A DNA stretch of 64,000 bases from Bacteroidia bacterium (lineage in GTDB: Bacteria > Bacteroidota > Bacteroidia > AKYH767-A > OLB10): positions 186,001 to 250,000 of the forward strand of contig JAEUTH010000042.1 of the NCBI GenBank assembly GCA_016788165.1, read 5' to 3'. Of this stretch, positions 1 to 64,000 are shown piece by piece; positions within the stretch are counted from its first letter, which is position 1, and the number at the start of each line of letters is the position of its first letter. The position numbers and the translations under genes are program-made. Below the pieces are notes generated by a model that was given only the letters and a program-made list of their open reading frames with translations, was not told the origin of the DNA and searched no databases.

Positions 1-33
1 CTTTTTTATATATTCAGTTTGTTTTTGTATTAA

Positions 34-1197
34 CTATTTGCCATAGTTTGCAAAAAGTTGTACATCTTTTTCGGTTATATTGTTTTCGCAAAGTATAAGT
101 AAGCGTTCAACCACATTTCGTAATTCGCGAATATTACCAGTCCAATTATTTTTTTGCAATTCGGCAAGCGCTTTATCAGTGAACAATTTTATTGGCATGG
201 AACTTTCTTCACAAATTTCTTTTACAAAATGATTGGCTAAAATAGGTATGTCGCTTTTACGCTCATTAAGCGATGGCACCTGAATTACAATTACGCTTAA
301 GCGATGGTATAAATCTTCACGGAAATTACCATTTTCTATTTCCTTTTTTAAATCTTTATTAGTTGCTGCCAGTACCCTAACATTAACGCTCAATTCTTTT
401 TCGCCTCCAACTCTGGTTATTTTATTTTCTTGTAAAGCGCGTAATACTTTTGCTTGGGCGCTTAAACTCATGTCGCCAATTTCATCTAAAAAAAGTGTGC
501 CTCCATTAGCTTGTTCAAACTTACCCAAACGTTGTTTTATTGCCGATGTAAACGAACCTTTTTCATGGCCAAATAATTCACTCTCTATCAACTCGCTGGG
601 TATAGCCGCACAATTTACTTCTATTAATGGCAATGCAGCTCTATTACTTTTTTCATGAAGCCAACGAGCAACCAACTCTTTACCGGTGCCATTTGCGCCT
701 GTTATCAATACACGTGCATCGGTAGGTGCAACTTTGTCAATCATGGATTTTATTTTCACAATGCCTTCCGATTCGCCAATCATATTGGCCGTACGATATA
801 TTTTGCGTTTCAGCGTTTTTGTTTCAGTTATAAGGTTGCTCCTGTCAAGTGCATTACGCAGGGTAATGAGCATACGGTTAAGGTCGAGCGGTTTGCTTAT
901 ATAATCGAAAGCACCCTTTTTAATTGCCTCAACTGCAGTTTCGATATTACCATGACCCGATATCATAACCATTGGCACATCAGGCATTTTTTCCTGAAAC
1001 TTCTCCAATAATTCCATGCCATCTATCTTAGGCATTTTGATATCGCAAAAAACAATTTCAAACTTTTCCTTTTCAATAATCTTTAAAGCTTCAATGCCAT
1101 CAGCAGCTTCGGTTACTTCATGTTTTTCATATTCTAAAATCTCTTTTAGCGCATGCCTGATAGCTCTTTCATCATCTATTACTAATATTTTTGCCAT
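34..1197 (-). CDS. Sigma54-type response regulator (REC-AAA+) without DNA-binding domain
   Basis: A predicted NtrC-class cytoplasmic response regulator of 387 residues. An N-terminal receiver domain (about 1-120) has the acidic pair D8/D9, phosphoacceptor D52 and the KP motif near 102. An AAA+ sigma54-interaction domain (about 138-380) has Walker A GANGTGKE (167-174), Walker B GGTLFLDEIGDM and the arginine-rich REDLYHR segment. Two things are odd. The sigma54-contacting loop, usually GAFTGA, reads GSFTSA (214-219). The protein also ends right after the AAA+ lid (ending FANYGK), with no Fis-type helix-turn-helix, so it is about 80 residues shorter than NtrC. A longer reading frame begins at 1251, but the ATG at 1197 gives the normal receiver start MAKILVIDDE and is preferred. 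It overlaps the end of the upstream phosphatase gene by 26 bases, so the two are probably co-transcribed. Its sensor kinase is not in the window. Confidence 0.9.
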   Translation of the reverse strand: MAKILVIDDERAIRHALKEILEYEKHEVTEAADGIEALKIIEKEKFEIVFCDIKMPKIDGMELLEKFQEKMPDVPMVMISGHGNIETAVEAIKKGAFDYISKPLDLNRMLITLRNALDRSNLITETKTLKRKIYRTANMIGESEGIVKIKSMIDKVAPTDARVLITGANGTGKELVARWLHEKSNRAALPLIEVNCAAIPSELIESELFGHEKGSFTSAIKQRLGKFEQANGGTLFLDEIGDMSLSAQAKVLRALQENKITRVGGEKELSVNVRVLAATNKDLKKEIENGNFREDLYHRLSVIVIQVPSLNERKSDIPILANHFVKEICEESSMPIKLFTDKALAELQKNNWTGNIRELRNVVERLLILCENNITEKDVQLFANYGK

Positions 1198-2140
1198 GTT
1201 GTGTTGGGTAATTGGGTTGGTGGTGTGTTGTAAAAAAACTGCTATAAACAATGCCTTCTTTTAATGCAAAGGCGGAGCGAATTAAATAACTAAAAGGCCA
1301 TTTTTCCAAAACCAATTTAGTCAATAATGTTGCCATCACAATCATATCTGCTCTGATGGGTATCATACCGGGCATTGTTAACCGTTCGGAAAGGGTACTT
1401 TGCAATAATAATGCATGCAAATTATAATACGCATTAATTTCAAGAAAATTGAAATTGCTATTATCAGAAGTGTTGTTTTGTGCCTGCAGTATATCATTAA
1501 ACGTATCGAATGAACCTGAGGAGCCAATGAGCATTTTGGGTTTATATTGGTTGCACATTACAATTACTGCTGCAATTTCTTCGGCTAAAAAGTTATTTAT
1601 TGCTGTTATCTCTTCCAATGTTATTGGGTCTGATGGTTTAAACTTTTCGAGCAATAAAGCAGCACCTATATCAAAGCTTTTTTTCCAATAAATTTGATTG
1701 TTATCGGCCAAAATAAACTCTGTACTGCCACCACCAATGTCCATTATCAGCGCAATTTGATTTTCGATTTTTACTGCATTTTTAACCCCATGCCAAATAA
1801 ATGTTGCTTCTGTGTCGCCATCAATAATTTCTATTGATATGCCGGTAAGATTAATTACTTGCTGCATAAATTCATTGGCATTGGCAGCCCTGCGTAAAGC
1901 AGCCGTACCAAAAGCGTAAATTTTTGAAACATTAAACTCGTTGCAAATTTGTTTAAATTCAATAATGGCATGTAGGCCGCGTTGTATGGCATCGTTATGC
2001 AATTTATTTGTTGTGATTCCATTTTCGCCCAACTTAACAATGGCTTTTGCTGTTTTTTCCACAACAAATTGCTGCTTATCTAACCTTACAATAAGCAGGT
2101 GAAAAATATTGGTACCTAAATCAATAACCGCTGCAAGCAT
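1172..2140 (-). CDS. Ppx/GppA family phosphatase
   Basis: A 322-residue member of the exopolyphosphatase / guanosine pentaphosphate phosphatase family (ASKHA fold), expected to hydrolyse polyphosphate or pppGpp in the cytoplasm. The N-terminal phosphate-binding motif AAVIDLGTNIFHLLIV and the second motif IMDIGGGSTEFIL (about residue 140) are clear. The length matches the short two-domain form without the C-terminal HD domain of E. coli Ppx. The ATG at 2140 is chosen because the extra upstream residues do not look like the family; the glycine-rich motif then begins three residues in. The 3' end overlaps the start of the sigma54-type regulator by 26 bases, which suggests translational coupling. 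The substrate cannot be decided from sequence. Confidence 0.9.
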   Translation of the reverse strand: MLAAVIDLGTNIFHLLIVRLDKQQFVVEKTAKAIVKLGENGITTNKLHNDAIQRGLHAIIEFKQICNEFNVSKIYAFGTAALRRAANANEFMQQVINLTGISIEIIDGDTEATFIWHGVKNAVKIENQIALIMDIGGGSTEFILADNNQIYWKKSFDIGAALLLEKFKPSDPITLEEITAINNFLAEEIAAVIVMCNQYKPKMLIGSSGSFDTFNDILQAQNNTSDNSNFNFLEINAYYNLHALLLQSTLSERLTMPGMIPIRADMIVMATLLTKLVLEKWPFSYLIRSAFALKEGIVYSSFFTTHHQPNYPTQHGKNISNR

Positions 2141-2328
2141 GATAACATTCGAAATTAGAACTTTGTAAAACCTGATAATGCAACAAGTTGGCTTGGGTTG
2201 CATGTTGCTTTGCAATGAAAGCATATAAAACTAAATTCAGGTTTTCGAATAATCAAATACTTTTAATTTATTGGTAAAATATGCCTTGTATAAATCCATC
2301 AAATTAAGGAAGCATTGTATATTGTGCG

Positions 2329-5300
2329 ATGTTGCATTTTTTAAAATTGCTTAAAAGCTATGTTGCTTTAAATGTTTGTTTATTCATAAGCATTAGTGTT
2401 TTTAGTATTACTGCATTTGCACAACCCAAATTAGTTACATTCACATTTTATGGTAATGCGCAAGGTATGCTTGCCGAAAACATAAATGCATTTGTGCAGG
2501 ATGATAAAGGTTTTATGTGGATTGGCAGCAGTGATGGTTTGCTCAAATTTGATGGCCGAACTTTTAAACTTTATAGGAAAAATGACAACAAAAATGCAAT
2601 ACCCGGTAACAGTGTAAAATCACTGGTTTTATTAAACAGCAAACTTTGGATTGCAACAAATGAAGGGCTGTGCACCTATCAAGATGATCGTTTTTTTACC
2701 ATTCCCAATTTAAATAAAATAAACTTCAATGCATTAAACACTATGGCGGCATCGGCTGATGGTTTTATGTATTTGGCTTTTGATAAAGACAGGCTTTTAA
2801 AATTTGATACTAAATCCAAACAACCTGTATTTTCAATTATAAGCAATAAAATTTTAACTACGTATGCATTATATCCGTTGGATAAAAATCATTTAATAAC
2901 CGGGCACATTGGCACATCAATTTTATGTTATGTAGATAATAAAAAAGTAGCTACACGCCTTGGCTACCAAAAGGAGCAATTTAAATTCGGCTACACCATA
3001 ACAGCAATTGCACGCGATAATAAAAACCAATATTGGTGTGGTGCATGGGATAATGGCTTGCATTGTTTCAATACAAATTTAACGCATAAGGAATCGTTTG
3101 TTTTTAACAACATGCCGGGCTATAATTCGATAAGCGATGAGATTACTTGCCTTGCTTTTATTAATGACAGTTGCCTTTGGTTTGGTACTAAAAACAATGG
3201 CCTTTTCGAATTTAACACCTATAGTAAAACACTGCATCCCATACAAGCCCAACATGAATTACCACAACGTATTAATACCATTTACGTTGATAAATTGAAA
3301 CGAATTTGGATAGGCACACCTTCGGGCCTGGCATTATACGACCCGCATCAAACCCAAATTGAAAGGTTTAAGCTGACTACTGGCCAAGGCAAAAAATTAA
3401 TGGCCAATTGTTTTATCCGATACAATGATACGGTGCTGCTAATTGGTACACAATCAGGCATTGTAGTAAATACACCTACCAAACAATATCTGCAACCACT
3501 TACTCATCGTGCACAAAACCAAGCGGTATTCAGCATGGCTTTCGACTTTAAAAACCGACTGATTGTAGGCACCAATCAAACTATTTTGCGCATGCACTCG
3601 TGGATGCAGTTTGACACCTTGCGTGGCAGCACACCTGACATGATGCAGCAAATGGTTTCGACACGGGTTTCTACTATTGATAATATTGAAGCAAAATACC
3701 CTTTAATAATCAGCAATTTTTATGGGCACTTTTTGGTTTTAATTGATAGTAATTTTGAAGCCAACTATATGGTGCTTTTACATGGCAATCAAATTGAAAA
3801 CCTGGTTTATAAAGTGTTGGTTGACAAAAATCAAAATATTTGGTGTGCCGGTGCAACTTATGGATTGCACAGTATCAACAAAATAGAAAAACATGAAGTT
3901 GATCTCCCACCCAAATTATTTGGTGCTTTGTTAGGCAGCTATAACCCATTTCATCTTAATACAAACGATTTATCATTTGATAAACACGCCTATTTATTTG
4001 CGCCCGGCAAACCCTATATACTTTACAATGCAGACCAGCAATATAATGTGCTTGACATTTTGCCATTTAGCGATAGCACATATATTGTTTCCATAATGGG
4101 CAATGGGTTACATTACTTTAATCCAAATACAGCTAAACATTATACATCCATCAAATCTGATCAAAAAACATTCAGAGGCCTGCAGTTGGATGCAAACCAT
4201 AATATATGGGCAATAAGTGGCAATTATTTAGTGCGATACAATACAACTAAAAAAACCTGGCTACACATTGATGTTAATGATGGATTGCCGGCATCGGGTT
4301 TAAACAACACCATGTATAACGATAAACTGTTTTTTTATGCCGGAGGTATGGGTTACTATATTAAATTTAATCCCTTGTCTATCGACTCTTCACTAACACG
4401 GCAGCCACTATACCTTTCGGGTTTACAACTTAACAACATCATTGCCGATAGTTTACTTTATGACAAAGAACCACACATCAGCCAAAAATTTAACAGCATC
4501 AATTTTCAATATGCCTATCTGGAATTTACAAACCCAAAAGCCATAAACTATCGCTACAAATTAGAAGGATTAAATCAGGAATGGATAAATGCTGGCAACG
4601 AAAATCATGTGGTGTTTAGCAATTTAGGATCGGGTAATTATCAATTTAAAGTAGCTGCTTATTATAAAGACAATGAAACCATGTTGGCGCAAGCAAGCTA
4701 TAGTTTTTATATAGAGCCCTTTTGGTATAACACGTGGTGGTTTAAAATATCAATTGCATGCTTGTTGGTTTTATCAGGATATGGCATATACCGATACCGC
4801 CTCAGTCAATTGCATAAATTTTATAATATCAGAAATAACATAGCACGCAATTTACATGATGAAGTAGGGGCTTCGTTATCCAGTATCTTAATTGGAAGCC
4901 AACTTATTAAGCGTATTACCCCCCCCGATGCATTGCAACACCATACCATAATTGATTCGATAAATAAAGCATCATCACAAAGCATAAGCAATATGAGTGA
5001 TATCGTTTGGAGTTTAAACCCAAGCAATGATACCGGAGAAAAAATGCGCATTAAAATGCAGGAAGTATTATTTCAATTGTTGGAACAACAAAATGTATTG
5101 GTACATTTTAACTGCACGGCTGCCTTTGATGCATTGCAAATAAATATGGACGTTAGGCGCAACTTATTTTTAATTTTTAAAGAGTGCATTCATAACATAG
5201 CAAAATATGCCAAAGCAAACCGGGTAGTTATCAATATTGACATTGTATCAACACAACTTATTTTTATAATAGAAGATGATGGCATTGGTTTTGACGCCAG

Positions 5301-5436
5301 CCTCGAAACCACCGGCAACGGCATTCAAAACATGCATATCCGTGCGCAACAAATGCAAAGCTTTTTAAACATTGAATCGCATTCAGGTAGCGGAACCAAA
5401 ATCTATTTAAAAGTTCCTTTCACGAATATTCGTTAA
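2329..5436 (+). CDS. Two-component sensor histidine kinase, reg_prop/Y_Y_Y type
   Basis: A 1035-residue membrane sensor. A signal peptide (1-31, ending AFA-QP) is followed by a long periplasmic part of two-component-regulator propeller repeats (for example GFMWIGSSDGLLKFDG near 62 and KRIWIGTPSGLALYDP near 330). A Y_Y_Y domain (about 725-800) follows, then one membrane helix (about 803-828), a HisKA_3-type dimerisation helix with NLHDEVGASLSSI (His 843) and a HATPase domain with the N-box NIAKYAKA and G-box DDGIGFD. The fold resembles the sensing half of Bacteroidota hybrid two-component systems, but there is no fused receiver or AraC domain. The LuxR-type regulator 46 bases downstream is the obvious partner. 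A run of eight C at 4919-4926 falls just after the H-box and is unusual in this AT-rich gene. Confidence 0.93.
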   Translation: MLHFLKLLKSYVALNVCLFISISVFSITAFAQPKLVTFTFYGNAQGMLAENINAFVQDDKGFMWIGSSDGLLKFDGRTFKLYRKNDNKNAIPGNSVKSLVLLNSKLWIATNEGLCTYQDDRFFTIPNLNKINFNALNTMAASADGFMYLAFDKDRLLKFDTKSKQPVFSIISNKILTTYALYPLDKNHLITGHIGTSILCYVDNKKVATRLGYQKEQFKFGYTITAIARDNKNQYWCGAWDNGLHCFNTNLTHKESFVFNNMPGYNSISDEITCLAFINDSCLWFGTKNNGLFEFNTYSKTLHPIQAQHELPQRINTIYVDKLKRIWIGTPSGLALYDPHQTQIERFKLTTGQGKKLMANCFIRYNDTVLLIGTQSGIVVNTPTKQYLQPLTHRAQNQAVFSMAFDFKNRLIVGTNQTILRMHSWMQFDTLRGSTPDMMQQMVSTRVSTIDNIEAKYPLIISNFYGHFLVLIDSNFEANYMVLLHGNQIENLVYKVLVDKNQNIWCAGATYGLHSINKIEKHEVDLPPKLFGALLGSYNPFHLNTNDLSFDKHAYLFAPGKPYILYNADQQYNVLDILPFSDSTYIVSIMGNGLHYFNPNTAKHYTSIKSDQKTFRGLQLDANHNIWAISGNYLVRYNTTKKTWLHIDVNDGLPASGLNNTMYNDKLFFYAGGMGYYIKFNPLSIDSSLTRQPLYLSGLQLNNIIADSLLYDKEPHISQKFNSINFQYAYLEFTNPKAINYRYKLEGLNQEWINAGNENHVVFSNLGSGNYQFKVAAYYKDNETMLAQASYSFYIEPFWYNTWWFKISIACLLVLSGYGIYRYRLSQLHKFYNIRNNIARNLHDEVGASLSSILIGSQLIKRITPPDALQHHTIIDSINKASSQSISNMSDIVWSLNPSNDTGEKMRIKMQEVLFQLLEQQNVLVHFNCTAAFDALQINMDVRRNLFLIFKECIHNIAKYAKANRVVINIDIVSTQLIFIIEDDGIGFDASLETTGNGIQNMHIRAQQMQSFLNIESHSGSGTKIYLKVPFTNIR

Positions 5437-5457
5437 TGCACTTTAGTAAGCCAAAGT

Positions 5458-5465
5458 TAAGTTTG
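5458..5465 (+). promoter_or_regulatory. Possible -7 box for the LuxR-type regulator
   Basis: TAAGTTTG matches the Bacteroidota -7 consensus TAnnTTTG, and a start point just downstream would leave a short leader before the ATG at 5483. No clear -33 TTTG was found at the right spacing. It may allow the regulator to be made separately from the kinase. A match by chance is possible in AT-rich DNA. Confidence 0.33.
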
Positions 5466-5482
5466 CACTATAATATACTACC

Positions 5483-6130
5483 ATGCAACCGATTCAAGTA
5501 TTGATTTTTGACGACCATGCCGAAATGCGAAAAATGTATGCATTAATGTTGTCAACTGAAACGGACATGATTTGCATAGGCGCGTATTCAAATTGCATGG
5601 ATGCCGTAAAGCAAGTTGATAAACACAAGCCCGATGTTATTTTAATGGATATTGAAATGCCGGGTAAATCGGGCATTGATGCCGTTAAAGAAATTAAAAC
5701 TGCATACCCCGATATGAAAATTATTATGCAAACCATTTTTAGTGATGACGATAAAATTTTTAATTCGATATGTAATGGCGCCTCTGGCTATATTTTAAAA
5801 AACAGCCCCTTATCCGACTTTACCAATGCCATCAGGCAGGTTTGTAATGGTGGAGCGCCTATGAGCCCGGGCATTGCATTACGTGTAATAGAACGGTTCA
5901 GAAAAGAAGTGAAGCCTGTAAACTTACCCGAAACCCAATTTAATTTAACTGATAAGGAATTAGAAATTTTAAATCTGCTCGTTTCAGGTCTTAGTTATAA
6001 ACTAATTGCCGATAAAATTAATAAGAGCTACCATACTGTTGATTCGCATATCCGAAAAATATATGAAAAATTACATGTGCGCTCAGCAACCGAAGCAGTG
6101 CGCAAAGCTATCGACCACCGAATTTTATAA
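5483..6130 (+). CDS. NarL/LuxR-family response regulator
   Basis: A 215-residue DNA-binding response regulator. The receiver domain (about 1-125) has acidic residues D10/D11, phosphoacceptor D56 (LMDIEMPG), conserved T84 and K106. The C-terminal LuxR-type helix-turn-helix (about 150-212) contains LTDKELEILNLLVSGLSYK and the recognition segment KSYHTVDSHIRKIYEKL. It lies 46 bases after the HisKA_3 kinase gene, and HisKA_3 kinases normally pair with this regulator class, so the two very probably form one system. The targets are unknown. The next gene downstream, which encodes a secreted PPC-repeat protein, is a candidate by position only. Confidence 0.94.
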   Translation: MQPIQVLIFDDHAEMRKMYALMLSTETDMICIGAYSNCMDAVKQVDKHKPDVILMDIEMPGKSGIDAVKEIKTAYPDMKIIMQTIFSDDDKIFNSICNGASGYILKNSPLSDFTNAIRQVCNGGAPMSPGIALRVIERFRKEVKPVNLPETQFNLTDKELEILNLLVSGLSYKLIADKINKSYHTVDSHIRKIYEKLHVRSATEAVRKAIDHRIL

Positions 6131-6221
6131 TTACACGTAATTTCGTGATTGTAATAAAATAAACTGACTCTATTTTTACCAACTTAAACTTAAATTGGCT
6201 CAAATACATCCAAATGCTTTA

Positions 6222-6229
6222 TATGTTTG
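6222..6229 (+). promoter_or_regulatory. Possible -7 box for the PPC-repeat protein gene
   Basis: TATGTTTG matches TAnnTTTG, about 55 bases before the ATG at 6285. The nearest upstream TTG (6195-6197) is 24 bases away, slightly longer than the usual spacing. The 150-base gap otherwise shows nothing clear. Confidence 0.33.
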
Positions 6230-6284
6230 TTTAATCACCCTGTTACAATATAATATAAATACCATACCTTAAAAACATTCAATC

Positions 6285-9200
6285 ATGAGAAAAAATTTTT
6301 TACTAAAAACCATTTACACACTAATGCTTATTACAGGCATAAGTATAAATGCATGGGCCGTAGCCGAATCCGAACCTAATAATACACGCAACACGGCCGA
6401 TGCTATTACTATTGGCGCAACCGGCACAGGTACTGCCGGCATACCGCAAGAAGAAGACTGGTGGACCGTAACTACAACCGGCAACGGGCAACTTAGTGTT
6501 AGTTATACGGCAACTAATGGATTGTATGTCTATTGCACGGTATATGACAATGATGGTATTACTGTTTTAGGCACTAATTACAGTGCTGGTACAAATGCTG
6601 TTAATATTGATGGCTTAGCAGCAGGTACGTATTACATTAGGTTTCACGCTTTTTACAATAACCAGGCACCTACTTACAGTTTTACGCCTACTTATACAGC
6701 ACCTGCCCAGGCTGAAGATGTGGAGCCAAATGGTACTCGAAATCAAGCTAAAGTACTAAACCTGAATGGCAGTAAAACCGGACACGTTGATTACTATTAT
6801 AACCACTATCGCGATACATTAGATTGGTTTAAAGTTACCACCACACAAAATGGCCGTTTATCAATAACTTTAACTTCTCATAACGGACAAAACGTTTTTG
6901 CCGAGTTGTTCGACAACAACGGTACTACTTATTTAAATGGTGGTTATACAGCCGGTAATGGCACCTGGCATACCGATGGTTTGGCTAAAGGTACTTATTA
7001 CATACGCATCAGAACATACTATAACAATGGCTATGTACCTTATACCATCAGCAATACGTTTTTAAATGCGCCCGTTGCCGAAGACGTTGAGTTTAATGAT
7101 GTTTATACCACGGCAGTTACTGCGCCATTAAATGATACTTTAACCGGCCATGTAAACTATTACTACAACCAATACCGCGATACATTAGATTGGTATAAAA
7201 TAACTACCACGCTTGAAGGCAAGGTAACATTTTACATTCAGTCAATGAATGGCCAAAATGTTTTTATGCAGTTATTTGATGGCAATGGCACTACCTTTTT
7301 GGGTGGCAGCTATACTTCAAGTAATGCTACATTTAATGTAGATGGATTGGCTGCCGGTACTTATTACTTCCGTATAAAAACCTATTATAACTCTGAATAT
7401 GTGCCTTACCGTTTCAGCGTTAAATTAACTACACCAACTTATTTAATAGATACCGAACCAAATGGTACAAAAGCTACAGCTAAAAACATTACTAAAAACG
7501 ATAGTATTACCGGCCATATAGGTTATTATTACAACAACCTGCGCGATACATTTGATTATCGTAAACTTACTATTACCGAATATGGTTCACTAACATTTAA
7601 AGTATATAGCGGTAATGGTCAAAATGTGTATGCCCAATTGTTTGATGCCGATGGCACTACTTATTTGGCAGGCAGTTACACATCTTCAACCGCCCAATGG
7701 ACCCGAAACGATATGGCACCGGGTACCTATTACCTGCGCATTCATACTTATTATGTAAATTCCGAATTTGTACCTTATTCTTTAAAGCTAACTTTTACTC
7801 CGGTTGTAGCAACCGATTTAGAGCCCAATGCAACCATGGCCACGGCAACAACTTTAAATGTAAACACGCCCACCAATGGTTGTTTTGGATACTATAATAA
7901 TGGCGTACGCGATACCAACGACTGGTTTAAAGTAACCATGCCCGAAGACGGTAAAGCCATTTTTAGTTTAGGATATGCAGTAGCAGTTACAGGTAATTAT
8001 TTTTTAGAAGTGTATGATGCTCAGGGTGTAATCCGGCATTCACAATATGCATCGGGAGCTACTTTAACCTTTACCAAAGCCGACATCAGAAAAGGTACTT
8101 ATTATGTGCGTGTACATGGTTATTACAATCACGAATACTCGCAATATCTATTAAACGTAACCTTTACCAGTACCAACCCAACCGATGCCGAAACCAACAA
8201 TACAGCATCAACTGCCAAACACATTGCCGGTTATGCAGTACGTAATGGCAATATTGGTTACAATGCTTTTGGTACCGCTACAGATACAGTAGATTGGCAC
8301 CGTATGGGACATTGGGGTGTTGGGCCTATGAATTTAATTATTAAAAAAGTGGCCAACCCCGATGGTGTTATGCCAAGCATTAACTTTAAATTGTATGGCG
8401 ATACTACGGCTGCACCATTATACAATTTCGACTTAACTGCCGACTCAACCAACGTAAGTTACACCTTAGCCAAAAAAGTATATTACATAAAACTTACTAA
8501 ATTAGGTGTTACTTATGGCGGCTATAATATTACAGCCAACTACCGCGATACCTGCAGTTTGGTAATTGCCGTTACCACACACATACCCGACTCAGGTTGT
8601 AACCGTGGTACATTGGTATATGATATTACACGCGGTGTAGGCCCTTATGTAGTACAACTTTATAAAGACGGTGTTGCTTCGGGCGCGCCAATTAATACAA
8701 GCGGTACAGCAACTTATAACAATGTAGATGGTGGTGTTTATTACATTACTGCACGCAGCAGCCAAGCCGTTGATTGCGATAAAGCTTCGAGTATTCGTGC
8801 TATTGCCGGTACACCTTTAGGCATTCAGAAACTTCAAATCACAAGCACTACTGCTGTTTTACGTTGGACTGCCCAACCATGTGTTGATGGTTTTATAATG
8901 GCTTATCGCATACCACCATCATTGGTGTTTACGTTTGACACTGTACCTGCAGGCAAATACCGCGACACCATTTTTAACTTAACACCGGGTACACGCTACC
9001 GTTGCAAAATTGCTTCATTTGTTACGTATGATGGCACTACGTATGTGGGTAACTACTCCGATTTGTTTAGCATTATTACACCATTGCGCCAAGGCGATGA
9101 GATGATTGCCGAAAACGAAAACCTGTTGGTATATCCCAATCCGGCTAACGATGTAATTCAGGTAGCCTTGCCAACCGATAATGGTACTTTACAAATTGCC

Positions 9201-9347
9201 AATATGATGGGTCAAGTAGTTAAATCGGTTGCAGTTTCAACTACGTTTAACACGCAGGTTAGCGTTTACGATTTACCCAAAGGCGTTTACCTGATGCAGT
9301 ACATTTCGAATAATAAATCATACACAACCCGGTTTATTAAAGAGTAA
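6285..9347 (+). CDS. Secreted protein with six PPC-like domains and T9SS sorting domain
   Basis: A 1020-residue predicted surface protein. The signal peptide (1-25, ending AWA) is followed by six tandem domains of about 115-120 residues resembling bacterial pre-peptidase C-terminal (PPC) domains. Each opens with an E-x-N-x-T motif (for example VEPNGTRNQA, TEPNGTKATA) and ends with a GTYYIRIRTYY-like strand. Copies 2-4 are the most alike and share TGHVDYYYN...RDTLDW. A cysteine-containing domain (about 760-845), a fibronectin III-like domain (about 847-930) and a T9SS type A sorting domain starting VYPNPANDV follow. PPC domains usually accompany secreted peptidases, but no peptidase domain is present, so this is probably a structural or binding protein. 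A strong terminator follows at 9367-9407. Confidence 0.9.
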   Translation: MRKNFLLKTIYTLMLITGISINAWAVAESEPNNTRNTADAITIGATGTGTAGIPQEEDWWTVTTTGNGQLSVSYTATNGLYVYCTVYDNDGITVLGTNYSAGTNAVNIDGLAAGTYYIRFHAFYNNQAPTYSFTPTYTAPAQAEDVEPNGTRNQAKVLNLNGSKTGHVDYYYNHYRDTLDWFKVTTTQNGRLSITLTSHNGQNVFAELFDNNGTTYLNGGYTAGNGTWHTDGLAKGTYYIRIRTYYNNGYVPYTISNTFLNAPVAEDVEFNDVYTTAVTAPLNDTLTGHVNYYYNQYRDTLDWYKITTTLEGKVTFYIQSMNGQNVFMQLFDGNGTTFLGGSYTSSNATFNVDGLAAGTYYFRIKTYYNSEYVPYRFSVKLTTPTYLIDTEPNGTKATAKNITKNDSITGHIGYYYNNLRDTFDYRKLTITEYGSLTFKVYSGNGQNVYAQLFDADGTTYLAGSYTSSTAQWTRNDMAPGTYYLRIHTYYVNSEFVPYSLKLTFTPVVATDLEPNATMATATTLNVNTPTNGCFGYYNNGVRDTNDWFKVTMPEDGKAIFSLGYAVAVTGNYFLEVYDAQGVIRHSQYASGATLTFTKADIRKGTYYVRVHGYYNHEYSQYLLNVTFTSTNPTDAETNNTASTAKHIAGYAVRNGNIGYNAFGTATDTVDWHRMGHWGVGPMNLIIKKVANPDGVMPSINFKLYGDTTAAPLYNFDLTADSTNVSYTLAKKVYYIKLTKLGVTYGGYNITANYRDTCSLVIAVTTHIPDSGCNRGTLVYDITRGVGPYVVQLYKDGVASGAPINTSGTATYNNVDGGVYYITARSSQAVDCDKASSIRAIAGTPLGIQKLQITSTTAVLRWTAQPCVDGFIMAYRIPPSLVFTFDTVPAGKYRDTIFNLTPGTRYRCKIASFVTYDGTTYVGNYSDLFSIITPLRQGDEMIAENENLLVYPNPANDVIQVALPTDNGTLQIANMMGQVVKSVAVSTTFNTQVSVYDLPKGVYLMQYISNNKSYTTRFIKE

Positions 9348-9366
9348 GTTTTATTAAACCGATATT

Positions 9367-9407
9367 AAAAAAAGCAGCGCTACAATAATTGTGGCGCTGC
9401 TTTTTTT
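9367..9407. terminator. Bidirectional intrinsic terminator
   Basis: A perfect 14-bp stem pairs A7GCAGCGC (9367-9380) with GCGCTGCT7 (9394-9407). It is extended inward by a T-G wobble and ACAA/TTGT, leaving a 3-base loop. It has a T-run on both strands and lies between convergent genes. The T-run overlaps the TAA stop of the minus-strand glycosyltransferase (9406-9408). Confidence 0.92.
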
Positions 9408-10569
9408 ATGAAGCTATCATGTACTGCTCCAACCTTTGTGTTTGAACCTGCCAATTAAAATTTTGCTTTACAAAAGTATATGCATTTTCAGCTATGGTTT
9501 GTGATTGTGTTTCATCGCTTAATAAAGAAATAATACAGGATGCATACTCGGCCGCAGTAGCTGCTATTAATACTTCTTGGTTATGCTTTGCTCCTACAGC
9601 ATTATTTGCAAGACTGCTTACAATGCAAGGCACTTTCATGGCCATAGCCTGTAGTATTTTGTTTTGTAACCCAATACTTATAAGCATGGGCGCAATCATT
9701 ATTTTCGAATGCGCAAACGATGTTCGAATATCATCCACCCAACCCGATACGGTAATACTGTTACTTTGCAACTGCTTAATAGCCAAAGTTGGCGATGCAC
9801 CTGCAATAAGTAATTTTGCATCCGGTTTTTGCTTTAATACTAAAGGCCATATTTCATTGGCTAAAAACAAAACACTTTCAATGTTAGGCGGATAATTCAT
9901 ATTACCGGCAAACAATACATCATATTTTTTTCCGAGTTGTTGCGGGTAAAAAAAATCAAAGTCAACACCATTTGGAATAACTTCAATCTTATCTCTATCG
10001 GGATGTGGTATGTGGCTGCGATCCTGGTCAGATATGATGATGTGTTTATCAAAGCAATTATAAATTTGAGATTCGTAGCGTAACAACCGTTTATGCTCAA
10101 TGGCAATTGCAATCTTTTTTAAGCCGGATTCATTTTCTAGCATACGTTCCATACCCATACTAAAAGTGTCCATATAATCTAGTGTTTTTGGGATGTTTAT
10201 ATCCTTTACATATTCGCTCATACGGATTAAATGACAAAATATATGGTCGGGTTTTTCTTCGGTGGCTATGGCCTTAATACGTTGGCAAACTGTTTTACGT
10301 AAAAAATATGCAACAGAAAAAGGCAGATAGCCTAATATATTTTTTAACAGGTTGAAATAGCTATTAAACTTCGAAATTTGTTCGGTGTAAATTTTTTCGC
10401 AATACGGTTTTAATTGCGCCAATTGCGAATCGGTTACTACCGTTTCGTTTATTGCAAACAAAATTATCTGATGATGGGCGCTTAGATTTTTAATTAATTC
10501 AAACGCGCGCAACTTGTCGCCTTTTTCGAGCGGAAACGGAAACCGGGAGGTGATGAATAAAATTTTCAA
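9406..10569 (-). CDS. Glycosyltransferase family 4, stp1-like
   Basis: A 387-residue GT-B glycosyltransferase, expected to add a nucleotide-activated sugar to a lipid-linked glycan at the inner membrane. The N-terminal acceptor half begins KILFITSRFPFPLEKGDKLR. The donor half has IPNGVDFDFFYP (about 198-209), LFAGNMNYPPNIESVLF and GLQNKILQAMAMKVPCIVS. From memory, this pattern, and the total length, resemble the glycosyltransferases of PEP-CTERM/exosortase (XrtA) polysaccharide clusters (TIGR03087-like), but no exosortase is visible here. It lies just downstream of the flippase gene on the same strand (60-base gap), so the two are probably co-transcribed. Confidence 0.9.
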   Translation of the reverse strand: MKILFITSRFPFPLEKGDKLRAFELIKNLSAHHQIILFAINETVVTDSQLAQLKPYCEKIYTEQISKFNSYFNLLKNILGYLPFSVAYFLRKTVCQRIKAIATEEKPDHIFCHLIRMSEYVKDINIPKTLDYMDTFSMGMERMLENESGLKKIAIAIEHKRLLRYESQIYNCFDKHIIISDQDRSHIPHPDRDKIEVIPNGVDFDFFYPQQLGKKYDVLFAGNMNYPPNIESVLFLANEIWPLVLKQKPDAKLLIAGASPTLAIKQLQSNSITVSGWVDDIRTSFAHSKIMIAPMLISIGLQNKILQAMAMKVPCIVSSLANNAVGAKHNQEVLIAATAAEYASCIISLLSDETQSQTIAENAYTFVKQNFNWQVQTQRLEQYMIAS

Positions 10570-10629
10570 AATACGTGATGGCTTTCAGTGAACCTATTGG
10601 TAACTACAAGGATAAATAAGTTTTAAAAA

Positions 10630-12120
10630 CTAAATAGTTTTTATATTAAAAAGCTTCAATATAAATGCGGGTATGTAGGTGTTAAACTCGGCCAACCATT
10701 GCATTTTTAGTACTACACCGGCATACAATATTGTAATACAAATGCTCTTGTAAATAATATCAAAATACGTATTACTTAAAGTTGGCATAAAAAAATGTAA
10801 ACCAAAAATTAAGATGATAAATAACAATACTTGTATATTATTTCGGGTAAATGGCTGTAGCTTAAAATACCTGAACACAAAAGCAAACAATACGCTGTTA
10901 TAAAACATATAGGAAGCAGCTGTTGCTATGGCTGCACCGTTTATACCATAGATGGGAATAAGCCACATTTGTAAAAGCAAAGTAAGTACAGCCAATGCAA
11001 TTAAAAACAAAGCACCGTATTTGTACTTATCCGAATTAAATAAAATGGGCGCATTTAAACCGGTTGCCATGTTAAACAATGTGCCAATGCTTAATATCAA
11101 TGTTACAGATGCACCTTGCTGATAACCGGCCGGTAAAAAAGTGAGTAACGATTTAATATTTATATTGATGATTAAAAAAACAAACCCACCCAATAATAAC
11201 ATGTACAAGGTTGATTTTTTGTAAATATCCAATATCTCGGTTTTATTATTGTCGGCCCAGGCAAATGATATTTTTGAAGCTGCAATTTTTTCGACCGCTG
11301 TAAGCGGTGCTTCAATTACCGTAGTTATAAATGCAGCAATGGCATATATAGCAACAAACTCAATAGGCAAATACTTTCCAATCATTATCGAGTCGAAATA
11401 CTTTAAGCCTACACTGGCAACACCGGCAAACCACAACAATAAACCGTAGTTAATCAGTTTTAAAAATTGTTTCTGCTTAAAATAGCTCCAGTCAATTTTA
11501 AAAGTAATGGTGTCGAATACAAATATGTATGCCAGCAAAAGCAATACTTGCAAAGCATACAAAGCCACATAACAAAAAATAAACTGATTAAAATCAATCC
11601 ATTTTAAATAATAAACTGTTACAACAACAATAACCAAAATGCGGCTAACCACATCATTTAAAAAAGCCGGTATGGTTGATTTGAAATGCACATAACAATA
11701 CACATTTAAACAACTTATCAGCGAAATAATTAGGGTAAGCGGAAAAACATAATTAAAGAACTCCAAAAACAATTTCGACTCCTTTATGTACTGTGCAAAA
11801 ATTAAGTCCTTAAAAAACCAAAGTGCAATACATGCTATTGTATAACCCAACAACGGAAACAAAAGCATAAACGAAAAATATCCGTAATGTTTTTTTTCGG
11901 CATTTTTAAATAAAGGAAAATATTTGGTAGTTGCATTACCTATACCTAAAGGCACAAACATGGCCACCATCATCGAAAATGAATAAAGCAAACGTGTAAG
12001 GCCCAGCTCTTCCTTGGTTAAAAAATTAGGCTGTATCCAAATTAAACTTACAAAACCAATAACAATTCCAACATAGGTCGAAATAAAATTTTTAATACCT
12101 TGCCTTTGTATTACACCCAT
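10630..12120 (-). CDS. Oligosaccharide flippase family protein (Wzx-like)
   Basis: A 496-residue integral membrane protein with about 12-14 hydrophobic segments, of the polysaccharide flippase branch of the MATE/MOP superfamily. The N-terminus MGVIQRQGIKNFISTYVGIV is typical of Bacteroidota flippases, with a first helix followed by polar and aromatic residues. It is predicted to flip lipid-linked oligosaccharide across the inner membrane for surface polysaccharide assembly. It is upstream of, and on the same strand as, the glycosyltransferase ending at 9406. The substrate cannot be read from sequence. Confidence 0.9.
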   Translation of the reverse strand: MGVIQRQGIKNFISTYVGIVIGFVSLIWIQPNFLTKEELGLTRLLYSFSMMVAMFVPLGIGNATTKYFPLFKNAEKKHYGYFSFMLLFPLLGYTIACIALWFFKDLIFAQYIKESKLFLEFFNYVFPLTLIISLISCLNVYCYVHFKSTIPAFLNDVVSRILVIVVVTVYYLKWIDFNQFIFCYVALYALQVLLLLAYIFVFDTITFKIDWSYFKQKQFLKLINYGLLLWFAGVASVGLKYFDSIMIGKYLPIEFVAIYAIAAFITTVIEAPLTAVEKIAASKISFAWADNNKTEILDIYKKSTLYMLLLGGFVFLIININIKSLLTFLPAGYQQGASVTLILSIGTLFNMATGLNAPILFNSDKYKYGALFLIALAVLTLLLQMWLIPIYGINGAAIATAASYMFYNSVLFAFVFRYFKLQPFTRNNIQVLLFIILIFGLHFFMPTLSNTYFDIIYKSICITILYAGVVLKMQWLAEFNTYIPAFILKLFNIKTI

Positions 12121-12195
12121 TAATACGTGTTAGTTGTCTGATGATTTGTGTTATGGCAGGCAATATTAGTTAATTATAAATATCAACTCTTACTA

Positions 12196-13602
12196 ATGAA
12201 AATCAATTTTACTTTCAATAGTATATAAATACAAGCAATAGCGGTAGTTCTATTCTGTTTATTTACATCCACTTTATTTGCACAAAAAGAAGGCAATAAC
12301 TGGTGCTTTGGGAATAATGCAGGTATTGATTTTAATAGTGGTAATGCAGTGCTTACAACTTCAAATGCAGGTAGCGCTGCTGATTTTATGAGTGCAGTAA
12401 GCGATGCAAATGGACAGGTTTTATTTTATACAAATGGTATTAATGTATGGAATAAAAAAAAGGCAATAATGAACAATGGTACCGGGTTGAACGGAACCAT
12501 ATCGTCAGGTCAATCGCCTCTAATAGTACCGCAACCCAACTCTAATTTATATTATATATTTACTTTAGACCAATGGGCTAATAGCAATGGTTTACAAATA
12601 AGTATTGTTGACATGGCGTTGCAAAATGGCTTTGGTGAGGTTGTAAATAAAAACAAGCCTGTTTATTCGCCTTCAACAGAAAAAATTACATCATACTATC
12701 ATGCCTCTGAAAATTATTATTGGATAATAACACACAGTTTTTCAGATAATGAATTCCGTTGTTACAAGTTAACAGAAACGGGTTTACAGTCGTTTCCTAC
12801 AATAAGTAATTCAGGTTCGGTTTACTTTGGTTTTGCAGGCCAGTTTAATGATGCAGTTGGACAACTTAGCATCTCTTCGGATGGAACTAAATTAGTGAGT
12901 GCATGCTACCAATCAGGTACTTTTGAAGTTCATGATTTTGATATCAATACGGGTATCGTAAGCAATCCAAAGTTGATTGCAGGATACCCGAATGCATTTG
13001 GTGCAGAGTTTTCACCAGATGGTTCGAAACTATATGTATCACGATGGGTAACGAGTCATAAAGTTTGGCAATATGATTTAAACGCAAGTAATTGGCCTAG
13101 TGTACTGGCTAGTGTTACTTTAGTTGGTACAGGCTACATAGTGGGCTATTTACAACTTGCACCCGATGGAAAAATATATGTGGCCAACTACAACAATAAT
13201 AACTTGGGTGTTATTAACAGTCCCAATAGTTTGGGGCTTGCATGCAATTATATTCCATTTGGATTTAGTTTATTACCCAATTCAAGTAGTGCAGGCTTAT
13301 GTGCAACAGTAAAGAAAAACTCATTAGCAAGTATTAAACACGACAATCTGATTAGTCAAAAAATAAATGTTTACCCTAACCCATCAATTGGAAACGTTAC
13401 CATTCAGATTGAAAATATAAAAAACGACCCCTTACGTATAAATATTATAAACGCTAAGGGTCAAACCGTTTACAACCAACTTAAGTACGATAGCAATAAC
13501 ACATTCATATTGGAAGATCTACCCTCGGGTATTTATTGCTTATACCTCACAACTTTGTTAGGCACAAACACTAAGCAGAAATTTATAGTTTCTAATAACT
13601 AA
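12196..13602 (+). CDS. Secreted T9SS-sorted protein with stop codon inside the signal peptide
   Basis: The open frame from a GTG at 12349 encodes 417 residues, but the natural start is further upstream. Reading in frame from ATG 12196 gives MKINFTFNSI, then TAA (12226-12228), then IQAIAVVLFCLFTSTLFAQ, which completes a textbook signal peptide cut after FAQ. No ATG, GTG or TTG lies between the stop and 12349, and starting at 12349 would remove the signal peptide and the first mature residues. The gene is therefore either a recent pseudogene (one substitution from AAA or CAA), an assembly error, or uses an unusual start. The rest is intact: a beta-propeller-like region with a PDGSKLYVSRW-type repeat, and a T9SS type A sorting domain starting VYPNPSIGNV. 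The stop directly abuts the stop of the convergent amidotransferase gene. Confidence 0.75.
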
Positions 13603-15498
13603 TTAATTCATCCACTTTTCCATCCACATCTGAAGCATTAAAATTTTCCAAATCCGATGAAAATCTTCGATGTCTGATTTTAAATAAGCATGTATCATTT
13701 TTTCGATTGTCTTATGGTTAAGCAATCCGTATGCATTAATTTTATCAGCATTTACGTAAGCAAGCAAAATGTCTTTGTGCTCATTTTTGTACCATTTCTC
13801 TATAGGTATTCTAAACCCCATCTTAGGTCTTTCCATAATTTCTTTGGGCAGGTATTTATGCGTTATATCGCGCAAAATACGTTTACCGGTGCCGTTATGC
13901 AGTTTAAATGCAGCCGGTAGTTGTGCTGCCCATTCAATTATGCGATAATCTAATAAAGGTTCGCGTCCTTCTAAACTTACAGCCATGGTGGCACGGTCAA
14001 CCTTTTGTAGTATATCGTCAACCAAAAAAGTTTGATAATCGAGCCACAAAAAATGGTCGAGCATATCGCTACTGCGCAAATTGGCAAAGTCGTCAAATGC
14101 CGTAATACTCTTTGTAAATTCGGGTTTTAATAATTGCCTCACTTCTGCAACTGTCATCGCTTGCGTTATGACATTAAATGCATCGGCATGGTGATTTGCT
14201 TTTAAAATCAGTTTTAATTTTTCGAGCCTGTCAGGTACTGCCAGGTTGCTTCGTTTAAAAGGTTGCGTTATGTTTATTGGCAGGCTTCCTAACGTCTTTA
14301 CAAAACCGGGCACTTTATTAAGTTTATTAATGTACTGTAAACCTTTTGCATACTTCGTATATCCGGCAAAGGTTTCGTCACCCCCATCGGCACTTAAGGC
14401 TACGGTTACATGCTGCCGCGCCATTTTACTTACCAAATAAGTAGGTATGGCCGATGAGTCGGCAAAAGGCTCGTCATACATTTGGGGCAGCATGGGTATT
14501 ATATCCAATGCTTCTTTATAAGTACAGGTATATGCATGATGCTCGGTGCCCAGATGCTTGGCCACATTGCCTGCATGTATGGCTTCGTTATAGGTTTCTT
14601 CTTCGAAACCTATAGTAAACGTTTTAAGTTTTTGTGTTTGTTGGCTTTGCAACAATGCTGTAACCAAACTGCTATCATAACCTCCACTTAAAAATATACC
14701 TACCGGTACATCGGCCACCATGCGGTAATTACATGCCGATAAAAGCAGTTTTTCGGTTTCGGCAATTGCATCTTTATAATCAATTTTTACTTTGGGTTTA
14801 TTGTAAGCATCAGTTACATCCCAATATTTTTCAGTTGTAAGCGCTTGCGTTTTTAAGTTGAGCTTAAGCCAATGGCCGGGCAATAACTTATAGGTATGCT
14901 TAAAAATACAATGTGGTGCCGGTATATAACCATGCTGAAAATACAAAGCCAGTGCATCTACATCAATTTGCTTAACGAAACTGCCGTGTTGATGAAACGA
15001 TTTTAATTCGCTGCCATATAAAAACAAATTTTGATGCTGATAGTAAAATAAGGGTTTAACGCCAGCCCTATCGCGGCAAGCAACCAGTACTTGCTCTTTT
15101 GTATCGTAAATAACAAAAGCAAACATGCCGATAAACCGGTTTACACAGGCATAGCCCCAGGTAATATAGGCCTGCAAAATAACTTCGGTATCGCTATTGC
15201 TTTTAAAGCGGATACCGGCCACCATCAAGGTTTTTTTTATTTCGGCATGGTTGTAAATTTCGCCATTAAAGGTAATGCAGTAACGCCCATCATTGCTGTA
15301 CATGGGTTGATGCCCCAAAGCCGAAAGTTCGATAATGGACAAGCGCCTGAAACCCAAACCAACCGTAGCATATGCATGTTGAAAATAAGCATGCCCGGCA
15401 TCATCGGGGCCACGGTGCAAAATACTTTGCGTCATAGCATGCAATACACTTTCAGGTGTGCTACATTTAAAATCAATAAAGCCTGCTAAACCACACAT
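13603..15498 (-). CDS. asnB: Asparagine synthase (glutamine-hydrolysing)-type amidotransferase
   Basis: A 631-residue class II glutamine amidotransferase fused to a synthetase domain. The catalytic Cys2 is exposed in MCGLAGFIDF, and RRLSIIELSALGHQPM and FNGEIYN form the glutaminase site. The ATP-pyrophosphatase motif SGGYDSSL lies at about 268-275. The canonical reaction is aspartate + glutamine + ATP to asparagine. Homologues of this length are also common in polysaccharide clusters, including exosortase-associated ones, where they probably amidate a sugar acid or other substrate. Its location between a flippase/glycosyltransferase pair and surface proteins makes either role possible. The gene symbol reflects family membership and not a proven substrate. 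Confidence 0.9.
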   Translation of the reverse strand: MCGLAGFIDFKCSTPESVLHAMTQSILHRGPDDAGHAYFQHAYATVGLGFRRLSIIELSALGHQPMYSNDGRYCITFNGEIYNHAEIKKTLMVAGIRFKSNSDTEVILQAYITWGYACVNRFIGMFAFVIYDTKEQVLVACRDRAGVKPLFYYQHQNLFLYGSELKSFHQHGSFVKQIDVDALALYFQHGYIPAPHCIFKHTYKLLPGHWLKLNLKTQALTTEKYWDVTDAYNKPKVKIDYKDAIAETEKLLLSACNYRMVADVPVGIFLSGGYDSSLVTALLQSQQTQKLKTFTIGFEEETYNEAIHAGNVAKHLGTEHHAYTCTYKEALDIIPMLPQMYDEPFADSSAIPTYLVSKMARQHVTVALSADGGDETFAGYTKYAKGLQYINKLNKVPGFVKTLGSLPINITQPFKRSNLAVPDRLEKLKLILKANHHADAFNVITQAMTVAEVRQLLKPEFTKSITAFDDFANLRSSDMLDHFLWLDYQTFLVDDILQKVDRATMAVSLEGREPLLDYRIIEWAAQLPAAFKLHNGTGKRILRDITHKYLPKEIMERPKMGFRIPIEKWYKNEHKDILLAYVNADKINAYGLLNHKTIEKMIHAYLKSDIEDFHRIWKILMLQMWMEKWMN

Positions 15499-15521
15499 TG
15501 TTTTTAAAAAATTAGAACTGC

Positions 15522-15529
15522 CAAAGCTA
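15522..15529 (-). promoter_or_regulatory. Possible -7 box for the asnB-like gene
   Basis: On the minus strand TAGCTTTG matches TAnnTTTG and would start transcription about 15 bases before the ATG at 15498. No convincing -33 element was found. The rest of the 287-base gap to the next gene shows nothing recognisable. Confidence 0.3.
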
Positions 15530-15785
15530 TAAATTGATACCTACTAATTTAAACTAATATCACCAGGGTTATTTCATGCTAACTACTACACGCTAATTTC
15601 GAAGCAGATTAAGAATAAATACTATATTCGGCACCAAACCACAATAACCAATCCCTTTAAACTAATCACACGCCTACTAATTATTGTACCCTGCTGCCTT
15701 AAAATTTATTGCCATTTTTTGTCAATCTATTATTCGATAAATTATACCTATTAATCAAACTAAACATTTAAAAACCTTTTTGCTT

Positions 15786-18700
15786 ATGAGAAAGTCAAAA
15801 TTACCTTTCAACTTTTATAAGAAGCCACTAATGTGGTCAATCTTTTTTTTATTGATATCAATTGGTATTAGCGCACAAAACAAACATACCAACATTGTTT
15901 CATCTGTTGCTACACAAAATAGAGTTTCAGCAAACCGGAAAGAACTTAACAAACAAGCCCATGAATCAGAAAAAATAATTGAACCTAAAAGAAAGGCTAA
16001 AAGTAAGCTTACTGATAATAAAGAAATAGAAAGGGAAAAAGAAGCTGAAGAAGAAGAAGAACGCGAGAAAGAGAAAAAACGAGAAGGCGCTTTACAACGA
16101 CTTCAGCGCGATCAGCTCATGATGAAAGACCCAAAGTTGGGTTATATTCCAAATGAAAGGTTGCTGGTCGCCAAACAGTATAAGGATCAATTAATGGCAC
16201 TTTCTATGGGGCCGTTAAACGGTGTAACCTGGAAAGAACAAGGACCAAACAACCAAGGTGGCCGATGCCGTGCCATGGTGGTTGACCCAAATGACGGTAG
16301 CGGAAATACCGTTTGGGCCGGCAGCGTTGGTGGTGGCCTTTGGAAAACAACGAATATTAATGCAAGCACACCTACATGGGTACCTATCACCGACCTTTTT
16401 GCAAACCTGGCAATCACTTCCATAGCTTTCGACCCAGGCAATGCGCAAATCATGTATTTTACTACCGGTGAGGGTTATGGTAATAGTGATGCCATACGTG
16501 GTTTGGGCGTTTGGAAAAGCACAGATGGTGGCAACACCTGGGCACAGTTAGCAGCTACCAATACCAGCACTTTTCATTTTTGTCAGAAAGTAATTGTAAG
16601 CAATACAGGCGTAATATTGGTTGCCACAGCAAGTGGCGGATTGCAGCGCTCAATAAATGGCGGCACATCGTTTAGTAAAGTTTTGGGTACCGGTTTGGGC
16701 ATTAGCGGAGCCGGAAATAATTTTTGCTATGATGTGGATATGGCAGCCAATGGCGATATTTACAGCACACTCGATGGCTCCGTTCATAAATCAACCAATG
16801 CGGGTGCAACATTTGGCGCTGCACAAAGCCTGCCGATAACAGCAGGCCGAATTGAATTAGCTTGCGCACCTAACGATGCCAATTATGTTTATGCACTTAT
16901 TGAAAACGGCAGCACCGTAGCCGGCATTTTGCAAACCACAGATGCAGGTACTACCTGGCTTACCCGAACCGAACCCGATGATGCCGACCCGGGAATACCA
17001 AATGCCGATTTTTCGAGAGGACAGGCATGGTACGATTTAGCTATTGCTGTTGACCCTAATAATAAAGACAGGCTGTTTGTTGGCGCAATAGATATTTTTG
17101 TTAGTGGCGATGGTGCAAACACCTGGTCACAGGTTACACATTGGTATGGTGGGTTTGGTTTTCAGAATGTGCATGCCGATCAGCATAATATTTTATTTCA
17201 AAATGGAAGCTCATCAATAGCTTATTTTTCGAATGATGGTGGTATTTATCGCTGTACAGATGCAAATACCGTTTTACCAACTATTACACGAAAAGATTAC
17301 AACTTCAACACCGCACAGTTTTATTCATGTGCCATACATCCAACAGCACAAACATCTCATTATTTAGCAGGCGCCCAAGATAATGGTTCGCATAAATTTG
17401 TAAGCAATGGCATTCAAAACACCACTGAAGTTACCGGTGGTGATGGTGCTTTTTGCCACATTGATCAGGACCAACCGCAGTTTCAATTTACAAGCTATGT
17501 ATATAATGACCACTACCGCTCAAGCGATGGTGGTGTTACATGGACTAATGTTACGGGCTCAGGCGGACAATTTATAAACCCTACCGATTATGATGATGTT
17601 AACAATAAACTTTATTGTTGCCGTAATAGCAACGATTACCTCCGATGGGACGACCCGCAAACCGGCAGTACTTTTTCAATTGTTTCGGTGCCGGGTTTTG
17701 GAGGACAAGTTTCTGCTGTAAAAGTTTCGCCTAATACAGCAAACCGGGTTTTCTTTGGAATTAGTAATGGCGACATTTTTAGAGTCGATAATGCGCATAC
17801 CGGTACACCAACAGCAACCAATATAAGTACCGGCTTACCTTCGGGTTATGCCGCTTGCGTTGAAGTTGAAACCGGCAACGACAATCACCTGCTTGTTACC
17901 TATAGTAACTATGGTGTAAATAGTGTTTGGGAGAGTACGGATGGTGGCGCTACCTGGACTTCGGTTGAAGGTAACCTGCCTGATATGCCTATTCGCTGGG
18001 CATTATTTAATCCTAATAACAGCGATCAGGCCATACTGGCAACTGAGTTAGGAGTTTGGAGTACGGATGACCTCAATGGCAACTCAACCAATTGGGGTGC
18101 AAGTAATTCAGGCCTTGCCAATGTAAGGGTAGATATGTTGCAATTGCGTCAAAGCGATAAATATGTAATTGCTGCCACACATGGCAGAGGGTTATTTGCA
18201 TCTGACTTGTTTACAATACCAACAGCCATTTTCGTTTCTGACAAACAACTTGCATACGTAAATAGCAATATCCAATTTACAAATTATAGTTATAAAGGCA
18301 CTTCATGGTCGTGGGATTTTGGTGATGGCTCTCCCTTATCAAATTCTGAAAATCCTTCACATAGTTATACCAATGGTGGAAAATACTCAGTAACCTTAAC
18401 CATAAACGCGGGAGCAGCCACTTTAACAAAAACACAATACATCCACATACTTCCAAATAGAGGCACTCCTTATGTGGTGGCATCAGACGGAGGAACTTTT
18501 GAAACAAATCTTAATGACTTTGGTTCGCAATCAATAAGAGGTGGTATAGATAAATGGGAACGTGGTGTACCATCCAATTTTCTTACTACCGTAAATTCGC
18601 CTGTTAATGCCTGGAAAACCGACCTTGATGCTGATTTAACCCCGGGCAACTATTCCTGTGTTTTGCAAACTCCATCATATAACTTTACAGCGGCTGGAAC

Positions 18701-21700
18701 TTATACTTTACGTTTCAGAAGAAGCATGGAAGTGGTATTTTGTAATGCTCCTTTTGCTGTGCAAGTTCAATATTCAACTGACAAAGGACTAAACTGGACA
18801 AGGTTAGGTGTAGATGCGGACCCGAATGCAACCAACTGGTATAACCGCGGGCCTGCAGCAGCATGCCCGATTGATGCTTCTGTTTTCTCTGACAGGTATG
18901 GCTGGACTTTAACAGGGCATAATACTTTATGTACTTATAATTTAACAACAGGTGTTCCGGCATTAATTGGTCAGTCAGATGTTACATTTCGATTTGTTTT
19001 ATCCGTAATCTCTGGTTATAGCGGTAGTGCTTATGCTGCAGATGGATTTATGGTTGATGATTTTGAAATATTAGGACCTAACAATCCGGCAAGTGGTACA
19101 GCAACTATTGTTACCACAGGTACACTTAATCCATTTTCGTCTTGTGCAGGTTTTGTTTCTGCAGCACAATCGTTTACGGTATCAGGCTCAGGCCTTACAG
19201 CAAATCTGGATGTAACAGCACCCACAGGTTATGAAGTTTCGTTAACAGCAGGTAGTGGATATGCTGCAACACTTGCATTAACTCCGGTTTCAGGAAATGT
19301 AAATACAACCACCATATTTGTGCGGTTGACAAATTCTGCATCCGGAACGCCTTCTGGTAATGTAGCTTGTACATCAGCCGGGGCTATTACGCAAAACGTT
19401 GCGGCTAGTGGAACCGTTCATGCAAATCCTGCTCCATCCATATCAGGCAGTTTATCTTTCTGTGCAGGTGGTTCTACTACATTAGATGCAGGTGTGTTTG
19501 CGAGTTATTTATGGTCAAACGGTGCTACTACACAAAGTATTTTGGTTAATACAGCCGGCACATTTACGGTAACTGTTACCGATGGTAATGGTTGTACAGG
19601 TGTGGCTTCGGTTACTACTACGGTTCATGCAAATCCATCGCCATCTATTTCAGGCAGTTTATCTTTCTGCGCAGGTGGTTCTACTACTTTAGATGCAGGT
19701 GTGTTTGCAAGTTATTTATGGTCAAACGGTGCTACTACACAAAGTATTTTGGTTAATACAGCCGGTACATTTACGGTAACTGTTACCGATGGTAATGGTT
19801 GTACAGGTTTGGCTTCGGTTACTACTACGATTAGTGGAAGTTTAAATCCAAGCATTTCAGGTAGTTTATCTTTCTGTGCAGGTGGTTCTACTACATTAGA
19901 TGCAGGTGTGTTTGCAAGTTATTTATGGTCAACAGGGGCTACTACACAAAGTATTTTGGTTAATACAGCCGGCACATTTACGGTAACTGTTACCGATGGC
20001 AATGGTTGTACAGGTTTGGCTTCGGTTACTACTACGGTTCATGCAAATCCATCGCCATCCATATCAGGCAGTTTATCTTTCTGTGCAGGTGGTTCTACTA
20101 CATTAGATGCAGGTGTGTTTGCAAGTTATTTATGGTCAAACGGTGCTACTACACAAAGTATTTTGGTTAATACAGCCGGCACATTTACGGTAACTGTTAC
20201 CGATGGCAATGGTTGTACAGGTGTGGCTTCGGTTACTACTACGGTTCATGCAAATCCATCGCCATCCATATCAGGCAGTTTATCTTTCTGTGCAGGTGGT
20301 TCTACTACTTTAGATGCAGGTGTGTTTGCAAGTTATTTATGGTCAAACGGTGCTACTACACAAAGTATTTTGGTTAATACAGCCGGCACATTTACGGTAA
20401 CTGTTACCGATGGTAATGGTTGCACGGGTATGGCTTCGGTTACTACTACGGTTCATGCAAATCCTGCTCCATCTATTTCAGGCAGTTTATCTTTCTGTGC
20501 AGGTGGTTCTACTACTTTAGATGCAGGTTTGTTTGCAAGTTATTTATGGTCAACAGGTGCGACTACACAAAGTATTTTGGTTAATACGGCCGGTACATTT
20601 ACAGTAACTGTTACCGATGGCAATGGTTGCACGGGCATGGCTTCGGTTACTACTACGGTTAGTGGAAGTTTAAATCCAAGCATTTCAGGCAGTTTGTCTT
20701 TCTGTGCAGGTGGTTCTACTACGTTAGATGCAGGTGTGTTTGCAAGTTATTTATGGTCAACAGGGGCTACTACACAAAGTATTTTGGTTAATACGGCCGG
20801 TACATTTACAGTAACTGTTACCGATGGTAATGGTTGCACGGGTATGGCTTCGGTTACTACTACGGTTCATGCAAATCCATCGCCAAGCATTTCAGGCAGT
20901 TTATCTTTCTGTGCAGGTGGTTCTACTACTTTAGATGCAGGTTTGTTTGCAAGTTATTTATGGTCAACAGGGGCTACTACACAAAGTATTTTGGTTAATA
21001 CGGCCGGTACATTTACAGTAACTGTTACCGATGGCAATGGTTGTACAGGTGTGGCTTCGGTTACTACTACGGTTGGAAGTTCAACACCAGCTCAGCCCGG
21101 CTTAATAACCGGACCTGTTGTAGTATGTAAAAATAGTAATGTAAGCTATTCAATAGCAGCTGTGCCAGGGGCAACCGGCTACACATGGACAGCCACTTCA
21201 GGTGCAACAGTAAGTAGCGGACAAGGCTCAACTAATGTGGTAATTAATTTCAGCAATTTGGCAACTAATGCCACACTTTCTGTTGTAGCAACTAATTTAT
21301 GCGGTTCAAGTATTGCACGTACATTATCATATACAGTAGCTACCGAAGCACCTGCTAAACCTGCAACCATTACTGGCATGTTGTTCGGCCTATGTAATAA
21401 GCCCAGTGTGCCATATTCGTGTCCTACGGTGGTAGGAGCCACATCTTATTTATGGTCAGTACCTACCGGGGTTACAATACTTTCAGGGCAAGGTACCAAC
21501 TCCATCACCGTTCAATACACCGGATCATTTACAGGCTCAGGAACATTAAGTGTATCAGCTCAAAATGGTTGTGGTAGTAGTGCACTTACGTCACGCATAG
21601 TTAATGCAAAGCCCCAACAGCCTGTAATTTCAGGACAAAACTGGGCATGCAAAGGGCAGGCAGGACTAACGTACACCGTATCCGCAGTTGCGGGTGCTAC

Positions 21701-22139
21701 AAGCTATCAGTGGATACCCGTGCCCGGCAGTACCATTACAAGTGGCCAGGGTACAACATCTATTACATACAAATGGGGTAATATTCATGGCGTTGTAAAG
21801 TGTATCGCTAAAAATGCCTGTGGAAACAGTATTGCAGGTAATTTATCAGTTTCATTTACGTGTAAAACGACTGACACAGACGAAAACTTTTCCGATATAA
21901 CACTTTATCCAAACCCGGCATCTGAAACTGCTACGTTATCATTTGAAAGCTTTATTGAAGGGGAAGCTGCAGTTTATATCAGGGACATGATTGGACAAGA
22001 ATTATTAAACGACAACGTGAAAGTGGAAAAAGGAAATAATAATTATATACTACGTCTATCCGAATTCCCTAAAGGCGTATATTTAGTAAGCCTTAAATTT
22101 AAGGGCATTTCCCAAAACAGCAGGCTTATAATACAATAA
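15786..22139 (+). CDS. Giant T9SS surface protein: BNR-type propeller, PKD, eight identical repeats
   Basis: A 2117-residue predicted adhesin or surface protein. Order: signal peptide (1-32, ending ISA-QN); a Lys/Glu-rich charged segment (about 55-110); a large VPS10/BNR-like propeller (about 125-815) with repeated VWKSTDGGNTW-type motifs; a PKD domain (about 818-892, WDFGDGSPLS); a jelly-roll-like domain (about 893-1100); a Ser/Thr-rich beta domain (about 1102-1211); eight 69-residue repeats (1212-1763); three PKD-like domains, each with VPGATGYTW-like and SSGQGS-like motifs (about 1766-2030); and a T9SS type A sorting domain (LYPNPASETATLSF). ATG 15786 is preferred over the TTG at 15780 because it gives MRKSKLPFNFYKK and a normal signal peptide. 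No catalytic residues were recognised. A strong terminator follows. Confidence 0.9.
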   Translation: MRKSKLPFNFYKKPLMWSIFFLLISIGISAQNKHTNIVSSVATQNRVSANRKELNKQAHESEKIIEPKRKAKSKLTDNKEIEREKEAEEEEEREKEKKREGALQRLQRDQLMMKDPKLGYIPNERLLVAKQYKDQLMALSMGPLNGVTWKEQGPNNQGGRCRAMVVDPNDGSGNTVWAGSVGGGLWKTTNINASTPTWVPITDLFANLAITSIAFDPGNAQIMYFTTGEGYGNSDAIRGLGVWKSTDGGNTWAQLAATNTSTFHFCQKVIVSNTGVILVATASGGLQRSINGGTSFSKVLGTGLGISGAGNNFCYDVDMAANGDIYSTLDGSVHKSTNAGATFGAAQSLPITAGRIELACAPNDANYVYALIENGSTVAGILQTTDAGTTWLTRTEPDDADPGIPNADFSRGQAWYDLAIAVDPNNKDRLFVGAIDIFVSGDGANTWSQVTHWYGGFGFQNVHADQHNILFQNGSSSIAYFSNDGGIYRCTDANTVLPTITRKDYNFNTAQFYSCAIHPTAQTSHYLAGAQDNGSHKFVSNGIQNTTEVTGGDGAFCHIDQDQPQFQFTSYVYNDHYRSSDGGVTWTNVTGSGGQFINPTDYDDVNNKLYCCRNSNDYLRWDDPQTGSTFSIVSVPGFGGQVSAVKVSPNTANRVFFGISNGDIFRVDNAHTGTPTATNISTGLPSGYAACVEVETGNDNHLLVTYSNYGVNSVWESTDGGATWTSVEGNLPDMPIRWALFNPNNSDQAILATELGVWSTDDLNGNSTNWGASNSGLANVRVDMLQLRQSDKYVIAATHGRGLFASDLFTIPTAIFVSDKQLAYVNSNIQFTNYSYKGTSWSWDFGDGSPLSNSENPSHSYTNGGKYSVTLTINAGAATLTKTQYIHILPNRGTPYVVASDGGTFETNLNDFGSQSIRGGIDKWERGVPSNFLTTVNSPVNAWKTDLDADLTPGNYSCVLQTPSYNFTAAGTYTLRFRRSMEVVFCNAPFAVQVQYSTDKGLNWTRLGVDADPNATNWYNRGPAAACPIDASVFSDRYGWTLTGHNTLCTYNLTTGVPALIGQSDVTFRFVLSVISGYSGSAYAADGFMVDDFEILGPNNPASGTATIVTTGTLNPFSSCAGFVSAAQSFTVSGSGLTANLDVTAPTGYEVSLTAGSGYAATLALTPVSGNVNTTTIFVRLTNSASGTPSGNVACTSAGAITQNVAASGTVHANPAPSISGSLSFCAGGSTTLDAGVFASYLWSNGATTQSILVNTAGTFTVTVTDGNGCTGVASVTTTVHANPSPSISGSLSFCAGGSTTLDAGVFASYLWSNGATTQSILVNTAGTFTVTVTDGNGCTGLASVTTTISGSLNPSISGSLSFCAGGSTTLDAGVFASYLWSTGATTQSILVNTAGTFTVTVTDGNGCTGLASVTTTVHANPSPSISGSLSFCAGGSTTLDAGVFASYLWSNGATTQSILVNTAGTFTVTVTDGNGCTGVASVTTTVHANPSPSISGSLSFCAGGSTTLDAGVFASYLWSNGATTQSILVNTAGTFTVTVTDGNGCTGMASVTTTVHANPAPSISGSLSFCAGGSTTLDAGLFASYLWSTGATTQSILVNTAGTFTVTVTDGNGCTGMASVTTTVSGSLNPSISGSLSFCAGGSTTLDAGVFASYLWSTGATTQSILVNTAGTFTVTVTDGNGCTGMASVTTTVHANPSPSISGSLSFCAGGSTTLDAGLFASYLWSTGATTQSILVNTAGTFTVTVTDGNGCTGVASVTTTVGSSTPAQPGLITGPVVVCKNSNVSYSIAAVPGATGYTWTATSGATVSSGQGSTNVVINFSNLATNATLSVVATNLCGSSIARTLSYTVATEAPAKPATITGMLFGLCNKPSVPYSCPTVVGATSYLWSVPTGVTILSGQGTNSITVQYTGSFTGSGTLSVSAQNGCGSSALTSRIVNAKPQQPVISGQNWACKGQAGLTYTVSAVAGATSYQWIPVPGSTITSGQGTTSITYKWGNIHGVVKCIAKNACGNSIAGNLSVSFTCKTTDTDENFSDITLYPNPASETATLSFESFIEGEAAVYIRDMIGQELLNDNVKVEKGNNNYILRLSEFPKGVYLVSLKFKGISQNSRLIIQ
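19419..21074 (+). repeat. Eight tandem 207-bp in-frame coding repeats
   Basis: Exactly eight copies of a 207-base unit (69 residues), all in frame inside the giant surface protein. Each unit contains SLSFCAGGSTTLDAG, YLWS[NT]GATTQSILVNTAG and TVTDGNGCTG, with two conserved Cys that could form a disulfide in an Ig-like fold. Copies 4 and 5 differ at only about five of 207 bases. Linkers are HANP[AS]PS in six copies and SGSLNPS in copies 3 and 7. Variant sites (WSNG or WSTG, GVF or GLF, GV/GL/GM before ASV) are shuffled between copies, as expected from unequal recombination or gene conversion. The true copy number could differ if the assembly used short reads. Confidence 0.95.
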
Positions 22140-22160
22140 ACAAAAACGTTTCCGTCATCA

Positions 22161-22198
22161 AGCCGAAAGGGTAGCATGTGCTACCCTTTCGGCTTTTT
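22161..22198 (+). terminator. Intrinsic terminator after the giant repeat protein
   Basis: A 16-bp perfect inverted repeat pairs 22161-22176 with 22179-22194 (AGCCGAAAGGGTAGCA and its complement) and is followed by a T-run. The nominal 2-base loop would open to a larger one in RNA. It lies 21 bases after the stop codon. Confidence 0.92.
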
Positions 22199-22295
22199 AC
22201 GCTACGTTCAGATAAAATACATATAAGTAAACTTTCAGCAAAAAGTGTTGCTACAATAATGTGGTAGTGTCAAAACCATAATTGAAACAAATAAA

Positions 22296-22303
22296 TATTT
22301 TTG
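22296..22303 (+). promoter_or_regulatory. Possible -7 box before the first methyltransferase
   Basis: TATTTTTG followed by CAC matches TAnnTTTG. A start point near 22309 would put the alternative TTG start at 22301 upstream of the transcript, which supports an ATG start at 22319 or 22328. No good -33 partner was found. Confidence 0.35.
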
Positions 22304-22327
22304 CACGTTTATCATTACATGCATTAC

Positions 22328-23269
22328 ATGCTGCAGCAATTCATATCACCTGTTACAGGCAATCCTTTACAAGAACAAAATGGTGTATTAACAAACCATT
22401 CAGGCGAAAAATTTCCGGTAATACATGCCATACCCCGCTTTGTACCCAGCGATAATTATGCAAGTGCTTTTGGTTTACAATGGAAATCGTTTGCCAAAAT
22501 TCAGCTCGATAGTTACAATGGCAGTACCATTAGTTACGACCGCTTGTTACGTTGCTTCGGAAATAATTTACAACAAATAGCGCAAAAAAAATTATTGGAA
22601 GTAGGCTGTGGTGCCGGCCGTTTTACCGAACATTTAATTAAAGCAGGCGCCTATGTACATAGTGTTGACTTAAGCGAAGCCGTAGAAGTAAACTACAGCA
22701 ATATGCAGGGTGCAGCCAATTATCAGGTTGCACAAGCCAACGTATATAACCTGCCTTATGCACCACAAAGTTTTGATGTTGTAATGTGTTTGGGCGTAAT
22801 ACAACATACCCCTAACCCCGAAAAAACAATTGAAGCACTTTGGAATATGGTAAAACCCGGTGGCCTTTTGGTAATTGACCACTATACTTTTGATTGGATG
22901 TATTACCTGAAACCCATATTGCTTTATCGTGCTTTTTTACGAAAGATGAAACCTGAACGCTCGAAAAAAATTGTAGAACGTCTGGTACGCTTTTTCTTTC
23001 CTTTACATTGGAAATACAGAAACTCAAAAATAGCAACCGTGTTGCTTAACCGTATATCGCCTTGTTATGTGTATATAAAAACGTTTCCGCAAATGGATCA
23101 CGATTTTCATTACGAATTAACCCGTTTAGATACCTATGATGGATTAACTGATTACTACAAACATTTGCGTAGTCGAAAACAAATTGAAAATAAATTAAAA
23201 GCGCTGGACGCAAAAAATATTAAAGTGTGGAAAGGTGGCAATGGCGTTGAAGCAATGTGTAATAAATAA
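22328..23269 (+). CDS. Class I SAM-dependent methyltransferase
   Basis: About 313 residues. A short N-terminal segment (MLQQFISPVTGNPLQEQNG) resembles a Trm112-like or metal-free zinc-ribbon leader found in glycan-cluster methyltransferases. A Rossmann methyltransferase domain follows with motif I LLEVGCGAGRFTEHL, the acidic motif II SVDLSEAV, FDVVMCLGVIQHTPNP and KPGGLLVIDHY. The C-terminal 120 residues are basic and do not match a domain I recognise. The ATG at 22328 (or 22319) is chosen over an upstream TTG. Only 8 bases separate it from the second methyltransferase gene, so they share an operon. Surface glycan or lipid methylation is likely from context, not proven. Confidence 0.87.
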   Translation: MLQQFISPVTGNPLQEQNGVLTNHSGEKFPVIHAIPRFVPSDNYASAFGLQWKSFAKIQLDSYNGSTISYDRLLRCFGNNLQQIAQKKLLEVGCGAGRFTEHLIKAGAYVHSVDLSEAVEVNYSNMQGAANYQVAQANVYNLPYAPQSFDVVMCLGVIQHTPNPEKTIEALWNMVKPGGLLVIDHYTFDWMYYLKPILLYRAFLRKMKPERSKKIVERLVRFFFPLHWKYRNSKIATVLLNRISPCYVYIKTFPQMDHDFHYELTRLDTYDGLTDYYKHLRSRKQIENKLKALDAKNIKVWKGGNGVEAMCNK

Positions 23270-23277
23270 AAAATAGA

Positions 23278-24081
23278 ATGGAAAAAATAGTTGATAAAGC
23301 AGGTGCTGACTATTGGACTCAAGTTTGGCAAAACACCTCTTTGCCCCTACCATTAAATACTTCAGAAACCTTATCTAATACAATAACATTAAGATTTCAG
23401 GAAGTATTCAGGAAATTCTTTGATACCGTAACAACAAATGACAAGCTGTTGCTTGAAGTAGGATGCGGCAATTCGGTATGGCTACCTTATCTTGCAAAAC
23501 AATATGGTTTTAAAATTTATGGTCTTGATTATTCAAACTACGGTTGTGAAACCGAAAGAGCAATTCTGAAACGTGATTTTGTTGAGGGAGAAATAATTAT
23601 TGGCGACATGTTTAATCCACCTGTTAATCTCTTAAACAAATTTGACTTCGTTATCTCAATGGGCGTTATCGAACATTTTTCCGATACAACACAAGTTGTA
23701 AAATCATTATCAAGTTTTTTAAAACCCGATGGCGTATTAATTACAACATTGCCTAATCATGCCGGCATCTTAGGTTGGCTTCAAAAGGTTTTTAATAAAC
23801 CTGTTTATGATATTCATTTCATTTTAGACAAAACTGATATTGAAAATTCTGTTGCGAATGCAGATTTAAAAATGATTCAAAGTCTATATGCAGTTAGTGG
23901 CGGTTTTATGGTTAACCTCGAAGCAAAAGACAAACCTTTGCCCAATATATTTGTACGAAAAATTGGTGCTAAAGTTCTGGTTGTTCTTACATACTTATGG
24001 TGGTCAATAAATAAATACATTGTGAAATTGCCCGAAAACAAATTCTTGTCACCAGCCATAATAAATATTGCGAAGAAATAA
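23278..24081 (+). CDS. Class I SAM-dependent methyltransferase
   Basis: 267 residues. A methyltransferase fold has motif I LLEVGCGNSVWLPYL (about 60-74), YGLDYSNYG and the motif IV/V region FDFVISMGVIEHFSD, followed by LKPDGVLITTLPNH. The C-terminal part has a hydrophobic stretch (VLVVLTYLWWSI) that could associate with the membrane. It follows the other methyltransferase gene after 8 bases. The two share the class but are not close in sequence, so they probably methylate different positions or substrates. Assignment to surface glycan synthesis rests on the neighbouring glycosyltransferase and flippase genes. Confidence 0.87.
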   Translation: MEKIVDKAGADYWTQVWQNTSLPLPLNTSETLSNTITLRFQEVFRKFFDTVTTNDKLLLEVGCGNSVWLPYLAKQYGFKIYGLDYSNYGCETERAILKRDFVEGEIIIGDMFNPPVNLLNKFDFVISMGVIEHFSDTTQVVKSLSSFLKPDGVLITTLPNHAGILGWLQKVFNKPVYDIHFILDKTDIENSVANADLKMIQSLYAVSGGFMVNLEAKDKPLPNIFVRKIGAKVLVVLTYLWWSINKYIVKLPENKFLSPAIINIAKK

Positions 24082-24152
24082 ATGCAAAGTTTTTAATTAA
24101 AAATTTAACCCCTCCATTTCTTAAACACAATGTCAAGTAAAATCTTTTGAAA

Positions 24153-25820
24153 ATGGTTTTATCGCGTCTGTATCTTTATTCGATCTTTACTTTAATATTA
24201 GTTTGCAAGAACGTTTATTTAATTTCGCAGCCTAACGTGTGGGTACAAAAAGCATCTTTGCCCGGATTGGCAAGATACGAAGCAGCAGCATTCACACTTA
24301 ATGGTAAAGGCTACTTTATTTCCGGGGGTGATTACAATACGGGAAATATTTTTAATGACGTTTGGGAGTATGACCCTGTAAATGATCTTTGGACGCAAAA
24401 GGCAAGCTTACCTGGTTTGGCACGTTATGGTGCATCTGCATTTTCAGTAGGCAATAAAGGATACATTACAACCGGATTATCATCATGGGGATCTGGTGCT
24501 TTAAATGATTTGTGGGAGTACGATCCAATCAGTAATAGTTGGACACAGAGAGCGAATTTTCCGGGCGTGCCGCGTTACGATGCATGTGGCTTTTCTATAG
24601 GTCAAAAAGGCTATGTTGGTTTTGGATATCCACCCATACTTAAAGATGTGTTTGCATATGATCCAACAACAAATTCCTGGTCACAAATTGCAGCATTTCC
24701 AGGGTCATCACGTCAAAGTCTTTCTACATTTGAAATAGATGGGTTAGGATATTTTTCATGTGGGTCAAATAGCGGAACTGTTTCCTATAATGATTTATGG
24801 TGTTATAATCCTTCAACAAATTCTTGGTCACAAAAAGCTAATTTTCCGGGAGCTCCCCGTTATGCAACTAATGGATTTAGCTTAAGCGGCAAAGGCATTA
24901 TAGGTGGTGGTTGCAATAATTCCCAATCGTTTAATGATTACTACATCTATAATCCTACTTCAGATAGTTGGTGTCAGTTGTTATCATTTCCAGCTCAAGC
25001 GCGTTATGCTGGAGATGCCTTTTCAATCGGTCAAAAAGGATATACTGGTTTAGGACGCGACAAGTTACATATTTATTACTATGACTTTTGGGAACTTACC
25101 TACATACCGGCAACATTCACTTTTCAGGATACAGCTTGCAGCTTAGATATTGGTTTTAATGCACAGGCTATCAATCCCAATGCATTTAATTGGTCGTTTG
25201 GCGATGGTGGTATAAGTACTTTATCAAATCCAAGTCATACCTATGCAAGCAGCGGCAGCTATAATGTGCAGCTTATAACTTATTACAACTGTGGCAGCGA
25301 TACCGTTACACAACAGGTACAGGTAACCAATACCACAACAGCTGCTTTAGCCCTAAATAAAACCTGCAACGAAGTTAGTTTTACCAATCATTCAATTAAT
25401 GCAACAAATTATCTTTGGAGTTTTGGCGATGGTAATACCTCCACACAAACCACACCTGTGCACCATTATACCGATACCGGTACTTATGCTATTTCACTCA
25501 TTGCATACAACAACAATTGTACGGATAGTATAGCAACACAAATTAAAATTGAAACTGCAGGCAGTAATATTTTTATTCCCAATTGCTTTACACCTAATGA
25601 CGATGGGTTAAATGATGTTTTTAGCATAACCGGTTCTGTTTGCGATACCTTTGAAATAATGATAATTAACCGTTGGGGCTTTCAGGTTGCATACCTCAAC
25701 AAAAACAATCAAGTATGGAATGGTAAATACAAAAATGCCGATGTACCTGAAGGGATTTACTTTTATAAAGCCAAAACCAATGGGAAAGAATTTACCGGCA
25801 CCATCTCATTATTACGCTGA
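24153..25820 (+). CDS. Kelch-repeat/PKD protein with gliding-type T9SS C-terminal domain
   Basis: 555 residues, secreted. After an N-terminal hydrophobic signal (ending LISQP), about six kelch motifs follow (residues about 30-325), each with a pattern like NDVWEYDPVNDLWTQKASLP and ARYGASAFSVGNKGYI, forming a beta-propeller. Two PKD domains (FNWSFGDGGISTLSNPSHTY and YLWSFGDGNTSTQTTPVHHY) precede a CHU_C / gliding-motility-type T9SS domain (IPNCFTPNDDGLNDVF ... GIYFYKAKTNGKEFTGTISLLR). ATG 24153 is preferred to the TTG at 24147. The protein is predicted to be displayed or released by T9SS; the ligand is unknown. Confidence 0.9.
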   Translation: MVLSRLYLYSIFTLILVCKNVYLISQPNVWVQKASLPGLARYEAAAFTLNGKGYFISGGDYNTGNIFNDVWEYDPVNDLWTQKASLPGLARYGASAFSVGNKGYITTGLSSWGSGALNDLWEYDPISNSWTQRANFPGVPRYDACGFSIGQKGYVGFGYPPILKDVFAYDPTTNSWSQIAAFPGSSRQSLSTFEIDGLGYFSCGSNSGTVSYNDLWCYNPSTNSWSQKANFPGAPRYATNGFSLSGKGIIGGGCNNSQSFNDYYIYNPTSDSWCQLLSFPAQARYAGDAFSIGQKGYTGLGRDKLHIYYYDFWELTYIPATFTFQDTACSLDIGFNAQAINPNAFNWSFGDGGISTLSNPSHTYASSGSYNVQLITYYNCGSDTVTQQVQVTNTTTAALALNKTCNEVSFTNHSINATNYLWSFGDGNTSTQTTPVHHYTDTGTYAISLIAYNNNCTDSIATQIKIETAGSNIFIPNCFTPNDDGLNDVFSITGSVCDTFEIMIINRWGFQVAYLNKNNQVWNGKYKNADVPEGIYFYKAKTNGKEFTGTISLLR

Positions 25821-25873
25821 TGCTTTTGCAAAACAAATCAATGTATTTTCATTTGTGGCTATCAAACTAAAAT

Positions 25874-26944
25874 ATGGATGTAAAAAATGCTTCGGGCAAT
25901 ATTATTTTTTGTTGTACTTCGGTTTCATCCTTTGTTGCTAAAGACATACAAATATTAACCCATGCCGGTTATACTGTTACACCGCTGCTATTTATTTGGC
26001 ATCCCAAATGGCGTTTACCGGTTACGTTTTTAAAACAATTTTGTCAGTTGTTTTACTACTTGTTTACAAACCGTATGATAATTGTTCAATTTGGTGGCAT
26101 GCATGCATTTTTGCCGGTAATTATGGCTAAAATTTGGCGCAAGCCATCGCTGGTAATTTTAGGTGGCACCGATTGTGCAAAGTTTCCATCAATCGCTTAT
26201 GGTAACTTTAATAAAAAAATTTTAGGATGGTTTACAGCACAATCGGTAAAGCATGCAATGCATTTGGCACCCAAGCATGCATCGCTGATGTGGTTTGATT
26301 ATACATACGATAGCAGCGACTATCCGGCACAAGGCATACAGTGTTTTGCACTCAATTTAAAAACACCTTTTACAATTATCGAAAACGGATATGATGCAAC
26401 TGTTTTTAAAAGAGTTTGTGATAAAAAACAACATACATTTTTAACTGTTGCTGCCGGTATAGAATTGCCCAATACCATGGCATTAAAAGGTATTGATTTA
26501 ATTTTAAAAGTAGCCCCGCATTTTAGCCATTGCACATTTACCATTGTTGGCGTGCCAACTGATTTTAATTTACCGGTACAATTAAAAAATGTAGTCGTTT
26601 TGCCACAACAAAATGCTGCACAACTTATACAACTATACAGCATGCATACATTTTATATGCAGTTAAGCATGAGCGAAGGTTTTCCCAATGCCATCTGCGA
26701 GGCTATGTTATGTGAGTGCATACCCATTGGCAGCAATGTAAATGCCATACCCGATATTATAGGCAACACCGGCTACTTATTGCAACACCGCGATATTGGT
26801 TTGCTTACCCATTTGGTAACCAAGGCCATAAACGATGTAACAGAAAACAGGGGCATTAATGCACGCCAGCGTATTGCCGAAAATTTTTCGATTGCACAAC
26901 GCAGCCAAAAATTACTGACACTTGTACAAAAACTTTTGCCGTAA
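25874..26944 (+). CDS. Glycosyltransferase family 4
   Basis: 356 residues, GT-B fold. The C-terminal donor half carries FTIIENGYDATVFKRV, FTIVGVPTDF and the family 4 signature MSEGFPNAICEAMLCECIPI (about 268-287), then VNAIPDIIGNTGYLL. The N-terminal half is short (MDVKNASGNIIFCCTSVSSF), followed by a hydrophobic region that may touch the inner membrane. It is the last plus-strand gene before aroA (convergent) and the nearest glycan gene to the methyltransferase pair, separated from it by the kelch protein. The sugar donor and acceptor are unknown. Confidence 0.88.
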   Translation: MDVKNASGNIIFCCTSVSSFVAKDIQILTHAGYTVTPLLFIWHPKWRLPVTFLKQFCQLFYYLFTNRMIIVQFGGMHAFLPVIMAKIWRKPSLVILGGTDCAKFPSIAYGNFNKKILGWFTAQSVKHAMHLAPKHASLMWFDYTYDSSDYPAQGIQCFALNLKTPFTIIENGYDATVFKRVCDKKQHTFLTVAAGIELPNTMALKGIDLILKVAPHFSHCTFTIVGVPTDFNLPVQLKNVVVLPQQNAAQLIQLYSMHTFYMQLSMSEGFPNAICEAMLCECIPIGSNVNAIPDIIGNTGYLLQHRDIGLLTHLVTKAINDVTENRGINARQRIAENFSIAQRSQKLLTLVQKLLP

Positions 26945-27009
26945 TTTTTATATCAGGCATTATGGCTTACTTTAAAATTTACCGGGCAATAACGTGTTGT
27001 TACCTGATT

Positions 27010-28242
27010 TTATTCAATAAAAATGCCGCAATGTTTAATATCAACCCAAAACCCCGGGTACGATTTTGATACACATGCTACATCATCAATAACCAAACCG
27101 TCTGTGGCTTTGGCCAATATGGCAAATGCCATTGCTATACGGTGGTCGTTGTACATTTTTAGTAATCCGCCTTTATAAAACAACTTGCCATTAATAGATA
27201 AACTATTTGATGTACTTGCAACGTTAAAACCACATAATTGCAAATTACTTTGCAAAGCTTTAATGCGGTTGGTTTCTTTAATTACCAAGGTTTGCAAACC
27301 TGTTAGGTTGGCTGCAATGCCTAAGCCTGCACAGGCTACTGCAATGGCCGGCACTGCATCCGGAAAGGTTATGCAATTTAAATCTATTTGCTGCGGCAAA
27401 CTGCTTTTTTTATTAAATAGTGTAATGCCATCCGGTTTAAAAATGGTGTTAACGCCCAAAGTTTCAAATACATGTACCAATGCACTATCGGCTTGCAAAC
27501 TATTTGCCTTATAGCCTTTTAATGTTAGCTGACTAACAACACCCAGGGCGACCAGTGCATAATAATAAGCGGCTGCACTCCAATCTGCTTCCACTGCAAA
27601 ATCGCTATCTGTATAATGCATAACGGGTACCCTATACGTTTGTTCTTGTTTAACCACGTTTACACCAAAATGCTGCATCATGGCAATGGTTGTTTCGATG
27701 TATGGTTCTGATACCGTATGGCCTTGCAGGTTAAGTGTAAGTGGTTTCAAAAAGTAAGGTGCTACAAGCAACAATGCACTTATAAACTGACTGCTGATAC
27801 CGGCATCCATATTTACATAGTTGCCGGTTAAACTTCGGCCTTCTATTTTCAAAGGCGGAAAACCAATTGCATTTGCGTAATCAATTTTTGCACCCAATTG
27901 GTTTAAGGCTTTAACCAGTGCTCCAATTGGCCGTTGCATCATACGTTCTGTGCCGGTTAATACATGCATACCCGGTTTAGCAGCCAGGTAAGCGGTTAAA
28001 AAACGCATTACGGTGCCGGCATCCTGGGCATTATATGCATGCTGTTTTTGTTGCAATAGTTTCAGCAACAGTTGCGTATCGTTTGCATCCGAAATTTTTA
28101 AGTTGTTTAACTCAGCATGCAACAAAGCTTTTATAATTAACAGCCTGTTGCTTTCGCTCTTCGAAAGTACCGGAGCTATGGTTGGTATATCGCTTACGTT
28201 AGCAACATTTATTTTATATGTATTTAAATCAGGTAATAACAT
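27010..28242 (-). CDS. aroA: 3-phosphoshikimate 1-carboxyvinyltransferase (EPSP synthase)
   Basis: 410 residues. Transfers enolpyruvate from PEP to shikimate-3-phosphate, the sixth step of the chorismate pathway. Visible signatures are KSESNRLLIIKALLHA (28-43), AQDAGTVMRFLTAYLAA (in place of the common NAGTAMRPL), TGTERMMQRPIGALVKALNQ, FPDAVPAIAVACAG, KETNRIKALQSNL, YNDHRIAMAFAILA and VSKSYPGFW. The catalytic Asp, Glu, Arg and Lys of the family are all present. The ATG at 28242 is used because the longer frame starts with TTG. The gene is 18 bases after the epimerase-like gene on the same strand, so the pair is likely co-transcribed, an unusual coupling. Confidence 0.95.
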   Translation of the reverse strand: MLLPDLNTYKINVANVSDIPTIAPVLSKSESNRLLIIKALLHAELNNLKISDANDTQLLLKLLQQKQHAYNAQDAGTVMRFLTAYLAAKPGMHVLTGTERMMQRPIGALVKALNQLGAKIDYANAIGFPPLKIEGRSLTGNYVNMDAGISSQFISALLLVAPYFLKPLTLNLQGHTVSEPYIETTIAMMQHFGVNVVKQEQTYRVPVMHYTDSDFAVEADWSAAAYYYALVALGVVSQLTLKGYKANSLQADSALVHVFETLGVNTIFKPDGITLFNKKSSLPQQIDLNCITFPDAVPAIAVACAGLGIAANLTGLQTLVIKETNRIKALQSNLQLCGFNVASTSNSLSINGKLFYKGGLLKMYNDHRIAMAFAILAKATDGLVIDDVACVSKSYPGFWVDIKHCGIFIE

Positions 28243-28260
28243 GTACCTATCATATAACAA

Positions 28261-29961
28261 CTACTGCAACCTGAAATCGGATAAACTTTTTAGTTTGTTG
28301 TTTCGCTTAAGCACAACTAAAAAGGTAACATATTGCCCTACTTCGGTAAGCTTGGGCAATTGGTTAAATGTAGCCTTGGCAGGCTGATATTGTACGTTGT
28401 TTAATTGCGCTTCTGTTGGTGCCGTTTTGTAAAAAACAACATAATCTGTTTTTGGCACATCGTTCCAGGTTAATGTTGATATTTTATCTACTTTAAAATT
28501 GGTTGTTTGTATATGCACCATATCACTAGGCCCAATAGGCATTTCTTTAAAAAAAGATATATCGCTGATATCAAAAGCTTGTGGTGGTTTAAAATCAAAA
28601 CCAATGCGTAAGGCAATAACTTGTTGTGCATGGGCTTGCATAATTATAGTTGTTCCTTGCACTTTTTGGCTGCCGCTTACTTTTTTAAATTCGTCCTTCC
28701 CTTTTTCTTTTATATGCAGGGTAATGTTGCAAGTATTAGATTTAAACCATACTTGTAACTGATTAAAATCAACAGGGTTATTTAATGTTATTTCAACAAA
28801 AGGATTTTCAACTGCATTGGGTACAGCAACCATTTTGGCTGTAGTACTTAAATTACCATCAACCATGGTACGTAAACCACTGCTGCTGTCGTTTCGGTTT
28901 ACAATTAGTCTGCTTATATCGGCATTATTAAAAACCTTATTATACGCTGTTTTTATTGAATAGGTATTATTGTTTGAAGCGATAGGAATGCTATAGTTTA
29001 CCGAATCAATTATGCAGCCTTTAAAACCAATAATTTTATTGTAACAATAAGTAGCCCAAAGCATACTGGCTTTTTTAAAAAACAAATCACCGGTTACTTC
29101 ATACAGTTGATCAATTTCAATAACCTGTGCTTTCATATACCAGTTGTTAACCACTGCTGCTGCAGTACCCCTGTCGTAACGCAAACCATAGCCTGTATCG
29201 TAAAAACCTACACCGGCCTTTACCGATGCAAAACAATCATCCACTAATTTTCGGGTTTCAATATCGGCCGGAAAAAATCTGCTGTAATCATCTAACAACA
29301 ATGCCGTAACCATAAAACCATTAAGCACATGTAAATGTTGTGCCGAGTTGGGATATTCTTCAATCCAAACATTTCCTTCGGCAGTAGTATTTAACAAGCC
29401 CCCTTTCGAAACAGGCAGCGTCATCATATTTTTAATTTTTACCATCAATGGCAAAATAGTTTTGTCTTGTGTTATTGCATAATAACGTACCAAAACGCCC
29501 AGTACTTCGGCCTGTGCCAAGCCACTGTACCAGGGCGCACGCAAGTCGTGAAAATTAACGGTATAAGGATAAGCTACCACCGTATCGTTTATTTGCGTAT
29601 AAAACTTTGGGTTGGATAGATATTTAATCTGATTTAAAAATTTTGTCTTCAGCTCGGCACTGCCGTTACGCTGCCAGGCATCATAAACCGTTAACGCATA
29701 TTGGCTGATAACTACCGGGTGATACGTTTTTTTATTCATGATGATGCCATCATCATCAAAACTAAATACGGGGTCGGTTTCCCAATGGGCAACGGTAACA
29801 CAGCGCGATAACACCCAACCTTTTTTCAGATAGCTAAAATCGCCTGTAGGTGTAAATACATGCACCTGAGCAGGTTTGGTAAAGCTTAGCATGCTTAGCG
29901 ATAAAGCCATACCGCATAAGCATAAAATACGGTACAATATTTTTCGATACTTCATTAACAT
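28261..29961 (-). CDS. Secreted D-glucuronyl C5-epimerase-like protein with discoidin-like domain
   Basis: 566 residues. An N-terminal signal or membrane helix (about 8-28) is followed by an alpha-barrel region resembling the C-terminal domain of heparan D-glucuronyl C5-epimerase: APWYSGLAQAEVLGVLVRYY, NVWIEEYPNSAQHLHVLNGF, AGVGFYDTGYGLRYDRG and NNWYMKAQVIEIDQLY, in the usual order. A discoidin (F5/8 type C)-like sugar-binding region (about 355-470, with TMVDGNLSTTA) and a short Fn3-like tail (about 480-560) follow. The family converts glucuronate to iduronate in polymers. Here a role in modifying an exported acidic polysaccharide is inferred. ATG at 29955 is an alternative start. The gene sits 18 bases upstream of aroA. 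Confidence 0.75.
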   Translation of the reverse strand: MLMKYRKILYRILCLCGMALSLSMLSFTKPAQVHVFTPTGDFSYLKKGWVLSRCVTVAHWETDPVFSFDDDGIIMNKKTYHPVVISQYALTVYDAWQRNGSAELKTKFLNQIKYLSNPKFYTQINDTVVAYPYTVNFHDLRAPWYSGLAQAEVLGVLVRYYAITQDKTILPLMVKIKNMMTLPVSKGGLLNTTAEGNVWIEEYPNSAQHLHVLNGFMVTALLLDDYSRFFPADIETRKLVDDCFASVKAGVGFYDTGYGLRYDRGTAAAVVNNWYMKAQVIEIDQLYEVTGDLFFKKASMLWATYCYNKIIGFKGCIIDSVNYSIPIASNNNTYSIKTAYNKVFNNADISRLIVNRNDSSSGLRTMVDGNLSTTAKMVAVPNAVENPFVEITLNNPVDFNQLQVWFKSNTCNITLHIKEKGKDEFKKVSGSQKVQGTTIIMQAHAQQVIALRIGFDFKPPQAFDISDISFFKEMPIGPSDMVHIQTTNFKVDKISTLTWNDVPKTDYVVFYKTAPTEAQLNNVQYQPAKATFNQLPKLTEVGQYVTFLVVLKRNNKLKSLSDFRLQ

Positions 29962-29975
29962 CCAATAATGGCCGC

Positions 29976-29983
29976 CAAAAGTA
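29976..29983 (-). promoter_or_regulatory. Possible -7 box for the epimerase-like gene and aroA
   Basis: On the minus strand TACTTTTG matches TAnnTTTG exactly. A start point about 7 bases further on leaves a leader of about 8-14 bases before the candidate ATGs at 29961 and 29955. The -33 side is not convincing. The 90-base space is shared with the divergent deoxynucleoside kinase gene. Confidence 0.38.
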
Positions 29984-30051
29984 TCTTTAAAAACGAATAA
30001 ATTAAGTATTAAGGGCTTTTACAATTGGCATATTACCTGCACCTTAGCACC

Positions 30052-30699
30052 ATGCAAGCGCGGTATATAGTTATCGAAGGAAATATTGGCAGTGGCAAAA
30101 CCAGCTTAGCCACGCAACTACAACAACATTATCAAAGCGAATTATTATTAGAAGAATTTGCCGAAAACTCCTTTTTGCCTAAGTTTTACGAAAACCCCGA
30201 ACGCTGGGCTTTTCCGCTCGAACTTAGCTTTATGGCCGATCGGTATAATCAGATGCAGCGCATGTTGCAAGTAATTAAACCATCCAACAAATTATTAGTA
30301 GCCGATTATTTATTTGACAAGTCGCTCATTTTTGCACGCAATAATCTAACAGCAGCCGAAATGGATTTGTATGAAAAGTTTTTTGCCATTATCAGTAATC
30401 AAATTCCAAAGCCTGAATTAATTGTACTCATTAAAAACAGCACCCAACAATTGCATACCAATATTGCCAAACGCGGCCGCAGTTACGAGCAACAAATTAC
30501 TACAAGCTATTTAGAAAACATAACCCTCGGTTATAACCGGTACAAGCAACAGCATGCCGATTTAAACTGGCTCGAAATAAATGGCGACAATTACGATTTT
30601 GTTAACAATAAAACACACTTTAAAAACATTGTTAAATTAATTGAAACAGCTATAAACACTGATAATACAAAGCTGTTTGGTCCTTTAGCTTTTGGTTGA
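30052..30699 (+). CDS. Deoxynucleoside kinase (deoxyadenosine/deoxyguanosine kinase family)
   Basis: 215 residues. Phosphorylates deoxynucleosides in purine/pyrimidine salvage. The P-loop IEGNIGSGKTSLA lies at 8-20, followed by LEEFAENSFLPKFYENPERW, the substrate-site segment FMADRYNQMQRM and the lid segment KRGRSYEQQ. The length fits the bacterial dNK family. ATG 30052 starts three residues before the first strand and is preferred over a TTG at 30025. The protein is usually a dimer in the cytoplasm; base preference cannot be read off here. Confidence 0.92.
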   Translation: MQARYIVIEGNIGSGKTSLATQLQQHYQSELLLEEFAENSFLPKFYENPERWAFPLELSFMADRYNQMQRMLQVIKPSNKLLVADYLFDKSLIFARNNLTAAEMDLYEKFFAIISNQIPKPELIVLIKNSTQQLHTNIAKRGRSYEQQITTSYLENITLGYNRYKQQHADLNWLEINGDNYDFVNNKTHFKNIVKLIETAINTDNTKLFGPLAFG

Positions 30700-30803
30700 T
30701 AATTTGCCTTTAGCTTTAACTATTAAGTTTTTAATATTGCAGCCGCTCCCATCAATTAATATGCCTTCAAAAGCATATCAGATATCATACAAAATATTAA
30801 TAA

Positions 30804-32261
30804 ATGAAAAAAATTTTACTACTGCTCCTTGCTTGCAGTACCGGACAAACATTTGCACAAACCATGTATAAATACGGCTTACCAAAAGGTAATGACTTCG
30901 ACCGTTGGTCGGTAGGCATTATTGGTGGTATGGCAAGCATGCAAAGCGATATTAAAGCCAAAGGAGATGCCCAAAACTCGTTAAACACCCAATCGCCCGA
31001 ACTAATTTTTGGCGGTCATATTGGTTTTCAGTTAACACATAGTATTGGCTTTACTTTAAGGGGCTTAAGCGGCAACTTAACGCAGGAATTAGACGAAAAA
31101 ATTTATGTGCGTGAATTAGATACCGCAGCATACTTAAACTTTAAATCGCCTTTAACCGAACTTACTTTTAATATGCAATTTTCGTTTGGTAACATATCTT
31201 TTGTAAAACGTAATACCAACTTGCATTTTGTGGTTCGAGCAGGTGGCGGCTTGGCTTTAAACAAGCCCAATTTGCAATACAGTTACGATAAAGTAAACTA
31301 CAAACCTGTAGCCGACTATGGTAATGTAAGCAACTTTGTAATGCCATTAGGTGCCGGTGTGCGCTATGCTTTTGGTAAGTTTAATGTGGGTATTGATTAC
31401 GATTATCGCATGATGTTTACCGATAGGTTAGATGGCTTAAACGTAACCAACAGCGATTATGATGGCTATACCAGCATAACTGCACAGGTAAACTATATTA
31501 TTGGCAAAAAGAAAAAACCAATGGAATGGATAAACCCAATGGAATTGGTGTATAATGATATAAGCGAAGTGCGCGAAAAAGTGGATGCCCTGGCCAACGA
31601 TAAAGATGGCGATGGTGTGGCCGATATGTTTGATAAGGACAGTGCAACACCGCAAGGCCAAAAAGTATATGGCGATGGTTCGGCCATTGATACCGACCAG
31701 GATGGTATTGCCGATAATTTAGACGAAGACCCATACAGTAACCGAGGCGCTGTGGTTGACGGCAGCGGCCGCGAGTTAGATGCCGATAATGATGGTGTGG
31801 TTGACAGTAAGGATAAAGAATCGAATACGCCTCCCGGTACACTGGTAAATTTTCAGGGTGTGGCTATTGGCAATAATGGAAGCAAAACTGCAAATGGCAG
31901 CAACAGCAATACAAGTACAACAACCGTTGCCGGTTATTTCCCTTCCATCTTTTTTGATATGAATCAAACAGCCATTAAATCTATTTACTTCGACAGATTG
32001 TTAACCGTGGCCCGCGTTTTAAAAATGAATCCCGATGTTAAAATACGTATTGTTGGCAGTGCCGATAATAATGGTAGCGATGCCATAAACAACAGCCTGG
32101 GACAAAAAAGAGCGGATGCTGCCAAAGCACATTTGGTTACCGTTTATGGCATTGAGGCGGCACGCATCAGTACCGATACCAAAGGTAAAAACGAACCCTT
32201 GGCCAATAAAAATGGAGCAACTGATTATTTAAACCGCAGGGTTGATTTTGTTATCGAATAA
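30804..32261 (+). CDS. OmpA-family outer membrane protein with thrombospondin type 3-like repeats
   Basis: 485 residues. The signal peptide (1-18, ending TFA-QT) is followed by an N-terminal beta-barrel-like domain (about 25-235). Calcium-type thrombospondin 3 repeats (DKDGDGVADMFDKDS, DTDQDGIADNLDEDP, DADNDGVVDSKDKES; about 245-340) and a Ser/Asn-rich linker follow, then an OmpA C-terminal peptidoglycan-binding domain (about 375-485) with IRIVGSADNNG and NLGQKRADAAKAHL-like segments. It probably anchors the outer membrane to peptidoglycan. An efficient terminator follows, so it is transcribed alone. Confidence 0.93.
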   Translation: MKKILLLLLACSTGQTFAQTMYKYGLPKGNDFDRWSVGIIGGMASMQSDIKAKGDAQNSLNTQSPELIFGGHIGFQLTHSIGFTLRGLSGNLTQELDEKIYVRELDTAAYLNFKSPLTELTFNMQFSFGNISFVKRNTNLHFVVRAGGGLALNKPNLQYSYDKVNYKPVADYGNVSNFVMPLGAGVRYAFGKFNVGIDYDYRMMFTDRLDGLNVTNSDYDGYTSITAQVNYIIGKKKKPMEWINPMELVYNDISEVREKVDALANDKDGDGVADMFDKDSATPQGQKVYGDGSAIDTDQDGIADNLDEDPYSNRGAVVDGSGRELDADNDGVVDSKDKESNTPPGTLVNFQGVAIGNNGSKTANGSNSNTSTTTVAGYFPSIFFDMNQTAIKSIYFDRLLTVARVLKMNPDVKIRIVGSADNNGSDAINNSLGQKRADAAKAHLVTVYGIEAARISTDTKGKNEPLANKNGATDYLNRRVDFVIE

Positions 32262-32278
32262 ATAATTTATATCACTTT

Positions 32279-32318
32279 AAAAAACTGCATCGTAATATTA
32301 CGGTGCAGTTTTTTTTTT
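32279..32318 (+). terminator. Intrinsic terminator after the OmpA-family gene
   Basis: A long stem, AAAAAACTGCAT (32279-32290) pairing with GTGCAG and the following T-run (32303-32318), has the palindromic CGTAATATTACG (32291-32302) at its top and one T-G wobble. It lies 17 bases after the stop codon. Confidence 0.9.
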
Positions 32319-32466
32319 GATTGTATGCTGCACTATAACTCCATAAACCTTGCAATGCATATACAATTAGCAACAACTTTTGGTGATAGAAAATTAATAC
32401 CAAATAATTTTTTTTATCAAATGTTATCCACGTAAAACGCAATCTTTTTCAACAAAATGTGGAAAT

Positions 32467-32503
32467 GTTTTTGACGTCAAAAACCCTATAAACAGTAACT
32501 TTA
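32467..32503 (+). promoter_or_regulatory. 18-bp perfect palindrome overlapping a candidate promoter
   Basis: GTTTTTGACGTCAAAAAC (32467-32484) is a perfect 18-bp palindrome. Its left arm contains TTTG (32470-32473), which could serve as a -33 element for TAACTTTA (32496-32503), one mismatch from TAnnTTTG, at a 22-base spacing. The overlap suggests an operator for a dimeric regulator. It could equally control the downstream smc gene. Functional assignment is inference. Confidence 0.45.
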
Positions 32504-32508
32504 CAGCA

Positions 32509-32574
32509 AGCTTTTTAAGCAAAAATGTTTTGCTTCAGCCAAAAAAGATGCCGCACGCTGGCATCTTTTTTTTT
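32509..32574 (+). ncRNA. Candidate short terminated RNA or smc leader
   Basis: Between the candidate promoter and the smc gene lies a segment with a small hairpin (AGCAAAA-ATG-TTTTGCT) followed by a strong terminator hairpin. If the promoter at 32467-32503 is used, a transcript of about 65 bases would result. No known RNA family was recognised. The alternative is a transcription attenuator in the smc leader. Confidence 0.35.
32541..32574 (+). terminator. Orphan intrinsic terminator upstream of smc
   Basis: AAAAAAGATGCC (32541-32552) pairs with GGCATCTTTTTT (32560-32571) around a 7-base loop and continues into a T-run. No coding gene ends near it: the OmpA-family gene already has its own terminator 240 bases upstream. 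Confidence 0.85.
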
Positions 32575-32628
32575 CAGACAACAACTGTAGCTCTCTATCA
32601 TCTTAAAAAAAATTAACTAACAAATAAA

Positions 32629-35600
32629 ATGCGCTTACAATCATTAGAAATTAAAGGATTTAAAAGCTTTGGCGATAAAGTAAGTATCAACTTCGACAAA
32701 GGCGTTACAGCCGTTGTAGGCCCTAATGGCTCGGGCAAAAGCAATGTAGTAGATGCTATGCGCTGGGTTTTAGGCGAGCAAAAAACACGCATGCTGCGTA
32801 GCGAAAAAATGGAGAACATCATTTTTAATGGAACCAAAAACCGCAATCAGGCAAACCTGGCCGAAGTATCGCTTACATTCGAAAATACAAAAAACATCCT
32901 CTCAACCGATTACAGCACCATAACCATTACACGCAAATTATACCGCGATGGCGATAGTGAGTATTATTTAAACAATGTGCAATGCAGGCTTAAAGATGTT
33001 ACCGATTTGTTTTTAGATACCGGTATAGGCCCCGATTCATACTCAATAATTGAGTTAAAAATGGTGGACGAAATTTTGAACGACAAGCACAACACCATAC
33101 GCATGTTGTTAGAGGAAGCATCGGGAATTTCGAAATATAAAATACGCAAAAAACAAACCCTGTCGAAACTCGAAGAAACCGATACAGACTTAACACGCGT
33201 AAACGACTTGATGTTTGAAATTGAAAAAAGTCTTAAAACACTTGAATCACAAGCAAAAAAAGCCGAAAAACTAAACCGTATTAAGGAAGAATACAAAACA
33301 TTTTCAGTTGCCTATGCCTTGTTTACCATCCGCTCCTTTAAATTACAGTTCGAAGAGTTAAAACACAATGAGCAGCAACAGCAAGATTTAAAAATAAGCC
33401 TGTCCACACAAATTGATACGCTTGAAGCAGCCATACAGCATAAAAAAACTGAAGTGCTAGAAAAAGAAAAACACCTCAGTTTATCTCAAAAAATTGTAAA
33501 CGAAAAAATGCTTTTGGTAAACACAGCCGAAAGCAATAAAAAAGCATTAACCGAAAAAGTAAAAACCTATACCGACCAGCAAAAGCGTATTGAGCTGCAA
33601 AACATAAGCGATGAAAAAACTTTGGCCGAGCTGGTACAAGCCATTAGCCAACTTACGCTTGACGAAGAAACTGCCCAAAGTCAGTTTAACCAGATGCAAC
33701 AAGTATTAGCACAATACAAAGACGAATCGGAAACGTTGCGTACGCAATTTGCCGACTCGCAAGATCAATTGCGCGATTTAAACACCCGGGTTTATAATAC
33801 CAGGCAGGAATTAAATGCATTGGAAACCAAACTGGCCGTTAATCAAACCAAATTCGAATCGCTAAACAATGAATTACTGAGGCTTAATGAACAAAAACAA
33901 ATATCGGTAAGTAAATTGGCTCATGTTGATACTGATTTAAATGCATTACTACCACAACGAACCGTGATTGAAGAAGCTGTAAAAAACTTCATGCAAGAAA
34001 AACAACAGTTAGAGTTAAGCGTTAAGCAATTGCAGGATGCACTGAAAATAAAAAACAATTTACTACTTGAAGAAAGCCGCAAAACAGATGCTAAAACCAA
34101 TGAATACCAACTTACAAAGAACATGTTGGAACAAATGGACGGCTATCCGGAATCTATCAAGTATTTAAAACAAAATCATGAAAAGAGTAAACGCTCACCA
34201 TTGCTTAGCGATATTATTTCATGTAGCGATGAATACAAAATTGCCATAGAAAATTACCTGGAGCCCTGGCTCAATTACTTTGTGGCATTACAACCATCCG
34301 ATGCCGTTGAAGGCTTACAGATACTTAGCGAATCATCAAAAGGACGTGCCAATTTTTTTGTACTCGAACCTTTAAAAATGCAAGTACATAAACCACAAAC
34401 AGCACCACCAAACAGCATACCTGCACTCAGCGTTGTTGAATTTGATAAAATATACGAACCATTAATGCACTATTTATTGGGCCATGTGTACTTAGTGGCC
34501 GACAATAAACAAGTTACCGATTATATTTTTGAGGCCGATAGCCGACTGGTATTACTGAGTACCTCAGGTACTTTACTTAAACAACATTATACTGTTTCAG
34601 GTGGCAGTGTAGGTTTATTTGATGGCAAACGCACCGGTAAATTTAAAAATCTGCAAACACTTGAAGAAACTATTAAAACACTTGCAGCACAGGTAGAAAC
34701 CATACAAACAGACATATTAGCCACAGAAAAACTTTTTGCAACTGCCAATGCCAATCTGCGAGAAACCGGTCAGCGCCTTAACGCAGCCGAAATAGAACTT
34801 AGTAAATGTATAGCCTCAATAACATCATTAAATAACAATAAAAATTTCCTTCAAAACGGCTTAGATGCTTCGGCCAAAACCATAGCAAGTTTAGAGTCCC
34901 AAATTCTTACCCTTACCAACGAAAATGCACAAGAAACAGGCAGCCACACAGCTACTGAAAATTTACGTAATGCATTAAATCAATTTATAGACGAACAAAA
35001 ACAAAAACAAGAACAGGTAAATCAATTACAAACTCAAAGCAGCGAAGCATCGCAAAAATACAATCAGCATAACATACAGTGCATACAACAGCAAAACCGC
35101 ATACAAACCATTAAACGCGATTTAGAGTATAAAACCAATCAACAGCAAAGCATTGAAACCAATCAAAAAAACAATGCCATTGAATTGGTTAATGCTATTG
35201 AGCAACTTGCAATTAATCAAAGTACATTAACACAGTTAGAAACTGAGTTAGTGGAATTAATAAGCGAAAAGCAAAATTTCGAAACTGCCTTAACCGTAAA
35301 CGAAACAGACTACTACAAAGCCAAAAGCGAAATTGACACCGAAGAACGCGCTATTAATGATTTGCGTAAACAAAAAGAAAATGCCGATACATTAATTGCA
35401 ACCAACCATGATGCCGTTAACGAATTAAAATTAAAGTTAAACTCGCTTAAAGAACGTTTGCAGTTAGAGTTTGCCATTGATATAAACGAAATAATTGATC
35501 AGGAACCAGATGCCGATGTAAACGAAGCAGATATGCTGGCTAAAGTTGAAAAACTAAAAAAGTCAATAGCCGATTTTGGTCCGGTAAACCCAATGGCTTT

Positions 35601-36189
35601 AGAACAGTTTAAAGAAATAAAAGAACGACATGATTTTATTTTAAAAGAACAAGAAGACCTTGCCAATGCCAAAGCATCGCTTTTACAAACCATATTAGAA
35701 ATTGACCAAACCGCACATGAAAAATTTATGGATGCTTTTGTGAAGGTGCGCGAAAACTTTATCCTGGTTTTCAGAAGCTTGTTTAGGGAAGAAGATAAAG
35801 TAGATTTATTATTGGCCGACCCAACCAACCCACTCGAAAGCGATATAAATATTATTGCACAACCCAAGGGCAAACGCCCCCTTTCGATACAACAGTTAAG
35901 TGGTGGCGAAAAAACATTAACTGCCACTGCCCTCTTATTTGGTATTTACCTGCTAAAGCCTGCACCGTTTTGTATTTTTGATGAAGTAGATGCCCCGCTG
36001 GATGATAATAATATTGATAAATTTATTCAGATTATTAAAAAATTCAGCAACGAAACACAGTTTATTGTTATCACACATAATAAAAAAACCATGACAGCCA
36101 CCGATGTAATTTATGGCATAACCATGGTTGAACAAGGTATTACACAAGTGGTGCCGGTTGATATGAAACAATTTGCCGAAGCCGGCTAA
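32629..36189 (+). CDS. smc: Chromosome segregation protein SMC
   Basis: 1186 residues. ATP-dependent DNA-organising protein, acting as a dimer with ScpA/ScpB on the nucleoid. N-terminal Walker A GPNGSGKS (31-38) is followed by Q-loop LGEQKTRMLR. Two long Gln/Glu/Lys-rich coiled coils (about 165-490 and 665-1000) flank a hinge (about 505-660, with SVGLFDGKRTGKFKNLQ just after it). The C-terminal head has signature LSGGEKTLTATALL (about 1089) and Walker B CIFDEVDAPLDDNNI (about 1112), then a D-loop and H-loop (VITHNKKTM). The length is typical. The ATG at 32629 is the natural start (MRLQSLEIKGFKSFGDK). Confidence 0.97.
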   Translation: MRLQSLEIKGFKSFGDKVSINFDKGVTAVVGPNGSGKSNVVDAMRWVLGEQKTRMLRSEKMENIIFNGTKNRNQANLAEVSLTFENTKNILSTDYSTITITRKLYRDGDSEYYLNNVQCRLKDVTDLFLDTGIGPDSYSIIELKMVDEILNDKHNTIRMLLEEASGISKYKIRKKQTLSKLEETDTDLTRVNDLMFEIEKSLKTLESQAKKAEKLNRIKEEYKTFSVAYALFTIRSFKLQFEELKHNEQQQQDLKISLSTQIDTLEAAIQHKKTEVLEKEKHLSLSQKIVNEKMLLVNTAESNKKALTEKVKTYTDQQKRIELQNISDEKTLAELVQAISQLTLDEETAQSQFNQMQQVLAQYKDESETLRTQFADSQDQLRDLNTRVYNTRQELNALETKLAVNQTKFESLNNELLRLNEQKQISVSKLAHVDTDLNALLPQRTVIEEAVKNFMQEKQQLELSVKQLQDALKIKNNLLLEESRKTDAKTNEYQLTKNMLEQMDGYPESIKYLKQNHEKSKRSPLLSDIISCSDEYKIAIENYLEPWLNYFVALQPSDAVEGLQILSESSKGRANFFVLEPLKMQVHKPQTAPPNSIPALSVVEFDKIYEPLMHYLLGHVYLVADNKQVTDYIFEADSRLVLLSTSGTLLKQHYTVSGGSVGLFDGKRTGKFKNLQTLEETIKTLAAQVETIQTDILATEKLFATANANLRETGQRLNAAEIELSKCIASITSLNNNKNFLQNGLDASAKTIASLESQILTLTNENAQETGSHTATENLRNALNQFIDEQKQKQEQVNQLQTQSSEASQKYNQHNIQCIQQQNRIQTIKRDLEYKTNQQQSIETNQKNNAIELVNAIEQLAINQSTLTQLETELVELISEKQNFETALTVNETDYYKAKSEIDTEERAINDLRKQKENADTLIATNHDAVNELKLKLNSLKERLQLEFAIDINEIIDQEPDADVNEADMLAKVEKLKKSIADFGPVNPMALEQFKEIKERHDFILKEQEDLANAKASLLQTILEIDQTAHEKFMDAFVKVRENFILVFRSLFREEDKVDLLLADPTNPLESDINIIAQPKGKRPLSIQQLSGGEKTLTATALLFGIYLLKPAPFCIFDEVDAPLDDNNIDKFIQIIKKFSNETQFIVITHNKKTMTATDVIYGITMVEQGITQVVPVDMKQFAEAG

Positions 36190-36260
36190 TCATTTTTAGC
36201 AGAAAAATTAATCCATATACTGTACAGCAACGTATAATAAATACAAAAATTAATTATATC

Positions 36261-36800
36261 ATGAAACTGATAGCAGTATGCAGCGTATTAATATTACTAC
36301 TTACACAATGCAGTAACAGCAACAGCCAAACTGCACAAACGGTTACTACAACAAAACAAACCATGGAAACAAAAAATCCTTATTACTCGCATACCGATAC
36401 AAATACCCTCGATGTAAGTAACGATGAATGGAAAAAAGTTTTGCCTGATGATGTTTATCAGATAATGCGTTTAAAACAAACGGAACGTGCCTTTACCGGT
36501 AAGTATTGGGAAACTGAAACACAAGGCAATTACTATTGTGCATCGTGTGGCAATCACTTATTTAAAAGCACCAGTAAATTTAGCAGCAGTTGCGGTTGGC
36601 CCAGTTTTTTTGAACAATTAAATTCGAAAAGCGTGGTGTTTGAACGCGATACTTCTTACGGTATGATACGCGAAGAAGCATTATGCGGCCGCTGTGGTGG
36701 CCATTTAGGCCATCGGTTTGACGATGGCCCCCCGCCTACCAATATGCGCTATTGCATGAACAGTATTGCTTTAGATTTTGTACCTGATACAGTAAAATAA
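36261..36800 (+). CDS. msrB: Peptide-methionine (R)-S-oxide reductase, lipoprotein form
   Basis: 179 residues. Reduces methionine-R-sulfoxide in proteins. A lipobox LLTQC with Cys17 follows a short hydrophobic signal, so the enzyme is predicted to be a periplasm-facing lipoprotein. The MsrB domain (about 45-175) has structural zinc cysteines in CASCGNH and CGRCGGH, the segment FSSSCGWPSFFE and catalytic Cys165 in RYCMNSIAL. The stop at 36798-36800 is one base from the start of the VOC gene, so the two form one unit. Confidence 0.95.
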   Translation: MKLIAVCSVLILLLTQCSNSNSQTAQTVTTTKQTMETKNPYYSHTDTNTLDVSNDEWKKVLPDDVYQIMRLKQTERAFTGKYWETETQGNYYCASCGNHLFKSTSKFSSSCGWPSFFEQLNSKSVVFERDTSYGMIREEALCGRCGGHLGHRFDDGPPPTNMRYCMNSIALDFVPDTVK

Positions 36801-36801
36801 A

Positions 36802-37215
36802 ATGCAATTATCTTTTTTTCAGGTAACATTATTGGTTGCCGATTATGATGATGCCATAAATTTTTACGTAAACAAATTGGGTTTTTTGTTGTTAGAAGAT
36901 ACAAAACTATCTGATACCAAACGGTGGGTTCGAGTGGCACCTTGGGGCAATAATACGGCTGCATTATTATTGGCAAAGGCCGGTAACGAAAACCAATTAA
37001 ATTTTATTGGCAATCAAACCGGTGGTCGTGTATTTTTATTTATGCATACAAGCAATGCACAAAGCTATTTCGATAGGCTTACAACTAATCAGGTACAAAT
37101 TGTACGAAACTTAAGTGACGAAAGTTTTGGAAAAGTATTTGTGTTTGCCGACTTATATGGCAACCTATGGGACGTTATCGAACCAACTAATAAACAGGTT
37201 TTACTTAAAAGCTAA
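36802..37215 (+). CDS. VOC family protein (glyoxalase/bleomycin-resistance fold)
   Basis: 137 residues with the vicinal-oxygen-chelate beta-alpha-beta-beta-beta pattern (FFQVTLLVADYDDAINFYVN at the start, FADLYGNLWDVIEP at the end). Members of the family are metal enzymes or drug-binding proteins. Of the usual metal ligands only the terminal Glu (DVIEP) is obvious, so activity cannot be judged. It starts one base after the msrB stop. A bidirectional terminator lies downstream. Confidence 0.85.
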   Translation: MQLSFFQVTLLVADYDDAINFYVNKLGFLLLEDTKLSDTKRWVRVAPWGNNTAALLLAKAGNENQLNFIGNQTGGRVFLFMHTSNAQSYFDRLTTNQVQIVRNLSDESFGKVFVFADLYGNLWDVIEPTNKQVLLKS

Positions 37216-37266
37216 ACCGTATTCATCAGGCTGATTTACCACTTTTTTTTCGAATCATATTTAATT

Positions 37267-37297
37267 AAAAAGGGCTGCAAATTTTGCAGCCCTTTTT
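37267..37297. terminator. Bidirectional intrinsic terminator between VOC and M16 genes
   Basis: AAAAAGGGCTGCAAA (37267-37281) pairs with TTTGCAGCCCTTTTT (37283-37297). A or T runs border both arms, so it serves both convergent genes. The loop is effectively AATTT in RNA. Confidence 0.93.
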
Positions 37298-37315
37298 AAA
37301 CCTATATAGTAAATG

Positions 37316-40135
37316 TTACATTTTAATGTTACCTTCTTTATCTAATTCAATAACAGGGTAACCTAATTTTTGTAATTTTTCGAAACAATACTTCTTGTCG
37401 CCAACTACCAGCATATACATTTGGTCAATGGGCAAGTATGTATTTGCCAATCGTTTCATATCGGCTAACTGCATACTATTAAGTATTTTATATTGTTGGG
37501 TAGTATAATCGCGCGATAAGCCATAATCTAAAATCAAACCAATAAAATTGGCTTTTTGGTTTAGGGTTTCATACTTCAAAGCCTCACTTTGCGATAACGA
37601 ACTTTTTGTAAAATCTAATTCAGATTGCTTAATATCATTTTTATAAGCTTTTATCTGATTTACAATTTCAACAATGGCACTATCGGTTGCATCTTTTCTA
37701 AACCCACCCGAAACAGTATAAGGGCCGGTGGTTTTACTGCCATTAAACCTGGAGCGCGAACCATATGTCCAACCTTTTTCTTCGCGCAAGGTGTAATTAA
37801 TACGGCTGTTAAAAGCCCCACCCAAACTAAAGTTCATCACATTACAGCGGTAAAATTCGCCTGTTGCATCAAAAGGCATTACCAAATATCCCACACGAAT
37901 TTCGCTTTGTGCTGCATCTTCTTTATCAATAAAATAAATGGTTCCTTTTTTGTGCGCGCTTAAGTAAGTTACATCCGGTACATTATAGTTTTTCTTTGGC
38001 CATGTTTGTAAAAACGAAAATTGTTGTTGTAATGTTAGTACATCAACATCACCAACAACAATTAGTTGTGCCAAATCGGGTCCATAATATTTATTGTAGA
38101 ATGATTTAACATCATCTAAAGTAATATTGCTAACTGTATGCTGCCAGCCATCAACCGGGCTTCCTTTAATAGATTGGTTGCCATACAATATCTTATTATA
38201 ATTTTTTTCGGCAATACTGGTAGCAACGGTGTGTGCATTGGCAATACCTTCTAAAATTTGTTTTTTAATACGCTCAAAATCATCAGCATTAAATGCTGGA
38301 TTTAGTAATCGTTCGCTCAGCAAATCCAATGTTGCTGCCCAGTTCTTTTTTAAAGAGCTTATATAAACATACGTTGCTTCGGCACCACAATTAATCGTAA
38401 TGGAGCTTCCCAATTTATCTAATGCAGTTTCTAACTGCTCGGCAGTATATTTTTTAGTGGCTTCATTCATCATACGGGCAGTAATATTTGCCAGCCCTAA
38501 TTTGGTGGTATCATAAGCATCCAATAAATGACCGCCCGCTAATACAATTTGTGCATTAATCAAAGGTACATCATCGGTGTATGATGCAATAATGCGCATA
38601 CCGTTGCCTGCTCGTTGCGAAATGTAATCAGGCACCGTAACAAAAGGCGCATCGCCTGCTTTAGGTTTCATACTCCGATCGAAATTATCTTTTGGGTCGC
38701 TGTATTTAACAGTAACATCCTTATGTGGTGCTGCTGCATCAAGTTCGGGAATTAAAAAATTATCGGGCCTTGCACGGTTTTCTTTTCCTTTAGGATACCA
38801 ACTTAATGCAACATAGTTTTTGCCTTTTACATAGGTTTGATATACACGCATTATATCTTCACGTGTTAAATTTTGATAGTTGCTATACTCTTGTTGTATA
38901 TAATTGGCGTTACCGGTAAAGGTTTGGTATGCAGCTAATTTCGACACCTTGCCTGAAACACTTTCTATTGATGATATAAAACCTTTTTCGGCACTTGCTT
39001 TTGCCTTTAGTAAGTCGTCATCGCTAATGCCATTGCGTTCAAACTCGGCAAACGATACATCAATTAATGAATCAATAGTACTTAGTTTTTGATTGGGGAA
39101 TGCCCGCACACTTATAACAAACTCACCTGCTTGTTCAGCCGCATAGTGATATGATTGTGCCGAGTTGCCTAATTGTGTTTTTATAAAGTTTTTATAAAAA
39201 ACGCTGCTTTTTGAATCGGCAAGTATGCTGGCCAAAATATCTAAAGCGGGTTCGTCTTTACTATAAAATGGCACGGTTGGATACGTACGTTGAATTAATG
39301 GAAATCGGATATTATCTGCACCGGAAATATATCGTGTATCGTTTAATGTAACTTTTGGCATCTTTAGTTTTTCAACTTTAGGGCCGGCAGGTATGCTGCC
39401 AAAATATTTTTCGGCCAGCTTTAAAACATCAGCTGTATTTACATCGCCACCAACGGTTAAGGTAGCATTAGCTGCACCATAGTATTCCATAAAAAATGCT
39501 TTTAAGTCGTTTACATCTACAGCATCTAAATGTGATATATAACCGATGGTTAACCAACTGTATGGATGCCCCTTTGGATACAAAACACGTGATGTGGTTT
39601 CGCCAACCAAACCATAAGGCCGGTTATCGTAGTTTTGACCGCGTTCATTTTTAACGGTGCTTCGTTGTATTTCAAATTTTTGCTGTGTAACCGAATCCAG
39701 TAAAAAACCCATCCGATCAGCTTCGAGCCATAAACCCACTTCCAACTGATTTTTAGGCAACGTCTCAAAATAATTGGTACGGTCGCGGTTGGTAGTACCA
39801 TTTAGCGTGCCGCCTGCTTCGCTCACCATTTTAAAATGTTGATCATCGCCAACGTGCTTACTGCCTTGAAACATCATGTGTTCGAAAAAATGCGCAAAGC
39901 CGCTTTTGCCGATAATTTCGCGTGCACTGCCTACGTGGTAGGTTACATCAATATGTACAATAGGGTCGCTGTGGTCTTCGTGTATAACCACCGTTAGGCC
40001 ATTGCTTAAAACATATTTACTATAGGGTATGGTTAACTCACCGGCCTTACGGTCAATTTTTTCGATAAGTTTTGTTTGACACCAGGCACCTTGGCTCAAA
40101 GCCAAAATAAAAGCTGCAATAATGTATTTCTTCAT
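37316..40135 (-). CDS. M16 family zinc metallopeptidase, two-domain
   Basis: 939 residues, exported (signal peptide 1-20, ending WCQ). The first half has the inverted zinc motif HFFEH (82-86) and the distal Glu164 in NERGQNYDN, with the family segment EADRMGFLLDS. The second half repeats the pitrilysin fold (about 490-930) without an HxxEH motif and has the usual DAGRE-like substrate region (REEKGWTYGSRSRFN). It is predicted to act as a clamshell peptidase in the periplasm or at the outer membrane. It is transcribed alone, ending at a shared terminator. Confidence 0.93.
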   Translation of the reverse strand: MKKYIIAAFILALSQGAWCQTKLIEKIDRKAGELTIPYSKYVLSNGLTVVIHEDHSDPIVHIDVTYHVGSAREIIGKSGFAHFFEHMMFQGSKHVGDDQHFKMVSEAGGTLNGTTNRDRTNYFETLPKNQLEVGLWLEADRMGFLLDSVTQQKFEIQRSTVKNERGQNYDNRPYGLVGETTSRVLYPKGHPYSWLTIGYISHLDAVDVNDLKAFFMEYYGAANATLTVGGDVNTADVLKLAEKYFGSIPAGPKVEKLKMPKVTLNDTRYISGADNIRFPLIQRTYPTVPFYSKDEPALDILASILADSKSSVFYKNFIKTQLGNSAQSYHYAAEQAGEFVISVRAFPNQKLSTIDSLIDVSFAEFERNGISDDDLLKAKASAEKGFISSIESVSGKVSKLAAYQTFTGNANYIQQEYSNYQNLTREDIMRVYQTYVKGKNYVALSWYPKGKENRARPDNFLIPELDAAAPHKDVTVKYSDPKDNFDRSMKPKAGDAPFVTVPDYISQRAGNGMRIIASYTDDVPLINAQIVLAGGHLLDAYDTTKLGLANITARMMNEATKKYTAEQLETALDKLGSSITINCGAEATYVYISSLKKNWAATLDLLSERLLNPAFNADDFERIKKQILEGIANAHTVATSIAEKNYNKILYGNQSIKGSPVDGWQHTVSNITLDDVKSFYNKYYGPDLAQLIVVGDVDVLTLQQQFSFLQTWPKKNYNVPDVTYLSAHKKGTIYFIDKEDAAQSEIRVGYLVMPFDATGEFYRCNVMNFSLGGAFNSRINYTLREEKGWTYGSRSRFNGSKTTGPYTVSGGFRKDATDSAIVEIVNQIKAYKNDIKQSELDFTKSSLSQSEALKYETLNQKANFIGLILDYGLSRDYTTQQYKILNSMQLADMKRLANTYLPIDQMYMLVVGDKKYCFEKLQKLGYPVIELDKEGNIKM

Positions 40136-40251
40136 TAAAATTAGGGTTTAATATTTGGGACAAATTAAACAAAACCTAAACACTTCAGGGGGTATCATTT
40201 AAAAACAAAGTATCTATCCGCAAAAAATTGGCATTATAAAATGAAGTTGTA

Positions 40252-40281
40252 TTTGCAAATTTAAAAAATGGCCTACTTTTG
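40252..40281 (+). promoter_or_regulatory. Bacteroidota-type promoter of the DUF6913-like/dapA operon
   Basis: TTTG (40252-40255), an 18-base spacer, then TACTTTTG (40274-40281), an exact TAnnTTTG. The predicted start of transcription (near 40288) leaves about 63 bases before ATG 40351 and rules out the TTG at 40279 as the translation start. Confidence 0.55.
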
Positions 40282-40350
40282 TTACAGTTATCATTTTTAT
40301 GTACTGTATTTATATACCTTTTTCACTATTGTAAGTTTCGGCAACAGGTA

Positions 40351-40902
40351 ATGGCAAAACGCATCATCCGTAATCAACTGGCACAACTAATTTTTAATCG
40401 TGAATTGCGGCAAATTAAGCGCAAACCACAAACCCTTTCGCTAGAATCGGTACGTAGTATTGGCATTTTGTATGATGCAACAGAAAACGAAAATTATGAA
40501 GTGGTAAAAAATTACGTGCGCGAATTGCGTGAACTGAAAAAAGAAGTACTGGCTTTGGGATTTGTTGATCAGAAAGAACTGCCCAACATGCGTTTTTCGA
40601 AATTAGGTTTGGATTTTTTTACGCGCAAAAATCTGAACTGGTATTTTAAACCATCACATCCGATGGTTACCAAGTTTATTAATGCCGATTTCGACATTCT
40701 TATCTTTTTAAACATTGAACAGTTATTGCCGTTAAAATATATAGCTGCAGCAACACAGGCTAAATTTAAAATAGGAAAGTATGACGCTAAAAATGCTGCA
40801 TTTTGTGATTTTATGATTAAAACCAATGAGCAGGTTACCTTACCCAAATTTATTGATTTAGTAAACAATTATTTAAAAGTATTAAGCCATGTACAACCTT
40901 AA
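40351..40902 (+). CDS. Conserved Bacteroidota protein upstream of dapA (DUF6913-like)
   Basis: 183 residues, no signal peptide or membrane segment. Basic N-terminus MAKRIIRNQLAQLIFNREL, then a predicted alpha/beta domain with SIGILYDAT and DFDILIFLNIEQLLPLKYIA. It resembles the small proteins of unknown function (DUF6913-like, from memory) that commonly precede dapA in this phylum. The function is unknown. ATG 40351 is chosen because a longer frame starts within the promoter's -7 box. It overlaps dapA by 14 bases, so the pair is translationally coupled. Confidence 0.82.
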   Translation: MAKRIIRNQLAQLIFNRELRQIKRKPQTLSLESVRSIGILYDATENENYEVVKNYVRELRELKKEVLALGFVDQKELPNMRFSKLGLDFFTRKNLNWYFKPSHPMVTKFINADFDILIFLNIEQLLPLKYIAAATQAKFKIGKYDAKNAAFCDFMIKTNEQVTLPKFIDLVNNYLKVLSHVQP

Positions 40903-41767
40903 TCTTGCCGGTACCGGTGTTGCAATAATTACTCCTTTTTTAAAAAATAATGGTGTTGATTATGCAGCCTTATCAAACCTGGTAAAGCACGTAGTAAAAA
41001 ATGGCGTTAATTATATTGTAGTGTTGGGTACAACAGGCGAAAGTGTAGTGCTTAGTGCTGACGAAAAGCATGCAGTTATTAAAACCATTCATACTGCCAT
41101 GCCCAAAAAAGTACCGCTCATTTTAGGTGTGGGCGGTAACCATACCACCGAAGTGGTTAACCAGTTAAAGTTGGTTGATGCTACTTTAATTGATGGCATT
41201 TTAAGCGTTACGCCTTATTATAACAAACCCACACAAAACGGCTTGTATCAACATTATAAAACCATTGCTGCAGCTACATCATTGCCCATTATTATTTACA
41301 ATGTACCCGGCCGTACCGGAGTTAATATGACAGCAAGTACGCAATTGGCTTTGGCAAACGATGTAAAAAATATAGTTGCTACTAAAGAAGCATCGGGTAA
41401 TGTGGAACAAATCATGTCTATTATAAATCAAAAGCCCAAAAATTTTAGTGTAATAAGTGGTGATGATGTACTTACATTACCACTAATGGCATGCGGTGCC
41501 ATAGGTGTTATTAGCGTTAGTGCCAATGCTTATCCGGCCGAGGTCAGCAAAATGGTAAACCTTTGTTTACAAGGCAAGTTTGAAGCCGCACAAAAATTAC
41601 ATTATCGTTTAATGCCCATAACACAAATGATGTTTGCCGAAGGTAGTCCGGCCGGAGTTAAAGAAATTTTACAACACAAAAACCTTTGCACCAATAAAGT
41701 GCGGTTGCCATTAGTAAATGTGAGTAAGCAACTAAGCAAAAATTTTACTAAGTACCTGGATGTTTAA
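40889..41767 (+). CDS. dapA: 4-hydroxy-tetrahydrodipicolinate synthase
   Basis: 292 residues, (beta/alpha)8 barrel. Condenses pyruvate with aspartate semialdehyde in lysine/diaminopimelate synthesis. Schiff-base Lys166 lies in VATKEASGN, with Tyr137 in IIIYNVPGRTG, Thr48/Thr49 in GTTGES and TPYYNKP near 110. The ATG at 40889 overlaps the upstream gene by 14 bases, and the stop overlaps the M23 peptidase start by 8 bases. DapA feeds the peptidoglycan precursor pool, which fits with a cell-wall peptidase as its operon partner. Confidence 0.97.
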   Translation: MYNLNLAGTGVAIITPFLKNNGVDYAALSNLVKHVVKNGVNYIVVLGTTGESVVLSADEKHAVIKTIHTAMPKKVPLILGVGGNHTTEVVNQLKLVDATLIDGILSVTPYYNKPTQNGLYQHYKTIAAATSLPIIIYNVPGRTGVNMTASTQLALANDVKNIVATKEASGNVEQIMSIINQKPKNFSVISGDDVLTLPLMACGAIGVISVSANAYPAEVSKMVNLCLQGKFEAAQKLHYRLMPITQMMFAEGSPAGVKEILQHKNLCTNKVRLPLVNVSKQLSKNFTKYLDV

Positions 41768-43451
41768 ATTCCTGATGCCTTTTGTAAGGTGTATCACTTA
41801 CTATATATGTTTTTGTGCTGTGCCGGCAATTGCACAGCAATCATTTATCAGTCCGTTAGATATTAGCTTAAAGTTATCAGGCAACTTTGGCGAAATCAGA
41901 AACAATCACTTCCATTCAGGTATTGATATCAAAACCGATAGTGCAACAGGTAAAAATGTTTATGCAGTGGCCGATGGTCATATAGCCCGCATTAAAGTGA
42001 GTGCTGTAGGTTACGGCAATGCCTTGTATTTGAAACATGATAATGGATATACATCGGTTTATGGCCACTTATTACAATTTGCCGATAGTGTCAGGCAATA
42101 TGTTACAGCAGAACAAAATTTAAAAAACAGTTTCGAAGTTGAAGTGTTTCCTGATAGCAACTTGTTTCGGGTTAAACAAGGGGCCATTATAGCCCGGAGC
42201 GGAAATTCGGGAAGTTCGGGTGGCCCGCATTTGCATTTTGAAATACGTGATAGTTTGGAGCAAATAGTAAATCCACAATTATTCGGAATAAACGTTGCCG
42301 ATACAATACAACCTGTTATTGAAGCTTTGGCCGTATATGATGAAATGAAATTTACTGCCTTAAATCAAAATATTAGTTATGATACGGCACATCAAGCTTA
42401 TATTTTAAATGATACTTTATCGGTAACTACCCATGCTGCATTTGGTATTATGGCTTATGATTTATGCAATAACAGCAGTAACAAATTGGGTATTTATAAA
42501 ATGCAATTGCATATAGATACTACATTAATTTGGCAAAGCAATTTTGATTATTTTTCATTTGATAAAACGCGTTATGTAAATGCACATATTGACTATGCCG
42601 AAAAAGTGCTGAATAAAAACATTATCGAAAGATGTTTTAAACTACCTGGCGATTCGTTTAATGTTTACCATGTTTATCCGTACAAATTAAAAGCACAAAA
42701 AATATATCATGCAGCAATTACACTGGCTGATATAAATGGCAATCGAAATAAATTGATTTTTTGTTTTAAGACCAATGCAAAAACTGCTAAGCCTCAAAAG
42801 CCACATCATAGCTGGGTTTGGCTTAAATATAATCAACCTTACAATCTAAAAACAAATACTTTTTTATTGATACTTCCTTCGGGTAGCCTGTATCAAAATT
42901 GCTACCTAAAGTATCACACATCAAAAGCCGGCAACAATTATTTATCGGCCATACATCATATTAATGATAACACCATACCATTACATAAAGCGGCAACCAT
43001 TTCGATAAAGACAAAATTAGATAGCGCTTTACAAAGTAAGGCTTTAATTATTCAAATAGATAGTGCAAAAACCAGCTACATTGGTGGTTTATATAAAAAC
43101 AATGCAGTAAGTGCTTTAATCCGAACCTTTGGCAGTTTTGCTGTTGTTGTTGATACCGTACCACCAAATGTTACCATAACCAATCCGAAAAATATTTATT
43201 CGGCAACCGATACCTTGGTATTTTTTATGGAAGATGACTTAACCGGTATTGGTAAGTATCAGTTAAGCCTATTAAATCAAAAACTAATTGGCAGCTATGA
43301 TGCCAAAACACATACCTTGTCAATGCCTGCAGCATTAATACCCGAAGGCGAAAGCCAATTAAAACTCGAAGTAACCGACTTAAAAGATAACACGTATATT
43401 TTTGAGTTTGGATTGGTGGTCCGGTTGCAAAAGCCTATGCATAATGAGTAG
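41760..43451 (+). CDS. M23 family peptidase (LytM-like)
   Basis: 563 residues, exported (signal region about 1-25, ending AIA-QQ). The LytM zinc site is visible as HFHSGIDIK (His52, Asp56) and HLHFE (His157, His159), with the usual GNSGSSGGPHLHF segment. The M23 domain is N-terminal (about 35-175). The rest (about 180-560) is a beta-rich extension without a domain I recognise. Its likely role is cutting peptidoglycan cross-links. It is the third gene of the operon starting at 40351 and ends 4 bases from the convergent trmN6 gene with no terminator between. Confidence 0.92.
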   Translation: MFKFLMPFVRCITYYICFCAVPAIAQQSFISPLDISLKLSGNFGEIRNNHFHSGIDIKTDSATGKNVYAVADGHIARIKVSAVGYGNALYLKHDNGYTSVYGHLLQFADSVRQYVTAEQNLKNSFEVEVFPDSNLFRVKQGAIIARSGNSGSSGGPHLHFEIRDSLEQIVNPQLFGINVADTIQPVIEALAVYDEMKFTALNQNISYDTAHQAYILNDTLSVTTHAAFGIMAYDLCNNSSNKLGIYKMQLHIDTTLIWQSNFDYFSFDKTRYVNAHIDYAEKVLNKNIIERCFKLPGDSFNVYHVYPYKLKAQKIYHAAITLADINGNRNKLIFCFKTNAKTAKPQKPHHSWVWLKYNQPYNLKTNTFLLILPSGSLYQNCYLKYHTSKAGNNYLSAIHHINDNTIPLHKAATISIKTKLDSALQSKALIIQIDSAKTSYIGGLYKNNAVSALIRTFGSFAVVVDTVPPNVTITNPKNIYSATDTLVFFMEDDLTGIGKYQLSLLNQKLIGSYDAKTHTLSMPAALIPEGESQLKLEVTDLKDNTYIFEFGLVVRLQKPMHNE

Positions 43452-43455
43452 AAGG

Positions 43456-44178
43456 TTACCGGGTATGGTGGGTTAGATAAAAGTCGTTAGTAACATCCAT
43501 GTAAGCTTTTGTAAAGTGGTTGTTCTTATCAAGAATAATTATTTCATCTTCGTTAATGGGCAGCATGTTTTTAGTAAATGCCATCATAAGCCGTTTGGCA
43601 GGTTTGTCGGCTTTGGTTTTAACACGGGTAATACGGCTGCAGAATAAATTACTTTTAACTGCTTGCTGGTAAAACAGCAATCCTTCCTTATATGGTAAAA
43701 TCACACAAAAACGGCCATCGTTATTCAGCATTGTATTTACGCCCTGCAATAAATCATTTATTGATAAGGTTTCGTTCATGTGGCGCGCAATATTTCGTGC
43801 TGCCCCCGAAGCTTTATGTGCATCAACAAAATAGGGCGGGTTAGCAATTATTAAGTCGTAAAGGGTTTGGTTGTTCAAACAAAAATTTTGCAACGATGTA
43901 TGAATCACATTAATCCGTTGCGCCCAAATACTTTGTTCAATATTTTCTTTGGCTTGCAAACATGCAGCTTCGTCTAACTCAATGGCATCAATTATTGCAT
44001 TACATTTTTGCGCCATCATTAGTGCTAAAATACCCGTACCGGTACCAATATCTAAAAGGTGCTTGCTGTTATTTGTATCTACCCATGCTCCAAAAAGTAC
44101 ACTGTCTGTACCTACTTTCATGGCACAGCGCTCTTGATTTATAGTAAATTGTTTGAAGTGAAAAACAGATTCGGACAC
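43456..44178 (-). CDS. trmN6: tRNA1(Val) (adenine(37)-N6)-methyltransferase
   Basis: 240 residues. SAM motif LLDIGTGTGILALM (41-54) and the N6-adenine catalytic tetrad NPPY (113-116), with the family N-terminus FHFKQFTINQERCAMKVGTD. It methylates A37 of valine tRNA1. It lies downstream of rpsP and rimM on the same strand, with a candidate promoter of its own in between. Confidence 0.93.
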   Translation of the reverse strand: MSESVFHFKQFTINQERCAMKVGTDSVLFGAWVDTNNSKHLLDIGTGTGILALMMAQKCNAIIDAIELDEAACLQAKENIEQSIWAQRINVIHTSLQNFCLNNQTLYDLIIANPPYFVDAHKASGAARNIARHMNETLSINDLLQGVNTMLNNDGRFCVILPYKEGLLFYQQAVKSNLFCSRITRVKTKADKPAKRLMMAFTKNMLPINEDEIIILDKNNHFTKAYMDVTNDFYLTHHTR

Positions 44179-44212
44179 AAAGCAAATTGAAGTTAGTTGA
44201 TTATAGCTAAAG

Positions 44213-44243
44213 CAAAATTAAATTAAAAATCAATAGTGCACAA
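44213..44243 (-). promoter_or_regulatory. Possible promoter of trmN6
   Basis: On the minus strand TTG (44241-44243), a 20-base spacer and TAATTTTG (44213-44220), an exact TAnnTTTG. The start point would be near 44207, about 29 bases before ATG 44178. This would make trmN6 partly independent of the rpsP-rimM transcript. Confidence 0.42.
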
Positions 44244-44252
44244 TCAACGGTA

Positions 44253-44774
44253 TCAAGCAAGCAGATACACATCTAATAAACCATCAGGCAATTGCATCAG
44301 CATTTGTTTTTTGTTTCTGTTTATTGAGGTTACAAACATTTTAAGTAATGGAACTAATACTTCTTTATCCTGACACATTACACGCGCAACACCATGCTGG
44401 GGCATATCGTATATGTTTTCTATTTCACCAACAGTACCAAAGGCCTTATCAATTATTGTAAAGCCTATAATTTCGTGGTAGTAAAAATCATTTCCGCTTA
44501 ATGTGGGCAATTGATTAAGTGGCAGGTATAAATCGCAGCCAACCAAAATAGCAGCAGCCTCGACATCGGTTTGTGTAAACTTAATAAAGCCGGGCGATTG
44601 AATTTGAATCTTATCAATATCCTGAATCAGAAGACGATTATCCAAATCAACATAAATACTTTTCAAATGCTGATAGTGCTTGGGATGATCAACATCTGCC
44701 TCCATTACCAAAGTGCCGTCCATGCCGCGTAATCTGATAAGCTTTCCAAAATAAAAACACTGGTCAATGTTCAT
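44253..44774 (-). CDS. rimM: Ribosome maturation factor RimM
   Basis: 173 residues. Assists 30S assembly near the 16S rRNA 3' domain and binds S19. N-terminal barrel (FYFGKLIRLRGMDGTLVME) and C-terminal PRC-barrel (IGFTIIDKAFGTVGEIENIYD, VLVPLLKMFV). It follows rpsP by 63 bases, the usual gene pair, with an attenuator-like hairpin between them. trmD, which often follows in other phyla, is absent here. Confidence 0.93.
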   Translation of the reverse strand: MNIDQCFYFGKLIRLRGMDGTLVMEADVDHPKHYQHLKSIYVDLDNRLLIQDIDKIQIQSPGFIKFTQTDVEAAAILVGCDLYLPLNQLPTLSGNDFYYHEIIGFTIIDKAFGTVGEIENIYDMPQHGVARVMCQDKEVLVPLLKMFVTSINRNKKQMLMQLPDGLLDVYLLA

Positions 44775-44790
44775 ACGCTTATAAATAATA

Positions 44791-44818
44791 AAACCCGTTA
44801 GTTTATGCTAACGGGTTT
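44791..44818 (-). terminator. Attenuator-like hairpin between rpsP and rimM
   Basis: AAACCCGTTAG (44791-44801) pairs perfectly with CTAACGGGTTT (44808-44818) around a 6-base loop. On the minus strand it is followed by TTTATTATTTAT, a broken T-run. It probably ends a fraction of transcripts after rpsP, giving more S16 than RimM. Confidence 0.7.
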
Positions 44819-44837
44819 ACTTAGTTTTAAATAGCTA

Positions 44838-45365
44838 TTAAGCGTTTTCGGCCGGGGTTTCGTCAGCAGCAGGTGCTTCGGTGTTTTCGGCAGCAGTTTC
44901 GGCAGGTGGCGTATTTTTAGCTTCAATAGCTTTTGCACGCTCTTCTTTTACTTTACGCTCAGCTTGCATACGTTGTTCAATATCCTTTTTATGCTTATCG
45001 GCCAAACTCGATTTTTTCGAATCAATTTTGCCTGATTTTGTGCTTGACCAGGTTTCGAACTTGGCATCGGCTTGCTCTTGTGTTAGAGCGCCCTTTTTAA
45101 CACCTTCGGCTAAATGCTTTTTGTAAAGCACACCTTTGTACGATAAAATGGCACGCGTAGTATCGGTAGGTTGCGCACCTTTTTGTAACCATGATACAGC
45201 TTTATCTGTATCCAAATCGATAGTAGCCGGGTTGGTGTTTGGGTTGTAAGAACCAATTCTTTCGATGAATTTACCATCCCTTGGAGCACGTGAATCCGCC
45301 ACTACGATGTGATAATAAGGATAGCCCTTTTTACCAAAACGTTGTAATCTTAATTTAGCTGGCAT
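44838..45365 (-). CDS. rpsP: 30S ribosomal protein bS16 with long C-terminal tail
   Basis: 175 residues; the core bS16 (1-85) has the standard start [20 protein letters not shown] and [20 protein letters not shown]. The remaining 90 residues form a Lys/Glu-rich helix and an Ala/Glu/Pro tail ([17 protein letters not shown]), roughly double the length of the E. coli protein. Such extensions are common in this phylum. It is first in the rpsP-rimM unit. Confidence 0.97.
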
Positions 45366-45424
45366 TTGCTATTTGTTTTTAATGATGAATGTTTAATCCT
45401 TTAAGTATCCAACTTAAGGGGGCG

Positions 45425-45455
45425 CAAATGTATTATTTGTTTCTAAAACCGCAAT
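45425..45455 (-). promoter_or_regulatory. Bacteroidota-type promoter of rpsP
   Basis: On the minus strand TTG (45452-45454), a 19-base spacer and TACATTTG (45425-45432), followed directly by CGCCCC. The leader to ATG 45365 would be about 53 bases. The extended box is almost the same as that of rpsU. Confidence 0.6.
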
Positions 45456-45750
45456 GCATAAGTTCATTTATAAAAGCAATCGCATTATGGGCTGCCTGCA
45501 CCCGTAAATACCAAGTGTTCTACGATACCTGAAGGCCATATTTAGCCCGCTTAAAAAGCATTTTAAGAATAATTTAAATTAGGCAATACCAAAGTACACA
45601 AGCTATCTGCCGGATAAAACCAGCCTTTAAAATTCATAAATGTTGCAAATTGCTTTTTGGCTGTCTAATTATCAATAATGGATTTTAATAAACTTATTCA
45701 TTACACTTCAATCTTGCTTTATTTGCAAACAAATAACACAACGGAAACGT
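45456..45750. other. Intergenic stretch between the rpsP promoter and the AMP nucleosidase gene
   Basis: This is the upstream part of a 385-base divergent gap. It holds no reading frame of note, no tRNA and no strong hairpin. A TTTATTTG near 45718 is one mismatch from a -7 box and could serve the AMP nucleosidase gene, but it lacks a -33 element. Confidence 0.5.
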
Positions 45751-46521
45751 ATGAAAACCAAAAAAGAAATTGTTGACAATTGGTTACCTCGATACACCGG
45801 TACAGCCCTAGCCGACTTTAGCAAATATGTACTGCTTACCAATTTTAATAATTATGTAAACCTGTTTGCGCAATGGAATAATGCTGCCGTTGCCGGCCAG
45901 GCACATCCAATGCCTAATGCTACAGCCGATGGCATTAGCATTATAAATTTTGGAATGGGTAGTGCCAATGCTGCAACAGTTTGTGATTTATTAAGTGCTA
46001 TTAAACCCAAAGCGGTGCTGTTTTTGGGTAAATGTGGCGGGTTAAAAAAGAAAAATAAATTAGGTGATTTAATTTTGCCAATTGCAGCCATCAGAGGCGA
46101 AGGTACCAGTAACGATTATTTGCCACCCGAAGTGCCTGCTTTGCCGGCTTTTAGTTTACAAAAAGCAGTTTCAACAACCATACGCAACTACAATAAGGAT
46201 TATTGGACAGGCACGGTTTATACCACAAACCGAAGGGTTTGGGAGCATGATAATGATTTTAAAAAGTACTTACAAAAAATCCGTTGTATGGGAATAGATA
46301 TGGAAACAGCCACCATATTTACTGCAGCATTCGTAAATCAGATTCCGGCAGGTGCTTTGTTGCTGGTAAGCGATCAGCCCATGATTTCGGCCGGTGTTAA
46401 AACAACTGCAAGCGATAAATTAGTAACTGAAAATTTTGTAAACGACCATTTAAAAATCGGCATCAGTTCATTAAAGGAGCTGATTAATAATGGTAACACG
46501 GTTAAACACCTACGTTTCTGA
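45751..46521 (+). CDS. AMP nucleosidase (short, phosphorylase-fold form)
   Basis: 256 residues. Predicted to split AMP into adenine and ribose-5-phosphate. Nucleoside phosphorylase-type motifs include ISIINFGMGSANAATVCDLL, VLFLGKCGGLKKKNKLGDLI, and GIDMETATIFTAAF (the Glu of the active site). E. coli Amn is nearly twice as long because of an N-terminal regulatory domain that is absent here; the short form is usual in Bacteroidota. A role in adenylate control or purine salvage is expected. It is followed 36 bases later by holA. Confidence 0.9.
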   Translation: MKTKKEIVDNWLPRYTGTALADFSKYVLLTNFNNYVNLFAQWNNAAVAGQAHPMPNATADGISIINFGMGSANAATVCDLLSAIKPKAVLFLGKCGGLKKKNKLGDLILPIAAIRGEGTSNDYLPPEVPALPAFSLQKAVSTTIRNYNKDYWTGTVYTTNRRVWEHDNDFKKYLQKIRCMGIDMETATIFTAAFVNQIPAGALLLVSDQPMISAGVKTTASDKLVTENFVNDHLKIGISSLKELINNGNTVKHLRF

Positions 46522-46557
46522 TTAATTTTCAAACTACGTATATTATTAACGTTATAG

Positions 46558-47589
46558 ATGGCACAAACATTCGATACAATTTTAAGAGATTTAAAAAACA
46601 AAGTATATGCACCTGTGTACTTATTACAGGGCGAAGAGCCATACTACATTGATCAGATAAGCGATTATCTCGAAAAAAATGTATTGGATGAAATGGAGAA
46701 AGAGTTTAATCAAACCATTGTGTATGGTAAGGATACCGATGCACTTACCTTGGTTAGTGCTGCCAAACGTTATCCGATGATGAGCAACTACCAGCTAATT
46801 ATTGTTAAGGAAGCACAAGATTTAAAAGCACTCAATAAAAAAGATTCAGCTAACGATGAATTAAATCCCATAGAAGTCTATTTACAAAACCCCGTACCTT
46901 CTACCATATTAGTTTTTTGTTTTAAGTATAAAAAGATTGATGGCCGTAGCAAACTGGCCAAACTTTTTGACACAAAAGCAGTAGTATTCGAATCAATTAA
47001 ACTTAAAGAAAGTGCAATACCTGCTTGGGTAAAAAACTATTGCACACAAAATCACTATAAAATACAAGACCAAGCAAATAATTTAATAGCCGAATATTTA
47101 GGTAACGACTTATCAAAAGTGAGTAATGCGTTAGATAAACTTATGATAAACATACCCAATTCAGAAACCATTAATACCACGCATATTGAAACCTATATTG
47201 GCATAAGTAAAGAGTATAATGTTTTTGAATTGAATAATGCCCTGGCGCGAAAAGATGTACTTAAGGCCAATAAAATTATTCAATACTTTGGAGCCAATAC
47301 CAAAGCCAATCCGCTGGTACTGGTATTAGCAAACTTATACAGTTTTTTTTACAAGGTAATTGGTATGCATGCCATACCCAACCGTAAAGATGCCGGTGTA
47401 GCTTTGGGTATTAATTTTTATTTTGTTGGTGAGTATGAAACTGCTGCGCGAAATTATTCACTACCCAAACTGGTAAGCATTATTGCATGCCTGCGCGATA
47501 CCGATTTAAAATCGAAAGGTTTAGGTAACACCAGTGCACAAACCGATGCCCATTTATTAAAAGAATTAATTTATAAAATACTGCATTAA
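46558..47589 (+). CDS. holA: DNA polymerase III subunit delta
   Basis: 343 residues. Clamp-loader subunit that opens the sliding clamp. The family N-terminus APVYLLQGEEPYYIDQISDYL, the AAA+-like fold without an ATP site, SAAKRYPMMSNYQLIIVKEAQ, and the C-terminal collar (FYKVIGMHAIPNRKDAGVALGI). It starts 36 bases after the AMP nucleosidase gene and is followed by xseA after 11 bases. Confidence 0.93.
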   Translation: MAQTFDTILRDLKNKVYAPVYLLQGEEPYYIDQISDYLEKNVLDEMEKEFNQTIVYGKDTDALTLVSAAKRYPMMSNYQLIIVKEAQDLKALNKKDSANDELNPIEVYLQNPVPSTILVFCFKYKKIDGRSKLAKLFDTKAVVFESIKLKESAIPAWVKNYCTQNHYKIQDQANNLIAEYLGNDLSKVSNALDKLMINIPNSETINTTHIETYIGISKEYNVFELNNALARKDVLKANKIIQYFGANTKANPLVLVLANLYSFFYKVIGMHAIPNRKDAGVALGINFYFVGEYETAARNYSLPKLVSIIACLRDTDLKSKGLGNTSAQTDAHLLKELIYKILH

Positions 47590-47600
47590 TTGGTTTTAAA

Positions 47601-48788
47601 ATGCACTATACTTTACTGCAACTTAATCAGCTTATCGAATCAACACTGGCTCAGGTGTTTTACGGTAAAACATTTATTGTACTTGCCGAAACATCAGAGA
47701 TAAAAAAATCGGGTAATGGTCATTACTATTTTGATTTAATTGAAAAAGACGGCCAAACATTGTTAGCTAAAATGCATGCCGTAATTTGGAAAAGTGCATC
47801 GCCTGTAATTACCAATTTCGAAAACACCACCGGTCAGAAATTTGAACGCAATTTAAAGCTGATGCTTAAAGCCGAAGTGCGGTTTCATACAGCATACGGT
47901 TTACAACTACAGGTTGTTGATATTGATACCAGCTATACCTTGGGTCAAATAGCATTACAAACACAAGCCACCTTACAGTTGCTGGTTAAAAACAACGCAC
48001 AACATATAACCTTAGCCGATGGGCAATATTTTACCACCAATAATAAGTTACAACCCAAAGGATTACTAAAACGAATTGCCTTAATAACTGCAGTAAATTC
48101 TGATGGATGTAATGATTTTTTACATGAAATAAACAACAACGTTTATGGTTATAGTTACAACGTAACCACATGCTATGCGCTGGTACAAGGTAACGAAGCT
48201 GCCACACAAGTTAAACAGCAATTACACTACATACTGATAAACCACAAACAGTTTGATGCCGTAGCTTTGGTGCGTGGCGGTGGCTCACAAACCGATTTTA
48301 ATGCATTCGATGATTATGACTTATGTGCCGCTGTTGCGGCATTTCCGTTGCCCATAATTGCAGGCATTGGCCATGAACGAAACGTAAGTATATGCGATTT
48401 AATGTGCTACAAAAGCGTAAAAACACCTACAAAAGCTGCTGCATTTTTTGTTGACTTCCACTTGCATGCCGAACAACAACTTGACAATATGTACAACCGG
48501 TTTATTGCCAACCTGGATAGAAACCTGATAAACAGAAATAATAATTTAGAAAACTTAGAACAAGACTTAATTTTTTACGCGCAAAATGTTATTGACAGAC
48601 AACAACATCTGCATGATAAATTTGAAATTGCACTTAAACACCTTAACCCCGAAAAAGTGCTGCAACGTGGCTATGCAATCATCAAGAAAAACAATTCAAT
48701 TATTACCGAATCAACAAAACTAATGCCTCGCGACTTAGTTCAAATACAATTAAAGGATGGTATTAAAGAAGCAAACATTACGCATTAA
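47601..48788 (+). CDS. xseA: Exodeoxyribonuclease VII large subunit
   Basis: 395 residues. N-terminal OB-fold (about 1-100, with GHYYFDLIEKDGQTLLAKMH) and catalytic domain with ALITAVNSDGCNDFLHEI, ALVRGGGSQTDFNAFDDYDL and the GIGHERNVSICDLM segment that holds the catalytic and metal residues of the family. The C-terminal helix (about 290-350) binds XseB. It degrades single-stranded DNA. It lies 11 bases upstream of xseB. Confidence 0.95.
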   Translation: MHYTLLQLNQLIESTLAQVFYGKTFIVLAETSEIKKSGNGHYYFDLIEKDGQTLLAKMHAVIWKSASPVITNFENTTGQKFERNLKLMLKAEVRFHTAYGLQLQVVDIDTSYTLGQIALQTQATLQLLVKNNAQHITLADGQYFTTNNKLQPKGLLKRIALITAVNSDGCNDFLHEINNNVYGYSYNVTTCYALVQGNEAATQVKQQLHYILINHKQFDAVALVRGGGSQTDFNAFDDYDLCAAVAAFPLPIIAGIGHERNVSICDLMCYKSVKTPTKAAAFFVDFHLHAEQQLDNMYNRFIANLDRNLINRNNNLENLEQDLIFYAQNVIDRQQHLHDKFEIALKHLNPEKVLQRGYAIIKKNNSIITESTKLMPRDLVQIQLKDGIKEANITH

Positions 48789-48799
48789 CTCCACATATA

Positions 48800-48994
48800 T
48801 TGAAAAAACTTAATTACCAGCAAGCATACGATGCTTTACAGCGATTAATAGAAGAACTAGAAAATGACGCTTCTATTGATTTGATGCCCGGCAAAATAAA
48901 AGAAGCCATGCAACTACTACAGATATGTAAAAACAAACTACGTGACGCTAACGATGCTTTAGAAGAAGCTAAAAATAAATCGGAAGAAAATTAA
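48800..48994 (+). CDS. xseB: Exodeoxyribonuclease VII small subunit
   Basis: 64 residues, helical: KLNYQQAYDALQRLIEELEN and a C-terminal coil, matching XseB. The start codon is TTG at 48800; no ATG lies between the xseA stop and the conserved start MKKLNYQQAY. It overlaps the MqnA gene by one base (TAATG at 48992-48996). Confidence 0.93.
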   Translation: MKKLNYQQAYDALQRLIEELENDASIDLMPGKIKEAMQLLQICKNKLRDANDALEEAKNKSEEN

Positions 48995-49752
48995 TGTCTA
49001 TCAAAATAGCAGCCGTTTCATATCTTAATACTAAACCATTTTTATATGGCTTGCAGCAATATAAAAATGATTTAAATATTGAAATAAACAGTTATGAACC
49101 GCATATATGCGCACAACAACTAATGCAAAACCATGCGCAAATTGGTTTGATACCGGTAGCTGCATTACCCGCTATACCACAAGCCCGGATTATTAGTAAT
49201 TATTGCATCGGTGCCAATAAAGAAGTGGACTCCGTATTAATAGTAAGCAAAGTGCCAATTAAGATGGTTACACATTTGTATTTAGATTATCAATCGCGTA
49301 CATCGGTATTGTTAGCACAAATACTTTTAAAGTTTTTCTGGCAAAAGGAGGTAATTTTACTTGCAGCAAACCCCGGCTACGAAAATGAAATAAACCATAC
49401 TACAGCCGGTGTAATTATTGGCGACCGCGCCCTCAGGCTTAAAGCTCAGTTCGAATTTGTTTATGACTTGGCACAAGCATGGCATCAATATAAAAAACTA
49501 CCATTTATGTTTGCTGCCTGGGTAAGTACCTTGCCCGTTTCAAATTCTTTTGAAACTAAATTTAATCAGGCATGTGCAGCAGGTTTAGCAGCCATTCCGG
49601 CAATTAACGAGGCATTACAAAAGCAGGCCAACTACTACCCCAACACCTTAGATTACTTGTCGCATAAAATCAGCTACCAACGCAATGCAGCCAAAATGGA
49701 AGCTTTGAAACAATTTTTCGAGTTGATAAAACTTTTACCTGTATCTGCTTAA
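48994..49752 (+). CDS. mqnA: Menaquinone biosynthesis enzyme, MqnA family
   Basis: 252 residues. Predicted chorismate dehydratase, the first step of the futalosine route to menaquinone. N-terminus KIAAVSYLNTKPFLYGL is diagnostic of the MqnA/MqnD family, followed by GLIPVAALPAIP, HLYLDYQSRTSVLLAQILL and GVIIGDRALRL. MqnD is a close relative; the length and the SYLNTKP motif favour MqnA. The start overlaps the xseB stop by one base, so the housekeeping operon (holA-xseA-xseB-mqnA) is coupled. Other futalosine-pathway genes are not in the window. Confidence 0.88.
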   Translation: MSIKIAAVSYLNTKPFLYGLQQYKNDLNIEINSYEPHICAQQLMQNHAQIGLIPVAALPAIPQARIISNYCIGANKEVDSVLIVSKVPIKMVTHLYLDYQSRTSVLLAQILLKFFWQKEVILLAANPGYENEINHTTAGVIIGDRALRLKAQFEFVYDLAQAWHQYKKLPFMFAAWVSTLPVSNSFETKFNQACAAGLAAIPAINEALQKQANYYPNTLDYLSHKISYQRNAAKMEALKQFFELIKLLPVSA

Positions 49753-49798
49753 ACATTCAGGTGCTTTTACAAAAAGACAAGCTATTTTATTTTCATCA

Positions 49799-49829
49799 TT
49801 GTATGTTATGGTTTAATGCCCTACTTTAG
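49799..49829 (+). promoter_or_regulatory. Weak promoter candidate for the EF-G-like gene
   Basis: TTG (49799-49801), a 20-base spacer and TACTTTAG (49822-49829), one mismatch from TAnnTTTG. It would leave a leader of about 57 bases before ATG 49893. Confidence 0.27.
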
Positions 49830-49892
49830 GACGGTCGCGTTCTTTACAGGCATAAAATTACTATTTATCATCAAACACTAAAACCATGTTAT

Positions 49893-52025
49893 ATGAAAAC
49901 ATACGATGAAAAACATATCAAAAACATTGTGCTGGCAGGTGCCCCAAAATCAGGTAAAACAACACTGTGCGAAACCATGTTATTTGAAGCCGGCATTATT
50001 CAACGCAGAGGCACCGTTGAAGAAAAAAACACCGTAAGCGATTATCATGAAATTGAACAACAACGTGGCAGTAGTGTGTATGCTACCAGCATGCATACTG
50101 AGTGGAAAGACTATAAAATAAATATTATTGATACACCCGGTTTAAACGATTTTATTGGCGAAGTAATAGCATCCATGCGTGTTTGCGATACAGTTGTTAT
50201 GTTACTTAATGCACAACATGGCGTTGAAGTGGGCACACAACTTTTATGGCATTATATTGACGCATACCGCAAACCCACTATTTTTTGTATCAATCAATGC
50301 GACCATGAAAAGAGCGACTTTTTTAATGCATACGAACAGGCACGACAAACCTTTGGCAACGCAGTTACGTTAATGCAATATCCGTTACAACAAGGTGCCG
50401 ATTTTCATGAAATAGTTGACTTGTTAAAAATGACGGTTTATCGTTTCGAAAAAAATGGCGGGAAACCCCAAAAATTACCCATACCCGACAGCGAAAAAGA
50501 AAGAGCAGAAAAACTACACAATGCCCTGGTTGAAAAAGCAGCAGAAAATGATGAGAAGTTGATGGAGCTCTATTTCGAAAAAGGCAACCTGGATGAAGAT
50601 GAATTGCGCAAAGGCATTAAGGAAGGCATGATGCATCATGATGTATTTCCGGTATTTTGCCTGAGTGCTAAAAATGACATGGGTAGCGGGCGTTTAATGG
50701 GCTTTATTGATAACGTTGCACCTTGCGCCATCGAAATGCCTGCCGAAAAAACAACTGAAGACATGGAGGTGCTTTGTGAAATAAACAAACCTGCTTCATT
50801 GTTTATTTTTAAAACCGTAATCGAGCCGCACTTAGGCAAGCTTAGTTATTTTAAAGTAATGCGTGGCGAAGTAAATGCAGGTATGGATTTGCAAAATGAA
50901 ATTACCGGTACAACCGAAAGATTAAACCAACTGTTTATTACCGATGGAAAAAACCGTAACCCAATTGGTACTTTAAAAGCGGGTGATATTGGTTGTACAT
51001 TAAAATTAAAAAACACCAATACCAATCATACGCTGAATGTAAAAGGCAACAACTTTACATTTCAGGATATATCATTTCCAACACCACGCATCAGAACCGG
51101 TATTGTAGCCAAAAACAAAGCCGATGATGAAAAGCTAAGCATGGCTTTACATGAAATACATGCAGGCGATTTAACGCTTATTGTCGAGCACTCGCAAGAG
51201 CTTAAGCAAACCTTATTACATGCCCAAGGCGACTTGCATTTGCAAACCATTAAATGGACTTTAGAACATGTGTATAAAATCGAAAGTCAGTTTGTACCTG
51301 CGCGCATTTCTTACCGCGAAACCATACGCACCGCATCGTTAGCCAATTACAGGCATAAAAAGCAATCGGGCGGTGCCGGCCAGTTTGGCGAAGTGCACAT
51401 TAAAATAGAACCCTATTTTGAAGGCATGCCACAAGTTACTGAGTATAGTGTACGCGATACCGAGGAGCATCCACTACCCTGGGGTGGCAAACTGGTTTTT
51501 AATAACTGTATTGTAGGTGGAGTAATTGATGCACGTTTTATACCGGCAATACAAAAAGGCATACTTGAAAAAATGCAGGAAGGCCCCTTAACCGGATCGC
51601 ATGTATGCGATGTACGTGTAAGTGTTTATGATGGAAAAATGCATCCGGTTGACAGCAACGATATATCATTTAAAATTGCAGGTATGATGGCTTTTAAAGA
51701 TGCTTTTCATTTAGCACAACCTCAACTGTTAGAACCTGTACAAGAAATTGCCGTTACCATACCCGAAGAAATTTTAGGCGATGTAATGACTGAATTACAA
51801 GGCCGCAGAAGTATTATACTAGGCATTGATAACCACAATGGGATGCAAATAGTAAAAGCGCATACGCCTTTGGCCGAAATGGATAAATTGCAACAAGACC
51901 TGCGCAGTATATCACAAGGCCGCGGTTTTGTTAGCAGCAAGTTTCATGATTATTTACCGGTACCAGCCGACTTGCAAATTAAACTTACCGATGCTTATAA
52001 AAAACAACAAACCGATGAGCATTAA
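49893..52025 (+). CDS. EF-G paralogue with substituted GTPase motifs (EF-G2-like)
   Basis: 710 residues with the whole EF-G domain order: G domain (1-270), domain II (about 290-380), domain III (about 400-480), domain IV (about 485-600, with KKQSGGAGQFGEVHI and GGVIDARFIPAIQKGI) and domain V (about 610-700). The P-loop GAPKSGKT (16-23) is kept. The switch I RGIT motif reads RGSS (58-61). The DTPGH motif reads DTPGL, with Leu84 replacing the catalytic His. NKxD reads NQCD (134-137). GTP hydrolysis should therefore be lost or very weak. A GTPase-deficient EF-G2 used for translation during carbon starvation has been described in Bacteroides; this gene may be the same class. It is a single-gene unit and not next to rpsL/rpsG/tuf. 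Confidence 0.9.
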   Translation: MKTYDEKHIKNIVLAGAPKSGKTTLCETMLFEAGIIQRRGTVEEKNTVSDYHEIEQQRGSSVYATSMHTEWKDYKINIIDTPGLNDFIGEVIASMRVCDTVVMLLNAQHGVEVGTQLLWHYIDAYRKPTIFCINQCDHEKSDFFNAYEQARQTFGNAVTLMQYPLQQGADFHEIVDLLKMTVYRFEKNGGKPQKLPIPDSEKERAEKLHNALVEKAAENDEKLMELYFEKGNLDEDELRKGIKEGMMHHDVFPVFCLSAKNDMGSGRLMGFIDNVAPCAIEMPAEKTTEDMEVLCEINKPASLFIFKTVIEPHLGKLSYFKVMRGEVNAGMDLQNEITGTTERLNQLFITDGKNRNPIGTLKAGDIGCTLKLKNTNTNHTLNVKGNNFTFQDISFPTPRIRTGIVAKNKADDEKLSMALHEIHAGDLTLIVEHSQELKQTLLHAQGDLHLQTIKWTLEHVYKIESQFVPARISYRETIRTASLANYRHKKQSGGAGQFGEVHIKIEPYFEGMPQVTEYSVRDTEEHPLPWGGKLVFNNCIVGGVIDARFIPAIQKGILEKMQEGPLTGSHVCDVRVSVYDGKMHPVDSNDISFKIAGMMAFKDAFHLAQPQLLEPVQEIAVTIPEEILGDVMTELQGRRSIILGIDNHNGMQIVKAHTPLAEMDKLQQDLRSISQGRGFVSSKFHDYLPVPADLQIKLTDAYKKQQTDEH

Positions 52026-52035
52026 TGTGCTTATA

Positions 52036-52059
52036 CCAACTGTTACAAATTAACGTTGG
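52036..52059. other. Hairpin between the convergent EF-G-like and secreted-protein genes
   Basis: CCAAC-T-GTTA, a 5-base loop and TAAC-GTTGG form a 9-bp stem with one bulge in a 48-base gap. No T-run follows on either strand, so it is a weak terminator candidate at best. Confidence 0.3.
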
Positions 52060-52073
52060 CTTAAGACTACGAT

Positions 52074-53276
52074 TTACGGCTTAAATATTTTTAATGCTTT
52101 TAAATCATTCCCGCCAATCATTTTAATGAGGTAGATACCTGCGGGCAAAAAATCAAGTGCCCACTTATTGCCTGCAAATAATTTATTTACAGCACACAGG
52201 TGGCCATACATATTAAAAACAACAACCTCTGTTGCTTTTTTTTGTGGTGCAGCGCTTAAAAATTGTCCATCCCATTGCAATAAGCTGTTGCTATTGCCTT
52301 GCGACATTAATGCAGTTGGCGTTGTTATGTATGTGCTCAAATCGAAACTTCGCAATGCAGGAGGCACATTAATAATCAATTGTGTAAAGCGTTCATTGGT
52401 TATATAGCCTTTTGAATTAGCGTTATAAGTAATGCCTTCTATTTGCCCTAAAGTTATGGCACTACCTAAATTAAACTTGCGCTTATTACCGCTAAAAATT
52501 TTTCCGGGTTGGTAATCGTAAAGCATCCACAAAAAACAAGGTGCTGCAATGGTGTTATCATAACCTAATAAAACAATGGTACCTGCTTTATCAATAGCAG
52601 CCGAAGTTATCAGTCCGCCAACATTAAAACTATCAACTAAAGTAGCAGCATAATTACCGGGCAAGGTTGGCAGTATATAATGTTTCGTATATTTTGTTAC
52701 CCAATCTTTGGTAAACAGATGTATGCTGTCGTTTAAAATAAAAAATGCTTCAGCATCCCAGGGTGTATTATTTAATGCCGGATTAAAATTAACCTGATCG
52801 GCATAACTGTAAGTAATGCTTTGTGTACTAACCAATGGCATATTTAGTTGGCTTATTAAAGCTTTATAAAACTGCAAATTGGTTCGGTTGCCACTATTGT
52901 TACCAATATCGCCAATGTATATTGAATTGCTGTCGGCATCCATATCTTCCCAATCCATATTTGTAGCTTGCAGTGCTGTACTTTGCAAGGTATCACCGGT
53001 TACAACATCCATTTTAAATAACCGATTGTCTGTATCATCCACATGCATCCATACATTACCATTGGTAGCAATCAAACCCGAACATTCATCTAACAACGGA
53101 GTTTGCAATGGTGCAATAATGCCGGTGTTAAGTGTGGTGTTAGCATACATACAACTGCCATCATTAATTATAGCCGATACATTATAGTTGATTGCTTGTG
53201 GGTCGGTACATCCTGTTTGGGCAATAATGGCTGAGTTTAGTCCAAATAACAAGACTCCAAAAACTATTAGTTTCAT
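52074..53276 (-). CDS. Secreted beta-propeller-like protein with degenerate T9SS tail
   Basis: 400 residues. The signal peptide (1-19, ending IIA-QT) is followed by a short disulfide motif common in Bacteroidota surface proteins (GCTDPQAINYN ... NDGSC, about 21-42). A propeller-like region follows (for example MDWEDMDADSNSIYIGDIGN and YGDNT-like strands, about 60-330). The C-terminus has the late strands of a T9SS sorting domain (VVVFNMYGHLCAVNK, LPAGIYLIKM) but lacks the usual PNP start, so sorting may be altered. It starts one base after the stop of the upstream DUF2027-Smr gene. Confidence 0.83.
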   Translation of the reverse strand: MKLIVFGVLLFGLNSAIIAQTGCTDPQAINYNVSAIINDGSCMYANTTLNTGIIAPLQTPLLDECSGLIATNGNVWMHVDDTDNRLFKMDVVTGDTLQSTALQATNMDWEDMDADSNSIYIGDIGNNSGNRTNLQFYKALISQLNMPLVSTQSITYSYADQVNFNPALNNTPWDAEAFFILNDSIHLFTKDWVTKYTKHYILPTLPGNYAATLVDSFNVGGLITSAAIDKAGTIVLLGYDNTIAAPCFLWMLYDYQPGKIFSGNKRKFNLGSAITLGQIEGITYNANSKGYITNERFTQLIINVPPALRSFDLSTYITTPTALMSQGNSNSLLQWDGQFLSAAPQKKATEVVVFNMYGHLCAVNKLFAGNKWALDFLPAGIYLIKMIGGNDLKALKIFKP

Positions 53277-53277
53277 T

Positions 53278-54261
53278 TTATTTTAATATAACTTCGATGG
53301 CACCTAAGCCATATTTTTGTATAGAGGCCGGCTTGTGCACAATACCTTTGTAATCGTTTAGCTCGGCAATAATTTTTTGTTTTAAAATACCATTGCCAAT
53401 ACCATGAATAAAAGTTAGGGACTTTCTACGTTGCACAATGGCATTATCTAAAGCCTGCCTGAAATGTTGTAATTGAATTTGCAAAGTTTCGGCCGCAGCT
53501 ACTTGCTTATCGGGTAATATGGCTTCAATATGCAAGTCAACCTCAAGCATGCTACTATATTCAAAAACATCGGTTTTTGCTTTTGTACTTTTAGGTTGAA
53601 AAGCCTGTTTTAATTTTTCTATATGAAATGTTTCTAACGGAAGTGCAGGTTGTAAAACAGTTTGTATTTGTGCAAATATGTAATGACCACTTAAATGTGG
53701 ATTACTTTGTGCCAAAGTTGGTAATGCAACGGGCAATTGCATTTCAATAGGTTTTTTAATTTCGGAAACATCGGCTACTTCAAAAGCTTGAAAAACCAAA
53801 CGATGTTTGGCGCTCACATCACCTCTTAACAGCTCTTTACAATGCAATAAGGTATAAGCAGGCATTATTCCATAAAACAAGTTGGTTATTGTATTTTCTG
53901 ATTTAAGCCAAAGCGCGCCAACATATTTTGTTGGCTGATTATTGTCAATATAAATACCAACGGGGCCGGTGGTAATTTGGTTTACTACTGCAGGTGCCGT
54001 AATAATGTGTAAACCCTCATTAACTGAAAAATGCACAGGTAATACGGTTTCATCGGCTTGAGGAGCCTCCTTTTTACCAAAAAAAGCATCCAGCTTTTGC
54101 GCACCACTTGCCAATTTAATTAACTCATTTTGGTGTACATCCATCGGCAACCCATCAACCTCAACCTGCACAAGCTCGTTGGCAAGTAAAGCAATCACCA
54201 CACCATTTAATGCTTCATTTTTAAACGTAACCTTATCTCCAATTTTAAAACTGTTAACCAT
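53278..54261 (-). CDS. DUF2027 and Smr domain protein
   Basis: 327 residues, no signal peptide. N-terminal SH3-like strand region (FKIGDKVTFKNEALNGVVIAL), a central DUF2027-type beta domain (about 70-235) and a C-terminal Smr domain (about 245-327) with LDLH-like EVDLHIE and the catalytic-type motif FIHGIGNGILK. Smr domains nick or cleave DNA or RNA in MutS2 and relatives, and recent work links some to ribosome rescue. The exact role of the DUF2027-Smr class is not known to me. It is divergent from rpsU, with a strong -7 box of its own. Confidence 0.88.
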   Translation of the reverse strand: MVNSFKIGDKVTFKNEALNGVVIALLANELVQVEVDGLPMDVHQNELIKLASGAQKLDAFFGKKEAPQADETVLPVHFSVNEGLHIITAPAVVNQITTGPVGIYIDNNQPTKYVGALWLKSENTITNLFYGIMPAYTLLHCKELLRGDVSAKHRLVFQAFEVADVSEIKKPIEMQLPVALPTLAQSNPHLSGHYIFAQIQTVLQPALPLETFHIEKLKQAFQPKSTKAKTDVFEYSSMLEVDLHIEAILPDKQVAAAETLQIQLQHFRQALDNAIVQRRKSLTFIHGIGNGILKQKIIAELNDYKGIVHKPASIQKYGLGAIEVILK

Positions 54262-54289
54262 TATATACTTGTAAATTGATTATGGGGCA

Positions 54290-54317
54290 CAAATATAGCA
54301 GCCCAAAATTTAGCCAA
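54290..54317 (-). promoter_or_regulatory. Bacteroidota-type promoter of the DUF2027-Smr gene
   Basis: On the minus strand TTG (54315-54317), a 17-base spacer and TATATTTG (54290-54297), followed by TGCCCC. The leader to ATG 54261 is about 23 bases. Confidence 0.5.
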
Positions 54318-54379
54318 GCCCCATATTTATCAGGTATAATGCCCTAATACAGTAAATTTTAAAAAATGGACAGTAGGCA

Positions 54380-54409
54380 TTTGTTTTATTACTAATTATG
54401 CTACATTTG
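54380..54409 (+). promoter_or_regulatory. Bacteroidota-type promoter of rpsU
   Basis: TTTG (54380-54383), an 18-base spacer and TACATTTG (54402-54409), followed by CACCCC. The start point would be near 54416, about 16 bases before ATG 54432. Both boxes and the spacing are ideal. Confidence 0.65.
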
Positions 54410-54431
54410 CACCCCTCAAATTAAAAATCAA

Positions 54432-54623
54432 ATGCTAATAGTTCCTATCAAAGAAAACGAGTCGATAGACAAGGCCCTTAAAAAATTTAAGAAGAAATTC
54501 GAAAAAACCGGTGCAGTTAAGCAATTACGCTCGCGTCAGGCTTTCGAAAAACCATCTGTTGCTCGTAGAACTGAGGTTAAAAAAGCCGTTTACAAGGCTC
54601 AAATGAACCGCAGCGAAGACTAA
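54432..54623 (+). CDS. rpsU: 30S ribosomal protein bS21
   Basis: 63 residues, Lys/Arg-rich: MLIVPIKENESIDKALKKFK, then EKTGAVKQLRSRQAFEKPSV. This is the phylum's usual bS21, acting at the 30S platform near the 16S 3' end, where it influences start-site selection. Transcribed from the promoter at 54380-54409 and ended by the terminator at 54656. Confidence 0.97.
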   Translation: MLIVPIKENESIDKALKKFKKKFEKTGAVKQLRSRQAFEKPSVARRTEVKKAVYKAQMNRSED

Positions 54624-54655
54624 ACATATACCTGAATAAGGTTTCCCAGATATGC

Positions 54656-54694
54656 ATCGGCAACTGAATTATTTCGGTTGCCGATTTTTTTTTT
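54656..54694 (+). terminator. Intrinsic terminator after rpsU
   Basis: ATCGGCAAC (54656-54664) pairs with GTTGCCGAT (54677-54685), extended inward by a T-G wobble and GAA/TTC around TTAT, followed by a run of T. Confidence 0.93.
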
Positions 54695-54729
54695 CACTAC
54701 GCCTCAATAAATTTTATAAAAAGTTGTTA

Positions 54730-54758
54730 TTGATTGGGCATATTAAATTGTACATTTA
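54730..54758 (+). promoter_or_regulatory. Possible promoter of the xerC-like gene
   Basis: TTG (54730-54732), an 18-base spacer and TACATTTA (54751-54758), one mismatch from TAnnTTTG. The spacing equals that of rpsU. ATG 54777 is about 19 bases downstream. Confidence 0.38.
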
Positions 54759-54776
54759 CTACGTAAGATAAAGCCG

Positions 54777-55667
54777 ATGATTACTGAAAAGTTTTTGAGT
54801 TACCTCACTTTTGAAAAACGATATTCGGCACATACCATACTTGCCTATCAAACCGATTTAGCACAATTTTTTATTTATGTCGAAGCGCAATATCAAACGG
54901 TTGACATAACTGCAATAAATCATTTTATAATACGCTCGTGGGTTGTAAGTTTGATGGAGGCAAAATTAAATCCACGGTCTGTAAACCGAAAAATAACCGT
55001 TTTAAAAACATTTTATAAATTTTTGCTGTTGCAGGGTTTGGTGAGTAATAACCCCATGGAAAAAATTGTTGCCCCTAAAACAGCTAAACGATTGCCGGTT
55101 TTTGTAGATAAACCTAAAATGAATAAGGTGCTTGATGTGCAGCATTTTAGTGATGACTTTTTAGGCAAACGCAACAGGTTAATACTGGAGTTATTTTACG
55201 CCACCGGTGTACGCCTAAGCGAACTTTGTGCAGTCACACTTAATCAAATTTCGTTAGATAGCCTGCAAATAAAAGTTTTGGGCAAACGAAACAAAGAGCG
55301 CATTATTCCATTTAATCAACATCTGATACCCTTGCTGCATGATTACTTACAAATGCGTAAACAAGTTACAGGCAGTTTACAAACAGAAATCAATCAGCTT
55401 TTAATAACCGATAAAGCAAAGCCTGTTACAGGAAAACAAATTTATCACATTGTACGAAACAGTTTAGGGCAACATACCACCTTGCAAAAGCGAAGCCCAC
55501 ATGTGTTGCGTCATACTTTTGCCACACATTTATTAGATAATGGTGCTGATATAAATGCCATAAAGGAATTATTGGGTCATAGCAGTTTAGCTGCAACACA
55601 GGTTTATACGCATAATACTATAGAGAAATTAAAAAACATCCATAAACAAGCGCATCCGCGCAACTAA
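54777..55667 (+). CDS. xerC: Tyrosine recombinase XerC/XerD family
   Basis: 296 residues. SAM-like core-binding N-domain (1-100) and catalytic domain with all active residues: Arg146 (ATGVRLSEL), Lys170 (VLGKRNKER), His242 and Arg245 (HVLRHTFATH), His268 (LLGHSS) and nucleophile Tyr277 (QVYTHN). The length is that of XerC/XerD. Its position between rpsU and hpf is the standard chromosomal one in Bacteroidota, so it is a housekeeping recombinase (chromosome dimer resolution) and not a phage integrase. XerC versus XerD is not resolved by sequence alone. Confidence 0.9.
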   Translation: MITEKFLSYLTFEKRYSAHTILAYQTDLAQFFIYVEAQYQTVDITAINHFIIRSWVVSLMEAKLNPRSVNRKITVLKTFYKFLLLQGLVSNNPMEKIVAPKTAKRLPVFVDKPKMNKVLDVQHFSDDFLGKRNRLILELFYATGVRLSELCAVTLNQISLDSLQIKVLGKRNKERIIPFNQHLIPLLHDYLQMRKQVTGSLQTEINQLLITDKAKPVTGKQIYHIVRNSLGQHTTLQKRSPHVLRHTFATHLLDNGADINAIKELLGHSSLAATQVYTHNTIEKLKNIHKQAHPRN

Positions 55668-55758
55668 CATTTTTATTTATTAATAGTTAAAACATATGTA
55701 GAATTTACATTTTATTTGAAATCTCTCTTTAATTATTTAACCCTTCAATTTATTAGTT

Positions 55759-56058
55759 ATGAAATTAAAAGTGCACAGTATTCATTTTGATGCCGACAAA
55801 AAGCTTATTGCTTTCGTAGAAGAAAAAGTAGATAAGCTCCTTACCTTCTTCGATCATATTATTGATGGCGAAGTTTATTTAAAATTAGATAAGGCCGAAA
55901 ACTCGAAAAATAAAATAGCAGAAATTAAACTGCATGCTCCCGGCAAAACACTTTTTGCAAAAGAACAATGCGTAAGTTTTGAAGAAGCAACCGATTTGGC
56001 AGTTGATGCCTTGCGAAAACAACTATCGAAGCATAAAGAAAAAGTTAAAAATTTATAA
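55759..56058 (+). CDS. hpf: Ribosome hibernation-promoting factor, short form
   Basis: 99 residues of the HPF/RaiA (sigma54 modulation protein/YfiA) family: KLKVHSIHFDADKKLIAFVE, then KLDKAENSKNKIAEIKLHAP and FEEATDLAVDALRKQLSKHKE. Binds the 30S decoding site and inactivates ribosomes in stationary phase. It is the short form, without the C-terminal dimerisation domain. Follows the xerC-like gene and ends at a terminator. Confidence 0.93.
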   Translation: MKLKVHSIHFDADKKLIAFVEEKVDKLLTFFDHIIDGEVYLKLDKAENSKNKIAEIKLHAPGKTLFAKEQCVSFEEATDLAVDALRKQLSKHKEKVKNL

Positions 56059-56060
56059 TT

Positions 56061-56087
56061 AAAATGCCCGCCAATAGCGGGCTTTTT
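56061..56087. terminator. Intrinsic terminator after hpf
   Basis: GCCCGC (56066-56071) pairs with GCGGGC (56077-56082) around CAATA, followed by five T. Upstream AAAA gives partial function for the convergent minus-strand gene. Confidence 0.88.
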
Positions 56088-56090
56088 AAT

Positions 56091-56465
56091 TTATTGTGCA
56101 TAGCTTACAAATTCGTGCCGTAAGTCATGGTACAGTTTTTCAAAGGTTTGTAACTGATCAAACACACTATCCTTTAACATCTGAATACCCTGTTTGGTTT
56201 TATCAACACCATGTTGTTGTAAGTGTACCAATTCGTTTTCAAACTGCTTAATATCATGCCTTAAAATATCCAATACTTCTCTTTGCAGTATAAACTGATT
56301 TTGGAAATGCTCTATCATCGCTTTAGCGTCAGTACTTTGTGCTAAAACACTTTTTTGTTCAAGTACTTGTTCATGCTGTGCCAGATCTGATTTATAAAAC
56401 TGCAGTTTGGCTAACCATTCATGATGCTCATCTTGTAAAGATTGAAATTGTTGCTGGGTGTGCAT
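56091..56465 (-). CDS. Hypothetical coiled-coil protein
   Basis: 124 residues, rich in Gln, His, Glu and Leu, predicted helical throughout with heptad-like spacing (LQDEHHEWLAKLQFYKSDLA, FENELVHLQQHGVDKT). No signal peptide, no membrane segment, one Met-only start and no Cys. I do not recognise a family. It lies 26 bases downstream of the PKD protein gene on the same strand and converges on hpf. It could be cytoplasmic, but no function can be given. Confidence 0.7.
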   Translation of the reverse strand: MHTQQQFQSLQDEHHEWLAKLQFYKSDLAQHEQVLEQKSVLAQSTDAKAMIEHFQNQFILQREVLDILRHDIKQFENELVHLQQHGVDKTKQGIQMLKDSVFDQLQTFEKLYHDLRHEFVSYAQ

Positions 56466-56491
56466 GGCTTTAATATTTAGAGTTTAAACTT

Positions 56492-58183
56492 TTATCGGAT
56501 TATTATTGATTTTACAATTGTTTTATCACCAATAAAACATCTTACAGCATAAATTCCTGATGGCCAGTTTGCCGAATTAATTACATTTTTTTCGAGCAAA
56601 GCCTGCTCTAAAACTACTTGTCCTAAGTTATTTATAACAATAAATTTATCTGTACTACCAACCACAGCATGTACCACAATAGAAAATGCATTGCTTGCCG
56701 GATTGGGGCTTATCATCAATATATTACTTGTTAAGTCAGTTATACCCGTAGTTATACTGATGGTGTTTGAAATAGAAAAGCAACCATTACTATCGGTAAC
56801 AATCACATAATAATCGCCCGGTGTGGGTGCAAATAAAACCTGGTTGGTTTCGCCAATTAATGGTAAAGCACCTAAATACCATTGATAGGAGTAGGCAGGT
56901 GTGCTAACTAAAACTTGTCCGTTTAACGAAATAATGGGTGTTGGCGGATTAGGGTTTACCGTAATATATGAAGTATAGGTTGCTGTTGTACTTCCCTGGG
57001 CATTGGTTGCAGTTAATGTTACTGTATATGTACCCACTGTATTGTAACAAATTAACGTAGGATTTTGTAATGAACTCGTATCTGGTTGCATGGCGCCATT
57101 AAATGTCCAAAACCATTGTGTAGGGTTGTTGGTGCTTAAATCAAAAAAACTGATACAACTTTCTTCACACAACAATGTATCGCTTGCATAAAATTGCACC
57201 ACAGGCATATGGCAAGGATTAACCGTAATATAATTGGTAAGGGTAAGCGTATCGGCTCCGGCAGCGTTGCTACAAATTAGTGTAACATCATAAGTGCCCG
57301 GTACGTTATAACAAATATTTGTTGGGCTTTGAACCGTAGCTGTTGCCGGATTTGCACCTGTAAATACCCACTGCCAGCTGGTTGGACTATTAATTGAGCT
57401 ATCGGCAAACGAAATACAAACCGAATCGCAAAAACTCACATTGCTTGCCGCAAACGATGCCAATGGCAAAGGTGCCTGCGTAATGTATAATTGCAAGTTG
57501 TCAATTGCAAATGAAGGGTCGGTACCTATGCCATCATCATTATTTATCCATTGAATACCTAATTTAATAGCGGGGTTATTATTTGCCGAAGCCGGCAAGG
57601 CAATGGTGTAATTAGTCCAACGGCCTGCCGAACCGCAGCCCGAATTGTTGGTTGAAGGTGTGTTAATCAACACAGCCCAGGTACTGCCATCATAGTACCA
57701 AAATATAGCATCATCAACCGGTGGTGCACCCAGTTCGATATAATCAAATGCACAAGTAATGTTGCTATAGCCCGAACAGTTTATTGACGGTGATTCAATA
57801 CGTCTGTTGGTTTGTGGGCAAGTTAACAAACCACATAAACCACCGGCATCATAAGCTGCACCAATATCTCCCAACGAATTTGGATGCGATCCCACATGTA
57901 ATGAAGCACCGGTAGCTGTTGCCGTAACCGGCTGGCAACCCGACCCACAAATATTATTGGTATGGCCATTTGCCGCGCAACTGATATACCAGATATTAAA
58001 ATCAGCACCTTCGACACCTAAAATTGTTTGTGTCCAATTGCCATTAGTACCGCTATAGTTTACCGCCTCGCAACCTGATGTACATCCGTTATTAAAATCT
58101 TCCGACCAAAAAACGGTTTGCGCAAATAGGTTAGATTGCAAAATGAGTATGAAAAAAAAACATACTACACATAAAAATTTCAT
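56492..58183 (-). CDS. Secreted PKD-domain protein with T9SS sorting domain
   Basis: 563 residues. Signal peptide (1-21, ending LFA-QT), a Cys-rich N-terminal jelly-roll-like domain (about 22-232; WSEDFNNGCTSGCEAVNYSG, DDGIGTDPSFAIDNLQLYIT), two PKD domains (about 235-320 and 325-410; CISFADSSINSPTSWQWVFT and CISFFDLSTNNPTQWFWTFN), an Ig-like stretch (about 412-470) and a T9SS type A domain (ISPNPASNAFSIVVHA ... WPSGIYAVRCFIGDKTIVKS). It is predicted to be surface-exposed or released. It is the first gene of the pair with the small coiled-coil gene downstream. Confidence 0.88.
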   Translation of the reverse strand: MKFLCVVCFFFILILQSNLFAQTVFWSEDFNNGCTSGCEAVNYSGTNGNWTQTILGVEGADFNIWYISCAANGHTNNICGSGCQPVTATATGASLHVGSHPNSLGDIGAAYDAGGLCGLLTCPQTNRRIESPSINCSGYSNITCAFDYIELGAPPVDDAIFWYYDGSTWAVLINTPSTNNSGCGSAGRWTNYTIALPASANNNPAIKLGIQWINNDDGIGTDPSFAIDNLQLYITQAPLPLASFAASNVSFCDSVCISFADSSINSPTSWQWVFTGANPATATVQSPTNICYNVPGTYDVTLICSNAAGADTLTLTNYITVNPCHMPVVQFYASDTLLCEESCISFFDLSTNNPTQWFWTFNGAMQPDTSSLQNPTLICYNTVGTYTVTLTATNAQGSTTATYTSYITVNPNPPTPIISLNGQVLVSTPAYSYQWYLGALPLIGETNQVLFAPTPGDYYVIVTDSNGCFSISNTISITTGITDLTSNILMISPNPASNAFSIVVHAVVGSTDKFIVINNLGQVVLEQALLEKNVINSANWPSGIYAVRCFIGDKTIVKSIIIR

Positions 58184-58273
58184 AAGAATTATAATTAGGG
58201 GTCTTGGGTAAAATTAGTTTTTTAATTCAAATCATGTACGAGCAGATCAAAAATTCTACATAGCAAATTTTTA

Positions 58274-58281
58274 TACTTTTG
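58274..58281 (+). promoter_or_regulatory. Possible -7 box for the MBOAT operon
   Basis: TACTTTTG matches TAnnTTTG, 59 bases before ATG 58341. No clear -33 partner was found. Confidence 0.35.
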
Positions 58282-58340
58282 GCCATCCATAAAACTTTTT
58301 CAAAAATAACTTTTTTGGGCGCAAGGCCTTTAAATGAAAT

Positions 58341-59759
58341 ATGCTTTTTAACTCGGCAGCCTTTTTAATTTTTTTTCCGGTAGTAACATTCTTGTACTTT
58401 TTACTTCCATTTAAAATCAGGTGGTTTTGGTTGCTTTCGGCCAGTTGTTTTTTTTATATGTTTTTTAAGCCTGAGTATATTTTAATACTCTTCTTCACCA
58501 TAATCATTGATTTTTACGCAGGGTTGTGGCTCGAAAAAATTACTGATCTCAACAAAAGAAAACGATTTTTAATATTAAGCATCATTGCCAATGTAGGCGT
58601 ACTTGCAGTTTTTAAATATTATAATTTTTTAAACGATAACATTACCGGATTGGCGCTTTGGCTGGGCTTTAAAAATCCGATACCATATTTGGATATGATA
58701 TTGCCTATTGGTTTGTCGTTTCACACATTTCAGGCAATGAGTTACACTATTGAAGTGTATAGAGGTAATCAAAAAGCCGAAAAACATTTTGGTATTTATG
58801 CACTATATGTAATGTTTTATCCGCAATTGGTAGCCGGCCCTATTGAACGACCACAAAATATTTTACATCAGTTTTATAAAAAACATTTGTTTGATACCCA
58901 AAAAGCTGTTGAGGGGTTAACGTTGATGCTATACGGATTTTTTAAGAAATTGGTGGTAGCCGACAGGCTTGCTGTTTATGTAAATCAGGTGTATGGCGAT
59001 ATTGAGCATGCATCAAGCATTTCTGTTGCATTGGCTTGTATATTTTTTTCATTTCAGATTTATTGCGACTTCAGCGGCTATACCGACATTGCCCGTGGCG
59101 CAGCACGCATGATGGGATACGAGTTAATGCTAAATTTTAACCGGCCGTATTTAGCCACTTCGATAGCCAACTTTTGGAGTCGCTGGCATATATCACTTTC
59201 TACCTGGTTTCGCGATTATTTATACATCCCTTTAGGTGGCAACCGTTGTAGTAAAATTAAATGGTACCGGAATTTATCTGTTGTATTTTTAGTAAGTGGT
59301 TTATGGCATGGCGCCAACTGGACCTTTGTTGTTTGGGGTGCTTTGCATGCATGTTACACCATTTTCGAACTGGTTACAAAAAACACCCGCATTCGTTTTT
59401 GGCAAAGCATCGGCTTATATCAAACAAAAATTATGCATGCATGTTCGGTGTTGTTTGTTTTTATAGCAGTAACATTTGCATGGATTTTTTTCAGAGCTGA
59501 AAATATATCGCAAGCTTGGCAAGTAATACATAAATTACTTGCTTTTGATTTCACGTTAAACATGGCACAACTTACAGCCGAAAAAGGGCCACTTAATTTG
59601 GCTCTTTGTTTCTTGTCAATTGTACTGCTTCTGTTAAGTTATAAGTTACCCATAAACTTAAAAATTAAATATCCGGTAAGCTTTGCTTGCATTACAATTT
59701 TCATCATTTTATTATTAGGCAAAAATGGCTCAGCAGAGTTTATTTACTTCCAGTTTTAA
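58341..59759 (+). CDS. MBOAT family O-acyltransferase (AlgI/DltB-like)
   Basis: 472 residues with about 10-11 membrane segments. The family motifs are visible: QLVAGPIERPQNIL, SGYTDIARGAARMMG, NRPYLATSIANFWSRWHISL, and the catalytic His in GLWHGANWTFVVWGALH. Transfers an acyl (usually acetyl) group across the membrane toward a surface polysaccharide or other polymer. The stop overlaps the SGNH gene start by 35 bases, which marks an export-and-transfer pair. The acceptor is unknown. Confidence 0.92.
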   Translation: MLFNSAAFLIFFPVVTFLYFLLPFKIRWFWLLSASCFFYMFFKPEYILILFFTIIIDFYAGLWLEKITDLNKRKRFLILSIIANVGVLAVFKYYNFLNDNITGLALWLGFKNPIPYLDMILPIGLSFHTFQAMSYTIEVYRGNQKAEKHFGIYALYVMFYPQLVAGPIERPQNILHQFYKKHLFDTQKAVEGLTLMLYGFFKKLVVADRLAVYVNQVYGDIEHASSISVALACIFFSFQIYCDFSGYTDIARGAARMMGYELMLNFNRPYLATSIANFWSRWHISLSTWFRDYLYIPLGGNRCSKIKWYRNLSVVFLVSGLWHGANWTFVVWGALHACYTIFELVTKNTRIRFWQSIGLYQTKIMHACSVLFVFIAVTFAWIFFRAENISQAWQVIHKLLAFDFTLNMAQLTAEKGPLNLALCFLSIVLLLLSYKLPINLKIKYPVSFACITIFIILLLGKNGSAEFIYFQF

Positions 59760-60663
59760 ATTGTTTTTAAAAACGTATCTGATACCGGTTGCTTGCATTG
59801 TAATTGCAGCGGGCGGGATACTTAATTATTTTTTCGAGCAAAAAATAATATTAGGCTCCAGCAGTAATGGTGCTTATAAAGTAAATCGTATCATACACAG
59901 GCCGGCAAATGAAATAAGCATACTAGGTTCGTCACGTGCCGAAGGTGCTTTTATACCTTCGATACTAAGTTCGCATGCATTTAATTATGGCTTGTCGGGT
60001 GCGCAGGATAATGTGATGCTTTACTTTTTATCGGAGGCTCTTAAACAACAATCAACACAGCCCATTATAATTAATTTCGACCCCGAAGGCTTAAACAGCA
60101 GCTTGGGCGATTTAAGTAACTATATTTATAATGCTTCATACCAACCTGTAAGAAAACTTATGGGCAATGCTTATGAGCCTTGGTTCGCCATTCCGTTTTT
60201 CAAATATTTTGGCAGCTTTGAACTGTACACTAAATACTATTTAAACAGCAAACTGCAACTAACCAAGGTAACAGACTGTGGTGGAAATTTCGAAAAAAAT
60301 GTACTCACGCCACAAAAATTCGCATCGCTGATAGCTGAAAGAAAAAACACAACAACTACTTTTAAAAATGATACTGCACTTGAGCGTGATTTAATAAATT
60401 TATTAATAACCAATAAAGTTACGCCATTAGTTTTTGTGCTATCGCCTATACACAACAGTTATTTTGTTTCTTATAAAAATCAATCCGGATTTAAAACCTT
60501 TATTGATTCGATAACGCAAATACCGTTGGTTCATTTCATCAATATGCATCACAGCTATCCTGATAGTATGTTTATAAACACCACACACTTAAACTATAAC
60601 GGAGCAGTAGTTTTTTCGGAACAGTTAAAAGATAGTTTACAAGCACGCGGCTTACTTAAGTAA
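59725..60663 (+). CDS. Membrane-anchored SGNH-like acyltransferase partner of MBOAT
   Basis: 312 residues. One N-terminal membrane segment (about 17-37), then a periplasmic alpha/beta domain. The SGNH block I region reads ISILGSSRAEGAF, with candidate nucleophile Ser70. The block V region reads NTTHLNYNG, with His288, but Asn285 where the usual Asp of DxxH sits. PIIINFDPEGLNSS and FVLSPIHNSY lie between. It overlaps the MBOAT gene by 35 bases. In AlgI/AlgX- and PatA/PatB-like pairs the SGNH partner moves the acyl group to the polymer, and this is inferred here. Catalytic competence is uncertain because of the Asn. Confidence 0.8.
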   Translation: MAQQSLFTSSFKLFLKTYLIPVACIVIAAGGILNYFFEQKIILGSSSNGAYKVNRIIHRPANEISILGSSRAEGAFIPSILSSHAFNYGLSGAQDNVMLYFLSEALKQQSTQPIIINFDPEGLNSSLGDLSNYIYNASYQPVRKLMGNAYEPWFAIPFFKYFGSFELYTKYYLNSKLQLTKVTDCGGNFEKNVLTPQKFASLIAERKNTTTTFKNDTALERDLINLLITNKVTPLVFVLSPIHNSYFVSYKNQSGFKTFIDSITQIPLVHFINMHHSYPDSMFINTTHLNYNGAVVFSEQLKDSLQARGLLK

Positions 60664-61161
60664 TTACTTATTCATGTAGTATTTTTTTAAGCCGGCAACT
60701 ACATCGGCTACAGCAGGACAAATCATGCTGTTGTGCAAAGTGATTTCAAGCTTCTGTATTATTTTATTTTGTTGGGTATGCGGATAATCTCTACAAGCAT
60801 TAGGCCTGGCATGGTAAACCTTACAATAATTGTTGTTGTTTAAAAACATGCAAGGCATCTGTTTAAAAACAACATCGCCATCTTCATCGGTTTTTAGGTA
60901 TGTATTCATAAAATTACCGGGCGCTAATTTTACAGCCTGCGCTAATCGGCTTACATCCTTGCTTATTAGCAGCGGGCCTGTTGTTTTGCAACAGTTTGCA
61001 CATTGCAAACAATCTATATTATCAAAAGCTTCGTCATGCAACCTGTTGGTAACTGTATCCAAATCGCCCGGCCTTTTACTTTGTAAAAATGCTAACAGTT
61101 TTTTAATGTCGCCTTTCTTGCTTTTAGCCGTGTTAATTTTTTGAATATACTGTGGTAACAT
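60664..61161 (-). CDS. YkgJ-type cysteine cluster protein
   Basis: 165 residues. The cysteine cluster is CLQCANCC (Cys51, 54, 57, 58), followed by MPCMFLNNNNYCKVYHARPNACRDYPH and MICPA. The family is predicted to bind zinc or an Fe-S cluster; members have been proposed as metal-handling or Fe-S proteins, but no reaction is assigned. No signal peptide. Its stop abuts the stop of the convergent SGNH gene, and it starts 12 bases after the CotH-like gene on the same strand. Confidence 0.87.
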   Translation of the reverse strand: MLPQYIQKINTAKSKKGDIKKLLAFLQSKRPGDLDTVTNRLHDEAFDNIDCLQCANCCKTTGPLLISKDVSRLAQAVKLAPGNFMNTYLKTDEDGDVVFKQMPCMFLNNNNYCKVYHARPNACRDYPHTQQNKIIQKLEITLHNSMICPAVADVVAGLKKYYMNK

Positions 61162-61173
61162 ATATGGTAACAG

Positions 61174-63477
61174 TTACAGCTGTTTACAAAACTTAACATT
61201 TGCTAATCCGTTGGCACCAACTAATCGTATAAAATAATTACCCTGAGGTAAGTTAGTTACATCAAGCTGAATTAAATGCAACGACTGCTGTATCTTTTGC
61301 TCTAATAAAACACGTCCGGTAACATCAAACACTTGCAGGCTACTTAACGGTGTTGAGGCATTAATGTATAAAATATTGTTTACCGGATTGGGATGTACTA
61401 TGGTTTTAAATTCGTTGTAAAAAGTAGCTGCTACTACATTAGAAAACATAGGTGTAACCGATGCAAGTGTTACAATTGGCTTAGCCCCATCGGGATAGCA
61501 ACCCATGCTTACATTGGTGGTTTGCACACCATAAGAAAGACTATCAATAAATCTGAAATCTTTACCTGTGTATTCCGTAATGGCAATTTTGTCGGCTGTT
61601 GCATTGAGCTTAAACGATGCGTGATTACTGCCTTGTTGTTCATCATCATCAGCCCAAAATATTTGAAAGCCATTGGCAATGGGTGTGGTAATGCGCCACT
61701 TATCAGGTTTTAAAAAATCATCCGTTAAAAACAATTGCTGGTTGACTATAGTGGTGCCAGCATTATACAGTTCAATCCAATCGTCATACTCGCCATAATT
61801 ATCGGCAATCACATTGGCGTTATCGGCCATAAACTCGTTTATGCTAACTGCCCATGGCGTTTCAATAATTAAAGTATCGCTGTATAATCGGGGTTCGCGG
61901 CCTGTTAAGTTGTTAGCATCCGTACAAGTGATGTAATAGTATAGTGTATCCTTTGTGCTAACCGGATTAAGTGCCACACCAAAAATATTATCGCCTGATG
62001 CATCATCATTATGCAAACCGTCATCAAACATATTAGTTGTAAGCCAGGTTGCAGTTTGGCCATAGCGGTAATTTAAAACCGGATTAACAACGGTTAGTTC
62101 GTCTTCTACCAATGCTTTAATAAAAACCGTATCGCCTGCTACAGGTCTAAAAGGATAATGTCGTTTTTCGCTAATTATGGGCGCCACCTGATTAACTTGC
62201 ATCTGCGAAACTGCTTGTGCATTACGTGTGCTTATATAAGGCTTTAGGCCGTAATCAACATGACCACCTATGGCTTGGGTATATGAGTTAATAAAATCAC
62301 CAAAGGTGTATCCGTAGTCTAATGTGTAGTAAGTGTCATTAATAACATAGGTTTCTATTTGTGTTTTTATATTATCAATAAATGTTTGTTGAAATGCGAA
62401 TGAACCAGCACCGGCTACAATTTGGTTTAAGTAGAACGTAAACCGGTTAGCGTAATCGGGATAGGCCATAAGTTTTGTAATCAAATATTTATTAGCACTA
62501 TTAACCGGCCAATTATATACGTTGCGGGTGCCCCAGTCTTTACCTAACCAATCAATGCCATACGTATTATCAACATCATACGGCAGGTAATTTATCTTAC
62601 CGGTTTGCCAATCATTATACAAATAATAGTTGTTGGTGTTACCGGCATAATTATCCCAGTTGCCTGTTATTACATCAAATGCATACGTACGTAAAAAAGA
62701 ATTTACGTTAAACTGTTTTTCTAAATTATATTGATAATTTGTTGTTGCGGGTGCGTGCAATGCCTGAACAAAATTTTTAAGGTCGGTATAATTATCCTGA
62801 ACCGTATTGGTTTTAAGTTCATACACTCTGCGACCTTGTGCTGTAAGTTTATAAGCATTAGCGTTGGTGCCCAGGTTTTCTAAATCGGCTGGGTAAAGGC
62901 ATTTGTATAAGTTGCCCCAATTGTTGTTGTAGCGGAGTTGAATATAGTTTTCATCAATATGCTCTACGTTAATATATAAACCATAGTAATCCTGGTTTAT
63001 GTATAACTCAACATGATTACTGCGCGCTGCCACTACCCTGCACATAGATGCTGTTTGCCAAAATACATGTGCGCGTGTAATGGTAGGGTCGTTATGCTCG
63101 CCATTGAGATTTAATTTTTCGACACCATCATATTTACGGCCCTTTTCAAAAGTATTAAACGAAACCTTAAACGATTTTTTTGCACTTGCACGTGATGTAT
63201 TGCCTCTAAGTCTGAAACCTATATTTAAAACTGTATCTTTAATGTTGCCATCATTAAAAGTAAATGTTGCATGATACTCATTATCACTATAAGGGTTGTT
63301 TAATATAAGTGCCAGCGAGTCGGGGTCAATTTCAATATCAATACGTGGTACAACAGCAGTATTGTATAAAGTTCCATTTGATGGATGATAGGGTTGCGCA
63401 TGAGATACTTTTATAAAACAACACAACGTAATACAAACAAAGTATATAGCTACCGTTATCCTATTTGCATTTTTCAT
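61174..63477 (-). CDS. CotH kinase-fold protein with lamin-tail and T9SS domains
   Basis: 767 residues, secreted (signal region 1-27, ending SHAQP). An N-terminal CotH domain (about 45-390) has RLRGNTSRASAKKSFKVSF, NHVELYINQDYYGLYINVEH and LPYDVDNTYGIDWLG. CotH of Bacillus is a protein kinase of spore coat proteins; Bacteroidota homologues are secreted and untested to my knowledge. A beta domain (about 425-540), a lamin-tail domain (about 545-650; SINEFMADNANVI, EYDDWIELYNAG) and a T9SS type A domain (VHPNPVNNILYINAS) follow. It is upstream of the YkgJ-like gene. Confidence 0.9.
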   Translation of the reverse strand: MKNANRITVAIYFVCITLCCFIKVSHAQPYHPSNGTLYNTAVVPRIDIEIDPDSLALILNNPYSDNEYHATFTFNDGNIKDTVLNIGFRLRGNTSRASAKKSFKVSFNTFEKGRKYDGVEKLNLNGEHNDPTITRAHVFWQTASMCRVVAARSNHVELYINQDYYGLYINVEHIDENYIQLRYNNNWGNLYKCLYPADLENLGTNANAYKLTAQGRRVYELKTNTVQDNYTDLKNFVQALHAPATTNYQYNLEKQFNVNSFLRTYAFDVITGNWDNYAGNTNNYYLYNDWQTGKINYLPYDVDNTYGIDWLGKDWGTRNVYNWPVNSANKYLITKLMAYPDYANRFTFYLNQIVAGAGSFAFQQTFIDNIKTQIETYVINDTYYTLDYGYTFGDFINSYTQAIGGHVDYGLKPYISTRNAQAVSQMQVNQVAPIISEKRHYPFRPVAGDTVFIKALVEDELTVVNPVLNYRYGQTATWLTTNMFDDGLHNDDASGDNIFGVALNPVSTKDTLYYYITCTDANNLTGREPRLYSDTLIIETPWAVSINEFMADNANVIADNYGEYDDWIELYNAGTTIVNQQLFLTDDFLKPDKWRITTPIANGFQIFWADDDEQQGSNHASFKLNATADKIAITEYTGKDFRFIDSLSYGVQTTNVSMGCYPDGAKPIVTLASVTPMFSNVVAATFYNEFKTIVHPNPVNNILYINASTPLSSLQVFDVTGRVLLEQKIQQSLHLIQLDVTNLPQGNYFIRLVGANGLANVKFCKQL

Positions 63478-63491
63478 ATTCGAATCAACCT

Positions 63492-63518
63492 AAAAAAACC
63501 CATACAAACTTGTATGGG
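63492..63518 (-). terminator. Intrinsic terminator after the window-edge T9SS protein
   Basis: On the minus strand CCCATACAA (63510-63518) pairs with TTGTATGGG (63499-63507), followed by seven T. It lies about 26 bases downstream of the stop at 63544 and only 15 bases upstream of the CotH gene start. Confidence 0.88.
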
Positions 63519-63543
63519 CTTTTATCAAAAATTATGTTTTCAA

Positions 63544-64000
63544 TTATTTGGTTTTTACCAGGCGATACGTTTCGGTTTTGTTATTGGCAACAAGCGTAAG
63601 TAAATATATTCCCTCGGGCAAGTCTTTACCAAAAGTATAAACATCGCTAACGTTAATCATGGTTTCCTTCATTACTAAACGGCCACTTATATCTGTTATC
63701 GAAATAGTATAATCAGCTGTAATTTCATCGGCCGGTTGTATGGTAAATTCATAATTACTTGGATTGGGATATACGGCTAATAAATTATTATCAGCTGTTT
63801 TTGTTTCGCGACAACCATCCGTTAATATTTTGGCTTTGCTTAAATTAATACATGTTGGGCTTTCGGATATACGTACTTTGTAAACACCACCCACTTTGGC
63901 GTAATATGACGAACCTGTAACCGTAGGTAATAAAATGTTATTGCGATACCATTCATACGTTAATCCAGTACCTACCGGTGATGCATTAAGCAACACACTA
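63544..64000 (-). CDS. T9SS-sorted protein, 3' part only
   Basis: The frame stays open to the right edge of the window, so the start lies beyond 64000; about 152 residues are visible. They contain an Ig-like strand pattern (YEWYRNNILLPTVTGSSYYA ... GGVYKVRISESPTCINLSKA) and a T9SS type A sorting domain (VYPNPSNYEFTIQPADEITA ... LPEGIYLLTLVANNKTETYRL). The GTG at 63996 is not taken as the start, because a mid-domain start is unlikely. Surface export is predicted; the function of the missing N-terminal part is unknown. Confidence 0.85.
   Translation of the reverse strand, partial: SVLLNASPVGTGLTYEWYRNNILLPTVTGSSYYAKVGGVYKVRISESPTCINLSKAKILTDGCRETKTADNNLLAVYPNPSNYEFTIQPADEITADYTISITDISGRLVMKETMINVSDVYTFGKDLPEGIYLLTLVANNKTETYRLVKTK

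Follow-up and report, generated by a model that had tools for sequence, protein, structure and literature searches.

Eight mosaic domain repeats as a probable recombining stalk of a T9SS-exported protein in a Bacteroidia genome

The window analysed here, a stretch of 64,000 nucleotides from the genome of a Bacteroidia bacterium, contains a gene in which one domain is repeated eight times with little change. This raises the question of what such an array contributes to its protein, and by which process its copies arose and have been kept alike. An earlier note, made from the letters of the window, had proposed recent expansion or ongoing recombination that could vary the length of a surface stalk while keeping the frame. 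According to the analysis below, the array probably represents a recombining eight-domain stalk of a surface protein exported by T9SS, in which a native cassette is joined to a body of likely foreign origin and the number of units would be changeable.

The host protein and its repeat array

The open reading frame (ORF) that harbours the array starts with a TTG codon at 15780, with an in-frame ATG two codons further on, and its hydrophobic N-terminus resembles, by eye, a signal peptide. The features to which we refer are as follows:

15780..22139, forward strand: host ORF of 2119 aa, predicted T9SS-exported multidomain protein
16035..19085, forward strand: body (aa 86-1102) with a Sortilin/Vps10-BNR-type propeller region, PKD_4 and a further beta-rich region
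19086..19418, forward strand: single 111-aa segment at the body-to-array junction, without family
19419..21074, forward strand: array of eight head-to-tail units of 207 bp (aa 1214-1765), each predicted to be one PKD/Ig-like domain
19833..19853, forward strand: variant linker SGSLNPS of copy 3
20661..20681, forward strand: variant linker SGSLNPS of copy 7, identical to that of copy 3 in its nucleotides
20868..21074, forward strand: copy 8, accounted for without mismatch by five pieces that match copies 2, 3, 6, 7 and 4
21075..21860, forward strand: three PKD_6 domains, with the M36-protease gene on C38 as closest paralogue (51% at the aa level)
21903..22136, forward strand: Por_Secre_tail / TIGR04183 type A T9SS sorting domain (aa 2042-2119)

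In Pfam, the host protein matches a Sortilin-Vps10 propeller stretch (aa 334-526), PKD_4 (aa 831-888), three stretches of PKD_6 and Por_Secre_tail (aa 2042-2118); distant PDB matches of the body are the BNR-repeat propeller proteins 6p2m and 6p2l. For the 111-aa segment following the body there was neither a family match nor a second copy in the genome. The C-terminal tail scores 39.4 bits with PF18962 (cut-off 27) and 36.2 bits with TIGR04183 of NCBIfam (cut-off 23). SprA, a core T9SS gene and the single one from which we read the presence of this system, was detected in the genome (SprA_N, 519.8 bits on C37) and in none of 14 control genomes. Proteins with a type A T9SS tail are generally located on the cell surface. 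The tail, the position of the array between the propeller-type body and the PKD_6/T9SS module and the predicted fold of its domains lead us, like the earlier note, to infer a surface stalk: after export and anchoring at the C-terminus, eight PKD/Ig-like domains would hold the body, presumably the functional head, away from the outer membrane. The order of body, array and anchor agrees with a projecting rod of the kind described for Periscope Proteins. The region 15000-23000 gave no Rfam match that would point to an RNA element. A second T9SS-type exported protein is encoded nearby (24147-25820), consisting of a Kelch propeller, PKD domains and a CHU_C tail.

Tandem Repeats Finder reported one strong array in the window, at 19416-21074, with a period of 207, 8.0 copies, 92% matches and 0% indels. 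Cut at 19419, all eight units are exactly 207 nt (69 aa) long, in frame and free of stop codons, in agreement with the period and copy number given before. A unit extends from the linker HANP(S/A)PS or SGSLNPS to ...CTG(V/L/M)ASVTTT(V/I). The array has sharp edges: comparison of the units with the 207 nt on either flank gives 136-143 mismatches. Between units, the differences range from 5 of 207 bases, found for copies 4 and 5 as noted earlier and likewise for copies 1 and 4, to 24 of 207. The SGSLNPS linker had been assigned to copies 3 and 7; it is indeed confined to these two, which are identical at all 21 linker bases. Variable columns number 33 of 207, 19 of them third codon positions; outside the linker the latter account for 16 of 20.

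Each unit is predicted to form one small PKD/Ig-like domain. The model of a single unit, a small all-beta domain (pLDDT 89.7, pTM 0.70), was derived from an alignment of 50 rows of diverse units (four of the eight window units and 46 of 47 non-redundant other units), whereas a three-unit prediction from six shifted three-unit rows reached a pLDDT of 32.5 and was discarded. Both Foldseek and VIA-align put the unit model among PKD/Ig-like domains. In its best structural matches by VIA-align, it superimposes on a neck domain of GhpA (grappling hook protein A of Aureispira sp. CCB-QB1) with Z 9.4 and 1.6 Å over 68 residues, and on a collagenase PKD domain with Z 9.1 and 1.9 Å over 69 residues; none of the Foldseek matches reached E 0.001. 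By sequence, GhpA is the only strong relative of the unit in the PDB (E=3.6e-28). A single unit does not reach any Pfam cut-off, and two units together pass that of K319L-like_PKD (29.0 bits, cut-off 27). Ig_7 (PF19081) is matched by the window unit below its cut-off only. Full membership in the SprB family was discarded, as the window unit did not match PF13573 at E values up to 10 and thus stays below the curated cut-off. Among the 50 members of the unit alignment, 19 match SprB (PF13573) and 13 match Ig_7 (PF19081).

Probable exchange among the copies

Variant sites are distributed over the copies in a way that a single tree does not accommodate. For 31 of the 55 pairs of informative core sites the two sites are incompatible with one tree, a value reached by 7 of 880 recombination-free simulations on a neighbour-joining (NJ) tree and by 0 of 815 under a coalescent (the usable ones among 1000 run per model). 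With the linker sites collapsed, a clustering (PHI-type) test showed that incompatibility clusters along the unit (P 0.002-0.011). Applied to the core sites alone (n=11) the test was not significant (P 0.38-0.55), and exchange tracts are therefore poorly localised; the value obtained with all 23 sites (P=0.0000) was set aside because linker sites change together. Copy 8 provides a clear case: it begins with the HANPSPS linker of copies 2, 4 and 5, continues with the AGC serine codon of copies 3 and 7, and is completed by pieces like copies 6, 7 and 4. Since a change between AGC and TCN serine codons needs two substitutions, chance convergence appears unlikely here. The mosaic described in the earlier note thus goes beyond chance, and its suggestion of recombination among the copies is supported by the incompatibility simulations, the collapsed-linker clustering and copy 8, but not by the clustering test restricted to core sites.

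Could the array nevertheless be a static one, built through a few old duplications of blocks, e.g. of four units, and altered by point mutation ever since, with a fixed length and no continuing exchange? Among the mean differences calculated for each lag (11.2-18.7), that for lag 4 is the lowest (11.2), copies 3 and 7 with exactly the same linker are four apart, as a four-unit block would pair them, and core dS between copies reaches 0.28. On the other hand, mutation without recombination rarely produced as many incompatible sites in our simulations, copies 1, 4 and 5 are closest to each other across different lags, and copy 8 requires five donor pieces. We consider a static array unlikely on these grounds. 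Synonymous divergence as a sign of old duplication, which the earlier note had named as evidence against its proposal, is seen in part: dS does exceed 0.2 for some pairs, but the mosaic explains this divergence better.

Returning to exchange between copies, the preferred explanation, the question is in which register it takes place. Homogenisation of adjacent copies as the main pattern received no support over all sites (P=0.34) and a weak signal for the core (P=0.04); within the unit, nt 131-207 gave the best evidence of sharing between neighbours (P=0.018). A pattern in which neighbours do not clearly stand out as the closest pairs agrees better with exchange in several registers than with a simple spread from neighbour to neighbour. 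The core values of dS (0.042-0.284) together with low dN (0-0.034) indicate repeated exchange under purifying selection and not one very recent burst. In such a scenario, inter-copy recombination, either by unequal crossing-over or by intragenic gene conversion, would keep the copies alike, while purifying selection would remove most amino-acid changes. With a period divisible by three, units can be gained or lost without disturbing the reading frame, so that the length of the stalk could change at this locus.

The age of the array can be gauged from other arrays in the same genome. We compared the window with 13 stretches of its own genome, chosen from DNA and protein matches, and with two stretches from elsewhere. 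In the window, nucleotide identity between neighbouring units is 90-98%, versus 56-78% in the own-genome arrays with which it was compared, and no other locus in the genome exceeded 75% identity to the unit across the greater part of its length. A tree was built from the 268 units of the compared stretches and is weak because of its few columns; in it the eight window units group as a single clade (support 86, not starred), adjoined by unit 2 of the C38 gene. The array is thus young relative to the others, and to this extent the recent expansion postulated before holds; core dS values up to 0.28 speak against a single recent event. A gene on C14 contains a three-unit higher-order repeat with 87-94% identity. 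This 1941-aa gene (within C14:52000-64000) has 20 units with repeat blocks 10/13/16, 11/14/17 and 12/15, so that units have been duplicated as a block at a second place in this genome. In addition, candidate giant adhesins are encoded on C24, C46 and C22 by ORFs of 4115, 4635 and at least 4666 aa, each of which contains 33-41 diverged units.

The other arrays of the genome compared above also bear on the idea that selection acts on the domain rather than on length, the repeats being binding sites (for ligand-binding avidity) or elements of a rigid repetitive lattice and not a spacer. Strong amino-acid conservation, with core dN of at most 0.034, would be in line with it. Yet selection at the protein level leaves unexplained the synonymous variants common to mosaic pieces, and the paralogous arrays of the same genome maintain the domain at the much lower neighbour identity given above, which makes this idea improbable. 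Mosaic synonymous variants provide a measurable signature that separates arrays undergoing exchange from old, diverged ones in the same genome.

Origin of the body and of the stalk-anchor cassette

Among the best 80 relatives of the body, 63 are complete to the body end within a closed ORF. The unit occurs in none of these 63, and in 59 of them at most 205 residues follow the body. The sole relative with units among the best 80 (L143) has five, and its body matches query residues 1-729 only. Because not one of the 63 complete orthologues carries the stalk, it is, judged from the sequences, a lineage-specific graft, and provides a clear case of a stalk added to a body that lacks one in all of them.

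Nine members of the same family possess the body, with 50-53% identity and ORFs of 1103-1255 aa. The nearest homologues are proteins of metagenome-assembled genomes (MAGs) labelled Acidobacteriota and Chitinophagaceae. A tree inferred by a quick method comprised 71 rows, namely the window plus whichever of the best 80 loci reached 44% identity and 700 matched body residues or more; loci from a separate genome search, in part the same contigs, were left out. In this tree the window body clusters with three Acidobacteriota-labelled MAGs (71-75%) and Ferruginibacter (69%). This suggests horizontal transfer of the body, in either direction, with the MAG names taken as deposited and binning errors being possible. 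The three Acidobacteriota-labelled proteins (L084, L085 and L086) end, by eye, in a different C-terminal domain without a T9SS tail; relative to the window body, this may reflect a transfer across phyla in which the tail was exchanged.

The C-terminal cassette of units, PKD_6 domains and tail is colinear with an M36 fungalysin-type protease encoded in the same genome (49% over 756 aa). As the body groups outside the family while the cassette aligns with this own-genome protease, the protein has the appearance of a chimera, made up of a probably foreign body and a native stalk-anchor cassette. Amplification of one unit type would have followed the joining of the two parts.

Unit number in relatives and known length-variable proteins

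Relatives were searched in 41 genomes, all of them from outside the genus of the window. In genus g4, which belongs to the family of the window genome, orthologous proteases carry the same unit type as the window at one place, with two units in G003, two in G016 and one in G011; the protease bodies of G003 and G011 are 96% identical. This difference of exactly one unit between orthologues of another gene lends indirect support to a stalk of variable length. The single unit of G011 could be due to assembly collapse, but the longest identical run between paired units is 79 nt in G003 and 68 nt in G016. In G019, a gap of 30 N (positions 3309-3338 of the locus on G019:C22) lies inside a unit, which indicates that such arrays break assemblies. 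In ten more distant protease orthologues, the part of the ORF that was examined contained no match to the unit. Unit identity is 0.919 within G003 and 0.948 within G016, compared with 0.786-0.814 between the two, whose upstream flanks share 0.809. Either concerted evolution or two separate duplications may have led to this pattern.

In the window array the longest exact run common to two copies measures 104 nt, so identical copies may have collapsed in the single assembly, and eight units may be a minimum count. That the assembly merged real copies of different strains or of paralogous loci into one array is very improbable, for although arrays of this kind break assemblies, as seen in G019, and identical runs are long, the genome has no second locus of comparable similarity, the window contains no N, and the array is in frame with the same gene on both sides.

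How does a recombining stalk of this kind relate to known systems? Periscope Proteins are defined by arrays of this type and by changes in repeat number through presumed homologous recombination (PMC8201768, PMC9704523). The window protein resembles their description in its tandem domains of more than 50 residues with high DNA identity, folded in their case and predicted to be so here (69 aa and 90-98% between neighbours in the window; PMC8201768), in a stalk set, as we postulate for the window protein, between a body at the N-terminus and a surface anchor at the C-terminus, and in the intragenic homologous recombination proposed for them (PMC8201768, PMC9704523). It differs in its T9SS export, its Bacteroidota-type genome and in an array known here from one assembly. 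In the main text of these two papers, words starting with Bacteroid are absent and T9SS is not used, and we found no paper in the open-licence literature that joins T9SS to Periscope Proteins in substance. For a gliding-motility-associated protein of Flavobacterium psychrophilum, hybrid assembly of different isolates has been described to give unit counts ranging from 35 to 88 (PMC8400371). As described there, it shares with the window protein the link to T9SS, the affiliation with Bacteroidota and repeats within the gene; it is a different protein (PMC8400371). GhpA (5898 aa; PDB 9flp and others) has related repeat domains by sequence and predicted fold. Unlike GhpA as a whole, the window protein matches in the repeat/PKD region only; full GhpA membership was rejected, as significant matches start at aa 1254 and the search with the body did not return GhpA. 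It is plausible that the window protein is a Periscope-protein-like T9SS stalk joining the length-variable surface proteins already known.

More tentatively, the window protein may be one member of a family-wide T9SS domain-cassette system, in which a native recombining stalk-anchor is placed on varied bodies, one of them cross-phylum, and in which units are gained, lost and homogenised, so that reach could be quickly retuned. If true, such a system would give the Bacteroidota a counterpart of Periscope Proteins in which the heads are exchangeable. The window array as read here would in itself extend the idea of a length-variable, self-homogenising stalk to T9SS proteins of environmental bacteria.

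The unit domain itself is common in the family, being present in all 24 genomes searched with from at least 53 to at least 144 matches each (up to 150 candidates scored per genome); what sets the window array apart is how alike its neighbouring units are. A mobile element as its carrier was rejected: the unit was found on just 10 of 72,556 plasmid records, every one with less than 60% identity. Three IMG/VR contigs (L164-L166) encode units 58% identical to those of the window, within a protein that also has a Laminin_G_3 domain. On L164 a portal-like protein is encoded nearby, and phages seem to use the unit domain in virion-type proteins.

Follow-up and report, generated by a model that had tools for sequence, protein, structure and literature searches.

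Introduction

Bacteroides thetaiotaomicron EF-G2 (FusA2, BT2167; PDB 8DMF) has been reported to enable GTP-independent translation (PMC10294740; Han et al. 2023, cited in PMC12775393). Its gene, fusA2, is highly conserved across the Bacteroidetes, and at the fusA2 promoter of B. thetaiotaomicron Cur (BT4338) binds a 22-bp site, CCTTATGTTACATAACATTGTT, which resembles the consensus wwwTATGTTnTAnAACATAwww (PMC6989115). The wider EFG II subfamily (Margus et al. 2011) includes EF-G-2 of Thermus thermophilus (1WDT) and of M. smegmatis. Its switch I consensus is xxxSx, in which Ser stands for the Mg2+-coordinating Thr and for which YGYSV is the Bacteroidetes entry, and the NKxD motif has been stated to be conserved in it (PMC3150367). 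According to the work cited in PMC3150367, Thermus EF-G-2 reportedly binds GTP, hydrolyses it and supports poly(Phe) synthesis, and M. smegmatis EF-G-2 was reported to lack ribosome-dependent GTPase activity. In canonical EF-G from E. coli, the H91A replacement lowers GTP hydrolysis to 28/s versus 202/s, and the H91Q variant remains close to wild type (PMC4532990).

Here we describe a second EF-G gene lying in a 64,000-nucleotide stretch of DNA from a Bacteroidia bacterium, hereafter called the window.

The window encodes an orthologue of B. thetaiotaomicron EF-G2

The gene (Table 1) has an ATG start. The best NCBIfam model for its product was NF058620 EFG2_Bacteroid (E 7e-299, 993 bits, profile positions 1-716 of 717). 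The curated cut-off of this model is 1000 bits and the protein thus falls 7 bits (0.7%) under it; most full-length orthologues of the same family score 1017-1057 bits, and the next-best models score lower. The cut-off of the broader model NF009381 was passed, and the canonical EF-G model TIGR00484 gave 512 bits, below its cut-off of 659. Among PDB sequences, the best match was the 718-aa chain of 7uvp/8dmf (E 4e-229), followed by canonical EF-Gs at about E 1e-130. An AlphaFold2 model was computed, with a mean pLDDT of 84.7 and with residues 39-55 and 58-70, in the switch I region, below 50; its top fold match was 8dmf, described as ribosome-bound Bacteroides thetaiotaomicron EF-G2 (E 5e-88, TM 0.89), with the same fold and 49% identity over the full length. 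Canonical EF-Gs trailed in this search with 27-36% identity.

In a maximum-likelihood tree, the window protein formed one clade, with 100/100 support, with B. thetaiotaomicron EF-G2, two Bacteroidales sequences of gut or oral origin and EF-G2s from other Bacteroidota, in which the nearest EF-G2 relatives of the window protein are Chitinophaga-like, with up to 69% identity. A grouping with canonical EF-G, which the sequence-only reading had named as the counter-case, was rejected when the window protein was forced there (p-AU 1e-7, at a cost of 188 log-likelihood units). Thermus EF-G-2 and a Paraburkholderia sequence (L135) were left out of this careful tree; their deep placement cannot be relied on, as two long branches come together. 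Plasmid matches picked as candidate EFG II proteins of other phyla turned out to be mostly canonical EF-Gs and were reused as EFG I references.

The window protein is therefore a true orthologue of B. thetaiotaomicron EF-G2 and an ordinary member of its family. The sequence-only reading had placed it in the EF-G2 class outside gut Bacteroides, and this is borne out by the profile, the tree, the fold and a common domain IV insert; the occurrence of the class outside gut Bacteroides is already recognised through NF058620 and PMC6989115.

The source genome (a 3.34 Mb assembly, 99.8% complete) also has a canonical EF-G, encoded on a different contig (L002, G000:C3:185859-187955), with DTPGH, NKMD and RGITI; the two proteins share 30% identity by alignment. 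A menaquinone-biosynthesis-like gene (VitK2_biosynth) ends 140 bp upstream of the EF-G2 gene and the downstream gene is convergent; judged from these neighbours, the EF-G2 gene appears to stand alone.

Counting split genes and the source genome itself, EF-G2 was found in 15 of the 21 genomes that make up the close-relative set; among Bacteroidia genomes it was found in 68 of 296. The gene is therefore dispensable and often absent. In some close relatives it is split over contigs (G007, C6/C10; G002, C57/C68) or has an internal stop, as at G006:C9:18807-20708, which has one TAG; such cases may come from breaks in the assembly or from decay, the gene being dispensable.

Sequence motifs and domain IV

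Table 1. The EF-G2 gene of the window and its features (positions in the window)
Feature	Position	Strand	Residues and remarks	Basis
EF-G2 gene (EFG II subfamily)	49893..52025	+	710 aa; five-domain EF-G architecture	profile, tree, fold match
G1/P-loop GAPKSGKT	49938..49961	+	16-23; intact	alignment
G2/switch I RGSSV	50064..50078	+	58-62; Ser61 replaces Thr; EFG II signature xxxSx	alignment, PMC3150367
G3/switch II DTPGL	50130..50144	+	80-84; Leu84 (50142-50144) replaces the GTPase-activating His	alignment
G4 NQCD	50292..50303	+	134-137; Lys to Gln; NQLD in B. thetaiotaomicron EF-G2	alignment
Domain IV tip loop QSGGAGQFG	51363..51389	+	491-499; intact	alignment
Domain IV insert	51414..51479	+	about 508-529; ends before WGGKLVF	alignment
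Domain IV tip loop GKMHPVDSND	51633..51662	+	581-590; conserved His584, equivalent of E. coli H583	alignment

The interval 50142-50304, on which the sequence-only reading had focused, runs from codon 84 through the NQCD motif. That reading had listed Leu84 in place of His, NQCD at residues 134-137 and RGSS in switch I, and each was confirmed by alignment with the canonical EF-G of the same genome (IDTPGLNDF/IDTPGHVDF, CINQCD/FVNKMD and QRGSSV/ERGITI, respectively). It had also described the P-loop and domain IV as intact, and we found the P-loop (aligned as GAPKSGKTT) and both domain IV tip loops in place. One point has to be corrected: RGSS was counted among the oddities, but it is no defect, Thr to Ser being the EFG II consensus, and RGSSV fits the published xxxSx signature in place of RGITI (PMC3150367).

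With canonical EF-G (EFG I, fusA) the window protein shares the five-domain architecture and the domain IV tip loops; it differs from it by the absence of DTPGH, NKxD and RGITI and by its separate clade. With the EFG II proteins of T. thermophilus and M. smegmatis it shares the relaxed switch I and the status of second EF-G in the genome, and with Thermus EF-G-2 and the other sampled EFG II proteins a residue other than His after DxPG. Thermus EF-G-2, however, has only about 30% identity to the window protein and lacks the domain IV insert. This insert is common to the window protein and B. thetaiotaomicron EF-G2 and is missing in canonical EF-G and in the sampled EFG II proteins of other phyla. 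The latter two orthologues, that of the window and that of B. thetaiotaomicron, are also alike in the absence of the switch-II His, in NQxD and in the Ser of switch I; they differ in the insert, which is 9 aa longer in B. thetaiotaomicron, and in motif details (Leu, DTPG and RGSSV in the window protein versus Ser, DCPG and YGYSV). Of all domains, domain IV is the best conserved between the two, with 69% identity against 39-49% for the others. Together with the intact tip loops, this points to translocase contacts having been kept.

Residue variation and GTP hydrolysis

We examined 122 Bacteroidota EF-G2 proteins at the flagged positions. None has His at position 84, where Leu (64), Phe (27), Tyr (16), Thr (6), Ser (4), Ile (3), Pro (1) and Ala (1) occur. 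Position 135 is Gln in 85, Lys in 28, His in 6, Leu in 2 and Ser in 1; position 61 is Ser in 115 and Thr in 7; and 117 of the 122 have WGG after the domain IV insert. In a tree of the 122 proteins plus six outgroup sequences, position 84 changed at least 13 times. The G4 position 135 (Lys/Gln) changed at least 8 times within the family and is therefore no fixed hallmark. The recurrence of these substitutions rules out sequencing noise. Nor does any EFG II protein sampled from Thermus, Fusobacteriota, Paraburkholderia, Oscillospiraceae or additional families of the window's own phylum have the switch-II His. As for NKxD, the NQCD of the window protein, NQxD in 85 of the 122 Bacteroidota members and TKLD in Thermus EF-G-2 indicate that this motif is not subfamily-wide. 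Most of the residues first flagged are thus ordinary for the EFG II subfamily; what is specific to the window protein and B. thetaiotaomicron EF-G2 is their phylogeny, the domain IV insert and, with its variability, NQxD.

The sequence-only reading had deduced loss of GTPase activity from the missing His and the altered NKxD. As argued, this is unsupported: Thermus EF-G-2 has neither motif (DAPGY, TKLD) and reportedly hydrolyses GTP. Taken alone, the motif residues are weak evidence and do not show loss of hydrolysis, since the His is missing in all sampled EFG II proteins, the one of Thermus, reported to hydrolyse GTP, included. E. coli EF-G, too, keeps a hydrolysis rate of 28/s in the H91A mutant. 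By the same reasoning, loss of this His alone cannot explain why B. thetaiotaomicron EF-G2 needs no GTP hydrolysis. By analogy, GTPase loss in the window protein is nevertheless plausible, and the argument that hydrolysis is weak or absent draws on orthology to B. thetaiotaomicron EF-G2 more than on the motif. The Bacteroidota set, with NQ or NK in G4 and with L, F, Y, S or T at the His position, offers a natural panel for locating the change that abolishes hydrolysis.

Proposed function

We propose, with a probability of roughly 0.6, that the window protein acts as a slow alternative EF-G beside the canonical one, with an intact domain IV and little or no ribosome-stimulated GTP hydrolysis. 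It is a second, dispensable EF-G retained beside canonical EF-G in a non-gut member of the Bacteroidia. By analogy with the B. thetaiotaomicron orthologue, it would bind the ribosome in an EF-G-like manner, and its domain IV would enter the A site and promote, slowly, the translocation of tRNA and mRNA; hydrolysis might be as low as is reported for that orthologue, and the factor might be used under carbon or energy limitation. The conservation of domain IV and of its tip loops fits a factor that still inserts this domain into the A site, and a B. thetaiotaomicron-like function is supported by the fact that both proteins have a residue other than His at position 84 and NQxD (DCPGS and NQLD in B. 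thetaiotaomicron).

A real but unlikely alternative is that the window protein is a Bacteroidota EF-G2 that still hydrolyses GTP, other residues doing the job of the His as in Thermus EF-G-2. The absence of the His from all sampled EFG II proteins, whether from Thermus, Fusobacteriota, Paraburkholderia, Oscillospiraceae or elsewhere in the phylum, agrees with it, as do the reported activity of the Thermus protein (cited in PMC3150367) and the intact P-loop, DTPG and Ser61 of the window protein; however, the closest biochemically tested relative, B. thetaiotaomicron EF-G2, is reported to be hydrolysis-independent and has NQxD in common with the window protein.

We consider it quite improbable that the protein is specialised for recycling or rescuing ribosomes or for exit from hibernation and does not serve translocation, by analogy with split EF-G pairs (Borrelia, mitochondrial EF-G2). 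EF-G paralogues can split functions (PMC3150367) and the EF-G2 gene is dispensable and patchy, but the tip loops of domain IV show full conservation and B. thetaiotaomicron EF-G2 is reported to support translation (PMC10294740).

Identity as a TetQ-type tetracycline ribosomal protection protein, suggested by the molecule name of 7uvp ('Tetracycline resistance protein TetQ'), can practically be discarded: all tetracycline-protection models stayed below their cut-offs (NCBIfam TetQ, 114 bits where 1425 are required; generic tet_protect, 259 where 775 are required), the entry 8dmf calls the same chain EF-G2, and the domain IV loops are of EF-G type. The 7uvp chain has the same sequence as the B. 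thetaiotaomicron EF-G2 in 8dmf, and its TetQ name is likely a mislabel.

Upstream regions of EF-G2 genes

Unlike B. thetaiotaomicron fusA2, the window gene does not come from a gut Bacteroides. A motif scan upstream of it for a Cur-like site, as would go with Cur-dependent induction at carbon limitation in the B. thetaiotaomicron EF-G2 class, gave chance-level matches only. The absence of a Cur site is weak evidence, because the scan was also unconvincing in two gut relatives (L014, L016).

A conserved palindrome, ATGTT-NN-AACAT (ATGTTNNAACAT; consensus ATGTT(G/A)(C/T)AACAT), was found upstream of EF-G2 in 15 of 21 Chitinophaga-group loci (L017, L021, L024-L029, L033-L036, L039, L040, L042). 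It sits in the intergenic region that separates EF-G2 from a divergent neighbour, 85-181 bp upstream of EF-G2 and, in L027, 278 bp upstream. The background in the flanks is 0.022 per 300 bp, and the 13 matches obtained upstream of 154 other ORFs all fall, by their coordinates, in the same EF-G2 divergent intergenic region. The half-sites are those of the Bacteroides Cur consensus, but the spacer is of 2 nt instead of 4 nt. Upstream of the window EF-G2 the palindrome was not found; it hints at regulation of EF-G2 outside the gut and is no feature of the window.

It is conceivable, although we hold it rather doubtful, that environmental Bacteroidota EF-G2 serves as a GTP-independent translocase in energy limitation, the Chitinophaga gene being under a Cur-like regulator that acts through ATGTT-NN-AACAT and the window protein belonging to the same set, its site having been lost or never gained. 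If such Cur-like control of Chitinophaga EF-G2 is true, the strategy of a GTP-independent translocase is not tied to gut life.

Other genes of the window

Two further genes of the window were noted. The forward-strand gene at 15780-22139 encodes a protein of 2119 aa, which combines PKD-like domains with a Sortilin-Vps10-like match and a C-terminal sorting domain of the T9SS; the product of the reverse-strand gene at 61174-63477 has a CotH kinase domain and a tail for T9SS sorting.
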